Shown here: positions 1-64,000 of the stretch, piece by piece
How positions within the stretch are numbered: position 1 is the first letter of the stretch
Layout of the letters: every line of letters begins with the position of its first letter
DNA from: Streptomyces lydicus
Lineage (GTDB): Bacteria > Actinomycetota > Actinomycetes > Streptomycetales > Streptomycetaceae
Reading direction: 5' to 3'
DNA length: 64,000 nt
Assembly: GCF_004125265.1 (NCBI RefSeq)
Contig: NZ_RDTE01000003.1
Coordinates: 3,224,001-3,288,000 of the forward strand
Translations under genes and position numbers: made by a program
Notes under the pieces: generated by a model
What the model was told of the DNA's origin: nothing
The model's input: the letters and a program-made list of their open reading frames with translations, nothing else
Databases searched by the model: none

Positions 1-497
1 GTGGGGGTGAGGCGGTTGGGGTCGTTCGGCAGCAGGAGGGTGGCGAGCACCAGCGCGGCGGCCAGGGCGGTGGTGGTCCATGCCGCTGTCCGCGCCACGG
101 CCGGGTGGCGGGCGCGCCAGCCGCGGTCCGGGGGGAGAGCGGCGCGGGTTGTGGGCTCCTTCGGGGTGGCGTCGCGGGCCGTGGAATCGCCCGGGGTGGC
201 GTCGCGGGCCGTGGGCTCGTCAGCGGCGGCGTCGCGGTCCGTGGGCTCGTCCGGGGTGGCGTCGCGGTCCGTGGGCTTGTCAGCGGCGGCCTTCTGTTCC
301 GGGGCGGCCCTTTGTTCCGGGGCGGCCTTCTGCTCCGCTGCTGTGGCCTCGATATCCGGCGTGGCCACGGCAGCCGGCGCCTGTTCCGGGGGGCCGTCGG
401 AGCCGTCGGGGCCGTCGGGGCCGTCTTGGGACAGGTCCCCGGTCGGGGGCGCCTGCTTTTCCTGCGGCGGCTGGTCAGAGCGCGTGAAGTGCGGCAA
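1..497 (-). CDS. Membrane protein with acidic repeat-rich N-terminus (3' end outside window)
   Basis: The reading frame is open from a TTG at 497 to the window edge (165 codons seen). A GGAAGGA ribosome binding site lies 8 nt upstream of the TTG. About the first 125 residues are hydrophilic and rich in Asp, Glu, Pro and Ala, with T-D/A-R-D-A-T-P repeats. A basic stretch (DRGWRARHP) and one hydrophobic segment (TTTALAAALVLATLLLP) follow, so the N-terminus is probably cytoplasmic. The family cannot be named because the C-terminal part is missing. The frame is supported by amino-acid composition, the membrane segment and the strong ribosome binding site. Confidence 0.6.
   Translation of the reverse strand, partial: MPHFTRSDQPPQEKQAPPTGDLSQDGPDGPDGSDGPPEQAPAAVATPDIEATAAEQKAAPEQRAAPEQKAAADKPTDRDATPDEPTDRDAAADEPTARDATPGDSTARDATPKEPTTRAALPPDRGWRARHPAVARTAAWTTTALAAALVLATLLLPNDPNRLTP
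163..338. repeat. In-frame 30-bp and 18-bp tandem repeats
   Basis: Four 30-bp units (163-282) are followed by three 18-bp units (285-338). Both unit lengths are multiples of three, so copy changes would only lengthen or shorten the acidic cytoplasmic region of the overlapping minus-strand gene. Confidence 0.7.
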
Positions 498-801
498 CCC
501 GAAGGTCCTTCCGTGCGAGGCCCGGTGGTGGCGCGGCGGACCGGACTCGGGAGGTCGGCGCCGTCGCTATCTGTACGGGCGACCGGAGGCGTGCGTTCAA
601 TCGGGCGGCCATACAGCGCAGGAGGACTCGGGGAGGGGAGGGGAGGGGAAGGGAAGGAGGGCCGGGCCGCCCCCCGATCGGCCCGGTCCTTCCCTCTCCC
701 CCTCCCTCGCGGCGCCGGTCCGTGGGGCCGGTCCGTGGCATCGGTCCGTGGCGCCGGTCCGTGGCGTCGGCTGGTGGCCTCGGCCGGTGGACGGTGAGCC
801 G
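498..801. other. Intergenic, 13-bp tandem repeat array
   Basis: There is no convincing gene between two minus-strand genes. About five and a half copies of a 13-bp unit (consensus GGTCCGTGGCGCC) occupy 717-791, just after the stop codon of the upstream gene. A run of GGGGA/GGGAA repeats lies at 630-660. Confidence 0.5.
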
Positions 802-1353
802 TCAGACCGCCGCCGGCTGCTCCACGGCCGCCTGATCGGCGGCCGCGTGACGGAGGCGGCGGCGCTTGGTCACGAGGACCGCGGTCCTCGTGAGAACCAT
901 GGCAAGTGACATGAAGACAAAGGCATTGGCATAGACGTCGGGGCCGCTGAGCCGGTTTTCGATGCTGAAGCGGATCAGGCCGTCGGCGAACCAGTGCTCG
1001 GCACCGTAGGCGAAAAGGACGCGGGCGGTGGAAAGGACGATCCAGACCAGGGCGTAACCGAATCCTCCGGTGGTGTAGATCTGGCCGTCACTGCCGCGGT
1101 GGGCAGGGAGAAGTACGCCGGCGATCAGGCCGCAGATCACACCCACGCCACCGCCTATGAGCTGAAACGAAGGCGCGTTCCCGGACGTCGGAAGGGAGTG
1201 CACAAAGAGCGCAATGATGATGGCGACCGCTATCACGGAGCGCAGCATGCGCATGTTGGTGACCCGGCGGCGCCCCAGGTCAGTCGCCAGGATGATGGTG
1301 AGGATGGTGGCACTGGCGATGAGTGCGGTGGCGAACTGACTCAGGTGGTCCAT
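802..1353 (-). CDS. Integral membrane protein, 183 aa, unknown function
   Basis: The start is the ATG at 1353, preceded by GGAG; the frame stays open further upstream, but only as Arg/Pro-rich junk. About five hydrophobic segments are visible: residues 8-25 (ATALIASATILTIILA), 38-56, 66-86 (Gly-rich, IGGGVGVICGLIAGVLLP), 100-120 and 145-165. A basic tail with KRRRLRH follows. The arrangement recalls CcdC/DUF1453-type small membrane proteins, but that assignment is weak. It is transcribed divergently from the DesK-type histidine kinase at 1807 and could be its regulon member or sensory partner. Confidence 0.75.
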   Translation of the reverse strand: MDHLSQFATALIASATILTIILATDLGRRRVTNMRMLRSVIAVAIIIALFVHSLPTSGNAPSFQLIGGGVGVICGLIAGVLLPAHRGSDGQIYTTGGFGYALVWIVLSTARVLFAYGAEHWFADGLIRFSIENRLSGPDVYANAFVFMSLAMVLTRTAVLVTKRRRLRHAAADQAAVEQPAAV

Positions 1354-1806
1354 GGAACTCCGGGCCTTTCTTCGGTGCTGCTGATTGTCTTGCGCGGTGG
1401 GTGCGCCGCGGTTCGGAGATTTCGCCTTCCGGGAATTCCGAAGGTTGGCGGATTCTCGCGTCGGTCGCCTTGCCCTGGTCCCTTTCCGGCGTTTTGCCCT
1501 GGGCCTTGTCCGGGGTTTCGTCCGGGGCCTTGTCCGGGGTTTCGTCCTGGGCCTTGTCCGGGGTTTCGTCCGGGGCCTTCTTCGGGGTCCGTGAGGGTGC
1601 ATCAACGACGTTATGGGGAAGGGAGGTCGGCGGGGAACGACCGACTGGTGGATTCGGCTGTCCACCGATCGGTGGACAGGGCGGCGCCGGGAGGGAGGGT
1701 GATAGGACTGGGCGCGCGGCCGCACCCGCTCTCTCAGGTGCGGGGCGCTCATATCCAGGGGGACGCGGTGACATCCAAGGGGACACGGTGGTATCCGGGG
1801 GACACG
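1354..1806. other. Divergent intergenic region, 453 bp
   Basis: This is the promoter region between the membrane-protein gene (minus) and the histidine kinase gene (plus). It contains a 24-bp tandem repeat (1502-1592) and a 20-bp triplication just before the kinase start. Several long open frames cross it, but their composition is Arg/Pro- or Gly-rich and none has good support. Confidence 0.5.
1502..1592. repeat. 24-bp tandem repeat, about 3.8 copies
   Basis: Units begin at 1502, 1526, 1550 and 1574 (partial). The unit starts GGCCTTGTCCGGGGTTTCGT and differs by only one or two bases between copies. In one minus-strand frame it would encode E-T-P-D-K-A-x-D repeats, but no gene there is well supported. 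Confidence 0.8.
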
Positions 1807-1812
1807 GTGACG
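1753..1812 (+). repeat. Triplicated 20-bp unit carrying SD-like sequence and GTG
   Basis: Three consecutive units (ATCCAGGGGGACGCGGTGAC and variants) begin at 1753, 1773 and 1793. Each contains a G-rich Shine-Dalgarno-like stretch followed by GTG. The GTGs at 1768 and 1807 are in frame with the histidine kinase; the middle one at 1788 is not. The duplication blurs which start is used. Confidence 0.7.
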
Positions 1813-3318
1813 GCTGAGGCTCAGCGCGCGCCCGAGGCGCGGGTGCGGTGGTTCGGGCTGTGGGACAGCTACTTCGTGATCTGCTATCTGGTCACCACGG
1901 GACTGGTGTTCACGTCCGGGGCCTCCGCGGGCTCCGGAGACTCCGGGGACTCCGGGGTCCCGCAGGGCGGTCGGTTGATCGCCCTCGCCGCGCTGACGCT
2001 GATCGTGCCCTGGTATGCGGGGATCGGGCGGCCGTTGATGCTGCGTCATGGGAGCGATCGGCGGAACGTCGTCTTCCCCGTCGGGCTCTTCGTGCTGTTC
2101 GGGGTCGCCACCGGCGTCGATCTGATGAGTTCCTTCGCCCTGTTCGGCATCATCCCGATGCTGATGATGAGCCTGCCGACCAGACCCGCGCTGGTGGCCG
2201 GTGTCCTCGGCAATCTCGTCCCCGTGACCGTGCTGTGGCTGCGCGGCGGCACTGCGGGACCTGTTGTGCTGTTCGTGCTGCTGGCTTCGCTGCTCGGGAT
2301 CGCGCTGTCGGTGCTCCTCGGGCTGTGGATCAAGCGAGTGGTACGGCAGAACAAGGAGCACGCCGAACTGATCGAGGAGCTGCGGAAAAACCGCGAGCAG
2401 GTGGCCCGCCTGTCGCACCAGGCCGGAGTCTTTGCCGAACGCGAGCGGCTGGCACGGGAGATCCATGACACCCTCGCGCAGAGCCTGACCAGCATCATCA
2501 GCCTGGTGCAGGCCGCGGATTCGGAGGTGGAGTGCGCTCCCGCCCTCGCCCGGAAGCACCTCGCGCTGGTCGGGCGGGTGGCCAAGGAGAGCCTGGCCGA
2601 GGCGCGCGCCTTCGTGGCCGACCGGACGCCGGCGTCCCTGCGGGAGAGCTCCTTGGCGCAGGCGCTGCGGCGGCAGGCGGACGGACTGACCGCGGAGAGC
2701 GGGCTGCAGGTGCGGTTCACCGTCGAGGGCGATGAGCGGCCGCTGCCGATGGCGGTCAATGTCGTACTGCTGCGTGCCGCGCAGGAGGCCGGGGCGAATG
2801 TGCGCAAGCACGCCGATGCCCTCGCGGTGGAGCTGACGCTCCGGTACGGCGCGGGGCAGGTCGTGCTCCGTGTGGCCGATGACGGCAAGGGGTTCGATGC
2901 GAAGGCGGGGGCGGGGCCGGGGGCGGGGTCGGGAGTGACAGCGGGAGCAGGAGTGATAGCAGCAGCGGGGTCGGGAGCGGCCGGGAGGGAACAGGATCGC
3001 GGTGCGGCGGGACAGGGGCAGGGGGACGGCGGGGGCTTCGGGCTGCGGGGCATGGCGGCGCGGGTGGCGCAGACCGGCGGGGTGCTGAGCGTGGTGAGCG
3101 AGCCGGGGACGGGCACTACCGTCGAGGTGACGGTGCCCTTGGAGGAGACCGTGGACGGGACGGTGGGCGAGGCCATGGACGAGGCCTCGGACGGGACGAC
3201 GGCGCCGCCACCGACGGTGGGGCATCGGGTGAAGGCGGCGCCTGGGGTGAAGGCGGTGAAGGCGGTGCATACGGTGAAGCCGGTGCACGGGGTGAAGGCG
3301 GCGGATGATGAGCGTTGA
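1807..3318 (+). CDS. DesK/NarL-type sensor histidine kinase
   Basis: The N-terminal half (residues 15-180) is a membrane sensor domain with several hydrophobic helices and little extracellular sequence. A short linker leads to a HisKA_3 dimerisation domain with ERERLAREIHDTLAQSL (phospho-acceptor His220). The HATPase domain has DDGKGF at about 358-363 and GFGLRGM at 410-416. The roughly 45 residues between these boxes, the ATP lid, are expanded by Gly/Ala-rich repeats. The C-terminal tail carries VKA/VKAV repeats. The GTG at 1807 was chosen because sequence resembling the family begins just after it; the GTG at 1768 is an alternative. The gene overlaps the response regulator by 11-14 nt, so the two are translationally coupled. 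The signal is unknown. Confidence 0.9.
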   Translation: MTAEAQRAPEARVRWFGLWDSYFVICYLVTTGLVFTSGASAGSGDSGDSGVPQGGRLIALAALTLIVPWYAGIGRPLMLRHGSDRRNVVFPVGLFVLFGVATGVDLMSSFALFGIIPMLMMSLPTRPALVAGVLGNLVPVTVLWLRGGTAGPVVLFVLLASLLGIALSVLLGLWIKRVVRQNKEHAELIEELRKNREQVARLSHQAGVFAERERLAREIHDTLAQSLTSIISLVQAADSEVECAPALARKHLALVGRVAKESLAEARAFVADRTPASLRESSLAQALRRQADGLTAESGLQVRFTVEGDERPLPMAVNVVLLRAAQEAGANVRKHADALAVELTLRYGAGQVVLRVADDGKGFDAKAGAGPGAGSGVTAGAGVIAAAGSGAAGREQDRGAAGQGQGDGGGFGLRGMAARVAQTGGVLSVVSEPGTGTTVEVTVPLEETVDGTVGEAMDEASDGTTAPPPTVGHRVKAAPGVKAVKAVHTVKPVHGVKAADDER

Positions 3319-3946
3319 GGACACGGTCGCGGTGCGGGTGCTGCTCGCCGACGATCACCCCGTCGTACGCGAGGGCCTGTGCGCGATCCTGGAGTCCGAT
3401 CCGGGCATCGATGTGGTGGGGCAGGCGGGCTCCGGCGAGGAGGCCGTGACGCTGGCGACCCGGCTGTTGCCGGACGTCGTACTGCTCGATCTGCGGATGG
3501 GCGGGATGGACGGGGTCGCCGCCACGGGGCACATCCGGCGGCAGGCGCCGCGCAGCAAGGTGGTCATCGTCACCACCTACGAGGACGACTCCGACATCCT
3601 GCGGGCCGTGGAGGCGGGTGCGGCCGGCTATCTCCTCAAGGGGAGTTCCCGGGCCGAGCTGATCGAGGCCGTCCACGGTGCGGCGGGCGGGGAGACCGTA
3701 CTGACCCCGTCGCTGGCCACCAAGCTGTTCCGGGCGCGGGCGGTGGAGCCGACGCCGCTGTCCGCCCGGGAGTGCGAGGTCCTGCGGCTGGTCAGCCAGG
3801 GACTGACCAATGCCGATATCGGCCGGGAGCTGTTCATCGGTGAGGCCACGGTGAAGACCCACCTCCTGCGTGCGTTCAAGAAGCTGGAGGTGTCGGACCG
3901 CACGGCGGCCGTGATCACGGCTCTGGAGCGCGGGTTGCTGGCGTAA
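3308..3946 (+). CDS. NarL/LuxR-family response regulator
   Basis: The receiver domain (residues 9-120) has the acidic pair in LLADDHP, phospho-acceptor Asp61 in VVLLDLRMGGMDG and the conserved Lys in GYLLKGSS. The C-terminal LuxR helix-turn-helix (about 145-205) reads PLSARECEVLRLVSQGLTNADI followed by GEATVKTHLLRAF. It is the cognate partner of the upstream kinase, whose stop lies at 3318. Adjacent ATGs at 3305 and 3308 are both possible starts. The target genes are unknown; the divergent membrane-protein gene at 802-1353 is the natural first candidate. Confidence 0.93.
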   Translation: MSVEDTVAVRVLLADDHPVVREGLCAILESDPGIDVVGQAGSGEEAVTLATRLLPDVVLLDLRMGGMDGVAATGHIRRQAPRSKVVIVTTYEDDSDILRAVEAGAAGYLLKGSSRAELIEAVHGAAGGETVLTPSLATKLFRARAVEPTPLSARECEVLRLVSQGLTNADIGRELFIGEATVKTHLLRAFKKLEVSDRTAAVITALERGLLA

Positions 3947-4040
3947 CAAGCCCTGCCGACGTAACAGGGGTTGCCGGCGCGTAACAGGGGTTGCTGGACG
4001 CAGCAGAGGTTGCCGGCGCAACACGTGCGTGGGTCACGGC
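3947..4040. repeat. Short degenerate repeats after response regulator
   Basis: Three imperfect copies of about 20 bp (core GTAACAGGGGTTGC) follow the stop codon, in the gap between convergent genes. No clear hairpin terminator is visible. Confidence 0.5.
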
Positions 4041-4047
4041 CGCGGGC

Positions 4048-5538
4048 TCATCCCTCCCCGGCCCCGCCCCCCTCGCCCAGTCGTGCCCGGTCCGCTGCCG
4101 CTCGGCCCTGATGCCAGCCGTCCGCGTCGCGTACGCCGCGCAGGCGGACCGGGGCGGTGTCGGGGAAGAGGGCGCCGGTGGTCTGTTCCACGGCGAGTTC
4201 ACGGGCGGCGAGGACCGGGAGGAGGCCAGGGGCCGCTTCGGCGGACTCGGCGGTGGCGGCGGCCGTGGCAGCCGCGGTGGCCGCCCCGAGCCGGTCGCGG
4301 ATGCGGTCGGCGTAGGCGACGAGGAAGGCCTGGCGGAAGTCCCGGGTGCGGCGGGAGCGGCCGCGGGGCGTGGCGGTTCCGCCTCGTTCCCTGGCAGCGC
4401 GGTCCTGTCCCTGCTGCTGGAGAGCCCGATGGTGGTCGTCGCCCGCGCGGTGCATCGCGGCGGTGGCCTGGAGCAGCAGCGAGGTGTAGAGCATCTCGGC
4501 CGCCTCCAGGTCGGGCGCGAAGCCGACGAGGGTGGAGAAGCCGACGTCGGCGGCCCAGACGGCCTGGCAGCGGTTGGCGGCCGCCACCGCGTCGAGCAGC
4601 AGCGCCTTGGCCTGCTCGTAGGGGCCCTCGATGCCGATGCGGACCGCGGAGGGGCCGCCGGCCTGCCCGCCCGGCGCGGCGGCGCTGTCGAGCAGCGCCT
4701 CGTCGATGCTGTGCCGGGCCATCAGCTCCTGCGCCTTGGCGGACAGCGCCTCCGCCTCCTCGGCGTAGTCGGTCGCCTCGGCCTTGGCGAGCAGCCCGCG
4801 GATCCGTCCGAGCGCACGTGCGGCGGCGGCACCGGCGGGGCCGTCTCCCCGGCCGGACGGCGGCGGAGCCGGCAGCGGGGTGATGCGGGGCAGCCGGGCG
4901 AGCGCGCGCAGGGCCGCCAGTACGTCGTACGCGGTCTCGAAACGGGAGGCCCGGCGGCGCTCGGCCAGTGCGTCGAGGTAGCCGGCATCGGAGGCCCACC
5001 AGACCTCGGCACCGAGCTGCCGCAGCTGCTCGGCCCAGCGGGGGTCCCGGACGGGCCGTGCGCCCGGCGGCCGGGTTGCGTCGGCCGCGACGGCATCGAC
5101 GACCACGGCCACCAGGGAGGCGTCGGGCGCGTCACGCCGGACGATCCGCTCCAGATCGGCGGGCTGCCAGCCGCCTGCCCAGCACTGCCGCACACCCGCC
5201 ACGGCGGCGGCGATTACCGCCGCGCTCACCGCCTCCCAGCCGGCCTCGGCTGCGGCCAGCATCGAGGCGCCCGCCTCGATGGCGTCCTCGGCCTGCGCAC
5301 CGTCCGGCGCGTAGCGGACGCTGCCGAGCACCTGCCCGACCAGCTCACCGGCTGCGGCCGCGTCGGCCGGTGACGGCCCGCCGCGCCGCTCGCTCCCGCG
5401 CCGCTCGCTCCCGCGCCGCTCGCTCCCGCGCCGCTCGCTCCCGCGCCGCTCGCTCCCGCGCCGCTCGCTCCCCGCGCCGCTCGCTTCCGCGTGCCTTGCT
5501 CCCGCGCCCTTTGCTTCCGCGCTCAGTCGCCCGCTCAC
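4048..5538 (-). CDS. DUF2786 domain protein with N-terminal GSERR repeats
   Basis: This 496-residue soluble protein contains a DUF2786-type segment in its centre (about residues 265-305). There, IRGLLAKAEATDYAEEAEAL and AKAQELMARHSIDEALL match the family pattern of short helices found in actinobacterial and phage proteins of unknown role. The N-terminus has five or more direct repeats of G-S-E-R-R encoded by 15-bp units; the rest is Ala-rich and helical. The GTG at 5538 is the first in-frame start, but the true start could lie after the repeats because no good ribosome binding site is visible. Function unknown. Confidence 0.8.
   Translation of the reverse strand: MSGRLSAEAKGAGARHAEASGAGSERRGSERRGSERRGSERRGSERRGSERRGGPSPADAAAAGELVGQVLGSVRYAPDGAQAEDAIEAGASMLAAAEAGWEAVSAAVIAAAVAGVRQCWAGGWQPADLERIVRRDAPDASLVAVVVDAVAADATRPPGARPVRDPRWAEQLRQLGAEVWWASDAGYLDALAERRRASRFETAYDVLAALRALARLPRITPLPAPPPSGRGDGPAGAAAARALGRIRGLLAKAEATDYAEEAEALSAKAQELMARHSIDEALLDSAAAPGGQAGGPSAVRIGIEGPYEQAKALLLDAVAAANRCQAVWAADVGFSTLVGFAPDLEAAEMLYTSLLLQATAAMHRAGDDHHRALQQQGQDRAARERGGTATPRGRSRRTRDFRQAFLVAYADRIRDRLGAATAAATAAATAESAEAAPGLLPVLAARELAVEQTTGALFPDTAPVRLRGVRDADGWHQGRAAADRARLGEGGGAGEG
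5386..5475. repeat. 15-bp tandem repeat, five perfect copies plus one degenerate
   Basis: CCGCTCGCTCCCGCG is repeated exactly at 5386, 5401, 5416, 5431 and 5446, with a degenerate copy to 5475. It encodes the G-S-E-R-R repeats in the N-terminus of the DUF2786 protein. Perfect identity between copies suggests recent expansion. Confidence 0.9.
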
Positions 5539-5655
5539 TCACCCGCTCACTGTACGGAGGGCTTCGTGGGGCCCGCGTCCCGGTGGTCCGGGTCCGGCCC
5601 GCGTCCCGGAGACGGTCGGCAGTCGGCTGCCGGCTGCCGGGCCGTACACAGCCAC

Positions 5656-5695
5656 GACGCCCGGTGGCACCCTGATCGGGGCGCCACCGGGCGTC
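5656..5695. terminator. Hairpin terminator after the L,D-transpeptidase gene
   Basis: The arms GACGCCCGGTGGC (5656-5668) and GCCACCGGGCGTC (5683-5695) pair perfectly over 13 bp with a 14-nt loop. The hairpin lies downstream of the minus-strand gene that ends at 5825. Confidence 0.7.
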
Positions 5696-5824
5696 GGTCA
5701 TTCATGGCGGCCGTCACATCGGCCGACCCGCGCAGTCACGCAAGGTCATACGCGGTCACACATGCTCGGGCATGCGGGCTACCGCCCTGACCCGCGGCGT
5801 CACTGCACCGGCACCGGTACCGCG

Positions 5825-7096
5825 TTACTGCACCGGCACCGCACTGCCGGTCACCCACTGTGACCAGTCCATGTTCCAGCCGTTCAGGCCGTTGTCCGGC
5901 TTGACCGTCTGGTCAGGGGAGTTGACGACGTCCACCACGTCGCCGATCTGCGAGTTGTTGAAGAACCAGGCGCCGGCCGTCTTCGGGTCCTTGGCGCCCT
6001 TGGCGTCCTCCAGGCCGATGCAGCCGTGGCTGGTGTTGGCCTTGCCGAAGACTCCCTTGCCCCAGTAGTTGCCGTGGATGAAGGTGCCGGAGTCCGACAG
6101 ACGCTGGGCGTGCGGGACATCGGGGATGTCGTACTCGCCCTTGCCGTCCTTCTTCTTGAAGCCGACGGTCGAGCCGTCCATCCGGGTCTGCTGGAACCGC
6201 TCGGAGATGACCATCTGGCCGTTGTAGGTCGCATGGCCGTCGCTGCCGGCCGAGACCGGAATGGTCTGGATGAGCTGGCCGTCCCGCACCACGTACATCA
6301 CGTGTTCCGCGGTGTCGACGGTGCTGACCTGCGAGTGACCGACGTTGAAGCTGACGGTCTTGTTCTGGATGCCCTTGACGCCCGGCGACGCCTCGACGCC
6401 GTCGAGGCCGAGCTTCAGGGTGACCTTGGAGTGTGCCTTCCAGTACTCCTGGGGGCGGAAGTCGAGCCGCTTGTCACCGAACCAGTGGCCGACGATCTGC
6501 TGGTTGCTGCTGGAGGCAACCTTGATCGCGGACTGGACGGCCGCCTTGTTCTTGACCGGCTTGTCGAAGTTGATCGACACCGGCATACCGACGCCGACGG
6601 TCGAGCCGTTCTCCGGCGTGAAGTTCCCGACGAAGCTGTTCTCCGGGGCGACGGTGGTGAAACTGGAGTTCTCCACCGCCGCGCGCCCGTGAGAGTCCTC
6701 CGCATGCGCGGTGACCTTGTACTTCGTCGAGCGGTCCAGTGGCTTGTCCGGCTTCCAGGAGGTGCCGTCGGTGGAGAGGGTTCCGCCGACCTGCTGCTTG
6801 GACTCGACCGCGGTCATGGTGACGCCGGTGAGCTTTCCGGCACTGACCGTGACCTTGGCGTCATTGTTGACACCCGCACCGGTCGCGCCGTCCTCCGGCA
6901 GTATTTTGATCTTGGCTTGCGAGGCGTCCTTCGCGGCCGCCTCGTCCACCTGCTGGGTGTTCTCGTGCCGGGTGCCGTCAGCACCGCCGCCGCCTTGGTC
7001 AGCTGTTGCGCTGCCGCCACACGCCGCAAGCGTGAGTACGCCCCCGAGCAGCGTGGCGCTGGCTATCAGCCCCTTCCGGCGCTGGCTGTCCGTCAT
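5825..7096 (-). CDS. L,D-transpeptidase lipoprotein (YkuD domain)
   Basis: Predicted to form 3-3 peptidoglycan cross-links outside the membrane. A lipoprotein signal peptide (GLIASATLLGGVLTLAAC) ends in lipobox L-A-A-C at about residue 25. Two Ig-like/BON-type domains follow (about 60-260), as in mycobacterial LdtMt proteins, then a YkuD catalytic domain. This has the conserved pattern GTFIHGNYW followed by NTSHGCIGL, which carries the active-site Cys. The ATG at 7096 was chosen because GGAG lies 9 nt upstream; ATGs at 7105 and 7111 are too close to it. Length (423 aa) is normal for the family. A perfect 13-bp hairpin follows the stop. Confidence 0.95.
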   Translation of the reverse strand: MTDSQRRKGLIASATLLGGVLTLAACGGSATADQGGGGADGTRHENTQQVDEAAAKDASQAKIKILPEDGATGAGVNNDAKVTVSAGKLTGVTMTAVESKQQVGGTLSTDGTSWKPDKPLDRSTKYKVTAHAEDSHGRAAVENSSFTTVAPENSFVGNFTPENGSTVGVGMPVSINFDKPVKNKAAVQSAIKVASSSNQQIVGHWFGDKRLDFRPQEYWKAHSKVTLKLGLDGVEASPGVKGIQNKTVSFNVGHSQVSTVDTAEHVMYVVRDGQLIQTIPVSAGSDGHATYNGQMVISERFQQTRMDGSTVGFKKKDGKGEYDIPDVPHAQRLSDSGTFIHGNYWGKGVFGKANTSHGCIGLEDAKGAKDPKTAGAWFFNNSQIGDVVDVVNSPDQTVKPDNGLNGWNMDWSQWVTGSAVPVQ

Positions 7097-7320
7097 CACA
7101 CGCATCTCCATTACTACGGGTTTCGCATCGTTCCCCGAGCGAGCTGCCAACTGAACGCAGGCATATCTGGACGCAGGCATTCCGGCCGACGCCATATAAA
7201 CGCCTTTTCCGTTTCGCCCGTTCCATGCCTCCATGAAGTGTGGGGAAGGCCACTTATGCCCTTACATCGGTCACAAGGTGCACACGTTCCGAAGTCGGAC
7301 CTGTCGCCCTCCCATGTCAT

Positions 7321-7355
7321 GGGCCCCCGTACAGCGCGCAGCCGTACGGGGGCCC
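7321..7355. terminator. Hairpin terminator
   Basis: GGGCCCCCGTAC (7321-7332) and GTACGGGGGCCC (7344-7355) form a perfect 12-bp stem, downstream of the minus-strand gene ending at 7392. Confidence 0.75.
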
Positions 7356-7391
7356 TGGTCGGTCGGGCGGGGCGGGGCGGGGTGCCGGCGG

Positions 7392-7748
7392 TCAGCCCTC
7401 CCCGTCCGCGTCGTCCGCCAGATCCCACTCCGCCGCGTTCCACTCGGCGTCCGGGTCGTAGTCGGTCAGCTCCTCACTGCTCCACGAGGCCTGGGCCAGT
7501 TCGGTGCCCGGCACCGAGGAGACGAGGTCGAACGGGTCGATCAGGTGGGCCAGCGCCTCCGCCGGGTCCTCCTTGACCGTCTCCTGGGACTGTCTGCGCT
7601 CCTCGTCCGGCAGCGACGGATCGCCGTTGATGTGATCGAGGGCCGCGCCGGTCAGCTGCGGGGCGTCGGTGACCTCCATGATCAGTTCCACATGAAGGCG
7701 CACAAACCGTGATGTCTCACCATTGCTCATAGCACGGAGGTTAGGCAT
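7392..7748 (-). CDS. Small acidic hypothetical protein, about 118 aa
   Basis: A short, strongly acidic soluble protein with no recognised domain. The C-terminal half is rich in Asp, Glu and Trp (SSEELTDYDPDAEWNAAEWD). The ATG at 7748 is preceded by AGGA at 8 nt; the ATG at 7730 (MSNGETSRF) is an alternative with a poorer ribosome binding site. Divergent from the LAXTG protein gene, with about 90 bp between starts. Composition and the downstream hairpin support a real gene; function unknown. Confidence 0.7.
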   Translation of the reverse strand: MPNLRAMSNGETSRFVRLHVELIMEVTDAPQLTGAALDHINGDPSLPDEERRQSQETVKEDPAEALAHLIDPFDLVSSVPGTELAQASWSSEELTDYDPDAEWNAAEWDLADDADGEG

Positions 7749-7839
7749 GGACGGGTCCTGACTTCCCCGCGACCCGCGGCGGTCATTAACATCTGAGGTC
7801 AACGGCCAATTCGCCGAACCCACAAGGGGGATCGCTTCC

Positions 7840-8280
7840 GTGACCGCACGCCGTCCACTGCTGACCGCCGCAGCCGCGGGATCGGTACTGTTCGCCCTGT
7901 GGTTCGTCCCCTCCGCCAATGCGAGCGCGGGGCATGACGGAGCGACAGATCCCGGTCTGCGGGCGGCATCCGCCACGACCGGCCCCGGCCTGACCGGCCG
8001 GCTGAACGGCGGGGCAGCGGGCTCCGGCAGCGGTTCCACGACGACCACCCCGCACTACGGCGGCACAGGTACCGGCTCCGGCACGGGCGCGGGCTCCGGA
8101 ACGGGCACGGGAATGGTCTCCGGCTCCGGCGGTCACTCCAGCGGCGCCCGGCCGCACTTCCTCGCCGATACCGGCAGCCCGGACACCACGCCGTACGTGA
8201 TCGGCGGCGCCGCCTGTCTCGCGCTCGGCGCCGGGCTGGTCAGCTACTCCGTCCGCCGCACCCGCGACGACGCCGCCTGA
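7840..8280 (+). CDS. Small secreted LAXTG-type sortase substrate
   Basis: A 146-residue protein with a Sec signal peptide (LLTAAAAGSVLFALWFVPSANASA), a Gly/Ser/Thr-rich middle of about 70 residues and a C-terminal cell-wall sorting signal. The signal comprises FLADTGSPD, the hydrophobic stretch VIGGAACLALGAGLVSY and the basic tail VRRTRDD. LAXTG is the form recognised by class E sortases of Streptomyces (established knowledge), so the protein is probably linked to peptidoglycan. The GTG start has AGGGGGAT upstream. No sortase gene lies in the window. The passenger part has no folded domain and may act as a stalk. Confidence 0.85.
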   Translation: MTARRPLLTAAAAGSVLFALWFVPSANASAGHDGATDPGLRAASATTGPGLTGRLNGGAAGSGSGSTTTTPHYGGTGTGSGTGAGSGTGTGMVSGSGGHSSGARPHFLADTGSPDTTPYVIGGAACLALGAGLVSYSVRRTRDDAA

Positions 8281-8294
8281 TCCACGGGAGCCGG

Positions 8295-8455
8295 GGAGCC
8301 ACCTAGGGGCGCTAGGGGCGGAGACCGGGGAGCCATCTAGGAGCCGGTATCCCTAGCTAGGGACAGTGCCCCTAAGGGCCCCCGGGGCCGCACACCCCGC
8401 CAGGGGCGGCGGGCACCTAAGGGTTACGGGCGCCCTAAGGGTTGCGGGCGCCCCA
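8295..8455. repeat. CTAGG/CTAAGG-rich repeat region between convergent genes
   Basis: About eight CTAGG or CTAAGG motifs occur within 160 bp, with G- and C-runs between them. They end in two tandem 18-bp units starting CCTAAGGGTTACGGGCGC. CTAG is generally rare in Streptomyces DNA. The element fills the gap between the LAXTG gene (plus) and hutH (minus); a related array lies at 36984-37120. Confidence 0.7.
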
Positions 8456-8464
8456 CCCCCGTCG

Positions 8465-10009
8465 TTACGCCAGCTCGCCGGTGACCGACTCCACGGCCGC
8501 CACCAGCTTCCCGGCCCGCACGAACGCATACGCGCCCTCCAGGTCCGGCGCCAGGAAACGGTCCTCGCCCGGGCCCTGGACGCCGGCCGCGCGTACCGCG
8601 TCCAGCACGGCGCGGGTGGCGGGGGCGGGTGTCAGCCCCTCGCGCATCTCGATGGCACGGGTCGCCGCATAGAGCTCGACGGCGATGATCCGGGTCAGGT
8701 TGTCGACCGCGGTACGCAGCTTGCGCGCCGCCGACCAGCCCATCGAGACATGGTCCTCCTGCATGGCGGAGGACGGGATGGAGTCCACCGAGGCGGGCGC
8801 GGCCAGTCGCTTCAGCTCGCTGACCAGGGCGGCCTGGGTGTACTGGGCGATCATCAGCCCGGAGTCGACGCCCGGGTCCCCGGCCAGGAAGGCGGGCAGC
8901 CCGTGCGAGCGGTTCTTGTCCAGCAGCCGGTCCGTGCGGCGCTCGGCGATCGAGCCGAGGTCGGCGGCGGCGATGGCCAGGAAGTCCAGGACGTAGGCGA
9001 CCGGGGCGCCGTGGAAGTTGCCGTTGGACTCGACCCGGCCGTCCGGGAGGACGACGGGGTTGTCGACGGCCGCGGCGAGCTCGCGGTCGGCGACCAGGCG
9101 GGCGTGGTCGAGGGTGTCCCGGCCGGCGCCGGCGACCTGCGGGGCGCAGCGGATGGAGTAGGCGTCCTGGACGCGCGGGGCGTCGTCCTGGTGGTGGCCG
9201 GTGAACCCGGAACCCGCCAGCACCTTGGACATGTTGCCGGCGGAGGCGGCCTGCCCGGGGTGCGGGCGGATGGCGTGCAGCTCGGGCGCGAGGACCTGGT
9301 CCGTGCCGAGCAGCGCCTCCAGGGAGAGGGCCGCGGTGATGTCGGCCGAGGTGAACAGCCGGGCGAGATCGGCGCAGGCCATCACCAGCATGCCGAGCAT
9401 GCCGTCGGTGCCGTTGAGGAGGGCCAGGCCCTCCTTCTCGCGCAGTTCGACGGGCTCGATGCCGTGCGCGGCCAGCAGCTCGCCGGCCGGCCGTACGACG
9501 CCGTCGGGGCCCTCCGCATCGCCCTCGCCCATCAGCGTCAGCGCGCAGTGCGACAGTGGCGCCAGGTCGCCGGAGCAGCCGAGCGAGCCGTATTCGTGCA
9601 CGACGGGTGTGATGCCGGCGTTGAGTATGGCGGCCATGGTCTCGACGACGAGGGGGCGGACGCCGGTGTGCCCGGAGGCGAGCGTCTTCAGCCGCAGGAA
9701 CATCAGCGCGCGGACCACCTCCCGCTCGACCCGCGGGCCCATGCCGGCCGCGTGCGAGCGCACGATGTTGCGCTGGAGCTGCACGCGCAGCTCGGGGCTG
9801 ATGTGCCGTACGGCGAGGGCCCCGAAGCCGGTGGAGACGCCGTAGACGGGGTCGGGCTTGGCGGCGAGTTCGTCGATGAAGGCGCGGGAGGTGGCGACGG
9901 CCGCGAGGGCCTCCTCGGACAGCTCGATCCGGGCCGCGCCGCGGGCCACCGCGATGACGTCCTGTGCGGTCGTGCCGGACGTTCCCAGCACCACAGTGTG
10001 CATATCCAT
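8465..10009 (-). CDS. hutH: Histidine ammonia-lyase
   Basis: Converts L-histidine to urocanate and ammonia, the first step of histidine degradation; cytoplasmic. The 514-residue length matches the family. The MIO prosthetic group would form from YGSLGCSGDLAPLSH; the tripeptide is Cys-Ser-Gly rather than the commoner Ala-Ser-Gly, a variant I recall from other Streptomyces enzymes. The N-terminal DPVYGVSTGFG and the QRNIVRSHA segment are also typical. The ATG at 10009 (or 10003) follows AGGGTG. No other hut genes are adjacent, so it appears monocistronic. Confidence 0.97.
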   Translation of the reverse strand: MDMHTVVLGTSGTTAQDVIAVARGAARIELSEEALAAVATSRAFIDELAAKPDPVYGVSTGFGALAVRHISPELRVQLQRNIVRSHAAGMGPRVEREVVRALMFLRLKTLASGHTGVRPLVVETMAAILNAGITPVVHEYGSLGCSGDLAPLSHCALTLMGEGDAEGPDGVVRPAGELLAAHGIEPVELREKEGLALLNGTDGMLGMLVMACADLARLFTSADITAALSLEALLGTDQVLAPELHAIRPHPGQAASAGNMSKVLAGSGFTGHHQDDAPRVQDAYSIRCAPQVAGAGRDTLDHARLVADRELAAAVDNPVVLPDGRVESNGNFHGAPVAYVLDFLAIAAADLGSIAERRTDRLLDKNRSHGLPAFLAGDPGVDSGLMIAQYTQAALVSELKRLAAPASVDSIPSSAMQEDHVSMGWSAARKLRTAVDNLTRIIAVELYAATRAIEMREGLTPAPATRAVLDAVRAAGVQGPGEDRFLAPDLEGAYAFVRAGKLVAAVESVTGELA

Positions 10010-10116
10010 ATTCAGGCACCCTAGAGACTGAATCACCGGATGTCACCACCGGGTTTTGGGATCACCCCTTACGGGGCGTGGGCGAAGAACCCGGGGTCTG
10101 CGCAGGGGGGCGGCAC

Positions 10117-11337
10117 TCACCTCCGGAAGCGGCGGCGCTCCGGCCCCGACCGCCGGTCCGGGGCGTCCGCGAGCCGGACGACGGGGTCGTCCTTGCCGCC
10201 GTGCCGCCCGGCGACCACGGGCTCGCCCGACCGCGCCGCCTTGGCCTTGTACTGCGCGGCGTCCGCGAGCCGGAAGAGCCGGCGGGCGCTGTGCACCTGC
10301 CCGATCGGATCCCCGGTCGAGGCGACCCCGACCGCCACCCCTTCACCGAGGTCCAACTCCCCCGCCCGGTCGCACAGTTCACCGGCCACCTTGACCACCT
10401 CGTCGGCCGGCGGGCCCACCGCGAGCAGGCAGAATTCGTCGCCGCCGAGCCGGGCGGCCAGCATGCCCGGCAGCATCGCCCCGCACAGGGACAGCACCGA
10501 GCCGAAGCGCTCCAGCAGCCGGTCCCCGACCGCATGGCCGCGCGAGTCGTTCACCCGCTTCAGCCCGTTGAGGTCACACACCACCAGGCTGACCACCACC
10601 TCGTCCCTGCGGTGCAGCTCCAGCGCCTCGTCCAGCCGCATATCGACGGCACGGCGGTTGGCGAGGCCGGTCAGGGAGTCCGTGAAGGCCAGTCGGCGGA
10701 CCTCTGCCAGCCGCTCGGTCTGGGCGATGCCGGCCGCCGTCACCGCGGCGAGCACGCTCGCGAAGTCGGCGTCCGGGCGGCCGAAGACCGGCTCGCCCGT
10801 GCGCCGCGCGACATACAGCTCGCCCCACGCCCTGCCGTGCAGCACGATCGGCGCGACCACGCAGCAGCCCCGGCCGCGGCGGCGCAGTGCGGCGACCCGC
10901 TGCGGGTTGGCGCCGCCCTCACCCGCGACCTCGTCCCGGCGCTGCGCCGCGGCCGCGGACACCGGGCCGTTGTGCGGCTCCTGGGCGGTCTCCACCCAGG
11001 CGCTGGGCTCGCCGCCGCCCGCCCACTGCTCGTGCAGGAAGCCGACGATCTCCGGGAATTCATGGACGGGGTAGCTCTCGTCGTCCGGGAACTCCTCCTC
11101 GCCGGCTGCGAGTTCGCCGACGTTGACCAGCACCCGCAGCTTGCCCAGCTCGCGCTCCCACTTCGAGATCGCCGCGAAGGATCCCCCCAGGGCCTGGCGC
11201 ACTCCCTGCGCCGCGGCGTGCGCCGAGTCGCGCGGTGTATGAGCGGCCGCCATCGCCTGCGCCAGCTCCACCACGGCCCGCAGCCTCGCATCGCCCTCGC
11301 CCGTCACCGGATCCTCGCATTCCGTCACCGTGAGCAC
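10117..11337 (-). CDS. GAF-GGDEF diguanylate cyclase
   Basis: Residues about 25-200 form a GAF-like sensor domain with no membrane segment. The GGDEF domain follows (about 215-375), with FTDSLTGLANRRAVD, DLNGLKRVNDSRGHAVGD and an intact catalytic loop ARLGGDEFCLL. It should therefore make cyclic di-GMP, the signal that controls BldD and development in Streptomyces (family knowledge). The C-terminus is basic and disordered. The start is a GTG without a clear ribosome binding site; the next in-frame GTG is three codons later. By gene order it probably corresponds to the S. coelicolor GGDEF gene near hutH, which I believe is called cdgE. Confidence 0.92.
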   Translation of the reverse strand: MLTVTECEDPVTGEGDARLRAVVELAQAMAAAHTPRDSAHAAAQGVRQALGGSFAAISKWERELGKLRVLVNVGELAAGEEEFPDDESYPVHEFPEIVGFLHEQWAGGGEPSAWVETAQEPHNGPVSAAAAQRRDEVAGEGGANPQRVAALRRRGRGCCVVAPIVLHGRAWGELYVARRTGEPVFGRPDADFASVLAAVTAAGIAQTERLAEVRRLAFTDSLTGLANRRAVDMRLDEALELHRRDEVVVSLVVCDLNGLKRVNDSRGHAVGDRLLERFGSVLSLCGAMLPGMLAARLGGDEFCLLAVGPPADEVVKVAGELCDRAGELDLGEGVAVGVASTGDPIGQVHSARRLFRLADAAQYKAKAARSGEPVVAGRHGGKDDPVVRLADAPDRRSGPERRRFRR

Positions 11338-11570
11338 GCTCTGTCATTACAGCGTAGGAATGTTTAACCCCTTTCGCCCCTTTCCGTAGGGGATTGACGC
11401 CTGGGCGTTATTCGCGTCGCTATCGGCGTGGCTGTCGGCGGCCTATCGGCGTCGCCTTGGCGCCGTCTCGGTGCCGTCTCGGTCGTCTTGACGTCGCCTA
11501 GGTGTCGTTCATCGCTTGGTTCGCGGGGGCGTTCCCGGTCGGGCCCCTGGCGCTCGTCCCGCGCCGCCCC

Positions 11571-11625
11571 GTCTCGCCCCGCCTCGCCCCGCCTCGCCCC
11601 GTCTCGCTCCGTCTCGCCCCGCCTA
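11571..11625. repeat. 10-bp tandem repeat
   Basis: Five 10-bp units of the form G(T/C)CTCGCCCC lie just downstream of the enoyl-CoA hydratase stop codon (minus strand). The 11338-11628 gap otherwise holds only GTCTCGGTGCC-type short repeats and no gene. Confidence 0.7.
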
Positions 11626-11628
11626 GCG

Positions 11629-12441
11629 TCACTCCCCGGGCCAGTCCGGATCGCGCTTCTCGTTGAAGGCCGCCACGCCCTCCGCGCGGTCCCCGGAGAA
11701 GGCCACACTGCGCCAGGCGCCGTCCTCCACTTCCAGACCGGCCCGCAGGTCCAGCCCGTGCCCGAGGCGCATGGCGCGCTTGGCGGCACGCAGACCGACC
11801 GGCGAGTGCCGGGCGATCGTGGCCGCCAGCTCCAGCGCCCCGGACCGGTCCTGCCCGTCCGCCACCAGCCGGTCGACCAGGCCCAGCTCCGCGGCCTCGG
11901 CCGCCCGCACCCGGCGCGCGGTGAAGACCAGCTCGGCGGCCCGCGCCGCGCCCACCCGGCGCGGCAGCAGCTGGGTGCCCCCACCGCCGGGGATGACGCC
12001 CACCGACACCTCCGGCAGTCCCACCTCCGCCGTACCGTCCGCGACGATCAGATCGCAGGCCAGCGCCAGCTCGAAGCCGCCGCCGAGCGCGAAGCCGTGC
12101 ACCGCGGCGATGGTGGGCATCGGCAGTTCCAGTACGCCGGTGTACGCGGCGCGGGTGTGCGGACGCTGGCGCATCAGGTCCGCGTCCGTGAAGGAGTTGC
12201 GCTCCTTGAGGTCAGCGCCCACGCAGAACGCCCGCTCGTGGGTGGAGCTGAGGACGACCGCCCGTACGGTGCGGTCCGCGGCCAGCTCGGCGCAGGCCTG
12301 CGCCAGGCTGTCGGCCATGGCCGTCGAGACGGCGTTCATGGCCTTCGGGCGGTCCATGATCAGCTCCGCCACATGGCCGTGGCGCTCGACGGCCACCCAG
12401 CCGTCCGCGCCGAATCGTTGCCGTTGCCCCTGCTGTTCCAT
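11629..12441 (-). CDS. Enoyl-CoA hydratase/isomerase
   Basis: A 270-residue crotonase-fold protein. The oxyanion-hole segments are visible as AFCVGADLKER and AAVHGFALGGGFELALACD. The catalytic-region GLPEVSVGVIPGGGGTQLLPR matches enoyl-CoA hydratases with both Glu positions occupied (E in GGGFELA and in GLPEV). It probably hydrates trans-2-enoyl-CoA in fatty acid or branched-chain degradation; the substrate is not predictable. The ATG at 12441 follows GGGAGGG, while the longer open frame upstream is Pro-rich non-coding sequence. It stands downstream of the adenylate cyclase gene on the same strand, separated by 269 bp of G-rich repeats. Confidence 0.95.
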   Translation of the reverse strand: MEQQGQRQRFGADGWVAVERHGHVAELIMDRPKAMNAVSTAMADSLAQACAELAADRTVRAVVLSSTHERAFCVGADLKERNSFTDADLMRQRPHTRAAYTGVLELPMPTIAAVHGFALGGGFELALACDLIVADGTAEVGLPEVSVGVIPGGGGTQLLPRRVGAARAAELVFTARRVRAAEAAELGLVDRLVADGQDRSGALELAATIARHSPVGLRAAKRAMRLGHGLDLRAGLEVEDGAWRSVAFSGDRAEGVAAFNEKRDPDWPGE

Positions 12442-12589
12442 GCAACCCTCCCTGTTAACGGGCGTTGACCTGACGTGGGGATCATGCCAGGTGGGTGGCT
12501 GGGGGGACAGGGATGGGGCGGCAGGGGGCGGGGGCTCGGGTGGGTGCCGTTGCGCGGGGCGGGCCGTTGCGCCGGGGGGGGCCTTGCGC

Positions 12590-12690
12590 GAGTGGGTGCC
12601 GTTGCGCGGGTGGGGTGGCAGTTCCGTGGGTGGCGGCAGTTCCCTGGGTGGGGGCGGCCCCCTGGGTGGCGGCAGTTCCGTGGGGCCCGG
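12590..12690. repeat. G-rich repeats between cya and enoyl-CoA hydratase gene
   Basis: Degenerate copies of GGTGGCGGCAGTTCC(G/C)TGG and of GGTGCCGTTGCGCGG fill the 269-bp gap. They follow the hairpin that overlaps the cya stop. Confidence 0.6.
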
Positions 12691-12691
12691 T

Positions 12692-12714
12692 CTGAGCCTG
12701 GGACCCAGGCTCAG
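12692..12714. terminator. Hairpin overlapping the cya stop codon
   Basis: CTGAGCCTGGG (12692-12702) and CCCAGGCTCAG (12704-12714) form a perfect 11-bp inverted repeat with a one-base centre. It overlaps the stop codon of the cyclase, so it may protect the mRNA 3' end or attenuate read-through toward the enoyl-CoA hydratase gene. Confidence 0.6.
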
Positions 12715-13916
12715 TCGCCGGTGCCCGGAACGGCGCGGCGGCTCAGCAGCCAGGGCTCGACCACGCCCAGGCCTCGCACCGGGCGCTGCCACATCGGCTG
12801 GAGGGCGAAGCGGTACGACGGCGGCGGGGCGCCGGTGCCCTCCGCGGCCGCCTTCTCCGCGGCCGCGGCTTCGGCCTCGGAGACCGGCGCGTCACCGATA
12901 CGGCCCAGCTCCTCGGCGAACGCCTCGTCCACCAGCACGGTGTCCTTCGGCGCTATCGAGGTGAGGCGGCTGGCGAGGTTGACGGTCGTACCGAAGACAT
13001 CGCCCATCCGGGTCGTGACCGTGCCGAAGGCGATGCCGACCCGCAGTTCCGGCATCGTCTCGTCGTTGGTCATCGTCTCGATCAGCCGCAGCCCGATCTC
13101 GGCGGCGATACCCGCGTCGTCGGCGGAGAAAAGGACCTCGTCGCCGAGGGTCTTGATCAGCCGGCCGCCGTGCGCCGCCACCAGGTCGGAGCAGGTCGTC
13201 TCGAACGCCTCCACCAGCTCGCCCAGCTCCTCCTCCTCCAGGCGACGGGTCAGCCGGGTGAATCCGACCAGGTCGGCGAAGCCGACGGCGAGCCGGCGGT
13301 CGACCATCTCCGCGTCGTCCTGGGCCCGGACGACGCGGCCGGTGGCGGCGGCGAGCTGGCGCCGCCAGACGTAGACCAGGAACTCCTCCAGCTCGGGGAG
13401 CAGCAGCTCGACCAGCGGGTAGGTGATCTCCGTCCGGGTCAGGCCGGAGTCCTGCGGCTCGGTCAGGCCCTCCAGGAAGGAATCGATCTGCCAGTCGGCC
13501 AGACGGGCGGTGGTCTGGCCCGTGGAGCGGGCGACCTGGATGGCCATGGCCTCGCTCAGCAGCCCGGCCTCGACGAGACCGGACAGCCGGCGCAGGGCCA
13601 GCACATCGGCCTCGGTGAGGGCCTTGACCTGGCCGATGTCGGCGAAGCCCATGGCCCGCCAGAAGCGGGCCGCGAGGTCCATGGAGACGCCGGCGCCGCG
13701 GGCCGCCTGGAACGGGGTGTAGCGGCGGTCGGCGCCGAGGATGAGCTGTTCGAGGCGGACGGCGATGTTGTTCTCGTCGCCGTGGTCGGTGGCGTCGCTC
13801 CTGGCGGTGGCGGTGTCGCCCCAGCCCCGTGCGGGATCGTCGACGGGGACGTCGCGCACGGCGTCGTCCTCGGTGTCCATGTCGCGCGGGGTGGCGCCCG
13901 AGTCGTCGGCGGTCAC
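12711..13916 (-). CDS. cya: Class III adenylate cyclase
   Basis: Makes cyclic AMP from ATP. The N-terminal half (residues 45-210) is the helical regulatory region typical of the Streptomyces enzyme. The C-terminal catalytic domain (about 212-340) has metal-binding Asp in VGFADLVGFTRLTRR, adenine-selective Lys in IKTLGDEVLF together with the second metal Asp, and transition-state residues in DVFGTTVNLASRL. All residues needed for activity are present in one chain, consistent with a homodimer. The GTG start is preceded by GGGAG. In S. coelicolor the orthologue is the main cAMP source and affects germination (established knowledge). Confidence 0.95.
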   Translation of the reverse strand: MTADDSGATPRDMDTEDDAVRDVPVDDPARGWGDTATARSDATDHGDENNIAVRLEQLILGADRRYTPFQAARGAGVSMDLAARFWRAMGFADIGQVKALTEADVLALRRLSGLVEAGLLSEAMAIQVARSTGQTTARLADWQIDSFLEGLTEPQDSGLTRTEITYPLVELLLPELEEFLVYVWRRQLAAATGRVVRAQDDAEMVDRRLAVGFADLVGFTRLTRRLEEEELGELVEAFETTCSDLVAAHGGRLIKTLGDEVLFSADDAGIAAEIGLRLIETMTNDETMPELRVGIAFGTVTTRMGDVFGTTVNLASRLTSIAPKDTVLVDEAFAEELGRIGDAPVSEAEAAAAEKAAAEGTGAPPPSYRFALQPMWQRPVRGLGVVEPWLLSRRAVPGTGD

Positions 13917-14451
13917 CGGCCGCTCCCTGTCCGATCCCTGCGCACTGCCCTTCCGATCACTGCTCGCCGGTGGTCCGCTCCCTGGCGGACCGCCTCAACG
14001 ATACGGCAGGTGTGCTCTGGCTCACTCTCACATGTTGACTGTGGACAAGGAAGTGGTGGGGGTGGGGTGGCGCGGCGGATGGGTGCGGTTCGATGCGGTT
14101 CAGTGCTGTTCGGCGGCTGGTGGGGGCCGCTGTCGCGCGTGCGCGCTGTGGGTGGGGCCGGAGGGGACGCCCGGTACCCCTCCCCCAGCCTTCGGCCGGG
14201 AGGTGCCCCCACGGCGCGGGCGGCCCTGGTACGTGGCATTGATCGCCCCGGCGTCCGCTCCGGTCCTGCGGGCGGGGCACCGGGCATCCCCTCCGGCCTA
14301 CGCCGTCGGCGGCTGTCCCGCCGTGCCCGTTGCCGTCACAGACGTAGGCGTCGGCGGGTGTCCCACCAGACTCCGTCTGCGGACGTCCCGCCGTACCGGT
14401 TGCCGTCGGCGACCCCGGTAGGCGTCACGCATACGGCCCCCAGGCCCCCCG
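13917..14451. other. 535-bp intergenic region without a supported gene
   Basis: This is the upstream region of cya and the downstream region of birA. It holds the stem-loop at 14175-14211 and repeats around 14300-14410 (two copies of CGT-AGGCGTC-GGCGG type followed by CCGTTGCCGTC). Long frames across it are compositionally unlike proteins. Confidence 0.5.
14175..14211. repeat. Streptomyces-type dispersed palindromic element
   Basis: ACCCCTCCCCCAGCC, then TTC, then GGCCGGGAGGTGCCCC forms an imperfect stem-loop. It closely resembles the dispersed GGGGCACCTCCC-type intergenic palindromes common in Streptomyces genomes (recalled, not searched). It may act as a terminator. Confidence 0.55.
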
Positions 14452-15354
14452 CTACGCCTCCGCTGCCGGGCGCAGATGGACGATGTCGCCGGCGCCCACG
14501 GGCTGCTGTACGCCGTTCGCGGTGGCCAGTACCAGGCGGCCGTCGGTGTCGATGGCCACGGCCTCGCCGGTGAGGGCGGTGTCGCCGGGGAGCTCGGCGC
14601 GTACGGAGCGGCCGAGGGTGGCGCAGCCTGCGGCGTAGGCCTCGTGGAGGCCGCTGGTGGTGGGGTCGCCGTCGGCGGAGTGCCACTCGGTGTACCAGTG
14701 CTCCAGGGAGCGGAGGACGGCGCGCAGCAGCGGGTCGCGGTCGGTGGTGGTGGCGCCTGCCAGGGCCAGTGAGCCCGCGGCGGGTACCGGGAGTTCGGCG
14801 GCGGTGAGGGAGACGTTGAGGCCGATGCCGATGACGACGCCGGGGCCGGCGCGTTCGGCGAGGATGCCGCCCACCTTGCGTTCCGTGAGGGTTCCTCCGG
14901 GGCGCAGGGCGTCGGAGTCGTCGGAAGTCACCAGCAGGTCGTTGGGCCATTTGAGGGCCGTGTCGACGCCGGCCGTCCGGGAGAGGGCGGCGGCGGTGGC
15001 GACTCCGGTGAGCAGGGGGAGCCAGCCCCAGCGCGCCACGGGGACTTGGGGGATGAGGTAGACGGAGAGGAACAGGCCCGAGCGCGGGGGTGCCGACCAG
15101 GTGCGGTCGAGGCGGCCGCGGCCGGCCGACTGTTCCTCGGCGATGAGGACGGCGCCCGCCGCCTCCCCTTGTGCGGCACGGGCCGCCAGGTCGGTGTTGG
15201 TGGAACCGGTGGCGGAGACGACGTCCAGGGCGGTCCAGAGCGAGTCGGGCCGTACGAGGGCGCGGCGCAGCGCCGTGGCATTCAGCGGAGGGCGGCCCAG
15301 ATCGCTCCAGCGACCGGCATCTTTGTCCCGGTTTTCCGGTGGTTGAGACGTCAT
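14452..15354 (-). CDS. birA: Biotin-[acyl-CoA carboxylase] ligase
   Basis: Activates biotin with ATP and attaches it to the carboxyl-carrier lysine of AccA. The 300-residue protein has the catalytic loop EEQSAGRGRLDRTWSAPP (the GRGR biotinyl-AMP site) and the central KWPNDLLV motif. It lacks the N-terminal DNA-binding domain of E. coli BirA, so it should not be a repressor. The ATG at 15354 lies 6 nt after a TAGGCT -10 box (minus strand, 15361-15366), which suggests a leaderless mRNA. It is divergent from pccB and biotinylates the carrier encoded at 26562. Confidence 0.95.
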   Translation of the reverse strand: MTSQPPENRDKDAGRWSDLGRPPLNATALRRALVRPDSLWTALDVVSATGSTNTDLAARAAQGEAAGAVLIAEEQSAGRGRLDRTWSAPPRSGLFLSVYLIPQVPVARWGWLPLLTGVATAAALSRTAGVDTALKWPNDLLVTSDDSDALRPGGTLTERKVGGILAERAGPGVVIGIGLNVSLTAAELPVPAAGSLALAGATTTDRDPLLRAVLRSLEHWYTEWHSADGDPTTSGLHEAYAAGCATLGRSVRAELPGDTALTGEAVAIDTDGRLVLATANGVQQPVGAGDIVHLRPAAEA

Positions 15355-15485
15355 GGGACCAGCCTAGGTGTGGTCAACGACGCAGTGCCGCTGAGCAGTC
15401 CCGCCGATACGCTACGGATCGGTAGCCAATCCCGTACCACCCTCAGTACGAGCACCAGTCCAGGACGAGCAGGAGCCGCATCCCG

Positions 15486-17075
15486 ATGTCCGAGCCGGAA
15501 GCAAACATCCACACCACCGCGGGCAAACTGGCGGACCTGCAGCGGCGGGTCGAAGAGGCCACGCATGCCGGTTCCGCCCGTGCAGTGGAAAAGCAGCACG
15601 CAAAGGGGAAGTTGACGGCGCGTGAGCGCATCGATCTGCTGCTGGACGAGGGCTCGTTCGTCGAGCTGGACGAGTTCGCGCGGCACCGGTCGACGAATTT
15701 CGGACTGGACCAGACCCGTCCTTACGGCGACGGCGTGGTGTCCGGCTACGGCACGGTCGACGGCCGCCCGGTGGCCGTCTTCTCCCAGGACTTCACGGTC
15801 TTCGGCGGTGCGCTGGGCGAGGTCTACGGCGAGAAGATCGTCAAGGTGATGGACTTCGCGCTCAAGACCGGCTGCCCGGTCATCGGCATCAACGACTCCG
15901 GCGGCGCGCGCATCCAGGAAGGCGTGGCCTCGCTGGGCATGTACGGCGAGATCTTCCGCCGCAACACCCACGCCTCCGGTGTGATCCCGCAGATCAGCCT
16001 GATCGTCGGCCCGTGTGCGGGCGGCGCGGTCTACTCCCCCGCCATCACCGACTTCACGGTCATGGTGGACCAGACCTCGCACATGTTCATCACCGGTCCC
16101 GACGTCATCAAGACGGTGACCGGTGAGGACGTCGGCTTCGAGGAGCTGGGCGGCGCCCGTACGCACAACGCCACCTCCGGTGTGGCGCACCACATGGCGG
16201 GTGACGAGAAGGACGCCATCGAGTACGTCAAGGGCCTGCTGTCCTACCTGCCGTCCAACAACCTCTCGGAGGCGCCGGCCTTCCCGGAGGAGGCGGACCT
16301 GGAGACCTCGGACACCGACCGCGAGCTGGACGTCCTGATCCCGGATTCGGCCAATCAGCCGTACGACATGCATGTCGCGATCGAGCACATCCTGGACGAC
16401 AACGAGTTCCTGGAGACCCAGGCGCTGTTCGCGCCGAACATCCTGACCGGCTTCGGGCGGGTCGAGGGCCATGCGGTCGGTGTGGTCGCCAACCAGCCGA
16501 TGCAGTTCGCGGGCATCCTGGACATCAAGGCCTCGGAGAAGGCCGCGCGGTTCGTGCGGACCTGCGACGCGTTCAACGTCCCGGTGATCACCTTCGTGGA
16601 CGTGCCCGGCTTCCTGCCCGGCACCGACCAGGAGTGGGACGGCATCATCCGGCGCGGCGCCAAGCTGATCTACGCGTACGCGGAGGCGACGGTCCCGCTG
16701 ATCACGGTCATCACGCGCAAGGCGTTCGGTGGCGCGTATGACGTCATGGGCTCCAAGCACCTGGGGGCGGACCTCAACCTGGCCTGGCCGACCGCGCAGA
16801 TCGCCGTCATGGGCGCGCAGGGCGCGGTCAACATCCTGCACCGCCGCACGCTGGCCGCGATCGAGGACCCGGCCGCGCAGGACGAGCGGCGCCAGGAGCT
16901 GATCCAGGAGTACGAGGACGCCCTGCTCAACCCGTACGTCGCAGCCGAGCGCGGCTACATCGACGCGGTGATCATGCCGTCCGAGACGCGCCGGCACATC
17001 GTCCGCGGGCTGCGCACGCTGCGCAACAAGCGCGAGGCGCTGCCGCCGAAGAAGCACGGCAACATTCCGCTCTGA
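15486..17075 (+). CDS. pccB: Propionyl-CoA carboxylase beta (carboxyltransferase) subunit
   Basis: Transfers CO2 from carboxybiotin to propionyl-CoA, giving methylmalonyl-CoA. The 529-residue protein has both crotonase-like halves. The N-half carries [16 protein letters not shown] and [13 protein letters not shown], the C-half [21 protein letters not shown] and [15 protein letters not shown]. The Asp in GGAYDVM (about residue 419) corresponds to the residue that sets propionyl-CoA preference in S. coelicolor PccB (Asp422 as I recall). The start has AGGAG upstream. It forms an operon with pccE (41-bp gap); the biotin carrier subunit is encoded at 26562. Confidence 0.97.
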
Positions 17076-17116
17076 CCGGCAGAACCAGAACCAGAACCAG
17101 CGAAGGAGGCCGTTCG

Positions 17117-17329
17117 ATGATCAGGGTCGTACGGGGCAATCCCACACCCGAGGAGCTGGCCGCCGCACTGGCGGTGGTGCAGGTCCGCGCGGCGGCTGCC
17201 GCTTCCGCCGCGCCGGCGGGACCCGATCGCGGCACCGAGTGGTCCGATCCCGCGTCCACGGTTCCGGCGCGGGCGCGGATGCCGCACCCGGGCCCGCGGG
17301 CCTGGCGGACGAGCTACTGGCCGCACTGA
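17117..17329 (+). CDS. pccE: Acyl-CoA carboxylase epsilon subunit
   Basis: A 70-residue protein of the small epsilon family that stabilises actinobacterial acyl-CoA carboxylase complexes. The N-terminal helix IRVVRGNPTPEELAAALAVV is the family signature, and the C-terminal WRTSYWPH matches the conserved Trp-rich end. The middle is Ala/Pro-rich and probably flexible. The ribosome binding site GAAGGAGG lies just upstream. It is co-transcribed with pccB. Confidence 0.93.
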   Translation: MIRVVRGNPTPEELAAALAVVQVRAAAAASAAPAGPDRGTEWSDPASTVPARARMPHPGPRAWRTSYWPH

Positions 17330-17397
17330 CCGGCCGGTATGGGCGCGATGACCGGCCGCGTCAGGTCGGTGCATGGTGCATTGACTAGTCCCTCACA

Positions 17398-17435
17398 CCC
17401 GTGGCGCCTGAGTACGCGTACTCAGGCGCCACGGG
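17398..17435. terminator. 38-bp perfect palindrome
   Basis: The arm CCCGTGGCGCCTGAGTAC (17398-17415) is followed by GC and the exact reverse complement. The sequence is therefore identical on both strands over 38 bp with no built-in loop. It sits 68 bp after the pccE stop and 25 bp before a small membrane-protein ORF. Most likely it is the terminator of the pccBE operon, but a loop-free palindrome this long could also bind a dimeric regulator. Confidence 0.65.
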
Positions 17436-17459
17436 CGCATCGGGCTCAGGATCGGGTAC

Positions 17460-17588
17460 ATGCTGTGGTCAGATCCGCCCGATGAGCCTCCTGAGGAGCT
17501 GCGCGACGTGCAGGCCAAGCTCCGCAGAATGGGCATCGTGGTGGCCGTGGTCGCGGTGCTGCTGATGCTCCTGATCTCGGGGAGGTAG
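17460..17588 (+). CDS. Small single-span membrane protein, 42 aa
   Basis: A short frame starts with ATG at 17460, about 8 nt after CAGGATCG, and stops at 17588. The N-terminal 23 residues are charged (DPPDEPPEELRDVQAKLRRM). The rest is one hydrophobic helix (GIVVAVVAVLLMLLI) ending in SGR, so it is probably a tail-anchored membrane protein. Position just after pccE suggests it is a conserved small gene of this locus, but I do not recognise a family. Confidence 0.6.
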   Translation: MLWSDPPDEPPEELRDVQAKLRRMGIVVAVVAVLLMLLISGR

Positions 17589-17727
17589 CCGTTCCCGTCC
17601 GCGGGGAGGTAACGCTCACGGCTCCCGTCCGCAACCATCAGCGCTGAAATGGACTCTTTCTCTCCCGACAGTGCAATTCGGGCGGCCGCCCGCGGGGCGG
17701 CGGCGCCCGGCCGGGAGTGGGAGAGCG

Positions 17728-19212
17728 ATGAACAGGCCGCTGAGGCATATAGCCGTCTTCTGCGGGGTGCTGGTACTGGCCCTGCTGGCCCGCGTGACAT
17801 GGGTCCAGTTCGTCCAGGGCGACGAACTCGCCAACGATGTCCACAACCGGCGCGTCAAGATCGAGGCGTTCTCCTACCCCCGCGGCAACATCATCGTCGG
17901 CGGCAAGCCCATCACCGGCTCGGTGGCGACCTCCGGTGACTTCAAGTACAAGCGGACGTACAAGGACGGCGCGATGTATGCGCCGGTCACCGGCTTCGCC
18001 TCGCAGGCCATGGGCACCTCCTTCCTGGAGGGCATCTACAACAAGGTGCTCAGCGGCAAGGACGACCGGCTCGCCTTCAACCGCGCCCAGGACATCCTGA
18101 CCGGCAAGAAGCCGCGCGGCGGCGATATCGTCACCACCATCGACCCCAAGGCACAGAAGGCCGCGTACCAGGGGCTGACCGACCTCCACGCCAAGGGCGC
18201 GGTGGTCGCCCTCGACCCGCGCGACGGCCGCGTCCTGGCGCTCGCCTCCACCCCCTCGTACGACCCGTCGGTGTTCGCCGGCATCTCCAATGCCGATGGC
18301 CGGAAGTTCAAGGCGCTGGACACCGACAAGACCAAGCCGCTGAGCAACCGGGCGCTGCGCGAGACCTATGCGCCCGGCTCCACCTTCAAGATCCTCACCG
18401 CGGCGGCGGCCCTGGAGAACGGCGTGGTGTCGGACATCGACGCCCCGTCGAACGCGCCCGCGCCGTACCAGCTCCCGCAGAGCTCCACGAAGATCGGCAA
18501 CGACGTCGCGGGCGCGCCCTGCGACAAGGCCTCGCTGAAGACGGGCATGCAGTGGTCGTGCAACAACGTCTTCCTCGACACCGCGCTGAAGGTCGGCAAG
18601 GACAAGATGCGCGAGATGGCGGAGAAGTTCGGCTTCAACTCCGACGTCTACGACAAGGAGCTCGGGGACATGCTGGCCAGCAAGAGCCTCTACCCGGACA
18701 AGCTCGACAAGCCGCAGACCGCGCTGACCGGTATGGGCCAGGGCAGCCTCACCAGCACACCGATGCAGATGGCGATGGTGGCCGCCGGGCTCGCCAATGA
18801 CGGCAAGGTGATGATGCCGCACATCGTCGACGAGCTGCGCGGCCCCGATCTGTCGACGATCGAGAAGATCAAGCCGAAGCTGAAGTCCCAGGCCGTCTCC
18901 GCGGACACCGCGAAGAAGGTGCAGCAGATGATGGAGTACACGGTCAACGAGGGCACCGCCGAGAAGGCCAAGATCGACGGCGTGACGGTCGGCGGCAAGA
19001 CCGGTACCGCGCAGCACGGCGCGAACGTCAACGACGAGCGCCCCTACGCCTGGTTCGTCTCCTACGCCAAGCAGAGCGACGGCTCCTCCCCGGTCGCGGT
19101 CGCCGTCTTCGTCGACCCCAAGGACATGGACATTCCCCGGTCGGAGATCGCCGGCGGCAAGCTGGGCGGGCCGATCGCGCAGTCCGTGATGAAGGCGGTG
19201 CTGAACAAGTAG
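17728..19212 (+). CDS. Class B penicillin-binding protein (PbpA/FtsI-like transpeptidase)
   Basis: A membrane-anchored D,D-transpeptidase that cross-links peptidoglycan. One N-terminal membrane helix (residues 5-22, [17 protein letters not shown]) precedes a short dimerisation region. The transpeptidase domain has SxxK as GSTFK (Ser218, Lys221), SxN as SCN (Ser277) and KTGTA (Lys424). The ATG at 17728 follows GGGAG; earlier in-frame codons lack a ribosome binding site. At 494 residues it is a small class B enzyme, like the PbpA proteins linked to Ser/Thr kinases in actinobacteria. Two receptor-type kinases are encoded downstream on the opposite strand, but no functional link is proven. Confidence 0.93.
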
Positions 19213-19280
19213 TCCGGGTTCCCTGCGAGTCGTCCGGGTTCCCTGCGAGCAGTGCAGGTTCCCCACGAGCAGTGCGGGCG
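19213..19280. repeat. About 21-bp repeat, three copies
   Basis: Three near copies of GTCCGGGTTCCCTGCGAG(CA) lie between the PBP gene and maf. No hairpin is evident. Confidence 0.6.
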
Positions 19281-19316
19281 CCCCGGCGGCGTCCGCGGCT
19301 CCGTACGATGGCGGAC

Positions 19317-19931
19317 ATGACCGAAGAGCCCCGCCCCCGCCGTCTCGTCCTCGCCTCCCAGTCCCCCGCCCGGCTGGCCCTGCTGCGCCAGGCCGGGCTG
19401 GCGCCCGAGGTCATCGTCAGCGGCGTCGACGAGGATGCCCACGCCGCCGCCACTCCCGGTGAGCTGGCCCGCGTCCTGGCCGAGGCCAAGGCCACCGCCG
19501 TCGCCGCCCGCCCGGAGGCCGCCGGTGCGCTGGTCGTCGGCTGCGACTCGGTCCTGGAGCTGGACGGGCGGGCGCTCGGCAAGCCCGCCGATGCCGAGGA
19601 CGCCACTGCCCGCTGGAAGTCCATGCGCGGCCGCTCCGGCATCCTGCAGACCGGGCACTGCGTCATCGACACGGCGGCGGGCGGCCGCCAGGTCTCCGCC
19701 ACCGCCTCGACCACGGTCCGCTTCGGCGAGCCCACCGACGCCGAGATCGCCGCCTACGTCGAGAGCGGCGAGCCGCTGTTCGTCGCGGGCGCCTTCACCC
19801 TCGACGGCCGCTCCGCCCCCTTCATCGACGGCATCGACGGCGACCCCGGCAATGTCATCGGCCTCTCCCTGCCGCTGCTGCGCCGCCTGCTGGCCGGTCT
19901 GGACGTGGCGATCACGGAGCTGTGGACCTGA
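19317..19931 (+). CDS. maf: Maf-family nucleotide pyrophosphatase
   Basis: Hydrolyses non-canonical or modified nucleoside triphosphates (dTTP/UTP-type in the YhdE class). Key motifs are the N-terminal [19 protein letters not shown], the catalytic [11 protein letters not shown] and the C-terminal [27 protein letters not shown] -10 box at 19304-19309 lies 7 nt before the ATG at 19317, so a leaderless mRNA starting there is likely; the ATG at 19308 falls inside the -10 region. Length (204 aa) is normal. maf commonly sits among the acyl-CoA carboxylase genes in Streptomyces. Confidence 0.93.
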
Positions 19932-19992
19932 GCGTCGCCGCTTCCCGGCTCCGGGGCGCGTAGGTCGGGCCGGACTGCGGCCCCCCGTGCGC

Positions 19993-22092
19993 TCACGGCA
20001 CCGGCAGCGCGTAGAGCGACGTGCCCTGGAGGATGAAGACCCGGTTGCCGTCCGCCACCAGCCAGGAACGCTCGGCCGCGGGGAGCTTGTACGTCAGGAC
20101 GGGCACGCCGGTCGACAGATCCACGGCGTACACCTTGTACCAGGGGTCGCCCTCGATGGACCAGAGGGCGCGCCCGTGGATGAACACCGGGAGCCCGAGG
20201 ATGCTCTCCCCGTTCCCGCCCTGGATCTCGCTGCCGTCGCTGCTCTTCCTGATGCTGGGCCACTTGCCGTGCGCGGCGCAGACGGTGCGGTCGTCGAAGA
20301 CCGTCGCCGGGCCCCAGTCCTCGTGCTTGTCCCAGGCATCCCGCTCCTCGACCGACCACAGCTTCTTGCCGTCGCTGATCCGGCGGGCGGTGAGCGTCTT
20401 GCCGTTGAGGTAGACGGTGGTGCCGTGGACGGCCGGGCGGAGCAGGACGTCCCCTTGGCCCGGCAGGTCCCACACCTGGTGGCCGTCGGCCGTGTCGACG
20501 GCGAACACCTTGCCGTCGTCGGTCGACAGGACCAGGCGGCCGTGGGCGACGGCGCCCGGCGGTCCGACCTTGGCGCGGTAGCCGGCGGCGATCTTCGCCG
20601 TCCAGCGGATCGTGGCGTCGGAGCGCCGGACGGCGCGGAGTCGGTGGTCCTTCGTCAGGACGTAGACCGCCTCGTCGTCGGCGGCCAGCAGGACGCTCGC
20701 CTCGGCGTCGACGGTCCAGCGGGGCTCGCCCGTCGAGGCGATGAAGGTGCGGAGCGTGCCCTTGGTGTCGGCGGCGGCGATCAGCCGGTCCGAGAGGGAG
20801 AGGTAGCGGCCGGTCGCGCTGACGCCGCGGACGGCCCAACGCCGTTTGCCGTCCACGACGTTGTGGGCGGCGATCCCGCCGCCGCGTGCGCCGAAGACGA
20901 TGACGTCCCGTACGGGCAGCGGCGCGGGCGTGTCGTCGGCGAGGACGTCGACCGGGCCCCACAGCGGCTTCACCTCACCGCCGCTGAGGTAGTCGCCGTT
21001 GTCGGCGTCGAGGACATGTGCCACCGGGGTCTTTGCGGCGGGCGGAAAGGCGAAGAGATCGGTCTTTGCGGTCGGTTGCCGCGGTGCACGGGGCCACCAG
21101 GCCGCCGCGGCGCCGCCGCCCGCGGCCAGGACCGCGCCGCCCGCCGCCAGGCCCGTCAGCAGCCTGCGCCGGGTCACCGGCCGAACGTCGCCGCCGCCGG
21201 GCAGGGTCGGCGCGGTCAGCTCATGGATGCCGCGCTCCCGCTCCTTGATCGCCTCGGCCACCCGGCCGCGCCGCCAGGCCCGTTCGGCGCCGCGTGGTGG
21301 TGCGAAGGCGGCGGCGATCTCGGCGGGGGCGGGCCGGGCGGTCGGGTCCTTGGCGAGGCAGGGGGCGATGAGGTGCCGCAGGGCTTCCGGGAGGCCGGTC
21401 AGGTCGGGTTCGTCGTGGACGACCTTGTACTGCAGGGCGGCGATGTGGGAGGCGTCGTAGGCGCGATGGCCGCTGGCCGCGTACACCAGGACAGCGCCCA
21501 GGGAGAAGACATCGGCCGAGGAGGCCACGCGGCGGCCCAGGACCTGTTCAGGGGCGCCGTAGCCGGGGGTGACCGGGACCTGGCCGGTGGAGGTGAGGGT
21601 GAGGCCGTGCTCGGGGCGGGCGATACCGAAGTCGATGACGCGGGGGCCGGACGAGGTCAGGACGATGTTCGGGGGTTTGAGGTCGCGGTGGATCAGGCCG
21701 GTGGCGTGGATGTCCGCCAGGGTGTGCGCGATCGACGCGGCGAGGGCGCGCACGGCCGGTTCGTCGAAGGGGCCGTACGCCTCGACGGCCTCGTCGAGGG
21801 TCGGTCCGGCCAGGAACTCGGTGGCGATCCACGGGCGGCCGCCCTCGGTCTGCGCCGCCAGGACGCCCGCCACGCCCTTGCTCGTCACGGCCTGCGCCGC
21901 CTGCGCCTCGCGGACGAAGCGCTGGGCGAGCTGTGGTGCGTCGGCGAGTTCGGGCCGCAGCACCTTGACCGCGGCCACGGTGCCCCCGGCGTCCTGGCCG
22001 ACGTAGACCTTGCCCATTCCGCCTTCGCCGAGCACACCGAGCAGACGGTAGGGGCCGAGGCGGAGCGGATCGCCGGTGCCGAGGGGTTTCAT
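19993..22092 (-). CDS. Receptor-like Ser/Thr protein kinase with PQQ-type propeller (kinase 1)
   Basis: A complete Hanks-type kinase occupies residues 13-270: glycine loop GEGGMGKVY, ATP-binding Lys43 in AAVKVL, HRDLKPPN (135-142), DFG at 154-156 and GYGAPEQ. One membrane helix follows at about 325-345 (RRLLTGLAAGGAVLAAGG). The remaining 350 residues form a predicted extracellular beta-propeller with PQQ-like repeats (G-x-x-x-W-x-V-x-A, GHQVWDLPG). Such proteins sense extracytoplasmic ligands; the ligand here is unknown. The ATG at 22092 is preceded by AAGGA. It is the last of three kinase-fold genes in a row on the minus strand, 112 bp after kinase 2. Confidence 0.93.
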   Translation of the reverse strand: MKPLGTGDPLRLGPYRLLGVLGEGGMGKVYVGQDAGGTVAAVKVLRPELADAPQLAQRFVREAQAAQAVTSKGVAGVLAAQTEGGRPWIATEFLAGPTLDEAVEAYGPFDEPAVRALAASIAHTLADIHATGLIHRDLKPPNIVLTSSGPRVIDFGIARPEHGLTLTSTGQVPVTPGYGAPEQVLGRRVASSADVFSLGAVLVYAASGHRAYDASHIAALQYKVVHDEPDLTGLPEALRHLIAPCLAKDPTARPAPAEIAAAFAPPRGAERAWRRGRVAEAIKERERGIHELTAPTLPGGGDVRPVTRRRLLTGLAAGGAVLAAGGGAAAAWWPRAPRQPTAKTDLFAFPPAAKTPVAHVLDADNGDYLSGGEVKPLWGPVDVLADDTPAPLPVRDVIVFGARGGGIAAHNVVDGKRRWAVRGVSATGRYLSLSDRLIAAADTKGTLRTFIASTGEPRWTVDAEASVLLAADDEAVYVLTKDHRLRAVRRSDATIRWTAKIAAGYRAKVGPPGAVAHGRLVLSTDDGKVFAVDTADGHQVWDLPGQGDVLLRPAVHGTTVYLNGKTLTARRISDGKKLWSVEERDAWDKHEDWGPATVFDDRTVCAAHGKWPSIRKSSDGSEIQGGNGESILGLPVFIHGRALWSIEGDPWYKVYAVDLSTGVPVLTYKLPAAERSWLVADGNRVFILQGTSLYALPVP

Positions 22093-22204
22093 GGGCGGTG
22101 TCCTTCGGGCGAGGTCAGGCAACTGCGGGCGCATGCGGGCGAGTTCGGACAGGAGCAGGCGGGTTCGGCACGGTCAGGCGCGCACGGTGCGCCTGGTGGC
22201 CGGT

Positions 22205-24445
22205 TCAGCGGAGCGGGAAGCCCGCGAGGAAGTCCGGGCCGGAGGCGATGAGCATTCCGCTCTTCTCATGGGCGGTGAACCGGGTCCCGCTGGTCCTGTA
22301 GAACTGCTCGGTGGTGTGCGAGGTGAGGCCGACGGCGCGGAGGAGCTTGTCGGTGTGGCTGTAGGTGTAGGCGTACTCGGAGCCGATCACCGGATGGACG
22401 ACATGGTCCGCCCGCGGGCCCTCCGCGCTGTTCTCCGTCCATCGCGGTTTTCCGCTTCCGGTGCCGAACGCGACCAGGCCGAGGCCCTTCTCCACCGCGT
22501 ACAGCACCCCGTCCTTGAGGACCGGCGGCCCGTACGTCTTCCCGGGGCGGGTGGCGGCCGTGTCCCACGCCTGTCCGCCGTCGCTCAGCCGCAGCGCCCG
22601 CAACGGGCCGTAGCCCAGGTAGAGATGCTGGTCGTCGGCCGTGAGCGGATCCCGTACGAGGCGCCGGTCGGCGCCCTTCCACGGCTTGTCCCAGAGCACC
22701 TTGCCGGTGCGGGTGTCGCGGGCCGCGATCCGGACCGTGCCGTCGTTCATCTGCTGCAGGGTCACCAAGAGGCGGCCGGTGACCTTGGCGGACAGGAAGT
22801 GGTTCTCGTCGCTCTCGGCGGAGTGGAACGGCAGCGGATCGGTCCACTTCCGGCTCCCCGTGGCGAGGTTCACGGCCCTCACGGACCAGGGCAGCTGGCG
22901 TTCGTACCGCTTGACCTTCCCGTGGGAGACCGCCAGGTAGGCCGTGTCACCGGCGACGGCCAGCAGCCGGCTGATGAGGCCGTTGTCCTGCTCGTCCGAG
23001 ACCGGGGCGAGGCGCTTGCCGGCCTTGCCCGTGTCGAGGTCCACCCGGGCGAGGAACCATGTGACGAACCTCAGCGAGCCATTCGCGTCACGGTGCTCGT
23101 CCCTCGCGATCTGGTAGACGCGGGTGCCGTCCGAGGCGACCTGCCACGAGTCGTCCGCATACAGCGAGAGAGTCCACCGCGACGCGCCGGACTTCGCGTC
23201 GACACCGCGCGCCCCCGCGCCTGCCACCAGGACGACCTGGTCACCGGCGAGCAGGGGCACTTCGGGGTTCTGGTCGTCGTCCGGGCCGCCGTACTGCTTC
23301 TGCCACACCGAGTCCAGCTTTGCCTTCTTCACCGGGGCGACGCTCGGCCCCGGCTTCGGCTCGGTGTAGCCGGGCCCGGTGCCGGGGCCCGGCGCCGGCT
23401 CGCCCGCGCCCAGCCAGGCCCACGCCCCCGCCCCGGCCCCCGCGACGCCGAGCACCGACCCGGCGCCCGCCATCAGCAGCCCCCGGCGGGACAGGCGGCG
23501 GGCGGGGACACCGGCGGACGGCAGGGTCGGCGGCGGGCCGGGCGGCGCGGGCAGCCGCTGCGGGACCACCTGCCAGACCTCGCTCGCCCGCCGCCCGATC
23601 TCGGCGAGCACCGCGTCCGGCAGCTGGTCGGCGAACTCCCCCGCACCGTCGTGCAGTCGGTCGGCGAGCTCGGCGGTCGTCGGACGCTTTGCGGCCTCCT
23701 TGGCCAGGCAGCGGGACAGGACCGGGACCAGGGCGGCGGGCACGCCGGTGAGGTCCGGCTCGCCGTAGCGCACCCGGTAGAGGAGGTCCGCCGGCTGCCC
23801 GTTGCCGAACGGGCCGCGGCCGGTGGCGGCGAAGACCAGGACCCCGGCGAGCGCGAAGACGTCCCCGGCCGGGGTGTGCTCCTCTCCGGTGGCCTGCTCC
23901 GGCGACATGAAGGCCGGGGTGCCGACCGCGGCACCGGCATGGGTCAGCCGGTCGTCGCCGAGGGCCCGGGCGATACCGAAGTCGATGACCTTCGGGCCGT
24001 GCGCGGTGACCATGATGTTGGACGGCTTGAGGTCACGGTGTACGACATCCGAGTGATGCAGTTGGCCGAGCGCCCCACACAGCGCCGCCCCGAGGGCGCG
24101 CACCGTCGCCTCGGGCAGCGGACCTGTCTGCTCCACCGCCTCGTCGAGCGGCGGGCCGAGGACGTACTCGGTGGCCATCCACGGGGTTTCGGCGAGCGGA
24201 TCGGCGTCGACGACCTGGGCGCCGTACCGCCCGCCGATGACCCGGGCGGCATCCGCCTCCAGCCGGAAGCGGGTGCGGAACGCGGTCTCCGTGGCGATGT
24301 TGGCGTGCATCGTCTTGAGCGCCAGGGTCCGGCCGCCCGGCGAGCGGGCCAGGTAGACGGTGCCCATGCCGCCGCTGCCCAGCCGGGCGATGAGGCGGTA
24401 CGGGCCGAAGCCGTGCGGGTCGTCATGGGCGAGGGGGAAGGGCAT
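22205..24445 (-). CDS. Receptor-like Ser/Thr protein kinase with PQQ-type propeller (kinase 2)
   Basis: Same architecture as kinase 1. An active-looking kinase domain lies at residues 14-275, with GSGGMGTVY, Lys44 in LALKTMH, VVHRDLKPSN, VIDFGIAR and TPAFMSPEQ. A Pro-rich juxtamembrane stretch and one membrane helix follow (about 325-350, GLLMAGAGSVLGVAGAGAG). About 380 residues of extracellular propeller complete the protein, with repeats such as TGSRKWTDPL and TGKVLWDKPW. It starts 8 bp after the stop of the pseudokinase gene, so the two are surely co-transcribed. It is 746 aa, slightly longer than kinase 1, and the propellers have diverged widely, suggesting different ligands. Confidence 0.93.
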   Translation of the reverse strand: MPFPLAHDDPHGFGPYRLIARLGSGGMGTVYLARSPGGRTLALKTMHANIATETAFRTRFRLEADAARVIGGRYGAQVVDADPLAETPWMATEYVLGPPLDEAVEQTGPLPEATVRALGAALCGALGQLHHSDVVHRDLKPSNIMVTAHGPKVIDFGIARALGDDRLTHAGAAVGTPAFMSPEQATGEEHTPAGDVFALAGVLVFAATGRGPFGNGQPADLLYRVRYGEPDLTGVPAALVPVLSRCLAKEAAKRPTTAELADRLHDGAGEFADQLPDAVLAEIGRRASEVWQVVPQRLPAPPGPPPTLPSAGVPARRLSRRGLLMAGAGSVLGVAGAGAGAWAWLGAGEPAPGPGTGPGYTEPKPGPSVAPVKKAKLDSVWQKQYGGPDDDQNPEVPLLAGDQVVLVAGAGARGVDAKSGASRWTLSLYADDSWQVASDGTRVYQIARDEHRDANGSLRFVTWFLARVDLDTGKAGKRLAPVSDEQDNGLISRLLAVAGDTAYLAVSHGKVKRYERQLPWSVRAVNLATGSRKWTDPLPFHSAESDENHFLSAKVTGRLLVTLQQMNDGTVRIAARDTRTGKVLWDKPWKGADRRLVRDPLTADDQHLYLGYGPLRALRLSDGGQAWDTAATRPGKTYGPPVLKDGVLYAVEKGLGLVAFGTGSGKPRWTENSAEGPRADHVVHPVIGSEYAYTYSHTDKLLRAVGLTSHTTEQFYRTSGTRFTAHEKSGMLIASGPDFLAGFPLR

Positions 24446-24453
24446 GGCGGGCG

Positions 24454-25443
24454 TCAGTCCTGGCGTGCGGCGGGCGGATGCGGGAGGGTCGCGGCGAGCA
24501 CATCGGCCGACTGGCGGGCGAGGGCCGCGATCAGCCGGCCGGGCAGCCAGCCGGGGCCGAGCGCGGCGGCGGCGCGGCCCGCGGGGTTCCCCGCGGCGTC
24601 GAGCACGGTGGCGGGCGGCAGGGGGCCGGCGGCTTCGGGTACCGGTGCTCGCTTGCCCTCCACGGCGAGCGGGCTGAGCGCGTCCAGCACCTCGGCGGGG
24701 CGCGGCCGGGCCGCCGGGTCCCGGGAGAGGCAGCCGGTGATGACGGTCCGCAGGGCGGCCGGGAGCTCTTCCCGCTCCGGCACGGTGTACCCGGTGGCGG
24801 CGTAGGCGAGGGTCGCGCCGAGTGCGTAGACATCGCCCATCGGCTGCGGCCGCCCGCCGGCGGCCTGCTCCGGCGGCAGGCTCCCCGACTCCAGGCCGGG
24901 CAGCCCGGAGCGCGGCGTGCCGTCCCCGGCCGCGGCCCGTACCGCCCCGAAGCAGGTGAGCCGGGGCCCGTCGGCGGCCAGCAGCACGGCGGCGGGCGAC
25001 ACACCGGCATGGGCCAGGCCCTGCCCGTGCCCGATGATCAGGGTCTCCACCAGGGCCGCGCCGAGCGCCCGTACGGTGCGCTCGGGCAGCGGTCCGCCGT
25101 ACAGGGCGAGCGCGGTGGGCAGCGGAATCGCCGGGAGGTAGGGGCGGGCGTGCCAGGGCGCGTCACCGGGCGCGGCGAGTTCGGCGGCCGGTGCGGCCCA
25201 CGGCCCGAGCAGATAGCGCGAGGCCTCCGCCTCGGCCAGGAACCGTCCGGGGTCGGCCCCCGGCAGCGGGACGCCGATCAGCACCGTACGGTCGCCGTCC
25301 GCGCTCCGCCCGATGAACCGCCGCTCCGGTACGGGCACTCCGGACCGCTCGTCATCCAGCGGGCGGAGCACCACGTACGGACCGATAAGGCTCCCGTCCC
25401 CGGCTCCCGCCCGGTCCTCGCCACCCACAACTGGCGCATCCAT
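24454..25443 (-). CDS. Pseudokinase (catalytically dead kinase fold)
   Basis: The 329-residue protein follows the kinase fold, with segments equivalent to both neighbours (RTVRALGAALVETLIIGHGQG, GDVYALGATLAYAATGY, CLSRDPAARPRPAEVLDAL). All three catalytic signatures are lost. The Lys strand reads RTVLIGVPL, HRDLKPxN reads HAGVSPAAV, and DFG reads CFG. The glycine loop is also absent, and there is no membrane helix or propeller. The ATG at 25443 has GGGGG 9 nt upstream; the ATG at 25452 is too close to it. It probably acts as an allosteric partner or scaffold for the adjacent kinases (inference). Confidence 0.85.
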   Translation of the reverse strand: MDAPVVGGEDRAGAGDGSLIGPYVVLRPLDDERSGVPVPERRFIGRSADGDRTVLIGVPLPGADPGRFLAEAEASRYLLGPWAAPAAELAAPGDAPWHARPYLPAIPLPTALALYGGPLPERTVRALGAALVETLIIGHGQGLAHAGVSPAAVLLAADGPRLTCFGAVRAAAGDGTPRSGLPGLESGSLPPEQAAGGRPQPMGDVYALGATLAYAATGYTVPEREELPAALRTVITGCLSRDPAARPRPAEVLDALSPLAVEGKRAPVPEAAGPLPPATVLDAAGNPAGRAAAALGPGWLPGRLIAALARQSADVLAATLPHPPAARQD

Positions 25444-25571
25444 GCGCACCATCCCCCGTCGACGACACCGCGCGAGAGCCTACCCGGGCGTGTCGCGCGG
25501 CCCCTGACGGCCTCGATCCGGCCCGCTGCGGCCGGAGTTCGGGCCTGTTCGGCAGGTGGCGCCGGGGGCGG

Positions 25572-26156
25572 TCAGGCGGACGAGGGAGCCGCGGGCGATG
25601 CTCCATTCGGGGAGTTCGTGCCGTTCTCTGCGGTCCCGCGCCCCTCGCCCTCACGCCCTTCCCCGTACGCCATCAGGGTCAGCACCAGCAGCGCCAGCAC
25701 CACCGTCATCGCGAGGAAGGCGACCCAGCCGACCAGGCCGACGGCGAAGGCGCCCAGTACACCGTGCACCACCGCGCAGCTGATGAGGGCGATACGGGTG
25801 AAGCCGCCGGGGGCGCGGTCGCGGATCGCGGTGCGGAGCAGAACGGCGGCGCAGAACAGCAGGTAGAGGCCGAAGACGATGCCGCCGACCCAGGAGCCGA
25901 CCGACATCGCACGGGGCTGCAGCCCGGCCAGGGACATCTGCTGCCTGTCCACGACGATGCTCAGAATCCAGTTGAGCAGCACGATCCCGAACGCTTCCAG
26001 GACCAGTACCACCGCCGCGGCCAAGGCCACCGGCCGTCGTGCCACCACCACGTCCACCCACTTCCGCCATGTGCCGAGCCGGGGCGCCCCGCGGACGCCC
26101 GATGCCGCCGATGCTCCTGGTGCCCCTGTTACCGCGGGGTACGGGACATCGCGCAC
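25572..26156 (-). CDS. Four-span integral membrane protein, 194 aa
   Basis: Four hydrophobic helices are visible, at about residues 42-65 (PVALAAAVVLVLEAFGIVLL), 88-110 (GSWVGGIVFGLYLLFCAAVLL), 120-140 and 142-165. The N-terminus is Pro/Ala-rich and the tail is Gly/Glu/Asn-rich. No domain is recognised. The GTG at 26156 is the only reasonable start; GGAGG lies about 18 nt upstream, farther than usual. It is divergent from accA and 128 bp upstream of the pseudokinase gene on the same strand, so it may head that operon or be a separate conserved gene of the acyl-CoA carboxylase locus. Confidence 0.8.
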   Translation of the reverse strand: MRDVPYPAVTGAPGASAASGVRGAPRLGTWRKWVDVVVARRPVALAAAVVLVLEAFGIVLLNWILSIVVDRQQMSLAGLQPRAMSVGSWVGGIVFGLYLLFCAAVLLRTAIRDRAPGGFTRIALISCAVVHGVLGAFAVGLVGWVAFLAMTVVLALLVLTLMAYGEGREGEGRGTAENGTNSPNGASPAAPSSA

Positions 26157-26561
26157 GCTACATGGGGGTCCCCCCTCCGGGGGAAGAGTTCTGCGGAAGG
26201 TAAAAGCTGGGCAAGGGTGGTGCGCGGGCGGGCGCGGACGGCGGCGACCGGAAGGGTGACGGCACGCCGACGGACCGAGTCGCCCGCAAAGTTTCCTTCG
26301 CCCATTCGTAGGGACTCCACAAAGAATTGACGATCCGCTGGACGCCCGCGGCGCGAGACCTAAGCCACACCGGGGCGCGACGCGAAGCCCGGGAATCCGG
26401 GCCTACCCTGGGATACCAGGGGACTTAGGTTCCTCACTGGCGCCCCGAGCACACTCCGTGTGGGCAAGCTCACCCCAGGGAACGGGTCGGCACGCGGTGT
26501 CGCCAGTCCCTAAAATCGCCGCATCCATTTGTTACGGCGAAGCGCCAAGGAAGGACCCATC
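26157..26561. promoter_or_regulatory. Divergent regulatory region upstream of accA, 405 bp
   Basis: There is no gene here. Two inverted repeats stand out: ACCTAAG (26358-26364) with CTTAGGT (26424-26430), and inside them CCCTGG-GATA-CCAGGG (26406-26421). CACAC-TCC-GTGTG follows near 26450. These could be an operator or a transcript structure controlling accA. A C-rich hairpin (GGGGTCCCCCCTCCGGGGG) lies at about 26164-26183, next to the membrane-protein gene. Confidence 0.5.
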
Positions 26562-28331
26562 GTGCGCAAGGTGCTCATCGCCAACCGTGGCGAAATCGCT
26601 GTTCGCGTTGCCCGTGCATGCCGGGACGCGGGGATCGCAAGCGTGGCTGTCTACGCCGACCCCGACCGGGACGCACTGCACGTACGCGCGGCAGACGAGG
26701 CGTACGCCTTGGGCGGTGACACTCCTGCCACCAGTTACCTGGACATCGCCAAGGTCCTGGCCGCCGCCGCCGATTCGGGCGCGGACGCCATCCACCCGGG
26801 GTACGGCTTCCTGTCGGAGAACGCCGAGTTCGCGCAGGCCGTCCTGGACGCGGGGCTGACGTGGATCGGGCCGCCCCCGCAGGCCATCCGCGACCTCGGT
26901 GACAAGGTCGCAGCGAGGCACATCGCCCAGCGGGCCGGTGCGCCGCTGGTCGCCGGCACCCCCGACCCGGTCTCCGGCTCGGACGAGGTCGTGGCCTTCG
27001 CCAAGGAGCACGGTCTGCCGATCGCGATCAAGGCCGCCTTCGGCGGCGGCGGCCGTGGCCTGAAGGTCGCCCGCACCCTCGAAGAGGTCCCGGAGCTGTA
27101 TGACTCCGCGGTGCGCGAGGCGGTCGCCGCGTTCGGTCGCGGCGAGTGCTTCGTCGAGCGGTACCTGGACCGCCCGCGGCACGTCGAGACCCAGTGCCTG
27201 GCCGACAAGCACGGCAACGTCGTCGTGGTCTCGACCCGTGACTGCTCGCTGCAGCGCCGCCACCAGAAGCTGGTGGAGGAGGCCCCGGCCCCGTTCCTGA
27301 CCAAGGAGCAGAACGCCGAGCTGTACCGCGCCTCCAAGGCCATCCTCAAGGAGGCCGGCTACGAGGGCGCAGGCACCTGTGAATTCCTCGTCGGCCAGGA
27401 CGGCACCATCTCCTTCCTGGAGGTCAACACCCGTCTCCAGGTCGAGCACCCGGTCACCGAAGAGGTCACCGGCCTCGACCTGGTCCGCGAGATGTTCCGG
27501 ATCGCCGACGGCGAGGAGCTCGGCTACGACGACCCGGCCGTCCGCGGCCATTCGTTCGAGTTCCGCATCAACGGCGAGGACCCGGGCCGGGGCTTCCTCC
27601 CGGCCCCCGGCACGGTCACCGCCTTCGCCGCCCCGGCCGGTCCGGGCGTGCGCCTGGACGCGGGCGTGGAGTCCGGCAGCGTCATCGGTCCGGCCTGGGA
27701 CTCCCTCCTGGCCAAGCTGGTCGTCACCGGCGCCAGCCGTGAGCAGGCCCTGCAGCGCGCCGCCCGTGCGCTGGCGGAGTTCACCGTCGAGGGCATGGCC
27801 ACGGCCATCCCCTTCCACCGCGCGGTCGTCACGGACCCGGCGTTCGCGCCCGAACTCACCGGCTCCAAGGAGCCGTTCACGGTCCACACCCGCTGGATCG
27901 AGACCGAGTTCGTCAACGAGATTCCCCCGTTCGCCGCACCGGGCGCGGACGAGGCCGAGGCCGACTCCCGCGAGACGGTCGTCGTCGAGGTCGGCGGCAA
28001 GCGCCTGGAGGTCTCGCTGCCGTCCTCGCTGGGCATGCCGCTGGCCCGGGCCGCGGTCGCCGGCGGCGCCAAGCCCAAGCGCAAGGCCGCCAAGAAGTCC
28101 GGCTCCGCCGCCTCCGGCGACGCGCTCGCCTCCCCGATGCAGGGCACCATCGTCAAGGTGGCCGTCGAGGAGGGCCAGCAGGTCACCGAGGGCGAGCTGG
28201 TCGTCGTCCTGGAGGCCATGAAGATGGAGCAGCCGCTCAACGCGCACCGCTCCGGCACCGTCAAGGGCCTGACCGCCGAGGTCGGCGCCGCCCTCACGTC
28301 CGGCGCCGTGATCTGCGAGATCAAGGACTGA
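26562..28331 (+). CDS. accA2: Acyl-CoA carboxylase alpha subunit (biotin carboxylase + carrier)
   Basis: Carboxylates its own biotin with ATP and bicarbonate, and serves as shared alpha subunit for PccB and AccB. The biotin carboxylase domain (residues 1-450) starts [20 protein letters not shown] and has [12 protein letters not shown] (ATP grasp) and [16 protein letters not shown]. After an Ala/Lys linker, the carrier domain ends with LEAMKMEQ, biotinylated at Lys554. The GTG at 26562 follows AAGGAAGGA, matching the usual 590-residue length. pccB and pccE lie about 9 kb upstream; BirA at 14452 attaches the biotin. Confidence 0.97.
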
Positions 28332-28354
28332 CGCGACGGCATCCCGGCACAGTG

Positions 28355-28393
28355 CGCGAGGGGCCCCCGGCTGTCGGCCGGGGGCCCCTCGCG
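28355..28393. terminator. Bidirectional hairpin terminator
   Basis: CGCGAGGGGCCCCCGGC (28355-28371) pairs perfectly over 17 bp with 28377-28393 around the loop TGTCG. It lies between the convergent accA and esterase genes, so it probably ends both transcripts. Confidence 0.85.
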
Positions 28394-28406
28394 TCGTTCC
28401 GCACGG

Positions 28407-29591
28407 CTACGAGTTGCCCACCACGTCCTCCGGGAAGCTCAGCGACCGGCTCATCCACTCCAGCGTGGCGGGCAGTTCGCGCCGCCAGGTGGCGAAGTTG
28501 TGGCTGCCGTGGGCGAGGACGATCGAGTCCGCCTTCATCGGGGGCCGGACCGCGGCGAGGAAGGCCCGGGCCGCCGGGTAGTTCTTCTCACCGGTGCGGC
28601 TGGTGCCCACCAGGACGTCCACCCGGGGAGCGGGCAGCTGCCGCAGCCGCCACATCAGGTCGTGCTCCTGCCGGCGGCGGCCCCGGTCCCGCCCGTCCCC
28701 GAAGAGGTTGCCGGTCGTGGGGTCGTTGCTGACCTTGTAGTCGGGCGAGAGGGCGGCCGCCGAGGTGTACGTACGGTCGTGCCGCATGGCGAGCTGGAGG
28801 GCGCAGCTGCCGCCCGAGGAGTAGCCCATGACGCCCCAGCCGCCGGGGTCGTGGCCGACGCGGTAGCGGGACTTGAGCGCGTCCGGCACATCGCGGGCGA
28901 AGAAGGTCTCGGCCTGCGGGCCGCCCGGCACGTCGACGCACTGGGTGTCGCGCGGCGGCGCGATGGTGGGCCGCAGCATCACGATGACGGTCGGCTGTAT
29001 CCGGCCTTCCCGGATCAGCCGGCCGGCGGTCTGCGGCAGCCGCAGGTGCTGGCCCAGCAGGAAGGTGCCGCCCGGATAGCCGCTGAGCGCGACGACGACG
29101 GGGAACCGCTGGCGGGCGTACTGGGGCTGGAAGTACTGCGGCGGCAGGTAGACGTACGCCGGGTCCACCGCCCGGGTCCGCTTTCCGACGATCCGTACGG
29201 ACTCGACCTTGCCCACCAGGGACGGCTCCCCCTTCGGCAGACCGTGCACCTTGTCCAGCCCGTCCGCCCCCGAGGCCTGCACCAGCCCCTTCGACGGATC
29301 GCCGGCAGGACCGGCCGTCCCTCCGTCGCCCCATTTGCCGACGGCGGCCGGCGCATCGTCGTACAGCCCGAGCAGTTCGTGCCAGGAACCGTAGAACTGG
29401 AAATTGGCGTTCACCGCAAGCCCGAGCGCCGCCACGACGGCCAGCTGCGTCGCGGCGATCACCCCCAGCCGCCCCAGCACCGCCCGCGGCCCGCGCCCGG
29501 CGAACCGCGGCCACAGCCAGAGCGTGAGCCCCACACAGACCACGGCGACCGCGGCCACGGCATAGAACAGCGATCGGCTGGTCAGTCCCAT
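28407..29591 (-). CDS. Membrane-anchored/secreted esterase (alpha/beta-hydrolase, esterase D-like)
   Basis: 394 residues. Hydrophobic helices lie at the N-terminus (about 8-27, FYAVAAVAVVCVGLTLWLW) and at 40-60. The catalytic domain (150-394) has oxyanion segment VALSGYPGG, nucleophile elbow GVMGYSSGGSCAL and a C-terminal His in LAHGSHNF. The family (esterase D / mycolyltransferase-like fold) acts outside the membrane on unknown esters. The ATG at 29591 follows GGGGAAGAG. It is divergent from a TetR-family gene 348 bp away, which may regulate it. Confidence 0.85.
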   Translation of the reverse strand: MGLTSRSLFYAVAAVAVVCVGLTLWLWPRFAGRGPRAVLGRLGVIAATQLAVVAALGLAVNANFQFYGSWHELLGLYDDAPAAVGKWGDGGTAGPAGDPSKGLVQASGADGLDKVHGLPKGEPSLVGKVESVRIVGKRTRAVDPAYVYLPPQYFQPQYARQRFPVVVALSGYPGGTFLLGQHLRLPQTAGRLIREGRIQPTVIVMLRPTIAPPRDTQCVDVPGGPQAETFFARDVPDALKSRYRVGHDPGGWGVMGYSSGGSCALQLAMRHDRTYTSAAALSPDYKVSNDPTTGNLFGDGRDRGRRRQEHDLMWRLRQLPAPRVDVLVGTSRTGEKNYPAARAFLAAVRPPMKADSIVLAHGSHNFATWRRELPATLEWMSRSLSFPEDVVGNS

Positions 29592-29939
29592 GACTCTTCC
29601 CCAGATGTCCGCGCCGCGCTCCGCTCCCCCGCGGCCCGTCACGGCGTATTCCAGACCCTCCGGAAACCCCCGGAAGACCTCGTTGCGCCTGGTTTGATGA
29701 CCACGCGCGGCGGGACGTTGCCGCCCCGGCACGGTGTTCGGCCGCGCGACCGGCGGGGGATGCCGGGGCTTCACGCCCGGTCCGCCGGACGGTCACCTGG
29801 CGGGCGGACCGGCCGGTTCAGGGGAGCGCTCGGACCACCCCGCCCTCTCACGTGCACACGGCACCGAGGCACCCCCCGAGCCCGCAATGGCATCCTGGAC
29901 CCACCGGGCCGCGACCGGCCCGGTCGAGGGAGGACGGCG
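29592..29939. other. Divergent intergenic region, 348 bp
   Basis: The region lies between the esterase (minus) and TetR (plus) genes. An imperfect inverted repeat CTCCGGAAACCCCCGGAAG lies near 29660, about 70 bp upstream of the esterase start. No palindrome typical of a TetR site is obvious and no gene is seen. Confidence 0.4.
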
Positions 29940-30584
29940 ATGGGGACCGAGACGGCAGGGCAGCGGGAGTCGGCGCGGGGTCCGGTGGTGAGCGGGCCGG
30001 CGCGGACGCCGGAGGTGCGTCCGATGCGGGCCGATGCGCGGCGCAATTACGAGCGGCTGCTGAGCGAGGCCCGTACGGCCTTCACCGAGCACGGCACGGA
30101 CACCTCGCTGGAGGACATCGCGCGCCGGGCCGGGGTCGGCATCGGCACCCTCTACCGGCACTTCCCGAACCGGACCGCGCTGATGGGCGCGGTCTTCCAG
30201 GGCGAGGTGGACGCCCTGCTGGCGCAGGCGAGGGAGCTCGCGGACGCGCCGCAGCCGTGCGCCGCGCTGGTCGAATGGCTGCGCGCGATCATCACCCACG
30301 CCAGTACCTACCGCGGGCTGTCGCGCGCGCTGATGACGGCATCGGCGGACGACAGTTCGGGGATGGCGCGGTGCAGCGTGCCGATGCGGGAGGCCGGGGA
30401 CGCGTTGCTGACCCGCGCCCAGCAGGCCGGCGCCGTACGCCCCGATGTGAGCATCAGCGATCTGATGCAGCTGACCAACGGCATCTCACTGGCCGTGGAG
30501 GAGTCCCCGGACGACCCCCAGCTCGCCGACCGGCTGCTGACCCTCACCCTGAGCGGGCTGAAGGGCGGCGCGCGGAAGCCGTAG
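29940..30584 (+). CDS. TetR-family transcriptional regulator
   Basis: A 214-residue repressor. The helix-turn-helix (about residues 33-80) reads RRNYERLLSEARTAFTEHG, then TSLEDIARRAGVGIGTLYRHF. The C-terminal ligand domain contains SRALMTASADDSSGM, of the kind found in the TetR_C subfamily of SCO-type regulators. The ATG follows GAGGGAGGA at good spacing, and the longer upstream frame is not coding-like. Divergent from the esterase gene and convergent with the DeoR gene; ligand unknown. Confidence 0.93.
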   Translation: MGTETAGQRESARGPVVSGPARTPEVRPMRADARRNYERLLSEARTAFTEHGTDTSLEDIARRAGVGIGTLYRHFPNRTALMGAVFQGEVDALLAQARELADAPQPCAALVEWLRAIITHASTYRGLSRALMTASADDSSGMARCSVPMREAGDALLTRAQQAGAVRPDVSISDLMQLTNGISLAVEESPDDPQLADRLLTLTLSGLKGGARKP

Positions 30585-30646
30585 GGGTGTGACGACGGCC
30601 CCGGCCGGGGCGGCGCGCCCGGGCGGCGCGCCTCCGGCTCCTGGGG

Positions 30647-31633
30647 TCAGCGCCGTCGCGGGGCCAGGTCGGCGACCCGGCCGCCCGAGGCCTCGGACAG
30701 CGGGGTGGCCGAGCGGAGCTGTGGTCCGCCGCCCCCGCCGCCCGGCGCATGGCTGCGCCGCTGGCCCGGCAGCGGGACGTCCCGCCGGGGGCCTCTGCGG
30801 TCCCCGGCACCTCCCTCCATCCCGGGCTGCCCCGGACCGCGGCCCGTGGCCGAGCCGCCGGCGACGGCGATCTGCACGCCCTGGTCGGCCAGCGCCTGCA
30901 GCTCCGTGGCGGCGCGGTCGTCGTGGGCCGGCGGCTCGTCGGTGACGAGTCGCGTGATCACATCCGTCGGCACGGTCTGGAACATCGTGTCGGACCCGAG
31001 CTTGGTGTGGTCGGCGAGCACCACCACCTCCCCCGCCGCCTGCACCAGCGCCCGGTCGACGCTGGCGGAGAGCATGTTGGAGGTGGACAGGCCGCGCTCG
31101 GCGGTCAGACCACTGCCCGACAGGAAGGCGCGGGACACCCGCAGGCCCTGGAGGGACTGCTCGGCACCGCTGCCGACCAGCGCATAGTTGGAGCCGCGCA
31201 GGGTGCCGCCGGTCATCACGACCTCGACGCGGTTGGCATGGGCCAACGCCTGGGCGACCAGCAGGGAGTTGGTGACGACGGTCAGACCGGGGACCCGGGC
31301 GAGCCGGCGGGCCAGCTCCTGGGTGGTCGTTCCGGCGCCGACGACGATGGCCTCGCCCTCTTCGACGAAGCCGGCCGCGAGATCGGCGATGGCCGTCTTC
31401 TCCGCGGTCGCTAGATGGGACTTCTGTGGGAATCCGGATTCGCGAGTAAAGCCTCCCGGCAGGACCGCACCGCCGTGACGGCGGTCGAGCAGCCCTTCTG
31501 CCTCCAGCGCCCGCACGTCCCGCCGTACGGTTACTTCGGAGGTCTGGACGACGCGGGCGAGCTCCCGGAGCGATACGGCTCCATTGGCGCGCACCATTTC
31601 AAGGATCAATTGGCGACGTTCTGCAGCGAACAC
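30647..31633 (-). CDS. DeoR-family transcriptional regulator
   Basis: Residues 1-55 form the DeoR helix-turn-helix (RRQLILEMVRANGAVSLREL, SEVTVRRDVRALEAEGL). Residues 75-240 are the sugar-phosphate-sensing DeoRC domain (VGAGTTTQELARRL, GGTLRGSNYALVG, DHTKLGSDTM). The last 70 residues are Gly/Arg/Pro-rich and look disordered, an extension beyond the usual 260 aa. No ribosome binding site precedes the GTG at 31633; a TACTGT -10 box 7 nt upstream suggests a leaderless mRNA. Position beside the nucleoside genes and the family's preference for phosphorylated sugars make it the leading candidate to bind CTACGCGCGTAG (inference). Confidence 0.9.
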   Translation of the reverse strand: MFAAERRQLILEMVRANGAVSLRELARVVQTSEVTVRRDVRALEAEGLLDRRHGGAVLPGGFTRESGFPQKSHLATAEKTAIADLAAGFVEEGEAIVVGAGTTTQELARRLARVPGLTVVTNSLLVAQALAHANRVEVVMTGGTLRGSNYALVGSGAEQSLQGLRVSRAFLSGSGLTAERGLSTSNMLSASVDRALVQAAGEVVVLADHTKLGSDTMFQTVPTDVITRLVTDEPPAHDDRAATELQALADQGVQIAVAGGSATGRGPGQPGMEGGAGDRRGPRRDVPLPGQRRSHAPGGGGGGPQLRSATPLSEASGGRVADLAPRRR

Positions 31634-31953
31634 GAAACTGACAGTAACGCCAACGACCGTCTGTTTTCAGCAGGTTGCACCAATTAACGGAAGTTCTGCG
31701 CACCGCGGAGCGTGACGTGGTATGCGGTGTGCATATGTCGCGCGGATGCCGAACGGCCGTGCGGCGGGACCCGCTTGGCGCCTGGTCAGCCGCCGTGCGG
31801 GGCCCCCGCGGCGACGGTCCGGCGGACCGGACCGTCCCCCGGCCGGTGCCGGGACGTTTCATCCGCAGTGCTCAGCGGTGGCACAAACATTTCAATCGTC
31901 CGACCGCCGCCGTCCGTTTATCGCTCCGGTCGCCCCGGCGCCCCGCTGCCGGC
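31634..31953. other. 320-bp intergenic region (DeoR promoter side)
   Basis: Contains the likely DeoR promoter (-10 ACAGTA on the plus strand, 31641-31646). Otherwise I see no gene, hairpin or copy of the CTACGCGCGTAG palindrome. Confidence 0.5.
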
Positions 31954-33390
31954 CTACTCGCCGGCCGTCTTGCGGATGTGCAGCTGGCGGGCGACCTCGG
32001 CGAGCGAACCGGACAGCGACGGGTAGACCGTGAACGTGTTCGCGATCTGCTCGACGGTCAGATTGTTGTCGACCGCGATCGAGATGGGGTGGATCAGCTC
32101 ACTGGCGCGCGGGGAGACGACCACACCGCCGACGACGATGCCGGTGCCGGGGCGGCAGAACAGCTTCACGAAGCCGTCGCGGATGCCCTGCATCTTGGCG
32201 CGCGGGTTGCGCAGCAGCGGGAGCTTCACGACCCGGGCGTCGATCCTGCCGCTGTCGACGTCGGCCTGGGAGTAGCCGACGGTGGCGATCTCCGGGTCGG
32301 TGAAGACGTTCGCGGAGACGGTCTTGAGGTTCAGCGGCGTGACCGCGTCGCCGAGGAAGTGGTACATCGCGATCCGGCCCTGCATCGCGGCGACCGACGC
32401 CAGCGCGAAGATGCCGGTGCAGTCGCCGGCCGCGTACACACCCGGGGCGGTGGTGCGGGAGACCTTGTCGGTCCAGACGTGGCCGGACTCCTTGAGCTTG
32501 ATGCCGGCCGCTTCCAGGCCGATGCCCTCGGTGTTGGGGATGGAGCCGACCGCCATCAGGCAGTGCGTACCGGAGATCGTGCGGCCGTCGGCCAGGGTGA
32601 CCTCGACGCGGTCGCCGACCCGTTTGGCGGACTGGGCCCGGGAGCGCGACATGACGTTCATGCCGCGGCGGCGGAAGACGTCCTCCAGGACGGCGGCGGC
32701 GTCCGGGTCCTCGCCCGGCAGCACGCGGTCACGGGAGGAGACGAGGGTGACGCGGGAGCCGAGCGCCTGGTAGGCGCCGGCGAACTCGGCACCGGTGACA
32801 CCGGAGCCGACCACGATCAGCTCTTCGGGCAGCTCGTCGAGGTCGTAGACCTGCGTCCAGTTCAGGATCCGCTCGCCGTCGGGGAGCGCGTCGGGGATCT
32901 CACGGGGGTGCGCGCCGGTGGCGATCAGCACCGCGTCCGCGATCAGGCCCTCGGTCGTGCCGTCGGCGGCGGTGACCGTCACCTTGCGGGAGCCGTCCGG
33001 GGCCTGGCCCGGCTCCAGCCGGCCGCGGCCGCGCATGACCCGGCCGCCGGCGCGGGTCACGGACGCGGTGATGTCGTGCGACTGGGCGAGCGCGAGGCGC
33101 TTGACACGCCGGTTGACCTTGCCGAGGTCGACGCCGACGACCCGGGCGGGCCGGTCCTTGTACGGGGTGTCGTCCTCGACGATGATGCCGAGCTCTTCGT
33201 ACGACGAATCGAAGGTGGTCATCACCTCGGCCGTGGCGATAAGAGTCTTCGACGGCACGCAGTCGGTCAGCACCGACGCCCCGCCCAGACCGTCGCAGTC
33301 GACGACGGTCACCTCCGCGCCGAGAGAGGCGGCCACCAGGGCCGCTTCGTATCCGCCGGGTCCGCCACCGATGATCACGATCCGAGTCAC
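31954..33390 (-). CDS. lpdA: NAD(P)H-quinone reductase, LpdA-like flavoprotein disulfide reductase
   Basis: The FAD motif GGGPGGYEAALVAASLG lies at the N-terminus and the NAD(P) motif VVGSGVTGAEFAGAYQALG at about 185. The C-terminal dimerisation domain has NVFTDPEIATVGYSQ. The redox loop reads GLGGASVLTDCVPSKT: only one of the two disulfide cysteines remains, and the usual C-terminal His-Glu pair is absent. This matches M. tuberculosis LpdA (Rv3303c), a quinone reductase rather than a lipoamide dehydrogenase (established knowledge). The GTG at 33390 lies 7 nt after a GACAAT -10 box; the ATG at 33399 is the alternative. Rv3303c also neighbours deoD and the phosphosugar mutase. Confidence 0.93.
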   Translation of the reverse strand: MTRIVIIGGGPGGYEAALVAASLGAEVTVVDCDGLGGASVLTDCVPSKTLIATAEVMTTFDSSYEELGIIVEDDTPYKDRPARVVGVDLGKVNRRVKRLALAQSHDITASVTRAGGRVMRGRGRLEPGQAPDGSRKVTVTAADGTTEGLIADAVLIATGAHPREIPDALPDGERILNWTQVYDLDELPEELIVVGSGVTGAEFAGAYQALGSRVTLVSSRDRVLPGEDPDAAAVLEDVFRRRGMNVMSRSRAQSAKRVGDRVEVTLADGRTISGTHCLMAVGSIPNTEGIGLEAAGIKLKESGHVWTDKVSRTTAPGVYAAGDCTGIFALASVAAMQGRIAMYHFLGDAVTPLNLKTVSANVFTDPEIATVGYSQADVDSGRIDARVVKLPLLRNPRAKMQGIRDGFVKLFCRPGTGIVVGGVVVSPRASELIHPISIAVDNNLTVEQIANTFTVYPSLSGSLAEVARQLHIRKTAGE

Positions 33391-33548
33391 GTACTCCATT
33401 GTCCCGCACACCCGTGCGCCGCTCTCCCCCGGGGGCGGGCTGTGCCCTTCCGGCCCTCCGCGGGCGACCGGGGCGCGCCCGGCCGGGCCTCTTGTGCGAA
33501 CCTCCGGTGCCACGGGCCCGGCGGTCAACCTCCCGTACCCTCGGAACC

Positions 33549-33986
33549 ATGTCGCTCTACGCCGCGTACGCCGGCAACCTCGACGCGCGGCTGATGTCCC
33601 GCCGCGCACCGCACTCGCCGCTGCGCGGCACCGGCTGGCTGGACGGCTGGCGGCTCACCTTCGGCGGCGAGCAGATGGGCTGGGAGGGCGCGCTGGCCAC
33701 GGTCGTCGAATCCCCCGGCTCGCAGCTCTTCGTCGCGCTCTACGACATCGCGCCCATGGACGAGGAGTCCATGGACCGCTGGGAGGGCGTGGGCATGGAC
33801 ATCTACCGCCGGATGCGGGTGCGGGCGCACACCCTCGACGGCGACGAGGCGGCGTGGATCTACGTTCTCAACGGCTATGAGGGCGGTCTGCCGTCCGCCC
33901 GCTACCTGGGCGAGATCGCGGATGCGGCGGAGTCGGCGGGCGCGCCGCACGACTATGTGATGGAGCTGCGCAAGCGGCCCTGCTGA
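33549..33986 (+). CDS. Gamma-glutamylcyclotransferase-fold protein
   Basis: A 145-residue AIG2/GGCT-like protein. The N-terminal SLYAAYAGNLDARLMSRR matches the Y-G/A-x-N phosphate-binding loop. The acidic Glu in VALYDIAPMDEESMDRWEGVG is in the place of the catalytic acid, and YLGEIADAA follows at the end. The substrate is unknown. A TACCCT -10 box at 33536-33541 lies 7 nt before the ATG and there is no ribosome binding site, so the mRNA is probably leaderless. Divergent from lpdA; the pair equals Rv3303c/Rv3304 in mycobacteria (recalled synteny), so an old functional link is likely. Confidence 0.88.
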   Translation: MSLYAAYAGNLDARLMSRRAPHSPLRGTGWLDGWRLTFGGEQMGWEGALATVVESPGSQLFVALYDIAPMDEESMDRWEGVGMDIYRRMRVRAHTLDGDEAAWIYVLNGYEGGLPSARYLGEIADAAESAGAPHDYVMELRKRPC

Positions 33987-34128
33987 CGGGCGGCCCCAGC
34001 GGGCGCCCCGGCGGACGCGCGCCGGGCGCACCCCGGGACGCACCGCCGTACGGGTGCCGCGACGCGCCCGGGACGACACCTTCGGCAAAAGCCACAAGAG
34101 AACGATCCCGATACCGTGAGCAGAGGCA

Positions 34129-34159
34129 TCTACGCGCGTAGGGGATTACCGGCTACCCT
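34129..34159 (+). promoter_or_regulatory. Palindromic operator and -10 box of deoD
   Basis: CTACGCGCGTAG (34130-34141) is a perfect 12-bp palindrome. A TACCCT -10 box follows at 34154-34159, with a 7-nt gap to the GTG at 34167. The same palindrome stands before deoC and add. Confidence 0.8.
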
Positions 34160-34166
34160 CGTCCGC

Positions 34167-34988
34167 GTGAACGCATCAGTTACCCCGGACATCGCCCGCG
34201 ACCCGCAGGGCGCCGCCGCCGACGCCGCCGCCCGCCTGCGCCAGCTGACCGGCGCCGAGACCCATGACGTCGCCCTGGTGATGGGCTCCGGCTGGGCGCC
34301 GGCCGCCGAGGCCCTGGGCGCGCCCGAGCACGAATTCCCCGTCACCGAGCTGCCCGGCTTCCCGCCGCCGGCCGTCGCCGGACACGGCGGCACGATCCGC
34401 TCGTACCGGGTCGGCGACAAGCGGGCGCTGGTCTTCCTGGGCCGTACGCACTACTACGAGGGCCGTGGCGTCGCCGCGGTCGCGCACGGTGTCCGTACCG
34501 CCGCCGCGGCCGGCTGCAAGACCATCGTGCTCACCAACGGGTGCGGCGGTCTGCGCGACGGCATGCGCCCCGGCCAGCCGGTCCTCATCAGCGACCACCT
34601 CAACCTGACCGCCACCTCCCCGATCGCCGGCGCGAACTTCGTCGACCTGACGGACCTGTACTCGCCGCGGCTGCGCGCGCTGTGCAAGGAGATCGACCCG
34701 AGCCTGGAGGAGGGCGTCTACGCCCAGTTCCCCGGCCCGCACTACGAGACCCCGGCCGAGATCAAGATGATCCGGACGCTGGGCGCCGACCTGGTCGGGA
34801 TGTCCACGGTCCTGGAGGCCATCGCGGCGCGCGAGGCCGGCGCCGAGGTGCTCGGGCTGTCGCTGGTGACGAACCTCGCCGCCGGCATGACGGGCGAACC
34901 GCTCAACCACGAAGAGGTGCTGCAGGCCGGCCGCGACTCCGCGACCCGGATGGGCAGCCTGCTCGCCCAGGTGCTCGGCAAGCTCTGA
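34167..34988 (+). CDS. deoD: Purine nucleoside phosphorylase (trimeric, PNP class)
   Basis: Phosphorolyses (deoxy)inosine and (deoxy)guanosine to base and pentose 1-phosphate. The 273-residue protein has the phosphate loop [19 protein letters not shown], the purine-site Glu and Asn region ([28 protein letters not shown]) and [14 protein letters not shown]. It belongs to the trimeric family despite the deoD name used in mycobacteria. The GTG at 34167 lies 7 nt after a TACCCT -10 box, implying a leaderless mRNA. The palindromic operator CTACGCGCGTAG at 34130 suggests repression lifted by a nucleoside-derived signal. Confidence 0.96.
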
Positions 34989-35293
34989 GGCGCCCCGGCA
35001 CCCGGGCGCTCCGGCGCTCCGGCGCCGGCCCCGGGGCGATGACGGGCGACGGCCGCGGCGGGTGCGCGACACCCGCCGGGCCGCCCCGCCGCCACCACCG
35101 CACCGGCCGGGCCGCCCCACCGTGCGACGCCCCCGCACGCCGCCGTCCCCCGCACGCTGCCATCCAGCGGCATTGGCCGGTTCTGCGGCTCCCCTCATGC
35201 GCTGGGCGGGTATGCGTGACGAGCCGGGCGGGGTCCTCCCCCGGCAGCTGCCCCCAGCGCGCCCCCACCCGCATTCACCGTCAGGAGCATCAC
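34989..35293. other. 305-bp gap between deoD and the phosphosugar mutase gene
   Basis: GC-rich sequence with short CGGCGCTC repeats just after the deoD stop. No operator palindrome or gene is seen, so the mutase may be read from the deoD promoter or from a promoter I cannot recognise. Confidence 0.4.
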
Positions 35294-36985
35294 GTGGCTA
35301 CCGATACCGCGGAGCTGATCAACCGGGCCCAGGCATGGCTGGCCGAGGACCCCGATCCGGAGACCAGGGAAGAGCTGGCCAAGCTCATCGAGGCCGCCGA
35401 CGACCAGGAGATCGCGGCCGAGCTGGCCGCGCGGTTCGCCGGCACCCTCCAGTTCGGCACCGCCGGGCTGCGCGGGGAGCTGGGCGCGGGCCCGATGCGG
35501 ATGAACCGCGCCGTGGTCATCCGGGCGGCGGCCGGTCTCGCCGCGTATCTCAAGGCACAGGGCGACGGCGCCGGGCTGGTCGTCATCGGCTACGACGCCC
35601 GCCACAAGAGCGCCGACTTCGCCCGCGACACGGCGGCCGTGATGGTCGGCGCGGGCCTGCGCGCCGCGGTGCTGCCGCGCCCGCTGCCCACCCCGGTCCT
35701 GGCCTTCGCGATAAGGCATCTGGGCGCGGTGGCCGGTGTCGAGGTCACCGCCAGCCACAACCCGCCGCGCGACAACGGCTACAAGGTCTACCTGGGCGAC
35801 GGTTCGCAGATCGTGCCGCCCGCGGACGGCGAGATCGCCGACCGGATCGCCGCGGTCGGCCCGCTGGCCGGCGTGCCGCGCCCCGAGGCCGGCTGGGAAA
35901 CCCTCGACGAGGCGGTCCTGAACGCCTATCTGGCGCGTACGGACGCGGTGCTGACGCCCGGCTCCCCGCGGGACACCAAGGTCGTCTACACCCCGATGCA
36001 CGGCGTCGGCCGGGACACCCTGGTCGCCGCCTTCGCCCGCGCCGGGTTCCCGGCTCCGGTGGTCGTCACCGAACAGGCCGAGCCGGACCCTGACTTCCCG
36101 ACGGTCGCCTTCCCCAACCCGGAGGAGCCGGGCGCGATGGACCTCGCGTTCGCCACCGCCCGTGACCGGGCCGCGGACGCCGACATCGTGATCGCCAACG
36201 ACCCCGACGCGGACCGCTGCGCCGTCGCCGTGCCCGACCCCGCTGCGCCGGACGGCTGGCGGATGCTGCGCGGCGACGAGGTCGGCGCGCTGCTCGCCGC
36301 GCATCTGGTGAGCAAGCGCGCGTCCGGCACCTTCGCGACGACCATCGTCTCCTCGCAGCTGATGTCCCGTATCGCGGCCGCCTCGTCGCTCCCGTACGAG
36401 GAGACGCTGACCGGCTTCAAGTGGCTGGCGCGGGTGGACGGCCTGCGGTACGCCTTCGAGGAGGCGCTCGGCTACTGCGTCGACCCGGAGGGCGTGCGCG
36501 ACAAGGACGGCATCACCGCCGCGCTGCTGATCACCGAGCTGGCCGCGGAGCTCAAGCAGGCCGGGCGCACCCTCTCCGACCTGCTCGACGACCTGGCGCT
36601 GGAATTCGGGCTGCACGCCACCGACCAGCTCTCGGTCCGCGTGGAGGACCTCTCGCTGATCGCCGGTGCCATGCGCACCCTGCGCGAGCAGCCGCCGGCC
36701 GCGCTCGCGGGCCTGGCCGTGACCCGGGCCGACGACCTGAACCGGGGGACGGAGACCCTGCCGCCGACCGACGGTCTGCGCTACTACCTCTCCGGCTCGC
36801 CCGAGGCCGGTATCGAGGCCGCCCGCGTGGTGGTCCGTCCCAGCGGCACCGAGCCCAAGCTCAAGTGCTACCTGGAGGTCGTGGTGCCGGTGGCCTCTCC
36901 CGAGGCGCTGCCCGACGCCCGGACGAAGGCCGCCGCGGCGCTGGCCTCCCTCAAGCGGGACATGGCGGCGGCGGCCGGAATCTAA
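35294..36985 (+). CDS. Phosphosugar mutase (phosphomannomutase/phosphopentomutase family)
   Basis: Moves phosphate between C1 and C5/C6 of a sugar. In this setting the likely substrate is (deoxy)ribose 1-phosphate, feeding DeoC. The 563-residue alpha-D-phosphohexomutase has the active-site serine loop VEVTASHNPPRDNGYKVY, the metal-binding loop IANDPDADRCAVAV, the sugar-binding GDEVG and the phosphate-binding end RPSGTEPKLKCYLEV. N-terminal GTAGLRGELGAGPMRMN is typical of the PGM2-like subgroup that includes phosphopentomutases. The GTG at 35294 follows GGAG. In M. tuberculosis the homologue (pmmB) also follows deoD. Confidence 0.95.
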   Translation: MATDTAELINRAQAWLAEDPDPETREELAKLIEAADDQEIAAELAARFAGTLQFGTAGLRGELGAGPMRMNRAVVIRAAAGLAAYLKAQGDGAGLVVIGYDARHKSADFARDTAAVMVGAGLRAAVLPRPLPTPVLAFAIRHLGAVAGVEVTASHNPPRDNGYKVYLGDGSQIVPPADGEIADRIAAVGPLAGVPRPEAGWETLDEAVLNAYLARTDAVLTPGSPRDTKVVYTPMHGVGRDTLVAAFARAGFPAPVVVTEQAEPDPDFPTVAFPNPEEPGAMDLAFATARDRAADADIVIANDPDADRCAVAVPDPAAPDGWRMLRGDEVGALLAAHLVSKRASGTFATTIVSSQLMSRIAAASSLPYEETLTGFKWLARVDGLRYAFEEALGYCVDPEGVRDKDGITAALLITELAAELKQAGRTLSDLLDDLALEFGLHATDQLSVRVEDLSLIAGAMRTLREQPPAALAGLAVTRADDLNRGTETLPPTDGLRYYLSGSPEAGIEAARVVVRPSGTEPKLKCYLEVVVPVASPEALPDARTKAAAALASLKRDMAAAAGI

Positions 36986-37120
36986 GGGGTTTCCCGGGGG
37001 TCCCTAAGGAGTTCCGGGGGCTCCCTAGGGGGTTCCCCGGGCCTTAAGGGTTTCCGGGGTGCTCCCTAGGAGGTTTCCCGGGCCCTCCGGGTTTCCCGGG
37101 GGCCGTCCGGGGTCATCTCA
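36984..37120. repeat. About 21-bp tandem array with CTA(A)GG and TTCCCGGG cores
   Basis: Six degenerate units follow one another, e.g. CCTAAGGAGTTCCGGGGG, CCTAGGGGGTTCCCCGGG and CCTAGGAGGTTTCCCGGG. The first overlaps the stop codon of the mutase gene. Each has a CTAGG/CTAAGG/TTAAGG head and a CCCGGG-like centre. The array lies between convergent genes and resembles the element at 8295-8455. Confidence 0.8.
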
Positions 37121-37157
37121 GGGGTTTGCTGAGGGGCGGGGCGACGGCGCGCCGCCC

Positions 37158-37787
37158 CTACAGCGCCACCATCACGGCCAGCCCGGCCGCGCCCACCACG
37201 GCCGGCGCAATGATCGCGTACGCCCAGCGCACCACCGGCTCGCCCTGGGCGCTCTCGCGGCCCGCTGCGCGCTCCCGGACCTCACGGAGCTCCGCGAGTG
37301 CCTGGTCGGCCACCGCGAGCGGCACCGGGCCGCCGTCGCCGGCCTGCGGTCCGAACCGGGGGCCGGGCGTGGCGCCCCGCCGTGCCTGCCGGCCGACCTT
37401 CTTGCGCTGCCGCAGCGAGACCGGGATCGCCCACAGCTGGTACGTCGTGCCGGAGCTGCTGACCGCCTCGGTCGAGAACGCCGCGCGCAGCGTCTCCACC
37501 GCACCCCACGGCAGCGTGACCGTACGGAACGGATTGCGCACCGTCAGCCGGTCATCGCCCGCCCGCACCAGCGGCCGCAGGGTGTAGGCGACCACCAGCG
37601 GTACACCGAGGAGCAGCGCGAAGACCGCCATGAGCTTGGTGTGCGCGACGCCCCGCAGCAGCGCGTCGCCGCCGAGCCAGCCGCCGAGCACGAGGAGGAG
37701 TACACCGCCCGCGAGGGCCGCGGGCGAGCGGTAGCTGCGCTCCGCGTACTGCTGTGGGGGCGGGGTGGACCGGTCCTGGCTCGTCAT
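37158..37787 (-). CDS. PH-domain membrane protein (bacterial PH_6-like)
   Basis: 209 residues. Two membrane helices lie near the N-terminus (about 24-42, PAALAGGVLLLVLGGWLGG; 50-68, KLMAVFALLLGVPLVVAY). A PH-like domain follows (75-125, with RLTVRNPFRTVTLPWGAVETL and TTYQLWAIPVSL) and a C-terminal helix (about 185-208, AYAIIAPAVVGAAGLAVMVAL). Related proteins are widespread in actinobacteria with unknown function. The ATG at 37787 is divergent from deoC. Nothing ties it to nucleosides except position. Confidence 0.85.
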   Translation of the reverse strand: MTSQDRSTPPPQQYAERSYRSPAALAGGVLLLVLGGWLGGDALLRGVAHTKLMAVFALLLGVPLVVAYTLRPLVRAGDDRLTVRNPFRTVTLPWGAVETLRAAFSTEAVSSSGTTYQLWAIPVSLRQRKKVGRQARRGATPGPRFGPQAGDGGPVPLAVADQALAELREVRERAAGRESAQGEPVVRWAYAIIAPAVVGAAGLAVMVAL

Positions 37788-37980
37788 GCCGCCGATTCTG
37801 CCTGACCGTCCGCATGCCGGACATTGCGTTACGGCATCATTCGCCTGCGGGGCGGGGAGCGCCCCGGACCCCGGGTACGGTCGCGTCCGGCGCCGGTGGC
37901 CTGGCATACGGGGCCGCCTACGTCCGTTCTCCTCCGGCCCCACCCGGCCGGATTCGGACAGCCGAAGGGGATGACATGGT

Positions 37981-38000
37981 GCTACGCGCGTAGATATGCT
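37981..38000 (+). promoter_or_regulatory. Palindromic operator and -10 box of deoC
   Basis: CTACGCGCGTAG at 37982-37993 is followed after 1 nt by the -10 box TATGCT (37995-38000). The GTG at 38007 lies 6 nt later. A protein bound here would block RNA polymerase directly. Confidence 0.8.
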
Positions 38001-38006
38001 CACCTC

Positions 38007-39008
38007 GTGACCATGCCCATCACTGTTCCCGCATACGGCAAGGAAGCCGCGGGGCGTCTGGCGTCAATGGCGGACGTGACCGCCGACGACGGTGCGCTGC
38101 GCCGCTTCCTCCACGGCCTCCCCGGCGTCGACGCGGTCGGCCTCGAAGCCCGCGCCGCCGGCCTCGGCACCCGCTCGATCAAGACGACGGCGAAGGCGTA
38201 CGCCATCGATCTCGCCATCTCGATGATCGACCTGACGACGCTCGAAGGGGCGGACACCCCGGGCAAGGTCCGGGCGCTGTGCGCCAAGGGCGTCCACCCG
38301 GACCCCACCGACCGCACCAGCCCCAAGGTCGCGGCGATCTGCGTCTACCCGGACATGGTCGCCACCGCCAAGGAGGCCCTCGGCGACTCCGGTATCCACG
38401 TGGCGTCCGTCGCCACGGCCTTCCCGGCCGGCCGCGCCGCGCTGCCGGTCAAGCTCGCCGACACCCGGGACGCGGTCGCGGCCGGCGCCGACGAGATCGA
38501 CATGGTGATCGACCGGGGCGCCTTCCTCTCCGGCCGCTACATGGACGTCTTCGAGGAGATCAAGGCCGTCAAGGAGGCGTGCGCGCTCCCCGATGGGGGC
38601 GCGGCCCACCTCAAGGTCATCTTCGAGACCGGCGAGCTCCAGACGTACGACAACGTCCGCCGGGTCTCCTGGCTGGCGATGCTCGCGGGCGCCGACTTCA
38701 TCAAGACCTCCACCGGCAAGGTCGCCGTCAACGCGACCCCGCCGGTCACCCTCCTGATGCTGGAGGCGGTCCGCGACTTCCACGCCGCGACCGGTGTCCA
38801 GGTCGGGGTGAAGCCGGCCGGCGGCATCCGGACGACCAAGGACGCGATCAAGTACCTGGTCATGGTCAACGAAACCCTCGGCGAGCCCTGGCTGACCGCC
38901 GACTGGTTCCGCTTCGGCGCCTCCAGCCTCCTCAACGACCTGCTGATGCAGCGCCAGAAGCTCAGCAGCGGCCGCTACTCCGGCCCCGACTACGTCACGG
39001 TGGACTGA
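38007..39008 (+). CDS. deoC: Deoxyribose-phosphate aldolase
   Basis: Cleaves 2-deoxyribose 5-phosphate to acetaldehyde and glyceraldehyde 3-phosphate. The 333-residue protein has the class I aldolase motifs: AICVYPDMVA, the proton-relay region DEIDMVIDRGAF, the Schiff-base Lys in GADFIKTSTGK and a second Lys in VGVKPAGGIRT. It is longer than the E. coli enzyme because of an N-terminal helix region, as in other actinobacteria. Translation should start at the GTG at 38007, 6 nt after a TATGCT -10 box (leaderless); the ATG two codons later is an alternative. Followed at 7 bp by an aldehyde dehydrogenase gene. Confidence 0.96.
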   Translation: MTMPITVPAYGKEAAGRLASMADVTADDGALRRFLHGLPGVDAVGLEARAAGLGTRSIKTTAKAYAIDLAISMIDLTTLEGADTPGKVRALCAKGVHPDPTDRTSPKVAAICVYPDMVATAKEALGDSGIHVASVATAFPAGRAALPVKLADTRDAVAAGADEIDMVIDRGAFLSGRYMDVFEEIKAVKEACALPDGGAAHLKVIFETGELQTYDNVRRVSWLAMLAGADFIKTSTGKVAVNATPPVTLLMLEAVRDFHAATGVQVGVKPAGGIRTTKDAIKYLVMVNETLGEPWLTADWFRFGASSLLNDLLMQRQKLSSGRYSGPDYVTVD

Positions 39009-39015
39009 GGCTCCC

Positions 39016-40467
39016 ATGACCTTCGATTACGCACCCGCACCCGAGTCCCGCTCGGTCGTCGACATCGCGCCGTCCTATGGCCTGTTCCTCGACGGCGAGT
39101 TCGTCCCGGCCTCCGACGGCAAGGTCTTCAAGACCGTCTCCCCGTCGACCGAGGAGGTCCTCTCCGAGGTCGCCCAGGCGAGCGCCGAGGACGTCGACCG
39201 CGCCGTGAAGGCCGCCCGCAAGGCCTTCGAGAAGTGGTCCGCGCTGCCCGGCGCCGAGCGCGCCAAGTACCTCTTCCGGATCGCCCGGCTCCTCCAGGAG
39301 CGCTCGCGCGAGCTGGCCGTGCTGGAGTCGCTGGACAACGGCAAGCCGATCCGCGAGTCCCGGGACGCCGATCTGCCGCTGGTCGCCGCGCACTTCTTCT
39401 ACTACGCGGGCTGGGCCGACAAGCTCGACCACGCGGGCTACGGCGCCGATCCGCGCCCGCTGGGCGTCGCCGGCCAGGTCATCCCCTGGAACTTCCCCCT
39501 CCTCATGCTGGCGTGGAAGATCGCCCCGGCGCTGGCGACCGGCAACACCGTCGTCCTCAAGCCCGCCGAGACGACCCCGCTGTCCGCCCTGTTCTTCGCG
39601 GACATCTGCCGCCAGGCCGGCCTGCCCAAGGGCGTCGTCAACATCCTCACCGGCGACGGCTCCACGGGCGCCTCGCTGGTCGGGCACCCCGGCATCGACA
39701 AGGTGGCCTTCACCGGCTCCACCGAGGTCGGCAAGGCGATCGCCCGTACGGTCGCCGGCACCGACAAGAAGGTCACCCTCGAACTGGGCGGCAAGGCGGC
39801 GAACATCGTCTTCGACGACGCGCCGCTCGACCAGGCCGTCGAGGGCATCGTCAACGGCATCTTCTTCAACCAGGGCCACGTCTGCTGCGCGGGCTCGCGC
39901 CTGCTGGTCCAGGAGTCGGTGGCCGACGAGCTGCTGGACGCCCTCAAGCGCCGGATGCGGACCCTGCGCGTGGGCGACCCGCTCGACAAGAACACCGACA
40001 TCGGCGCCATCAACTCCGCCGAGCAGCTGGCCCGGATCACCGCGCTGGCCGACGCGGGCGAGGCCGAGGGCGCCGAGCGCTGGTCGCCGTCCTGCGAGCT
40101 CCCCTCGTCCGGCTACTGGTTCGCCCCGACGCTGTTCACCGGCGTCACCCAGGCGCACCGCATCGCCCGCGAGGAGATCTTCGGCCCGGTGCTGTCCGTG
40201 CTGACCTTCCGCACCCCCGCGGAGGCCGTGGAGAAGGCCAACAACACCCCGTACGGGCTCTCCGCCGGCATCTGGACGGAGAAGGGCTCGCGGATGCTGT
40301 GGATGGCGAACAAGCTGCGTGCGGGCATCGTCTGGTCCAACACGTTCAACAAGTTCGACCCGGCCTCGCCCTTCGGCGGCTACAAGGAGTCGGGCTACGG
40401 CCGCGAGGGCGGCCGGCACGGTCTGGAGGCGTACCTCGCCCCGTCGAGCCCGGAGGGCGCGCGCTGA
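39016..40467 (+). CDS. Aldehyde dehydrogenase (active)
   Basis: NAD(P)-dependent oxidation of an aldehyde to the acid; acetaldehyde from DeoC is the obvious substrate (inference from the operon). The 483-residue protein has the ALDH landmarks: PWNFPLLMLAWKIAPALATG, KPAETTPLSA, FTGSTEVGKAI, the general-base Glu in TLELGGKAANIV and the nucleophile in NQGHVCCAGSRL. EEIFGPVLSVL and SPFGGYKESGYGREGG complete it. It begins 7 bp after deoC, and its stop overlaps the start of the next gene by one base, indicating translational coupling. Confidence 0.95.
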   Translation: MTFDYAPAPESRSVVDIAPSYGLFLDGEFVPASDGKVFKTVSPSTEEVLSEVAQASAEDVDRAVKAARKAFEKWSALPGAERAKYLFRIARLLQERSRELAVLESLDNGKPIRESRDADLPLVAAHFFYYAGWADKLDHAGYGADPRPLGVAGQVIPWNFPLLMLAWKIAPALATGNTVVLKPAETTPLSALFFADICRQAGLPKGVVNILTGDGSTGASLVGHPGIDKVAFTGSTEVGKAIARTVAGTDKKVTLELGGKAANIVFDDAPLDQAVEGIVNGIFFNQGHVCCAGSRLLVQESVADELLDALKRRMRTLRVGDPLDKNTDIGAINSAEQLARITALADAGEAEGAERWSPSCELPSSGYWFAPTLFTGVTQAHRIAREEIFGPVLSVLTFRTPAEAVEKANNTPYGLSAGIWTEKGSRMLWMANKLRAGIVWSNTFNKFDPASPFGGYKESGYGREGGRHGLEAYLAPSSPEGAR

Positions 40468-41333
40468 TGAACACCGTTGACCGCTTGAGTGTGCTCAAGA
40501 CCTACAAGCTGTACGTCGGGGGCAAGTTCCCCCGGTCCGAGAGCGGGCGGGTGTACGAGGTGACCGACTCCAAGGGCGCATGGCTCGCCAACGCGCCGCT
40601 GGCCTCCCGTAAGGACGCCCGGGACGCGGTGGTCGCCGCCCGTAAGGCGTTCGGCGGCTGGTCGGGCGCCACGGCCTACAACCGCGGGCAGATCCTCTAC
40701 CGCGTCGCCGAGATGCTGGAGGGCCGCCGCGACCAGTTCACCGCCGAGGTGGCCGCCGCCGAGGGCCTGTCCAAGGCGAAGGCCGCGGCCCAGGTGGACG
40801 CGGCCGTCGACCGCTGGGTCTGGTACGCGGGCTGGTCCGACAAGGTCGCCCAGATCGCCGGCGCCGCCAACCCGGTGGCCGGCCCGTACTTCAACCTCTC
40901 CTCCCCCGAGCCGACCGGTGTGGTCGCGGTCCTGGCCCCCCAGGACTCGTCGTTCCTCGGTCTGGTCTCGGTGATCGCCCCGGCGATCGTCACCGGCAAC
41001 ACGGTGGTCGTAACGGCCGCCGAGGGCGCCCCGCTGCCCGCCCTCTCGCTGGCCGAGGTGCTCGCCACGTCCGATCTCCCGGGCGGTGTGGTCAACATCC
41101 TCTCGGGCCGCACTGCGGAGCTGGGCGCTCCGCTCGCCGCCCACCAGGACGTCAACGCCCTCGATCTCGCGGGCGCCGACGACGGGCTGGCGACGGAGCT
41201 GGAGAAGGCCGCGGCCGACAACCTCAAGCGGGTGCTCCGCCCGGGGACGGTGAACTGGACCGCCGACCCCGGCACCGGCCGCATGCTGAGTTTCCTGGAG
41301 ACGAAGACGGTCTGGCATCCGATGGGCGTTTAG
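40467..41333 (+). CDS. Truncated ALDH-like pseudoenzyme, 288 aa
   Basis: Aligns with the first 60% of an aldehyde dehydrogenase: KLYVGGKFPRSESGRVYEV, WVWYAGWSDKVAQIAG and VAVLAPQDSSFLGLVSVIAP in the position of the PWNFP motif, then GNTVVVTAAEGAPLPALSLA. After the NAD-binding fold the frame goes straight to NLKRVLRPGTVNWT and ends. The catalytic Cys domain and the Glu (ELGG) segment are missing. It overlaps the intact ALDH gene, so the short form is not a random break. The pair resembles a split ALDH16, whose second domain also lacks the nucleophile (family knowledge). A partner or NAD-binding role is likely. Confidence 0.88.
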   Translation: MNTVDRLSVLKTYKLYVGGKFPRSESGRVYEVTDSKGAWLANAPLASRKDARDAVVAARKAFGGWSGATAYNRGQILYRVAEMLEGRRDQFTAEVAAAEGLSKAKAAAQVDAAVDRWVWYAGWSDKVAQIAGAANPVAGPYFNLSSPEPTGVVAVLAPQDSSFLGLVSVIAPAIVTGNTVVVTAAEGAPLPALSLAEVLATSDLPGGVVNILSGRTAELGAPLAAHQDVNALDLAGADDGLATELEKAAADNLKRVLRPGTVNWTADPGTGRMLSFLETKTVWHPMGV

Positions 41334-41408
41334 GCCCGAGGAACGGCTGCTCCGGTCCCGTTCCGGCGGGCTTGCGGCAGTCTTACGGCGCACCGTCACC
41401 AATGCCCT

Positions 41409-41440
41409 TGTGGGGCCCCGCTTTTGGGCGGGGCCCCACA
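41409..41440 (+). terminator. Hairpin terminator of the deoC-ALDH operon
   Basis: TGTGGGGCCCCGC (41409-41421) and GCGGGGCCCCACA (41428-41440) form a perfect 13-bp stem with loop TTTTGG, 75 bp after the last stop. Confidence 0.9.
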
Positions 41441-41585
41441 CTGCTGTCCGCATCTTTCACTACTATTGACCCGCCGCACGACGACATCCCGGCCGGTCGC
41501 CCGCCCGGCCGCCGCCCGGCAACCCCGCGCTCCCGACGGCCCGTTCGGCTGATCGTCGCCCTGGACCACCACGAAAGCCGACCAC

Positions 41586-42308
41586 GTGCCCAAGATCGAC
41601 CACGCCACGCCCTGCCGCCGGTTCCTCCACCCCGGCGAGATGCTGTGGGAGGCCCGCGGGTACCAGGTGTACCCCAATCTCCCGTTCCTCCCCGCCCATC
41701 TGTACGCCCCCCGGAAGCGGGCGACGCCGCGCGGGAAGGGGCTCCTCGGGGCGCTGGGCGCCGTCCTCGACAGAGCGACGCAGCCCTCCGGCGGGGCGAC
41801 GCAGCCCTCCGGCGCGGCGCCCGCCCCCAGTCGTCCGGCCGGCGGCCGACTGCTCGACAACCGGCTGCTCGACAATCGGCTGACGCGCGTGGCCGGCACC
41901 GTCGCGGAGAACCTGAACGAGGCCCAGGAGAACATCGAGGACGCCCTCGACGACGCCACCGAGCGGCTGCTGTACGGCAAGCCCATGGAGGGCAGCTGGA
42001 CCAGCATGGCCGGCCGGTTCCTCGTCCAGGTCACCAACGCGGGCGGCTCGCCCCGGCACCAGGCGCTCACCGACCGGCGGCTGTTCGTGCTGACCGACCG
42101 GGCCACGGGGTGGCGGGAGCGTGAGCCCGAGCTGGAGGTCGCCGCCCAGGTACAGCTCTCGAACATCGCGGAGCTGCGGCCCAGGCCGCGCACGACGTTC
42201 CCCCGCGGCCGCTTCGACCTGGTCTTCGTCGACGGCTCGTGGCTCGCTCTGTGCTGTTCGCTCCAGGAGGACATGCGGGCGATGGTCATGGCCTTCCACG
42301 GGCACTGA
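41586..42308 (+). CDS. Hypothetical protein, 240 aa
   Basis: No known domain is recognised. The N-terminus (LPAHLYAPRKRATPRGKG) is basic. The middle holds two short in-frame repeats (ATQPSGGATQPSG and LLDNRLLDNRL). A helical acidic segment (VAENLNEAQENIEDALDDAT) follows. The C-terminal 100 residues are beta-rich (FLVQVTNAGGSPRHQALTDR, FDLVFVDGSWLALCC), reminiscent of a PH-like or GRAM-type fold. The GTG at 41586 has GAAAG upstream. No membrane segment or signal peptide is seen. Downstream of a strong terminator, so it is its own unit. Confidence 0.75.
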   Translation: MPKIDHATPCRRFLHPGEMLWEARGYQVYPNLPFLPAHLYAPRKRATPRGKGLLGALGAVLDRATQPSGGATQPSGAAPAPSRPAGGRLLDNRLLDNRLTRVAGTVAENLNEAQENIEDALDDATERLLYGKPMEGSWTSMAGRFLVQVTNAGGSPRHQALTDRRLFVLTDRATGWREREPELEVAAQVQLSNIAELRPRPRTTFPRGRFDLVFVDGSWLALCCSLQEDMRAMVMAFHGH

Positions 42309-42447
42309 CCCGGGACCGGCACGACGGGACCGCGAACCGGCAGGGCAGCGGGCGCGACCGGCCGGGCGGCGAACGCGACCAGCCGGGGGAACGCGACCAG
42401 CACGGGCGGCGAACGCAACCGGCAGCGCCCGCCGCCCGTGCCGCCCC

Positions 42448-42846
42448 TCAGCCCGGCAGCACCTTCGTCAACGGCCCCACCAGCGGCAGATCCCTGAGCG
42501 CGCCGCCGTTCGCGAGCGCGCCGGTCAGCAGCGACGTGCTCACCGGCTTGAAGTCGGCGACCTGGGTGCTGACGGTGTTGGCCAGTGGGTTGACGGGGGT
42601 GTTGGCCAGCGGGTTCACCGGGAGGCTCTTGACCGTGCCGAGACCGGCCGCGGAGTTCAGCAGCGCGCCGGTCAGCGCCGAGGCGGTGGCGCCGGCTTCG
42701 GAGGGGCGTTCCGCGGCCGCGGGCGCGGCGGACGCCGTTGCCGCACCGCCCGCCGCGATCGCGGCACCGGCCGCGGAGATCACCAGCCCCGCCCGCAGCA
42801 ACGTATGCGGAATGCGGCTGGACTTGTGACGTGCATGGGAGGGCAT
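42448..42846 (-). CDS. Small secreted protein with KSLPV motif (A)
   Basis: 132 residues with a long Sec signal peptide (LLRAGLVISAAGAAIAAGGAATASA, cleavage near A-S-A-A). The mature part is Ala/Leu/Val-rich with an exact NPLANTPVNPLANT duplication. It contains VKSLPVNPLAN, a motif shared with the other small secreted protein at 49197 (LKSLPVKDATK). No cysteines or known domain. The ATG at 42846 (or GTG at 42852) follows GGCAGGTG. A TTGACT -35 and a C/T-ACGG -10 are visible in the inverted repeat just upstream. The role is unknown; a surface or structural function is possible. Confidence 0.8.
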   Translation of the reverse strand: MPSHARHKSSRIPHTLLRAGLVISAAGAAIAAGGAATASAAPAAAERPSEAGATASALTGALLNSAAGLGTVKSLPVNPLANTPVNPLANTVSTQVADFKPVSTSLLTGALANGGALRDLPLVGPLTKVLPG

Positions 42847-42909
42847 GGGCACCTGCCTGGGGGTTCGGAGGGATCGAAGCGCTGCGCGAGCAAGGACAGT
42901 CGAGTAATC

Positions 42910-42948
42910 GATTGACTCCGTAGAGTAGTTGAGGCGGGTGAGTCAATC
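42910..42948. promoter_or_regulatory. Inverted repeat GATTGACTC/GAGTCAATC
   Basis: Two perfect 9-bp arms at 42910-42918 and 42940-42948 flank 21 bp. On the minus strand one arm contains TTGACT, a good -35 box for the secreted-protein gene. It could be an operator for either of the divergent genes. Confidence 0.6.
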
Positions 42949-43002
42949 CACCTCGCGCGCCAGGGGTACCCCACACGGCCCCATACGCGACAATGGGTGC
43001 CC

Positions 43003-43713
43003 GTGAGCTCCCACTCCCGCACCCAGCCGCCACCCTTCCCCGCGCTCTCGGCCCCTCCCCCGCGCTCGGCCTCGCCCGAGCGGGAGGACCTCCATGAGCA
43101 GGAAGGCACCCGCGCCCGGGTCATTTTGCTGACCGGCCCCTCGGGCTCCGGCAAGACGTCCCTGGCCGCGCGCAGCGGACTGCCCGTCCTCCGTCTCGAC
43201 GACTTCTACAAGGAGGGGACGGACCCGACGCTGCCGCAACTGCCCGACGGCGGCGGCGCCGACTGGGACGCACCGCTGTCCTGGGACGCCACCGCCGCGG
43301 TCGCGGCCATCGGCGCGCTGTGCCGTTCGGGACGTACCGACGTACCGGTCTACGACATCGCGACCAGCGCCCGGGTCGGCGTGTCGGGACTCGACCTGGG
43401 CGGCGCCGCGTTGTTCATCGCGGAGGGCATCTTCGCCGCCGATGTCATCGCGGACTGCCGTGCGGCGGGGCTGCTGGCCGACGCGCTGTGCCTGCGCGGC
43501 CGCCCCACCACCACCTTCCGCCGCCGGCTGGCGCGGGATCTGCGCGAGGGCCGCAAGTCGGCCCCGTACCTCGTCCGCCGTGGCCTGCGCCTGCTGCGCA
43601 ACGAGCGGTCCCTCGTCGCCCGGCACACCGCGCTGGGCGCGCATCCCTGCGCCAAGCCGGAGGCGCTGGCCCGTATAGCGGCGGCGCGAGCGGCGGACAG
43701 GGTCGACGCATAG
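43003..43713 (+). CDS. Uridine kinase-like P-loop protein
   Basis: 236 residues. The Walker A motif ILLTGPSGSGKTSLAARSG lies near residue 45. LRLDDFYKEGTDP corresponds to the nucleoside-binding Asp of uridine/cytidine kinases. IAEGIFAADVI is the Walker B-like region, and RRRLARDLREGRK matches the lid with several Arg. The family is annotated as uridine kinase, fitting the neighbouring nucleoside genes, but the true substrate is uncertain. A GACAAT -10 box at 42989-42994 lies 8 nt before the GTG at 43003; the GTG at 42997 is too close. The N-terminus is Pro/Ser-rich. A strong hairpin follows the gene. Confidence 0.88.
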   Translation: MSSHSRTQPPPFPALSAPPPRSASPEREDLHEQEGTRARVILLTGPSGSGKTSLAARSGLPVLRLDDFYKEGTDPTLPQLPDGGGADWDAPLSWDATAAVAAIGALCRSGRTDVPVYDIATSARVGVSGLDLGGAALFIAEGIFAADVIADCRAAGLLADALCLRGRPTTTFRRRLARDLREGRKSAPYLVRRGLRLLRNERSLVARHTALGAHPCAKPEALARIAAARAADRVDA

Positions 43714-43765
43714 GGCGAGGCCGGTCGCCGCCGGGCCCGCACCGACGGGCCCGCGCATACGAAGA

Positions 43766-43804
43766 AGCGGGCTCGGGCAGACCCCCCGGCCGCCCGAACC
43801 CGCT
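43766..43804. terminator. Hairpin terminator
   Basis: AGCGGGCTCGGGC (43766-43778) pairs with GCCCGAACCCGCT (43792-43804) over 13 bp with one mismatch. A C/T-rich tract follows. It serves the uridine-kinase-like gene (plus) and possibly sigQ (minus). Confidence 0.75.
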
Positions 43805-43958
43805 CCCTCTTCCCCCGCATCCCCTGCGTTCCCCCGATACGCCCGGCTGGTCCGGATCTACTCCGTTCCTACCGGTTTCCCCCGTATCCCCGTTATCCCC
43901 TTTACCCCCTCGGGCGTTCCCCCCGGTTCCCCCGATCCCCCTCGGGCTCCCCCGGTCC

Positions 43959-44726
43959 TCAGGCCACCAGCTCGCCGAAGGACTCTTCCTCGTCACGGCC
44001 GAAGCTGAGGACCTCGTCCTCGCGCAGCCGGCGCAGGGCGCGCCAGATGCTCGACTTCACCGTGCCGACACTGATGTCGAGAATGTCCGCGATCTCCGGG
44101 TCCGTACGGCCCTCGTAGTAGCGCAGCACCAGCATCGTGCGCTGCGTCTCGGGCAGCCGGACCAGCGCCTGCCACAGCACGGCGCGCAGCTCGGTGCCGC
44201 GCATCGCGTCCACGTCGGCCGCCGTCTCCGGCAGCTCCTCGGTCGGGTACTCGTTGAGCTTGCGCCGGCGCCAGGCGCTGATGTGCAGATTCGTCATGGT
44301 GCGGCGCAGATAGCCGCCGAGCGCCGCCTTGTCGCTGATCCGGTCCCACGCCCGGTAGGTCGAGAACAGCGCACTCTGCAGCAGGTCCTCGGCCTCGTAG
44401 CGGTCGCCGGTCAGGTGGTAGGCGGTGGCGAACAGGGAGGCGCGGCGCTCCTGGACGTAGGCGGTGAAGGCCGCTTCGGCCTCCGCCGTCCCCGCCGGGG
44501 AACGCCGTTCCCCCGTGGCCTCCCCGTACTCCGTTCCCCCGTTGTTTCCCCCGTCGGCCACGGCCGGCGTGACCGTCGTGGCGTCGATGGCCACCATGTA
44601 CGGCGGCCGCTGGCGCCCGATGCTGCGGGTGCACACCCGTCCGGCACCGGACTTCTCGCCGGTCCTGACGACGTCATGGAGCCGCGTGATAACTGCGCTG
44701 TTAGTGGTGCCGTGCAGTGTGTTCAT
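43959..44726 (-). CDS. sigQ: ECF sigma factor SigQ
   Basis: 255 residues. Region 2 (about 85-150) has TAYVQERRASLFATAYHLTG and DLLQSALFSTYRAWDRI. Region 4 (about 185-240) has LWQALVRLPETQRTMLVLRY and EIADILDISVGTVKSSIWRA. It belongs to the SigE-like ECF group of Streptomyces. The N-terminal 75 residues are an extension. The ATG at 44726 is divergent from afsQ1, the arrangement of the S. coelicolor sigQ-afsQ1-afsQ2 locus, where AfsQ1 activates sigQ (established knowledge). An AfsQ1 box lies between the two genes. No anti-sigma gene is adjacent. Confidence 0.95.
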   Translation of the reverse strand: MNTLHGTTNSAVITRLHDVVRTGEKSGAGRVCTRSIGRQRPPYMVAIDATTVTPAVADGGNNGGTEYGEATGERRSPAGTAEAEAAFTAYVQERRASLFATAYHLTGDRYEAEDLLQSALFSTYRAWDRISDKAALGGYLRRTMTNLHISAWRRRKLNEYPTEELPETAADVDAMRGTELRAVLWQALVRLPETQRTMLVLRYYEGRTDPEIADILDISVGTVKSSIWRALRRLREDEVLSFGRDEEESFGELVA

Positions 44727-44850
44727 CTCGCGCCCCCCGTCGTAGAGCCAGCTCGTTCGGTTCGTGCTGTTCGTTCGTGCTGTTCGGGTGTTGATCTCTC
44801 CCGATGCCCCAAAGACTGCCAACCCAGTTTCATCGCGTTGTCCGCCGACT

Positions 44851-44866
44851 GTCACAGGCCTGTCAC
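44851..44866 (+). promoter_or_regulatory. AfsQ1 binding site
   Basis: GTCAC-AGGCCT-GTCAC fits the AfsQ1 consensus GTnAC-n6-GTnAC exactly. It lies 125 bp upstream of sigQ and 104 bp upstream of afsQ1, so it probably serves both. Confidence 0.85.
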
Positions 44867-44969
44867 AGGGGCAGGTGCGGCGCGTCGCGGGCGCCGCGCG
44901 GGTAGGGGCCTTGTGTACGAGAGCGCCACTGGTCGATCTCCCGGCCCCCCATGGGCCAGAATGGCTGAC

Positions 44970-45647
44970 GTGCCTTTCCTGTTGCTGATCGAGGACGACG
45001 ACGCCATCCGCACGGCCCTCGAACTCTCGCTGTCGCGCCAGGGTCACCGTGTGGTGACCGCGGCGACGGGCGAGGACGGCCTGAAGCTGCTGCGCGAGCA
45101 GCGCCCGGACCTGATCGTGCTGGATGTGATGCTGCCGGGCATCGACGGTTTCGAGGTGTGCCGGCGGATCAGGCGTACGGACCAGCTGCCCATCATCCTG
45201 CTCACCGCGCGTAACGACGATATCGATGTCGTGGTGGGCCTGGAGTCCGGCGCCGACGACTATGTCGTCAAACCGGTGCAGGGAAGGGTGCTGGACGCCC
45301 GGATCCGGGCCGTACTGCGCCGCGGCGAGCGCGAGTCCAGTGACTCCGCGACGTTCGGCTCGCTGATGATCGACCGGTCGGCGATGACGGTGACCAAGAA
45401 CGGCGAGGACCTGCAACTGACGCCGACCGAGCTGCGGTTGCTGCTGGAGCTGAGCCGCCGGCCCGGCCAGGCGCTGTCCCGGCAGCAGTTGTTGCGGCTG
45501 GTGTGGGAGCACGACTACCTCGGCGACTCGCGCCTGGTGGACGCGTGTGTGCAGCGGCTGCGGGCGAAGGTGGAGGACGTGCCGTCCTCCCCGACCCTGA
45601 TCCGTACGGTCCGCGGCGTCGGCTACCGGCTGGACTCGCCGCAGTGA
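44970..45647 (+). CDS. afsQ1: Response regulator AfsQ1
   Basis: An OmpR-family activator that links nitrogen/glutamate signals to antibiotic production in S. coelicolor (established knowledge). The receiver domain has LLLIEDDDAIRTALEL, phospho-Asp52 in LIVLDVMLPGIDGF and Lys in DDYVVKPVQGRV. The C-terminal winged helix contains LTPTELRLLLELSRRPGQAL and LVDACVQRLRAKVED. The GTG at 44970 gives the expected 225 residues and lies 7 nt after CAGAAT (44957-44962), a likely leaderless promoter. Overlaps afsQ2 by 4 nt. Confidence 0.97.
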   Translation: MPFLLLIEDDDAIRTALELSLSRQGHRVVTAATGEDGLKLLREQRPDLIVLDVMLPGIDGFEVCRRIRRTDQLPIILLTARNDDIDVVVGLESGADDYVVKPVQGRVLDARIRAVLRRGERESSDSATFGSLMIDRSAMTVTKNGEDLQLTPTELRLLLELSRRPGQALSRQQLLRLVWEHDYLGDSRLVDACVQRLRAKVEDVPSSPTLIRTVRGVGYRLDSPQ

Positions 45648-47479
45648 GCAGGCGTTCCACGGGCGGTGCGACGACGGAGGACGGCGCGGGCGACGGGGCC
45701 GGCGGTGCCGGTGCGCCCGTGGCCGGCCGGCGGGTGCTGCGGATGCTGGGCCGCCCTTCGGGGCTGCTGCGCTGGACCAGTCTGCGGCTGCGGCTGGTCG
45801 TGGTCTTCGCGCTGGTGGCGTTGACCGCCGCGGTCTCCGCTTCGGGCATCGCGTACTGGCTCAACCGCAACACCGTTCTGGACCGCACACAGAACGCCGT
45901 CCTCAAGGACTTCCGCAAGGCGCTGGAGGACAACACCCGGTCGCTGCCGCTGCATCCGCGGTGCGCCGAACTCCAGGACGCCGCCCGGCAGATGGCGGCC
46001 GGGCCGCAGAACTACGCGGTGCTGCTGATAGGCGTCGACCGCGAGGGCAAGGACTGCGCGGCCACCACGGACAAGGACCTGCTGACGCTCAAGAACGTGC
46101 CCGTACCGCTGCGCAGCGCGGTCAACGAGGTGCGTCCGGTCGACGAGTCCAACCGCTACGCCCACCATCTCTACTGGCAGCGCAAGCAGGTCGGGGACAC
46201 GCCCTACCTCGTCGCCGGGGCGAAGGTGATCGGCGGCGGGCCCACCGGCTACATGATGAAGTCCCTGGCCGCCGAGCGGCAGGACCTCACCTCGCTGGCC
46301 TGGTCGCTGGGTATCGCCACGGCGCTCGCGCTGGTCGGTTCGGCCCTGCTGGCGCAGGCCGCGGCGACGACGGTGCTGCGGCCCGTACAGCGGCTGGGGC
46401 ACGCCGCGCGGCAGCTGGGCGAGGGGCGGCTGGACACCCGGCTGCGGGTGACCGGCACGGATGAACTCGCCGACCTCTCCCGGACGTTCAACCGTACGGC
46501 GGAGCGCCTGGAGCACCGGGTCGAGGAGCTGAGCGGGCGGGAGGCGGCGTCCCGGCGGTTCGTCGCCGATATGTCGCACGAGCTGCGGACGCCGCTGACC
46601 GCGATCACCGCCGTCAGCGAGGTGCTGGAGGAGGAGGCCGACTCCCTCGATCCGATGATCGCGCCTGCTGTGCAGCTGGTGGTCAGCGAGACCCGGCGGC
46701 TCAACGACCTCGTGGAGAACCTGATGGAGGTCACCCGCTTCGACGCGGGCACGGCCCGTCTCGTGCTGGACGATGTCGATGTCGCGGACCAGGTGACCGC
46801 CTGTATCGACGCCCGGGCCTGGCTGGACGCGGTCGAGCTGGACGCGGACCGAGGCATCGTGGCCCGGCTGGACCCGCGGCGGCTCGATGTGATCCTGGCG
46901 AATCTGATCGGCAACGCCCTCAAGCACGGTGGCTCGCCGGTGCGGGTCTCGGTCAGCACGGAGGGCCCGGCGGGCGACGGCGGGGGCCGGACGGGCAGCA
47001 CGGCCGTCTCCGCCGGTGGCGGCCCGGGTGGTGCGGGCGGCGCGGGCGGTTCCGGTAGGGCAGGCGGTGCAAGCGGTGCGGGCGAGGCCGATGCGGCCGG
47101 TGGGCCCGCGGCCGGTGCCGAGGGCGGCGGAACGGAGCGGCCCGGAACGACTCCGGACGACGGGCGCCCCGGGAGCGGGAAGCTGGTGATCCGCGTGCGG
47201 GACCACGGCCCCGGCATCCCGGAGGAAGTCCTCCCGCACGTCTTCGACCGCTTCTACAAGGCGAGCGCCTCCCGCCCGCGGTCGGAGGGCAGCGGTCTGG
47301 GCCTGTCGATCGCGCTGGAGAACGCCCATATCCACGGCGGGGAGATCACCGCGGCCAACCTCCCCGAGGGCGGCGCGGTCTTCACCCTGCGGCTGCCGAT
47401 GGATGCCTCCCCTCTGGCGGACGGCGACCGGCGGAACGACGGCACGGCCGGCGACGAGGGCACGGAGGACGGACGATGA
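45644..47479 (+). CDS. afsQ2: Sensor histidine kinase AfsQ2
   Basis: Cognate kinase of AfsQ1. Membrane helices at about 46-70 (LRLVVVFALVALTAAVSASG) and 225-245 flank an extracellular sensor region containing two cysteines. A HAMP linker leads to HisKA with SHELRTPLTAITAVSEVLEE (His312). The HATPase domain has NLIGNALKHGG, then DHGPGIPEEVLPHVFDRF and GSGLGLSIALENAHIHGG. A Gly/Ala-rich insertion of about 70 residues separates the N box from the G1 box, which makes the protein 611 aa, longer than I recall for the S. coelicolor kinase. The GTG overlaps the afsQ1 stop. Confidence 0.95.
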   Translation: MSRRSTGGATTEDGAGDGAGGAGAPVAGRRVLRMLGRPSGLLRWTSLRLRLVVVFALVALTAAVSASGIAYWLNRNTVLDRTQNAVLKDFRKALEDNTRSLPLHPRCAELQDAARQMAAGPQNYAVLLIGVDREGKDCAATTDKDLLTLKNVPVPLRSAVNEVRPVDESNRYAHHLYWQRKQVGDTPYLVAGAKVIGGGPTGYMMKSLAAERQDLTSLAWSLGIATALALVGSALLAQAAATTVLRPVQRLGHAARQLGEGRLDTRLRVTGTDELADLSRTFNRTAERLEHRVEELSGREAASRRFVADMSHELRTPLTAITAVSEVLEEEADSLDPMIAPAVQLVVSETRRLNDLVENLMEVTRFDAGTARLVLDDVDVADQVTACIDARAWLDAVELDADRGIVARLDPRRLDVILANLIGNALKHGGSPVRVSVSTEGPAGDGGGRTGSTAVSAGGGPGGAGGAGGSGRAGGASGAGEADAAGGPAAGAEGGGTERPGTTPDDGRPGSGKLVIRVRDHGPGIPEEVLPHVFDRFYKASASRPRSEGSGLGLSIALENAHIHGGEITAANLPEGGAVFTLRLPMDASPLADGDRRNDGTAGDEGTEDGR

Positions 47480-48180
47480 GGTCGGGCAGGCGGACCGGAC
47501 GGCGCACCGCCGCCGTGATGGCGCTCGCGCTCGCGGCCGCGGGCTGCGGCATCCGGGGTACCTCCGTACCGGTCGACGCGGGCGGCGCGCCGTCACGGGT
47601 GAGCTGCAAGGCCCCGGCGAGCCCGGCGCCCTCGGCGTCGGCACCGGCCTCGGCATCGCCGTCGGCCTCGGCCTCGGCGTCGTCCGGCACGGACGCGGAC
47701 GCGGGTCCGGGCTCCCAGGCGATCGTGTATCTGGTGTGCGGCTCGGCGCTGGCGCAGGTCGAGCGGGCGGTACCCCCGTCCAAGTCCGACGACCCTCGGC
47801 TGCCGACCGCCCGTGCCCTGCTCCACGAGCTGCAGCGCGAGCCGTCCGCCGACGAGGAGAAGGCCGGCTTCAGCACGGCGCTGCCCCGGGACGTCACGGT
47901 CACGGGACCGCGCGACGGCGACCCCGCGGATGCCCTGCGGCTGAGCATCCGGCCGGACGATCTGCCGTCGTTCGCGCTGGCGCAGCTGGTGTGCACCTAC
48001 GGGGCGAGCCCGGCGCTGGGCCGCACCCATGCCGCCGTACTGGGCGGGCCGGGCGACGATACGGCGCACCGTTACGACTGCTCCGCGGACGTGCTGGCCA
48101 ACCCGGACATCGCGGAGAACGCCGGGTGGGGCGACCCCTTGTCACAAGAGGCGGAAGGCGGGGCGCCACAACAGGGCTGA
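47476..48180 (+). CDS. Lipoprotein of the afsQ operon
   Basis: 234 residues with a twin-Arg/Lys-rich start and lipobox in VMALALAAAGC, so it is anchored outside the membrane. An Ala/Ser/Pro linker with tandem S-A-S repeats leads to a GerMN-like domain (about 80-200), with VYLVCGSALAQVERAV, PTARALLHELQREPSADEE, GFSTALP and ALAQLVCTY. Its ATGA overlaps the stop of afsQ2, so the three genes form one operon. By analogy with CseA beside CseBC it may modulate the kinase (inference). Confidence 0.92.
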   Translation: MRSGRRTGRRTAAVMALALAAAGCGIRGTSVPVDAGGAPSRVSCKAPASPAPSASAPASASPSASASASSGTDADAGPGSQAIVYLVCGSALAQVERAVPPSKSDDPRLPTARALLHELQREPSADEEKAGFSTALPRDVTVTGPRDGDPADALRLSIRPDDLPSFALAQLVCTYGASPALGRTHAAVLGGPGDDTAHRYDCSADVLANPDIAENAGWGDPLSQEAEGGAPQQG

Positions 48181-48304
48181 CGCCACCGACAGGGGCCGAC
48201 GGGGCGGCTCAAGGCGGGCGCAACGGGGCGGAACCGCAGTCCCCACTCCCGACGTCCTGGCCTGTGTGCAGCCCCATGGCCCCGGCACCACCGCCGCTCC
48301 CCGT

Positions 48305-48835
48305 ATGCGCGTCACCGGACTTCTCCTCCTCGTGGCGCATCTGCTGACCGTCGCCTGGCTGACATTGCGTCCCCGTACGGTGCCGTGGGTGCCTGCCGCG
48401 AACCTCGAACCGCTGGCCACGATCCGGGCCGAGCTGGCACGCGGCTGGTCGTGGGACGTCGTCCAGCACCTGGGCGGCTCGGTGCTCCTGCTGGCGCCGC
48501 TGGGGGTGCTGCTGCCGCTCTCCGCGGGCCGCCTGAACGTTTCGCCTCTGGTGTCCCTGACCCGTACCGCCTTCGCCGGAGCGATGATCGCGCTGGCCAT
48601 CGAGCTGCTGCAGTCAGGGGTGCCAGGACGGGTCCCGGACATCGACTCGGTGCTGCTGGGCACCCTCGGAGTGGCCGTGGTGCACCTGGCGGTCGTCCCC
48701 GGGGCGCGCCGCCGGCTGCGCCGCCGCTACCGGCATCTCCGGTATGCGCATCTCGGGGATGCAACCCCGACAATCCCCAGGGTCGGACTGGCCCCGAAGG
48801 CTGATGCTCTCTCCGGCAGCCGGACCTACCTTTGA
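48305..48835 (+). CDS. VanZ-family membrane protein
   Basis: 176 residues with four predicted membrane helices. VanZ signatures are visible: the first helix followed by WLTLRP, the second-helix motif HLGGSVLLLAPLGVLLPL, and AIELLQSGVPGRVPDIDSVLLGTLGV with the conserved Glu, Gln, Arg and Asp residues. The tail is basic (RRRLRRRYRHLR). VanZ proteins give low-level teicoplanin resistance in enterococci, but most homologues have no known role. The start is uncertain: ATG at 48305 or the in-frame GTG at 48266, neither with a clear ribosome binding site. 124 bp after the lipoprotein gene. Confidence 0.88.
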   Translation: MRVTGLLLLVAHLLTVAWLTLRPRTVPWVPAANLEPLATIRAELARGWSWDVVQHLGGSVLLLAPLGVLLPLSAGRLNVSPLVSLTRTAFAGAMIALAIELLQSGVPGRVPDIDSVLLGTLGVAVVHLAVVPGARRRLRRRYRHLRYAHLGDATPTIPRVGLAPKADALSGSRTYL

Positions 48836-48880
48836 GACATCGGGGCACACGCCCCACCGAGTCGAAAAGGAGCCGTCCTC

Positions 48881-49090
48881 ATGGCCGCCGCACTGGTCCG
48901 CCCCCGCAACAACCGAATGATCGCCGGAGTGTGCGCGGGCCTGGCCCGTCGCTTCGGTACGACCCCGGCAACGATGCGCGTGCTCTTCGTGGTGTCGTGT
49001 CTGCTTCCCGGCCCGCAGTTCCTGCTCTACCTGGCGCTGTGGATACTCCTCCCCTCGGAGGAGAAGGCCACCGGCGCCGCCGCCTGGTGA
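48881..49090 (+). CDS. PspC-domain small membrane protein
   Basis: A single PspC domain of 69 residues. The N-terminal RPRNNRMIAGVCAGLARRFG is the family signature. A membrane segment follows (MRVLFVVSCLLPGPQFLLYLALWILLP) and a short EEKATGAAAW tail ends the protein. PspC proteins take part in envelope stress responses; this short version has no additional sensor domain. The ribosome binding site AAAAGGAG lies at ideal spacing. It lies 45 bp downstream of the vanZ-like gene and ends at a strong hairpin. Confidence 0.93.
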   Translation: MAAALVRPRNNRMIAGVCAGLARRFGTTPATMRVLFVVSCLLPGPQFLLYLALWILLPSEEKATGAAAW

Positions 49091-49116
49091 CCGGCCCGTC
49101 CGGCCACACATGACGA

Positions 49117-49154
49117 TGCCCCGGCCGTACGCACCAGGGCGTACAGCCGGGGCA
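49117..49154. terminator. Hairpin terminator
   Basis: TGCCCCGGCCGTACGC (49117-49132) pairs with GCGTACAGCCGGGGCA (49139-49154) with one mismatch. It lies between convergent genes (pspC and the small secreted protein). Confidence 0.8.
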
Positions 49155-49196
49155 GGGCGCGGTACCCGTCCCCCGGGGGACGGGCCGCGTCCGGCG

Positions 49197-49484
49197 TCAG
49201 CCGCCGAGGAGGCTGCCGGGCTGCAGGCCGCCCAGCAGCTTGTTGCCCTGGGAGTTCATCTTGGTCTTGACGTTCTTGACGTTCTTGACGCTCTTGCCGG
49301 CCGGCTTGGCCTTGGTGAGGCCCGAGACGGTCTTGGTGGCGTCCTTCACCGGCAGGCTCTTCAGCACCCCGGTGGTGTCGGGGGTGCCGATCGCCGGGGC
49401 GGCGCTGGCGACGCCCGCGGCGGTGACGGCAAAGGCGGCACCGAGCGCGACGGTACCGAGAGTCTTGATGGTTCCCTGCTTCAT
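49197..49484 (-). CDS. Small secreted protein with KSLPV motif (B)
   Basis: 95 residues. The Sec signal peptide TLGTVALGAAFAVTAAGVASA ends at A-S-A-A. The mature protein (about 67 aa) is Lys/Gly-rich with VKNVKNVK repeats from a 12-bp duplication. It contains GVLKSLPVKDATK, similar to GTVKSLPVNPLAN in the protein at 42448. No cysteine or known domain. The ATG has GAGGACG upstream. It is probably expressed from its own promoter between 49485 and 49570. Confidence 0.82.
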   Translation of the reverse strand: MKQGTIKTLGTVALGAAFAVTAAGVASAAPAIGTPDTTGVLKSLPVKDATKTVSGLTKAKPAGKSVKNVKNVKTKMNSQGNKLLGGLQPGSLLGG

Positions 49485-49573
49485 CGAATTACGTCCTCGT
49501 GATGGGGGCTTGACCGGCCAATCAACCTAGTGATGCGGCGACCGGCGCCGCAAACAGCCACGAGGAAAGAAAA

Positions 49574-49602
49574 AACGGCCGGTGGACATTCCACCGGCCG
49601 TT
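49574..49602 (-). terminator. Rho-independent terminator of add
   Basis: Arms AACGGCCGGTGG and CCACCGGCCGTT form a perfect 12-bp stem with a 5-nt loop. On the minus strand it is followed by a T-rich tract (TTTTCTTT), a classic intrinsic terminator just after the add stop. Confidence 0.92.
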
Positions 49603-49626
49603 GCGCTATAAGCTCGCGCCACCTGC

Positions 49627-50820
49627 TCACACAGAGTCAGAAGTACTGTTCACAGGGGCAGTTGAGCCCTGGGGGCGGAACAGCCATTCGGCCCGCAATT
49701 CCGCGTAACCGGGCTTGATGACGTCATTGATCATGCCCAGACGTTCATCGAAAGGAATGAACGCTGATTTCATCGCATTGACTGTAAACCACTGCATGTC
49801 ATCGAGCGTGTACCGGAAGGTCTTGACCAGGTGCTCGAATTCCCGGGACATGTTCGTGCCGCTCATCAGGCGGTTGTCGGTGTTGACCGTGAGCCGGAAC
49901 TGCAGTCGGCGCAGCAGTCCGATGGGGTGCTCCGCATAGGAGGGGGCGGCCCCGGTCTGCAGGTTGGAGCTCGGGCACATCTCCAGCGGGATGCGCTTGT
50001 CCCGTACATACGAGGCGAGCCGGCCGAGCTTGACCGAGCCGTCGTCGGCGACCTCGATGTCGTCGATGATCCGGACACCGTGACCGAGGCGGTCGGCGCC
50101 GCACCACTGCAGGGCCTGCCAGATGGACGGCAGACCGAAGGCCTCACCGGCATGGATGGTGAAGTGGTTGTTCTCCCGCTTGAGGTACTCGAACGCGTCG
50201 AGGTGCCGGGTGGGCGGGTAACCGGCCTCCGCGCCCGCGATGTCGAAGCCGACGACGCCGGTGTCCCGGTAGCGGTTGGCGAGTTCGGCGATCTCCAGGG
50301 CGCGGGCGGCGTGCCGCATCGCGGTGAGCAGGGCGCCGACGCGGATGCGATGGCCCTTCTCGCGGGCCCGCCGCTCGCCTTCACGGAAGCCCTCGTTGAC
50401 CGCCTCGACGACCTCTTCGAGGGTCAGCCCCTGTTCGAGGTGCTGCTCGGGCGCATACCTGACCTCGGCGTAGACCACACCGTCCGCGGCAAGGTCCTCG
50501 GCGCACTCGGCGGCCACCCGGGCCAGGGCGTCACGGGTCTGCATGACGGCGCAGGTGTGCGCGAAGGTCTCCAGGTAGCGCTCCAGGGAGCCGGAGTCGG
50601 CCGCCTCGCGGAACCAGACCCCGAGCTTTTCCGGGTCGGTCTCGGGCAGACCTTCGATGGGGGCACCTCCCGCGCCGTTCAGGCCGTGGGGGACGGTCTC
50701 GCGGGCCAGGTCGACGATCGTGGCCGGCCGGAGCCCGCCGTCGAGGTGGTCGTGGAGCAGCACCTTGGGGGCACGGCGGATCTGTTCGCTGGTCGGGAGG
50801 GTGGTGGTCTCGCTCGTCAT
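49627..50820 (-). CDS. add: Adenosine deaminase
   Basis: Converts (deoxy)adenosine to (deoxy)inosine, which the purine nucleoside phosphorylase at 34167 can split. The 397-residue zinc enzyme has metal ligands HDHLDGG near residue 24, catalytic [16 protein letters not shown] and NTDNRLMSG with the metal Asp. The second residue of the usual T-D-D is Asn, a variant I recall from other actinobacterial enzymes. The ATG at 50820 lies 6 nt after a TAGAGT -10 box, so the mRNA is likely leaderless. The CTACGCGCGTAG palindrome lies directly upstream of that -10 box. Confidence 0.97.
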
Positions 50821-50826
50821 CTCGGC

Positions 50827-50848
50827 ACTCTAGCCCCTACGCGCGTAG
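50827..50848 (-). promoter_or_regulatory. Palindromic operator and -10 box of add
   Basis: CTACGCGCGTAG (50837-50848) stands 4 nt upstream of the -10 box TAGAGT (plus-strand ACTCTA, 50827-50832), reading toward add. This is the third copy of the palindrome in the window. Confidence 0.8.
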
Positions 50849-50923
50849 ATCTCGCCGAACGATACGTAACAGTGACCCGTCCACGGGGTGGCGTGCACGC
50901 CTCCTTCTGCCATCGTTCTGCAC

Positions 50924-51742
50924 ATGGCTCAGCAAGCACTGCCGGTGCGCGAGGCCCGGCTGGGAAAACCGCTGGGAACGGCCGGCAAGGAAGGGGCGCG
51001 CGAGGCGTTCCGGTGGCGGGGTGGCGGCGGTCGGGGCACCGGCCGGGAGGTGAGCGGGGTCGCCCTTTTACTGCCCGGAGGCGGACCGACCGGGGTGCGG
51101 CGTCCGTCGCCGGTGGCGGCGCTGGCGGTGCGCCCGCTGGCTGCCCGGCTGGCGAAGGCGGGACGCCCCGAGGGCCTGACGGCCCATGTCGTGCGCTACC
51201 GCTGCAGCGGCTGGAACGGACCCGAAGCCCACCCGGCACGGGATGCCGCCTGGGCCCTGGACGAGGTGGTCCGCCGCTACGGCGACGTCCCGGTCTGCCT
51301 GGTCGGCACGGGCATGGGCGCCCGCGCCGCCCTGCACGCCGCGGGTCACCCCGCCGTCCACTCCGTACTGGCGCTGGCCCCCTGGCTGCCCGACCCCGGC
51401 CAGAGCGACGAGCGGCCCGATCCGGTGAAACAGCTCATCGGCCGACAGGTCCTGCTGGTCCACGGCACCAACGACGAACGCACCGACCCCGATCTGTCTT
51501 ACCGCTATGCCGAACGCGCCAAGAAGGTCAACCGCGACACCTGCCGTTTCGAGGTGCACTCCGACGGCCACTCCCTGCACCAGCACCGCGCCGAAGTCCT
51601 CTCCCTGGCGGCCGACTTCATGCTCGGCTCCCTCTTCGCCCGCGACTACGCCCGCCCCGTGAAGGACGCCCTGGCCGCACCACCGCCGCTGGGCCTGCGC
51701 ATGCCCCTGGCCGCGGGCTTCGGGGTGTCGCTGCGGCACTGA
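50924..51742 (+). CDS. Alpha/beta-hydrolase-fold protein without nucleophile Ser
   Basis: 272 residues. The fold is clear: GVALLLPGGGPTG near residue 45, HVVRYRCSGWNG, the elbow VCLVGTGMGARAALHAAG, VLALAPWLPDPG, VLLVHGTNDERTDP with the acid and VHSDGHSLHQHRAEVL with the His. At the nucleophile elbow G-x-S-x-G reads G-T-G-M-G, so the Ser is replaced by Gly. Either the protein is not a hydrolase or it uses another residue. The ATG at 50924 lies divergent from add; there is no clear ribosome binding site. Function unknown. Confidence 0.85.
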   Translation: MAQQALPVREARLGKPLGTAGKEGAREAFRWRGGGGRGTGREVSGVALLLPGGGPTGVRRPSPVAALAVRPLAARLAKAGRPEGLTAHVVRYRCSGWNGPEAHPARDAAWALDEVVRRYGDVPVCLVGTGMGARAALHAAGHPAVHSVLALAPWLPDPGQSDERPDPVKQLIGRQVLLVHGTNDERTDPDLSYRYAERAKKVNRDTCRFEVHSDGHSLHQHRAEVLSLAADFMLGSLFARDYARPVKDALAAPPPLGLRMPLAAGFGVSLRH

Positions 51743-51930
51743 GGGGCAGGGGGGGCAGGGGGGGGCAGGGGGGCAGGGGGGGCAGGGGCAGTGAGACAAC
51801 GAGCACCGGGGCACGGCGGGCCTGCGGCGTCGAGGAGAGGGAGCGAGGAGAGGACGGAGTAAGGGGGTGAGGGAGTGAATCAAGGAGTCAGGGAATCAGG
51901 GAGTCAGCACCGGAGCGCCCGCTAAACGCA
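51743..51930. repeat. Poly-G and GGGAGTCA repeats
   Basis: Just after the hydrolase stop, 51743-51795 is a run of GGGGCAGGGG units with G-tracts of 5-8 that could form a G-quadruplex on the plus-strand transcript. Further on, AGGGAGTGAATCA/AGGGAATCAGGGAGTCAG repeats fill the space up to about 51905. Confidence 0.7.
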
Positions 51931-51971
51931 GTGCCGCATCCCAGCGGCGCCCCCGGCCCGCGCTGTTCCCC

Positions 51972-53012
51972 TCACCTGGGCAGCAGCTTCCCGCGTCGGC
52001 TCAGCAGGAACTTCTTGAATTCGGCGACCGGCGGGGTGTCGGGATGGCCGTCCAGCCAGGCGACGCCGATTTCGCGGACCGCGCGGGGGGCCGTCACCGT
52101 CAGCTCGGCGACTCCGGGGCGCGGTACGGCGGGCGGCGGCAGCAGTGCCACGCCGAGTCCCGCCGCGACCAGGCCACGCAGCGTCTCGGCCTCCTCCCCC
52201 TCGAAGGCGATCCGCGGGGTGAAGCCCGCCTCGGCACACAGTGCGTCGGTGATCCGGCGCAGCCCGTAGCCGGGTTCGAGGGTGACGAACAGCTCGCCGG
52301 AGGCCTCGGCGAGCCGGACCCGCTTCCGGCGGGCCAGCGCGTGGTCGTCCGGGACGACCAGGCGCAGCTTCTGCTCGTCGAGCCGGCGGGCGACCAGGTC
52401 CGGGTAGTCCGGGACCGGCGAGGTCAGGCACAGATCGAGATCGCCGGCGCGCATCCGCTCGATCATGGCCTCGCCGTAGTTCTGGACGAGTTGGAAGCGG
52501 ACGCGCGGGTGGTCGGCGCGGAAGCTGCGGATCAGACCGGGCACGGTCTCCGGGCCGAGGGTGTGCAGAAAGCCGAAGGCCACCTTCCCGGCGGCGGGGT
52601 CGACGTCGGCCCGTACGGACTCCGTTGCCCGCTCCAGATCCGTCAACGCGCGCTCGGTGGAGGCGAGGAAGGCCCGGCCGGCCGGGGTGAGGGAGAGGGT
52701 GCGGCCATGGCGGGCGAAGAGGGCGACGCCGAGGTCGTCCTCCAGGCGGACGAGGGCGCGGCTGAGTGTCGGCTGTGGCATGCCGAGCTCCTGCGCGGCG
52801 CGGGTGACGTGCTCGTGCCGGGCGACGGCGGTGAACTGGGCGAGCCGCGGGGCGAGGACCACCGCCCAGGAATCACCCCCGAGCTCGGCCGCCTCCCCCG
52901 CCTCCCCCGTCTCCGCGCCGGACCGCGGTGCGCCGGCCCGCGGCGCTCCGGCAACATCTTTTCTGTTGCGACCTTGCAACAGCGGCCCTTGCGAGCTGGG
53001 ATCATGTGTCAC
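51972..53012 (-). CDS. LysR-family transcriptional regulator
   Basis: 346 residues. The winged helix near the N-terminus reads LAQFTAVARHEHVTRAAQEL and MPQPTLSRALVRLEDDLGV. The effector domain (about 120-340) has GKVAFGFLHTLGPETVPGLI and DLDLCLTSPVPDYPDLVAR. I place the start at the GTG at 53012 because CATAAT lies 7 nt upstream (plus-strand 53020-53025) and the ATG at 53048 sits inside the inverted repeat that should be the binding site. Divergent from an MFS exporter gene, the usual arrangement of a LysR activator and its target. Confidence 0.92.
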   Translation of the reverse strand: MTHDPSSQGPLLQGRNRKDVAGAPRAGAPRSGAETGEAGEAAELGGDSWAVVLAPRLAQFTAVARHEHVTRAAQELGMPQPTLSRALVRLEDDLGVALFARHGRTLSLTPAGRAFLASTERALTDLERATESVRADVDPAAGKVAFGFLHTLGPETVPGLIRSFRADHPRVRFQLVQNYGEAMIERMRAGDLDLCLTSPVPDYPDLVARRLDEQKLRLVVPDDHALARRKRVRLAEASGELFVTLEPGYGLRRITDALCAEAGFTPRIAFEGEEAETLRGLVAAGLGVALLPPPAVPRPGVAELTVTAPRAVREIGVAWLDGHPDTPPVAEFKKFLLSRRGKLLPR

Positions 53013-53074
53013 AGCATCGATTATGGCGTTTCCATGCATTGGACGCATGAAACGCGGCGGCCTACCTTCGAAGC
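53013..53074. promoter_or_regulatory. LysR operator and two facing leaderless promoters
   Basis: GCGTTTCCATGC (53026-53037), ATTGGAC, GCATGAAACGC (53045-53055) is an inverted repeat with one extra base. A CATAAT -10 box (minus strand) lies on its left and TACCTT (53063-53068, plus strand) on its right. Start codons follow each after 6-7 nt. Confidence 0.7.
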
Positions 53075-54394
53075 ATGCCTCCCGCTGATACCGGGGCGTC
53101 CGTCACCGACCGTGCGGCCGCCTCTCCCTCGTCGTCCACTGACACTTCTCCTTCCGCCGCCGCTCCCGACCCCGAGTCGGACAAGCTGCGGCCGGGCGGC
53201 CCCGGCTACAGCCGGATGAGCTTCGCCCTCTTCGCCGCCGGGGTGGCGACCTTCGCCCTCCTCTACTCCACGCAGGCGCTGCTGCCCGCGATCTCCACCG
53301 ACCTCGGGGTCAGCCCGGACCAGGCGAGCTGGACCGTGTCCGCGGCCACCTTCGGCCTGGCGCTCGGAGTGATCCCGCTCAGCGCGGTCTCCGAGCGCTT
53401 CGGCCGGCGCACGCTGATGACGGTGTCCCTCTCGGTCGCCGCGCTGATCGCCCTGCTGGTGCCGTTCGCCCCGTCGCTCGGTGCGCTGATCGCGCTGCGC
53501 GGCATCCAGGGTGTGGCGCTGGCCGGACTTCCGGCGTCGGCGATGGCCTTCCTGGCCGAGGAGGTACGCGCCAAGGCGCTGGTGGCGGCCATCGGACTGT
53601 TCGTGGCGGGCAACAGCATCGGCGGGATGTCCGGCCGGATCCTGACCGGCTGGGTCGCCCAGGCGTGGGGCTGGCGGGCCGCGCTGGCCGCGGTGGGCGT
53701 GCTGGCCCTGGTGTGTGCGGTGACGTTCCGGCTGCTGGTCCCCAAGGCCCGGCATTTCGCGCCCCGTTCGGTGGGCCCGCGGGCGCTGGCCCGTACGCTC
53801 GGCGGCCACCTGTCCGACCCGCTGCTGCGCCGCCTCTACGCCATCGGCGGGCTGTTCATGACGGTCTTCGGCGCGGTCTACACGGTCATCGGCTACCGCC
53901 TGGTCGCCGAACCGTTCAACCTCCCGCAGGGCATCGTCGGTTCGATCTTCGTGATTTACCTGGTCGGTACGGTCTCCTCGGCCGCGGCCGGCAAGCTGGT
54001 CGCCCGCACGGGCCGCCGCGGCGCCCTCTACCTGGCCGTCGGCACGACCTCCACGGGTCTGCTGCTCTCCCTCTCCGGCTCCGTCTACGCGGTGCTGGCG
54101 GGCCTGGTCCTGATCACCGCGGGCTTCTTCGCGGGCCATGCGGTCGCCTCGTCCTCGGTCAGCCGCACCGCCAAGACGGCGCGCGCCCAGGCGTCGGCGC
54201 TGTACCAGTGCGCGTACTACATCGGCAGCAGCCTGGGCGGTGCCCTCGGCGCCGCCGCCTTCCACGCCGTCGGCTGGGAGGGCACCGTGCTCCTGGGCCT
54301 GGCCGCGATGGTCGGCGCCGCCTCGATCACCCTCTACGCCACCCGCAAGGCCGTGGCCGAACGCCGCCTCCTCCACCTGGAGAAGGCGGCGTAA
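53075..54394 (+). CDS. MFS transporter
   Basis: A 439-residue major facilitator with 12 predicted helices. Helix 1 contains FALFAAGVATFALLYSTQ. The loop 2-3 signature is SERFGRRTLM, and motif-like segments GMSGRILTGWVAQAWGW and ALAAVGVLALVCAVTF follow. The N-terminal 45 residues are Ser/Pro-rich and cytoplasmic. It is most like drug or sugar efflux transporters of the CynX/YnfM type; the substrate is unknown. The ATG at 53075 lies 6 nt after TACCTT (leaderless). The divergent LysR protein probably controls it. Confidence 0.94.
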   Translation: MPPADTGASVTDRAAASPSSSTDTSPSAAAPDPESDKLRPGGPGYSRMSFALFAAGVATFALLYSTQALLPAISTDLGVSPDQASWTVSAATFGLALGVIPLSAVSERFGRRTLMTVSLSVAALIALLVPFAPSLGALIALRGIQGVALAGLPASAMAFLAEEVRAKALVAAIGLFVAGNSIGGMSGRILTGWVAQAWGWRAALAAVGVLALVCAVTFRLLVPKARHFAPRSVGPRALARTLGGHLSDPLLRRLYAIGGLFMTVFGAVYTVIGYRLVAEPFNLPQGIVGSIFVIYLVGTVSSAAAGKLVARTGRRGALYLAVGTTSTGLLLSLSGSVYAVLAGLVLITAGFFAGHAVASSSVSRTAKTARAQASALYQCAYYIGSSLGGALGAAAFHAVGWEGTVLLGLAAMVGAASITLYATRKAVAERRLLHLEKAA

Positions 54395-54406
54395 CACCCG
54401 CAGACC

Positions 54407-54449
54407 GAAGGGCCCGTCCCACCACCTGTCCTGGTGGGGCGGGCCCTTC
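54407..54449. terminator. Bidirectional hairpin terminator
   Basis: GAAGGGCCCG (54407-54416) and CGGGCCCTTC form the base of a long stem extended by CCCACCA/TGGTGGG. It lies between the convergent MFS and Uma2 genes. Confidence 0.85.
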
Positions 54450-54462
54450 GTCGTCAGCTCTC

Positions 54463-55056
54463 TCAGCCGGCGGGGAAGAGTGCCGTATCGACGGTGACCT
54501 CGAAGGGCGCGGGCAGGTGCATCGCATCCCCGTACTTCACCGTCTCGAGCACACGGTACAAACCGCCCGCCGGCTCGCCGTACAGCGTTGCGGTCGGCTT
54601 TCCGGAGTGCCAGGGATCCAACAGCAGATACAGGGGGACGCCCGCCGCGGCATAGCCGTTCAGCTTCTCGATGCGGTCATGATTCGCGTTGGAGCGAGAG
54701 GTGATCTCGACGATGAGCTGAGCCACATCAGCTGTCCGGCGCTCACGCGGGCGCGGCAGCAACTTCTTGGGGATGACCGCCAGGTCCGGAACGAACAACC
54801 CTTGTCTTCCGGGAATGGTCAGCCCCTGGGTCTGGTAGATCCCCCAGTCCCGGGGGATAACCGTGTACAGCAGGCGCTGAAGCTCGTCCGCGGTGTCGTT
54901 GTGGTCGCTCTCCGGCGGTGGTGCCACGGTGACGATCCCCTCGATGATCTCCACCTTGCAGCCCTCCGGGGCGTTCGTCCGCTCCCAGACCCTCAGTGCC
55001 TCTTCCCAGCCGGACTCATCGGCATGATGGGGGCGCTCAGCAATGACTGCTGCCAT
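54463..55056 (-). CDS. Uma2-family (DUF820) putative PD-(D/E)XK endonuclease
   Basis: 197 residues. The Uma2 fold shows KVEIIEGIVTVAPPPESDHN, then the nuclease core GLFVPDLAVIP (Asp) and VAQLIVEITSRSNANHDRIEK (Glu and downstream Lys). It ends with YLLLDPWHSGKPTATLYGEP. These proteins are abundant in Streptomyces and cyanobacteria; their nuclease activity is predicted, not shown. The ATG at 55056 follows GAGGAG. It stands alone between a terminator and an SDR gene, so no toxin-antitoxin partner is evident. Confidence 0.92.
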   Translation of the reverse strand: MAAVIAERPHHADESGWEEALRVWERTNAPEGCKVEIIEGIVTVAPPPESDHNDTADELQRLLYTVIPRDWGIYQTQGLTIPGRQGLFVPDLAVIPKKLLPRPRERRTADVAQLIVEITSRSNANHDRIEKLNGYAAAGVPLYLLLDPWHSGKPTATLYGEPAGGLYRVLETVKYGDAMHLPAPFEVTVDTALFPAG

Positions 55057-55196
55057 GGTGTGCTCCTCTATCGGTACGTCACCGATCCCAGCATGCCGAA
55101 CGGGTCGGCGGCGGTCCACCGATCCCGTTCACCCGGACGAGGGGCGCCCTCAGCGTCCTCCGGCCGGAGGACGCGCCCCCGGCGCTGCGCTGCTCG

Positions 55197-55919
55197 TCAG
55201 CTCTCCTGGCCCGTGGAAGCGAGGACGATCTCGCGGATGGTGACGTTCTGCGGCTGGCCATAGGCGTAGGCGATGGCCTCGGCCACGGACCGGGTGTCCA
55301 GGGCGCCGCCGGCGGACTTCTTCCACTCCTCGTAGTCCTGCTTGATCTGCTCGTCGCTGGTGTGGGAGAGCAGTTCGGTCTCCACGGCGCCGGGGGCGAT
55401 GGTCACCACGCGTACGCCGGAGGAGGCGATCTCCTCACGCAGGTTCTCCGACATGGCGTGGACGGCGAACTTGGTGCCCACGTAGGCGGTGTGGTTCGGG
55501 AAGGTCTTGCGGCCGGCGATGGAGCTGACGTTGATGATCGTGCCGGTGCCGCGGGCGAGCATGCCGGGAAGGACGGCACGGATGCCGTACAGCACGCCCT
55601 TGATGTTCAGGTCGATCATCCGGTCCCATTCCCCGGCGTCCTGGTCCGCGATCCGGCTCAGGAGCATCGCGCCGGCGTTGTTGATGATCGCGTCGGCCGG
55701 CCCGAACCGCTCTTCGGCCTCGCGTACCGCGGCCTGGAGCGCGTCCCGGTCGGTGACGTCGACCTTGCGGCACAGGGTCTCGGGCAGACCCAGCTCCTCC
55801 AGCTTCTCCACCCGGCGCGCGAGCAGCAGGAGCGGGTGGCCCTGGGCCGACAGGAGGCGGGCGGTGGCCGCGCCGATGCCGGAGCTGGCGCCGGTGATGA
55901 CGATCAGGGGCTTGGGCAT
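55197..55919 (-). CDS. Short-chain dehydrogenase/reductase (SDR 1)
   Basis: A classical SDR of 240 residues. The coenzyme motif is ITGASSGIGAATARLL, with Arg-Arg after beta-2 (LLARRVEKL), which favours NADP. NNAG follows near residue 82, then Ser in INVSSIAGR and catalytic Tyr/Lys in HTAYVGTKFAVHA. It resembles the YdfG/NADP-serine-dehydrogenase branch. The ATG at 55919 follows AGAGGA. Divergent from an XRE-family regulator that probably controls it; substrate unknown. Confidence 0.94.
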   Translation of the reverse strand: MPKPLIVITGASSGIGAATARLLSAQGHPLLLLARRVEKLEELGLPETLCRKVDVTDRDALQAAVREAEERFGPADAIINNAGAMLLSRIADQDAGEWDRMIDLNIKGVLYGIRAVLPGMLARGTGTIINVSSIAGRKTFPNHTAYVGTKFAVHAMSENLREEIASSGVRVVTIAPGAVETELLSHTSDEQIKQDYEEWKKSAGGALDTRSVAEAIAYAYGQPQNVTIREIVLASTGQES

Positions 55920-56061
55920 GGTGATCCTCTGGAGAACAGACGGGAAAGGGAGGTGCAATCCAGGAGACCACCAGGGGAACCCGCCGGGCGCCGGTACAGG
56001 GGGCCTGTCAGTCCCCCCTTCCACCGCACAGCCGTGGCAGGCGCCCGCCTAGGCTGGACGA

Positions 56062-56961
56062 ATGAGCACGTCAGCGGGGCGTGAGCCCAACCTTGAGCTG
56101 CGCGACTTCCTGCGCTCGCGCCGGGCGCGGACGAGCCCCGGCGAGGCCGGCCTGGGCCCGGGCACCGGACGCCGCCGGGTGCCGGGGCTGCGCCGCGAGG
56201 AGGTGGCGCGGCTGGCCGGCATCAGCGTCGACTACTACGTACGGCTGGAACGCGGGCGCAATGCGAACGCCTCCGCGCAGGTCCTGGACGCGATCGCCCG
56301 CGCGCTGCGCCTGGACGCGGCCGAGCGCGCCCATCTGTTCGACCTGGCCCGCCCCCGGCCGGGCTCGGCCCGCCGCCGTGCGGTGCCGCCGCAGCGCGTG
56401 CGGCCCGGACTGCTCAGGCTCCTCGACTCCCTGACCGAAATCCCCGCGATGATCATGGGTCACCGGCTGGACGTGCTGGCCGCCAACCCCCTCGCCAAGG
56501 CCCTGTACACCGACTTCGACGCGCTGCCGCACCGCGACCGCAACCTCGCGCGGTTCATCTTCCTCGACCCCGCGGCCCGCGATCTGCTCGCCAACTGGGA
56601 AACCGCGGCCCGCGGCACGGTGTCCGTCCTGCGCCTGTACGCGGGACGCCATCCGCACGACCCCCGCCTGACCGAGCTGGTCGGCGAGCTGTCCGTACAC
56701 GACGAGGACTTCCGTCAGTGGTGGGCCGACCACGACGTCCTCCAATACACCCACGGCACCAAGCACTACCGCCATGCACTCGTCGGCGAGTTCACGCTCG
56801 ACTACGAGACCCTCCCCCTGCCCGACGACCCCGACCAGGCCCTCTACCTCTACACCGCCGAACCCGACAGCCCCTCCGCGCACGCGCTGCGGCTGCTGGG
56901 GAGCTGGGCGGTGACGGACCTCCCGGCCGCCCGGGACGCCGCCCCGGAAAACACGCGGTAA
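56062..56961 (+). CDS. XRE-family regulator with MmyB-like ligand domain
   Basis: 299 residues. The helix-turn-helix (about 12-85) reads LRDFLRSRRARTSPGEAGL, RRVPGLRREEVARLAGIS and YYVRLERGRNANASAQVLDA. The C-terminal MmyB-type PAS-like domain (110-285) has PAMIMGHRLDVLAANPLAKAL, NLARFIFLDPAARDL and FRQWWADHDV, as in regulators next to SDR genes throughout Streptomyces; the domain binds fatty acids in a related protein (family knowledge). TAGGCT (56050-56055) lies 6 nt before the ATG, so a leaderless mRNA is likely. Confidence 0.94.
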   Translation: MSTSAGREPNLELRDFLRSRRARTSPGEAGLGPGTGRRRVPGLRREEVARLAGISVDYYVRLERGRNANASAQVLDAIARALRLDAAERAHLFDLARPRPGSARRRAVPPQRVRPGLLRLLDSLTEIPAMIMGHRLDVLAANPLAKALYTDFDALPHRDRNLARFIFLDPAARDLLANWETAARGTVSVLRLYAGRHPHDPRLTELVGELSVHDEDFRQWWADHDVLQYTHGTKHYRHALVGEFTLDYETLPLPDDPDQALYLYTAEPDSPSAHALRLLGSWAVTDLPAARDAAPENTR

Positions 56962-57091
56962 GGAACGCGGTAAGGAACACCGGGCCGCGGCTGCGGCGGG
57001 GTACCGACTGCGGCGGGGTACCGGCTGCACGCGATGCCGCTCCCCGCGGACGTGCCGGTGGCCAGGATCCGGGCGCCCGGCGAAGCGACGG

Positions 57092-57883
57092 CTACCGCCG
57101 GTCCCGCTGGGCCGCCACGACCTGGCTGATGGTGCGCTCGGCACCTGAGCCGCGCTGCGCCTTCTCCGCGAAGCCGGGGAACTGTCCCGCGAGAGCGCTG
57201 AGCACCTTCAACTCCACCGGCGCGACATTGACTTCGCACAGGTCGCGCTCGACGGCCCGGACCACCCCCGTCACCACCTGGCCCGGAGAGACCGTGCGCA
57301 CACCGGTCGGCGGGGTGGCGCCCGTGGCGGCGAACATGCCCGCGTCGCGTACGGCGCCGGGCTGTACCAGCGAGACGCCCACCCCCGTGCCGTGCAGGTC
57401 CTGGCGGAGGGAGAGCGCGAAGCCGCGCAGCCCGAACTTGGCCGCGCTGTACAGCGAGGAGTACTTGGTGGCCGCCTTCCCGGAGATCGAACCGACCAGG
57501 ACGATCTGGCCCCGGCCCGCCTCGACCATCCGGGGCGCGAGGGCACGGGCCAGCATGACGGGGGCGCGCAGGTTCACGGACAGCGCGCGGTCGATCTGCT
57601 CGGGCGTGTAGTCGAGGAGAGCGCCGCTGGAGGGCAGCGCGGCGTTGGCGATCAGGATGTCCGTGTCGGCGGCGGCCCGGGCGAGGTGGTCGACCTGGTC
57701 CGGGTCGGCGAGATCGGCGGTGACCGCTCGGGCACCGAGCTCGTCGGCGAGCGCTTCCAGGGCATCGGCACGACGCCCGGAGAGGACCAGCTTGGCCCCC
57801 TTGGCGGCCAAGTCGCGAGCGATGGCCTGGCCGATGCCGCCTACGGCCCCGGTCAGGAGAACGGTTGATCCTGCGATGCGCAT
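57092..57883 (-). CDS. Short-chain dehydrogenase/reductase (SDR 2)
   Basis: 263 residues. TGAVGGIGQAIARDLA is the coenzyme loop, with Gly-Arg-Arg after beta-2 (LSGRRADAL). ANAAL takes the place of NNAG, Ser lies in LVGSISGKAA and Tyr/Lys in SSLYSAAKFGLRG. The C-terminus is longer than in SDR 1. The ATG at 57883 has GAGAGGG 7 nt upstream. A 22-bp palindrome just upstream is probably the operator of the divergent TetR regulator. Confidence 0.94.
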   Translation of the reverse strand: MRIAGSTVLLTGAVGGIGQAIARDLAAKGAKLVLSGRRADALEALADELGARAVTADLADPDQVDHLARAAADTDILIANAALPSSGALLDYTPEQIDRALSVNLRAPVMLARALAPRMVEAGRGQIVLVGSISGKAATKYSSLYSAAKFGLRGFALSLRQDLHGTGVGVSLVQPGAVRDAGMFAATGATPPTGVRTVSPGQVVTGVVRAVERDLCEVNVAPVELKVLSALAGQFPGFAEKAQRGSGAERTISQVVAAQRDRR

Positions 57884-57914
57884 AGGGCTGCCCTCTCGGA
57901 GACTGTTCGTCGAG

Positions 57915-57936
57915 ACTGTTCGTTCGAACGAACAGT
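57915..57936. promoter_or_regulatory. 22-bp perfect palindrome, TetR operator
   Basis: The half site ACTGTTCGTTC is followed directly by its exact reverse complement. A further half copy, GACTGTTCGT, lies at 57901-57910 nearer the SDR start. The site is 31 bp upstream of SDR 2 and well placed to block its promoter. Confidence 0.85.
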
Positions 57937-58034
57937 AAGAGGGAGAGGTGACCGCGTCAACAGCAGGAGCCGCACGCCCGCCGGCACCGGATGATCAGCA
58001 GCCTCGACGCCGCATACGGCCTCGCGCCGCCCCT

Positions 58035-58122
58035 GACGACCGTCGCCCCACCGTCGCCCCACCGCCGTCCCACCGCCGCTCCGCCGCCGCCCACCGCCGT
58101 CCCGCCACCGCCCCACCGGTGG
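58035..58122. repeat. CCACCG-rich low-complexity tract
   Basis: Irregular repeats of CCACCGCCGTCC and CGCCGCCG upstream of the TetR gene. No gene is seen here. Confidence 0.6.
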
Positions 58123-58135
58123 CACAATGACCGTC

Positions 58136-58702
58136 ATGTCCAAGCCTCCCGGAACCCGGCAGAGCATCATCGATGCCGTCCTGCGCATCATCGGTGAGGA
58201 CGGCGTCGCCGGGGTCACCAACCGGCGGATCGCCAAGGAGGCCAAGGTCTCCCTCGGCTCGGTCACCTACCACTTCACGACCCAGCACGAGATGCTGCGG
58301 GAGAGCCTGCTGTACTTCGTCGCGGAGGAGACGCGGCGCTTCACCGAGCTCGCCGACCAGTGCGAGACCGACGGGATGGACATCGACCGGGCCTCCGCCA
58401 CGTTCGGCCAGGTCGCCGGGTGCACGCAGACCGACAGCAGGTACATCGCCCCCTTCGAGCTCTACGTCCAGGCCGGCCGCGACGAGCGGTTGCGCACCGC
58501 GGCCGCGCAGTGCTTCGCCGCATACGACCAGCTGGCGGCCCGGATCCTCACCGGCCTCGGCGTACCCGACGCCGAGCGGCTGGCGGGCACCGCCGTCGCG
58601 CTGGTCTTCGGCCTGCAACTGCGCAGCCTGGCCACCGGCGCGCCGGCCGAGGAACTCGTCGACGCCCTGCTCCTGCTGGCCCGCGGGGCGCAGCACGCCT
58701 GA
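58136..58702 (+). CDS. TetR-family transcriptional regulator
   Basis: 188 residues. The helix-turn-helix (about 9-55) reads TRQSIIDAVLRIIGEDGVAG, TNRRIAKEAKVSLGSVTYHF and TTQHEML. The C-terminal part has YIAPFELYVQAGRDERLR, typical of TetR_C subfamily repressors that respond to small organic ligands. The ATG at 58136 lies 7 nt after CACAAT (58123-58128); the ATG at 58127 is inside that box, so the later one is preferred. It probably binds the palindrome at 57915 and controls SDR 2. Confidence 0.94.
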   Translation: MSKPPGTRQSIIDAVLRIIGEDGVAGVTNRRIAKEAKVSLGSVTYHFTTQHEMLRESLLYFVAEETRRFTELADQCETDGMDIDRASATFGQVAGCTQTDSRYIAPFELYVQAGRDERLRTAAAQCFAAYDQLAARILTGLGVPDAERLAGTAVALVFGLQLRSLATGAPAEELVDALLLLARGAQHA

Positions 58703-58780
58703 CGCCCGCTTCGGAGCCGGAGCCGGCTCCAGGTCTGGCCGACGGCCGCCGGGCCGCGAACCGCATCACTGTGGACGTCG

Positions 58781-60067
<1,287 letters not shown>

Positions 60068-60225
60068 GGCTCTCCCCTGTACCTCTGAGATCGTCGCCCT
60101 TGTGCCTCCCGGTAGTCCTTGAGGGAATGACAGGGGCGTGCCCTGAATGCTGACGTCGACGGGGACGTCCGGGCGAGGGTTCAGGCCTCGTCCGAAACGA
60201 TGGCGAAGCACCGCTGGGGAGAGTA

Positions 60226-61248
60226 GTGATCCGGATCCATTTCACGGCCGCCGACTTCGCACGGGTCCGGTTCGCACCTCGTCCGGCGCCCCTGCAAGAG
60301 CTGAACGCGGCACTGATGATGATGAGCCACCCCCACGACGAGCTGCTTTTCGGCCGCTGGAGACGACGGCTGCTCCATTCCCTGCCGGTCAGCGTTCTGC
60401 CGCTGGCGGATCTGGTTCCTGCTGCGAAGGCCCCCTGCTTCATCGACGAGTTCAGCGACACCCTGAAGGACGGACTGGAGAGCGTCCGGGCCTCGAGTCC
60501 GGACCTGGTCCGCTCCGAGCTCGAGCGGGTGTACGCCCGGCACATGTCCCTGGCTCCGCTGTGGATCCGCGATCTGCACCGAGGCGACGCCGATGCGTGG
60601 CGCCCCCTCCTCCGCGCCCAGCACGCGGCGTTCGAGACGGTCGTGCGACCCGTGTGGCCCCTGGTGCAGGACTTACATCAAGCGGAGTTCACCCGCCATG
60701 CGCTGACCGTGGCCGAGCACGGCATCGGCGCAGCCCTGGACCGGCTCGTCCCCGGCACCCGGCTTCACGAGGGCGTCTGGGCACTCAAGGCGCCCGGCGA
60801 GCGGGACATCACACTGCGCGGACACGGCGTGGTCCTCGTGCCCACATTCCACTGGACCGGCCACCCCCTCATCGCCCACCGGCCCGACAGCCCCCTGTTC
60901 CTCACCTACCCCGCCGGTCCCGGCCTGCCGCTCACGCCGGCCGGGGCGGGCGGCACGGACGACGCGCTGGCCTCGGTGCTCGGGCGAACCCGCCGCGACA
61001 TTTTGCTCCTGCTCGCGGCGGAACACACCACCAGCGAGCTCGCCCGACGGCTGCGCGTCAGCAATGCCACCGTCTCCGCCCAGACCGCCGCGCTGCGCAG
61101 CGCCGGCCTGATCACCACGGTCCGTGCCGGACGGGCGGTCCTGCACCGGCGCGCTGCTCTGGGGAGCCTGCTGATTCAGCGAAACAGTGCGGGTCAGGGC
61201 GTTGTTGACGCTGTCGGCGAGCAGGCACCGCACCCCCGGAACCAATAG
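60226..61248 (+). CDS. ArsR-like winged-helix transcriptional regulator
   Basis: 340 residues. The N-terminal 240 residues (FTAADFARVRFAPRPAPLQEL, LHQAEFTRHALTVAEHGIGA) form the long sensor region often seen in Streptomyces ArsR/DUF5937-type regulators. The C-terminal winged helix (about 255-320) reads GRTRRDILLLLAAEHTTSEL, ARRLRVSNATVSAQTAALRS and AGLITTVRAGRAVLHRR. The GTG at 60226 follows GGGAGAG. Divergent from the secreted hydrolase, which may be its target. The ligand cannot be inferred. Confidence 0.88.
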   Translation: MIRIHFTAADFARVRFAPRPAPLQELNAALMMMSHPHDELLFGRWRRRLLHSLPVSVLPLADLVPAAKAPCFIDEFSDTLKDGLESVRASSPDLVRSELERVYARHMSLAPLWIRDLHRGDADAWRPLLRAQHAAFETVVRPVWPLVQDLHQAEFTRHALTVAEHGIGAALDRLVPGTRLHEGVWALKAPGERDITLRGHGVVLVPTFHWTGHPLIAHRPDSPLFLTYPAGPGLPLTPAGAGGTDDALASVLGRTRRDILLLLAAEHTTSELARRLRVSNATVSAQTAALRSAGLITTVRAGRAVLHRRAALGSLLIQRNSAGQGVVDAVGEQAPHPRNQ

Positions 61249-61325
61249 TTCACGGTTCGTCGTTCCTGTCTGTCTCTCTGTCCGCAGCGGCACGTCCGCA
61301 AGGCCAGGGGACGGCCGCCGTCGCT

Positions 61326-61748
61326 TCAGGCTGTCGGGTCCCAGAGCCCGCCGGCCTCACCACGGGCGAGGTGTTCGGCGTAGACGCCGACCTTCCAGGC
61401 GATGACGGAACGGCACTCCTCCAGCGCCTCGATCTGCGTATCGACGCGCTGACGGTGGGCGTCGAGGAGCTGCAGGCGCTCCGCCTCGTTGCCCGGCCCC
61501 TGTCGCACCAGGTCGGCGAACCGCTTGAGGTCGGCCAGCGGCATACCGGATTCCCGGAGCTTGACGCAGATCAGCAGCCAGTCGACGTCGAACCCGCTGT
61601 AGCGCCGCCGTCCTCCCGTGGTGCGCCGGACCGGTCCGACCAGCAGGCCCTCGCGCTCGTAGAAGCGCAGTGCGTGCACGCTGAGCCCGGTCCGCTCGGC
61701 CACCTCGCCGATGCCCAGCGGCTCCTCGGGCGCCTCGGCAGTCGTCAT
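61326..61748 (-). CDS. MerR-family transcriptional regulator
   Basis: 140 residues. The winged helix reads LGIGEVAERTGLSVHALRFYE REG, the MerR signature, then GRRRYSGFDVDWLLICVKLR. A coiled-coil dimerisation helix follows (about 90-125, QLLDAHRQRVDTQIEALEEC). There is a single Cys in that helix and no metal-binding Cys pair, so it is not a typical metal sensor. AGCCTA on the plus strand (61756-61761) is a TAGGCT -10 box 7 nt before the ATG (leaderless). Divergent from SDR 3, which it probably activates. Confidence 0.93.
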   Translation of the reverse strand: MTTAEAPEEPLGIGEVAERTGLSVHALRFYEREGLLVGPVRRTTGGRRRYSGFDVDWLLICVKLRESGMPLADLKRFADLVRQGPGNEAERLQLLDAHRQRVDTQIEALEECRSVIAWKVGVYAEHLARGEAGGLWDPTA

Positions 61749-61755
61749 GCCGCCC

Positions 61756-61798
61756 AGCCTACGGCTCTTGATCTAGACCTCACTCCAGCTCGTAGCGT
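61756..61798 (+). promoter_or_regulatory. MerR-type promoter with 19-bp spacer
   Basis: -35 TTGATC (61768-61773) and -10 TAGCGT (61793-61798) are separated by 19 bp, the long spacing typical of promoters that MerR proteins activate by untwisting. The SDR 3 ATG follows 6 nt after the -10 box. The MerR gene's own -10 box is at 61756-61761 on the other strand. Confidence 0.75.
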
Positions 61799-61804
61799 CG
61801 GCGC

Positions 61805-62776
61805 ATGACCACCACTGATCAGCAGCCGCTCGGCTCGCTCCACTCCTCGGTCAGCACCGCCGAGGACGTCATGACCGGCCTCGACCTCTCCGGCACGACC
61901 GCCGTCGTCACCGGGGGCTACTCCGGACTCGGCCTGGAAACCACCCGGAGCCTGGCATCCGCCGGGGCCCATGTCATCGTTCCGGCACGCCGGCCCGACA
62001 TCGCCCGGACCGCGCTCGCGGCTGTGGAAGGCTGCGAGGTCATCCCCATGGACCTGGCCGATCCTGGCAGTGTGTACGCCGCCGCCGCACGGATCAACGA
62101 CTCCCTCGACCGGCTCGACCTCCTGATGGCCGTCGCGGGCGTCATGGCCACCCCGGAGCGCCGAGTCGGACCAGGCTGGGAAGGCCAGTTCGCCGCCAAC
62201 CACCTCGGACACTTCATCCTGGCCTGCGAGCTCTATCCGCTCCTGGCCGCGGCGGACGGCGCGCGCGTCGTCGTCAACAGCTCCGCCGGACACGCCCTGA
62301 CCGACATCCGCTGGGACGACCCGCACTTCCGCACCGGCTACGACAAGTGGCTGGCCTACGGCCAGGCCAAGACCGCCAACTCCCTGTTCGCCGTGCAGCT
62401 TGACGCCCTCGGTCGCCGCGACGGGGTCCGGGCGTTCGCCCTCCACCCCGGCAAGATCATTACTGGCCTGCAGCGAGAGATGCCGCTCCGGGAGCAGATC
62501 GACCGCGGATGGGTGGACGAGCAGGGCAAGGTGATCGGCGCCGACTTCAAAACGCCGTCCCAGGGCGCCGCCACCGGTCTGTGGGCAGCCACCTCACCGC
62601 TCCTCGACGGCCGCGGCGGTCTCTACCTCGAAGACTGCGACATCGCGCGCGTCTCCGCCCCCGGCCGGCCGATGGACGACGGCGGCGTCCGCGCATACGC
62701 CATCGACGCGGACGCCGCGGCACGACTCTGGGAGCTGTCCCTCGCAGCGACCGGCGCCACGCCCGTCCCTCGATGA
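61805..62776 (+). CDS. Short-chain dehydrogenase/reductase (SDR 3)
   Basis: 323 residues, retinol-dehydrogenase/WWOX-like. The coenzyme loop is VVTGGYSGLGLETTRSLASAG, with VPARRPDIA after beta-2 suggesting NADP. AGVMATPERR replaces NNAG, GWEGQFAANHLGHFILA follows, Ser lies in VVVNSSAGH, and Tyr/Lys in WLAYGQAKTANSLFA. The ATG at 61805 is 6 nt after TAGCGT. Controlled by the divergent MerR regulator. The subfamily reduces carbonyl compounds; substrate unknown. Confidence 0.93.
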   Translation: MTTTDQQPLGSLHSSVSTAEDVMTGLDLSGTTAVVTGGYSGLGLETTRSLASAGAHVIVPARRPDIARTALAAVEGCEVIPMDLADPGSVYAAAARINDSLDRLDLLMAVAGVMATPERRVGPGWEGQFAANHLGHFILACELYPLLAAADGARVVVNSSAGHALTDIRWDDPHFRTGYDKWLAYGQAKTANSLFAVQLDALGRRDGVRAFALHPGKIITGLQREMPLREQIDRGWVDEQGKVIGADFKTPSQGAATGLWAATSPLLDGRGGLYLEDCDIARVSAPGRPMDDGGVRAYAIDADAAARLWELSLAATGATPVPR

Positions 62777-62919
62777 CCTCGTACTCGCCAACCCGTCACC
62801 CGTCGTCCGTTATCCGTCGTCCCTGATCCGTCACCCGTTGTCCGTCCACGGCGCCTTGACCAAGGTGGCGGGTGACGGGACGCCCGGCCCCGCAGGACTC
62901 AGGCGTCCCGGCCGCCGCC
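62777..62919. repeat. Short direct repeats between SDR 3 and deoA
   Basis: CCGTCACCCGTCGTCCGT and close variants occur in tandem at about 62793-62860, in the gap between convergent genes. No hairpin terminator is obvious. Confidence 0.5.
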
Positions 62920-64000
62920 TCAGGCGATGCGCTCCAGCACCACAGGTGTGGCGGCGAAGGCCGCGTCCGCCGGGCCGACGAGCACGCCGCCGTCCAGGGC
63001 CTCCAGGGCGTAGGGGAGCTTCTCGGGGGTGTCGGTGTGCAGGGTCAGCAAGGGCTGGCCGGCGGTGACCGTGTCGCCCGGCTTGGCGTGCAGTTCGACG
63101 CCCGCGCCCGCCTGGACCGGGTCCTCCTTGCGGGCGCGGCCGGCGCCCAGGCGCCAGGCGGCGAGGCCGACGGCGTAGGCGTCGAGAGTGGTGAGGATGC
63201 CGGAGGAGGCGGCGGTGACGACATGCTGTTCGCGGGCCACCGGGAGGGCCGCGTCGGGGTCGCCGCCCTGGGCGCTGATCATGCGGCGCCAGTGGTCCAT
63301 GGCGGAGCCGTCGGCGAGCGCCTTGGCCGGGTCGGCGTCCTTGAGCCCGGCCGCATCGAGCATTTCGCGGGCGAGGGCGAGGGTCAGCTCGACGACGTCC
63401 CGGGGGCCGCCGCCGGCCAGTACCTCGACGGACTCCCGGACTTCGAGGGCGTTGCCGGCGGTCAGGCCGAGCGGGGTGGCCATGTCGGTCAGCAGCGCGA
63501 CCGTCTTCACGCCGTGGTCATTACCCAACTCGACCATCGTGGAGGCCAGTTCGCGGGCGTTGTCGAGGTCCTTCATGAAAGCGCCGGAGCCGACCTTCAC
63601 GTCCAGGACGAGGGAGCCGGTGCCCTCGGCGATCTTCTTGGACATGATGGAGGAGGCGATCAGGGGGATGGACTCGACGGTGCCGGTGACATCGCGGAGC
63701 GCGTAGAGCTTCTTGTCGGCGGGGGCCAGGCCGTCGCCGGCGGCGCAGATGACGGAGCCGACGTCACGCAGGACGTCCAGCATCTCCGCGTTGGAGAGCG
63801 TCGCGCGCCAGCCGGGGATGGCTTCGAGCTTGTCGAGCGTGCCGCCGGTGTGGCCGAGGCCCCGGCCGGAGAGCTGCGGGACGGCCGCACCACAGGCGGC
63901 GACGAGCGGGGCGAGCGGAAGGGTGATCTTGTCGCCGACGCCGCCGGTGGAGTGCTTGTCGGCGGTGGGGCGGGGCAGCGAGGAGAAGTCCATGCGCTCA
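62920..64000 (-). CDS. deoA: Thymidine phosphorylase (5' end outside window)
   Basis: Phosphorolyses thymidine and deoxyuridine to base and 2-deoxyribose 1-phosphate, which the mutase and DeoC can use. 360 codons are seen, missing about the first 65-70. Visible family motifs are DFSSLPRPTADKHSTGGVGD (phosphate site), APLVAACGAAVPQLSGRGLG, HTGGTLDKLEAIPGW and KVGSGAFMKDLDNARELA. The C-terminal lobe has VELHAKPGDTVTAGQPLLTL. The reading frame continues through ERM before the window edge, so M at 63993 is internal. Its promoter lies outside the window; I would expect the CTACGCGCGTAG palindrome there. Confidence 0.97.
   Translation of the reverse strand, partial: ERMDFSSLPRPTADKHSTGGVGDKITLPLAPLVAACGAAVPQLSGRGLGHTGGTLDKLEAIPGWRATLSNAEMLDVLRDVGSVICAAGDGLAPADKKLYALRDVTGTVESIPLIASSIMSKKIAEGTGSLVLDVKVGSGAFMKDLDNARELASTMVELGNDHGVKTVALLTDMATPLGLTAGNALEVRESVEVLAGGGPRDVVELTLALAREMLDAAGLKDADPAKALADGSAMDHWRRMISAQGGDPDAALPVAREQHVVTAASSGILTTLDAYAVGLAAWRLGAGRARKEDPVQAGAGVELHAKPGDTVTAGQPLLTLHTDTPEKLPYALEALDGGVLVGPADAAFAATPVVLERIA

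Follow-up and report, generated by a model that had tools for sequence, protein, structure and literature searches.

A conserved Streptomyces gene module joining a pseudokinase to two propeller-bearing receptor kinases

Gene layout and predicted fold of the pseudokinase

The window analysed here, a stretch of 64,000 nucleotides from Streptomyces lydicus, carries on its minus strand a gene for a protein that resembles a kinase but has none of the three catalytic residues (PSK), followed by the genes of two receptor-type Ser/Thr kinases (K2 and K3). The features are as follows.

24454..25443, minus strand: PSK gene, 329 aa; predicted kinase fold that lacks the three catalytic residues and shows no clear membrane segment
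24985..25011, minus strand: degenerate catalytic loop HAGVSPAAV, PSK residues 145-153; Gly147 occupies the HRD Asp position
24946..24954, minus strand: CFG replacing DFG, PSK residues 164-166
24487..24540, minus strand: conserved C-terminal helix of PSK, residues 302-319; its counterpart is the pre-membrane segment of propeller-bearing relatives
24446..24453, minus strand: gap of 8 bp between the PSK stop and the K2 start codon
22205..24445, minus strand: K2, receptor-type Ser/Thr kinase, 746 aa; catalytic residues intact, one predicted membrane segment, PQQ_2 propeller
23411..23488, minus strand: K2 membrane segment headed by R320 R321
19993..22134, minus strand: K3, second receptor-type Ser/Thr kinase, 713 aa; catalytic residues intact, PQQ_2 propeller
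21088..21171, minus strand: membrane segment of K3, with RRR at its head (residues 322-324)

The original prediction that every catalytic signature had been erased from PSK was borne out: besides the altered loop and the CFG, the protein has neither a beta-3 Lys nor a glycine loop. An in-frame ATG 9 bp upstream offers an alternative start. The PSK stop codon (24454-24456) lies 8 bases ahead of the K2 ATG (24443-24445), and both K2 and K3 passed the Pfam cut-offs for Pkinase and PQQ_2; PSK does, as had been stated, end just before a propeller kinase, here with intact catalytic residues, that is followed by a second one. The further claim, that PSK is translationally coupled to both kinases, stood in part. 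Coupling of PSK to K2 is plausible from the 8-bp gap, while the K2-K3 intergenic gap is 70 bp, so that proximity coupling can be proposed for the first pair only. On one side of the module is what we take, from resemblance, to be a Maf-like gene, and on the other a gene for a small membrane protein beside an accA2-like gene.

When PSK was compared with Pfam, no family was matched at E ≤ 0.001, and PQQ_2 was not found in it; its best NCBIfam match was the AfsK model NF053615, at 62.5 bits (cut-off 1300). Two free PSK orthologues gave weak Pkinase matches of 20.7 and 23.1 bits, below the 31.7-bit cut-off. A hydrophobicity scan detected no strongly hydrophobic stretch in PSK (the top 19-residue mean was 1.22, in the helix at 126), and the protein is therefore read as soluble. 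An AlphaFold model built from 42 relatives reached a pLDDT of 84.6 and a pTM of 0.84. Its best solved-structure match was PknB (Z 21.6, rmsd 2.8, 223 residues aligned), and the best 50 matches, STRAD chains among them, spanned Z 19.7-21.6; structure prediction, which had been suggested as a check, thus returned a kinase fold.

The alpha-G stretch comprised 20 residues in 51/51 free PSK forms, as against 37 in the K2 and K3 rows, and 18 to 65 in the propeller-bearing (fused) pseudokinases; the PSK model has no helix of four residues or more between 201-217 and 229-238. Residues 291-320 were modelled with block pLDDT values of 91-98. The C-terminal helix lying there in the free forms resembles the pre-membrane segment of the fused pseudokinases, and the K2 model (pTM 0.52) places a helix (277-291) at a comparable position. 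The fold of PSK and its conservation across species exceed chance.

Distribution, gene order and history of the module

Within the genus, 295 genomes were searched, and the PSK family was placed in 68 of them, at 70 places. This figure takes the family list down to E 3.1e-35 and is a reading of that list, since its weakest members touch the best of the other kinases. The module is patchy within the genus (68/295 genomes). A profile search of the order covered 293 genomes, with at least 19 and at most 20 of the genomes listed lying outside the genus; among the matches listed, none of family strength was found outside Streptomyces. Free forms scored about 250 bits or more, the lowest values coming from partial genes, against at most 196 bits for other kinases. 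Two listed propeller-bearing rows, at 202 and 191 bits, overlapped with those kinases, so that the profile is not enough by itself to set the propeller-bearing variant apart. Pseudokinase relatives were also present on three Streptomyces plasmid records (NZ_CP109164.1, NZ_AP026074.1 and NZ_CP081497.1). The first of these (L143), a linear plasmid of 700 kb, bears the genes in the order PSK (whose annotation reads serine/threonine protein kinase), PQQ-propeller protein, protein kinase; NZ_CP109164.1 was the only one of the three records in whose annotation the trio was seen.

Flanking sequence was examined at 63 of the 70 places (G017, G114, G152, G291, G030, G119 and G150 were left out), and gene order was compared in a set of 63 loci made up of 59 of those places, the window and the named genomes L032, L033 and L034. 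PSK, K2 and K3 lay together on one strand in 59 of these 63 loci; the neighbourhood is conserved in the Streptomyces loci compared, so the lack of conservation that had been named beforehand as a refuting outcome was not seen. Forty-six of the 59 read PSK-K2-K3 (with truncated K2 or K3 frames in a few), nine have a second pseudokinase before K2, two read K3-PSK-K2 and two have K3 in two pieces. One of the quartets (L078) was scored as PSK-K2-K2-K3 in the gene-order table its second pseudokinase having scored marginally better with K2. Three of the four remaining loci are cut by contig ends, two of them having K2 and K3 at the end of another contig; in the fourth (G129), ∼7 kb separates PSK from K2-K3. 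The PSK-K2 gap was ≤25 bp in 41 of the 50 loci measured. A free-standing PQQ_2 propeller protein is encoded directly upstream of the pseudokinase at L040:5119-6612 and L089:7215-8651, the latter protein being assigned by similarity to the former.

Searches of the 295 genomes with the propellers found K2 in 55 (E ≤ 1e-20) and K3 in 64 (E ≤ 1e-30). A K2 or K3 ectodomain match was obtained in 64 of the 68 PSK genomes versus 1 of the 227 others (Fisher p 9e-59, uncorrected for the relatedness of the genomes). The sole propeller-positive genome read as PSK-less (G041) still has the C-terminal helix of PSK, next to a gap in the assembly. As for the four PSK genomes without a propeller match, two (G051 and G170) have K2- and K3-like kinase frames adjoining PSK, and the loci of the other two (G069 and G183) are decayed or partly deleted. 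Genome G174 (L118) has an extra K2-K3 copy without PSK, the K2 frame of which is broken. A further K3 fragment lies near its complete trio.

Catalytic residues were counted in one alignment of 51 free and 18 propeller-bearing pseudokinase domains, 58 K2 rows and 54 K3 rows. The beta-3 Lys, the HRD Asp and the DFG Asp were each present in 0/69 pseudokinase domains (two fused rows being gapped at the Lys), and the HRD Asp position was Gly in all 69; homologues with intact catalytic residues, named beforehand as a finding that would speak against the proposal, were absent from this set. All three residues were kept in 58/58 K2 and 54/54 K3 rows, including the K2 of L050, which has RRD for HRD. 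The alpha-C Glu was kept in all 51 free forms and in 15 of the 18 fused ones. Some rows, broken frames and truncated ones among them, had been dropped before the count: the PSK of L053, L080 and L088, another protein of L073, the K2 rows of L040, L080 and L092 plus a paralogue in L064, and the K3 rows of L038, L040, L050, L053 and L080. Where a dropped PSK piece covers these sites, HRD and DFG are absent from it as well; among the dropped K3 rows, that of L038 looks intact and the L050 frame is without the Lys region. Upstream of the trio in G194, L073:3-1838 encodes a protein with an HGGLEPS catalytic loop, which is another candidate pseudokinase.

Nei-Gojobori dN/dS values were 0.17-0.47 for PSK, 0.20-0.58 for K2 and 0.23-0.51 for K3; absolute values are uncertain at this G+C content, and it is the comparison between genes that counts, in which PSK resembles its two active neighbours. 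The row K2 L078 vs L079 (0.70) paired different paralogues and was excluded from the range. In a tree of 98 kinase domains, from which the rows L038 and L078 and the distant outgroup row L064 had been left out, 37 pseudokinases fell on one side of a branch with an SH-aLRT of 100, and 30 K2 and 30 K3 domains were likewise each set apart by an SH-aLRT 100 branch; these were quick trees with SH-aLRT values and no bootstrap. The K3 row L038, the start of which was wrong, had fallen beside the pseudokinases in an earlier tree. Together with the fixed replacement residues, the dN/dS values and the SH-aLRT 100 clade support the suggestion that PSK has been selected for structure rather than left to decay. 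Judged from the gene order, the fixed catalytic loss, the purifying selection, the single clade and the co-inheritance, all of which are read from sequence, the three genes are a real conserved module, the first member of which lacks the catalytic residues of a kinase.

Propeller-bearing pseudokinases were found in 9 of the 63 loci, two per locus (quartets L076-L079 and L081-L085), and the PQQ_2 cut-off was passed in 5/5 of the fused pseudokinases scanned. In an earlier drawn tree, whose root lies outside the pseudokinases, the first branch is a propeller-bearing group, and the other propeller-bearing group, the free form L069 and the remaining free forms arise from an open fork; the branching order inside the pseudokinase clade is not firmly set. 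The free PSK probably lost its propeller sensor, loss being the simpler reading since K2 and K3 also carry propellers.

Membrane anchors, co-divergence and type VII surroundings

R320 R321, which head the K2 membrane segment, were invariant in the 36 K2 proteins aligned, and the strict twin-arginine rule held for 54/56 K2, 44/50 K3 and 14/17 fused pseudokinases. None of the Tat signal models passed its cut-off on the K2 and K3 segments. The K3 segment scored 13.2 of 22.7 bits with Pfam TAT_signal and 14.5 of 16.7 bits with TIGR01409; for the K2 segment neither of these was listed, and the Rieske Tat-signal model gave 8.8 of 24 bits. The segments look like Tat-type signal anchors, which would suggest Tat-dependent insertion of the receptor kinases; this stays a lead, since no Tat model scored above cut-off. 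A search of open-licence papers returned none joining Tat, PQQ, protein kinase and Streptomyces.

Co-divergence was measured across 43 loci. The Spearman correlation of PSK distances was 0.75 with the K2 kinase domain and 0.59 with that of K3; the corresponding partial rank correlations were 0.60 versus 0.19, and the K2-minus-K3 difference was above zero in 500/500 bootstraps. Among the closest loci (both ectodomain distances <0.5, 55 pairs) the partial values were 0.43 for K2 versus 0.40 for K3. Of the two kinases that PSK had been proposed to regulate, co-divergence thus favours K2 over K3 as the putative partner, a preference that fades among the closest loci, and the history shared by PSK and K2 could come from linkage alone, because PSK directly adjoins the K2 kinase domain. 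The mean difference between loci was 41% for PSK and 25% and 26% for the kinase domains of K2 and K3; the propellers are the fast-diverging part (68% in K2 and about 62% in K3). K2 and K3 propeller distances correlated with each other (r 0.90; partial rank 0.64). The idea that the two ectodomains are matched sensors was dropped, the partial correlation being 0.24 and 0.32 in pairs with both distances <0.55 and <0.5.

The module occurs in several different genomic contexts, the largest group noticed being type VII (ESX) secretion. An EccC-like ATPase gene lay within 10 kb of 24 of the 70 pseudokinase places, with ∼0.5 expected within 15 kb; 26 places were >15 kb from EccC on the same contig and 20 had no EccC on their contig (the EccC list behind these distances omits a few weak or second-piece rows). 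The nearest EccC to the module of the window is 84 kb away. Near the ESX-linked modules lay genes for WXG100 proteins, a subtilase and EccD. Of the 24 cases, six (G151, G210, G069, G055, G183 and G096) were seen directly beside rpsO or pnp, and because of this shared position they are one conserved locus and not independent; the stretches available for the other 18 end before rpsO or pnp could show. Within this locus the trio lies between esxA and eccC (G151) or a quartet between eccD and rpsO (G055). The quartets of G105, G184 and G047 are also near pnp, although the sole EccC-like gene that these genomes yielded was a distant one.

EccC at ≥1300 bits was present in 22 of 30 PSK-less single-contig genomes, and in 10 ESX loci examined from PSK-less genomes PSK, K2 and K3 were found in 0/10. 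The esxA-eccC interval in PSK-less genomes (L133-L142) was <0.4 kb in G080, G136, G005 and G044 and reached about 10.7 kb in G124, making it a variable slot with other cargo; homologues of a protein of more than 550 aa without a Pfam match (L058:121-1770) occupy some of these slots. Independent insertions of the module beside type VII genes were not upheld, six of the cases being one locus and the esxA-eccC gap being variable. Since PSK-less ESX loci are without the module and the slot is variable, the module is an optional passenger or regulator at ESX.

Relation to known systems and possible roles of PSK

STRAD-LKB1 and HER3-EGFR are eukaryotic pairs in which a kinase-dead fold partners an active kinase, the partnership having been proven by experiment; for the Streptomyces module it is inferred. 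HER3, being a receptor pseudokinase, is the closer parallel to the propeller-bearing variant. ActPs1, an actinobacterial pseudokinase family, has lost the three catalytic residues, alpha-G is missing in about 60% of its members and many carry a C-terminal PQQ_2 (O'Boyle et al. 2025, PMC12599244). Matched by description, PSK and its fused relatives, being from Streptomyces and therefore actinobacterial, with the three residues substituted and alpha-G missing, fit this description; PQQ_2 was not found in the PSK of the window and is above cut-off in the five fused relatives scanned. Unlike ActPs1 as described, the PSK of the window is free-standing and adjoins two active receptor kinases. Neither a function nor a partner or gene neighbourhood is given in the section on ActPs1, and the main text of that paper does not mention Streptomyces (PMC12599244).

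Over their kinase domains, K2 and K3 scored 277.8 and 240.7 bits with the NCBIfam AfsK model NF053615; they are AfsK-like but, being far below the 1300-bit cut-off, are not AfsK. Streptomyces Ser/Thr kinase genes lying side by side have been described in SCO4775-4779 (pkaI) of S. coelicolor, where five genes are separately transcribed with gaps of 93-173 bp (PMC4416010); the likeness to the module is one of description, and neither 'PQQ' nor 'pseudo' occurs in the main text of that paper. EssB/YukC of T7SSb and mycobacterial MviN are bacterial pseudokinases reported to have scaffold or recruitment roles (PMC12599244). EssB is transmembrane and part of a type VII system, while PSK has no clear membrane segment; the comparison is again one of description, and PSK drew no Pfam family at E ≤ 0.001. 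No report of the three-gene module was found in the open-licence literature, which omits most subscription papers.

We lean, with reserve, towards PSK acting in the cytosol as a non-catalytic partner to the kinase domain of K2, within a conserved signalling module. K2 and K3 would be membrane receptor kinases with fast-diverging extracellular propellers, and soluble PSK would bind K2 at its cytoplasmic kinase domain, most probably in a heterodimer with the two folds packed against each other, and would set the activity of K2, and perhaps through it that of K3, as an allosteric partner or scaffold. PSK would descend from a propeller-bearing receptor pseudokinase that lost its sensor and membrane anchor and kept the pre-membrane helix. 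The fold is a prediction, and we infer that PSK binds physically and that it chooses K2, as well as whether it activates or inhibits, what its ancestor was like and which signal is sensed. Several observations weigh against this reading: the preference for K2 nearly vanishes among the closest pairs, linkage to the K2 kinase domain could alone align the histories, PSK diverges faster than the kinase domains, alpha-G, often a kinase docking surface, is 17 residues shorter in 51/51 free forms, and the extra K2-K3 copy of G174, the K2 frame of which is broken, stands without PSK. Gene order, co-inheritance and a conserved soluble fold would equally fit a PSK that is phosphorylated by K2 or K3 as an adaptor or decoy substrate, recruiting downstream proteins or soaking up phosphorylation while kinase activity stays unchanged; this agrees with the recruitment and scaffold roles described for MviN and EssB/YukC (PMC12599244), and since the present data do not separate an adaptor from an allosteric regulator we keep it as a serious possibility, though a doubtful one. 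A fold turned to other chemistry or to ligand binding, as in SelO or SidJ, with the neighbours not regulated, seems to us quite improbable. The retention of the alpha-C Glu in 51/51 free forms even though its Lys partner is lost, and the Gly that takes the HRD Asp position without exception, speak for it, but the nucleotide-site Lys and both Asp are gone and the tight linkage to K2 and K3 would be left unexplained. That PSK is a decaying kinase duplicate carried by its neighbours is hardly credible: at least two genomes (G069 and G183) have decayed or partly deleted loci and some K2 and K3 frames are broken, but decay of PSK itself was rejected given the dN/dS of 0.17-0.47, the single SH-aLRT 100 clade and the fixed replacement motifs.

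The module might also serve type VII secretion by phosphorylating or gating the ESX machinery or WXG100 substrates, with copies elsewhere, that of the window included, acting at a distance or re-purposed. This is compatible with PSK being a partner of K2, and we hold it tentatively, as something that may well not be so. The 24 of 70 places within 10 kb of an EccC-like gene, far above the ∼0.5 expected within 15 kb, and the WXG100, subtilase and EccD neighbours argue for it, as do the reports of kinases, phosphatases and FHA proteins in T7SS of other subtypes (PMC11217815). Against it stand the six cases at a single rpsO/pnp locus, the esxA-eccC slot that varies and holds other cargo, the ten PSK-less ESX loci without the module, and the places that lie beyond 15 kb of EccC (26, the window at 84 kb among them) or have none on their contig (20). 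For ESX in Streptomyces, a link with sporulation and development has been described (PMC8401907). A bolder proposal, which we consider rather unlikely, is that K2 and K3 signal only when complexed with a dedicated dead kinase, as a HER3-like propeller-bearing pair in one lineage and as a derived, sensor-less cytosolic subunit in another, and that an outside signal would pass through Tat-exported propellers to type VII secretion and development.

Bacterial pseudokinase families have been named without a function being assigned to them (PMC12599244); here, in many species, a pseudokinase keeps its candidate partners beside it in one conserved row of genes. As Streptomyces is genetically manipulable, the combination of candidate partners and genetics makes the role of a bacterial pseudokinase directly testable, and the module may hold a before-and-after series, from receptor pseudokinase to free pseudokinase. 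These results suggest that pairing a dead kinase with live receptors may be a strategy of bacteria as well.
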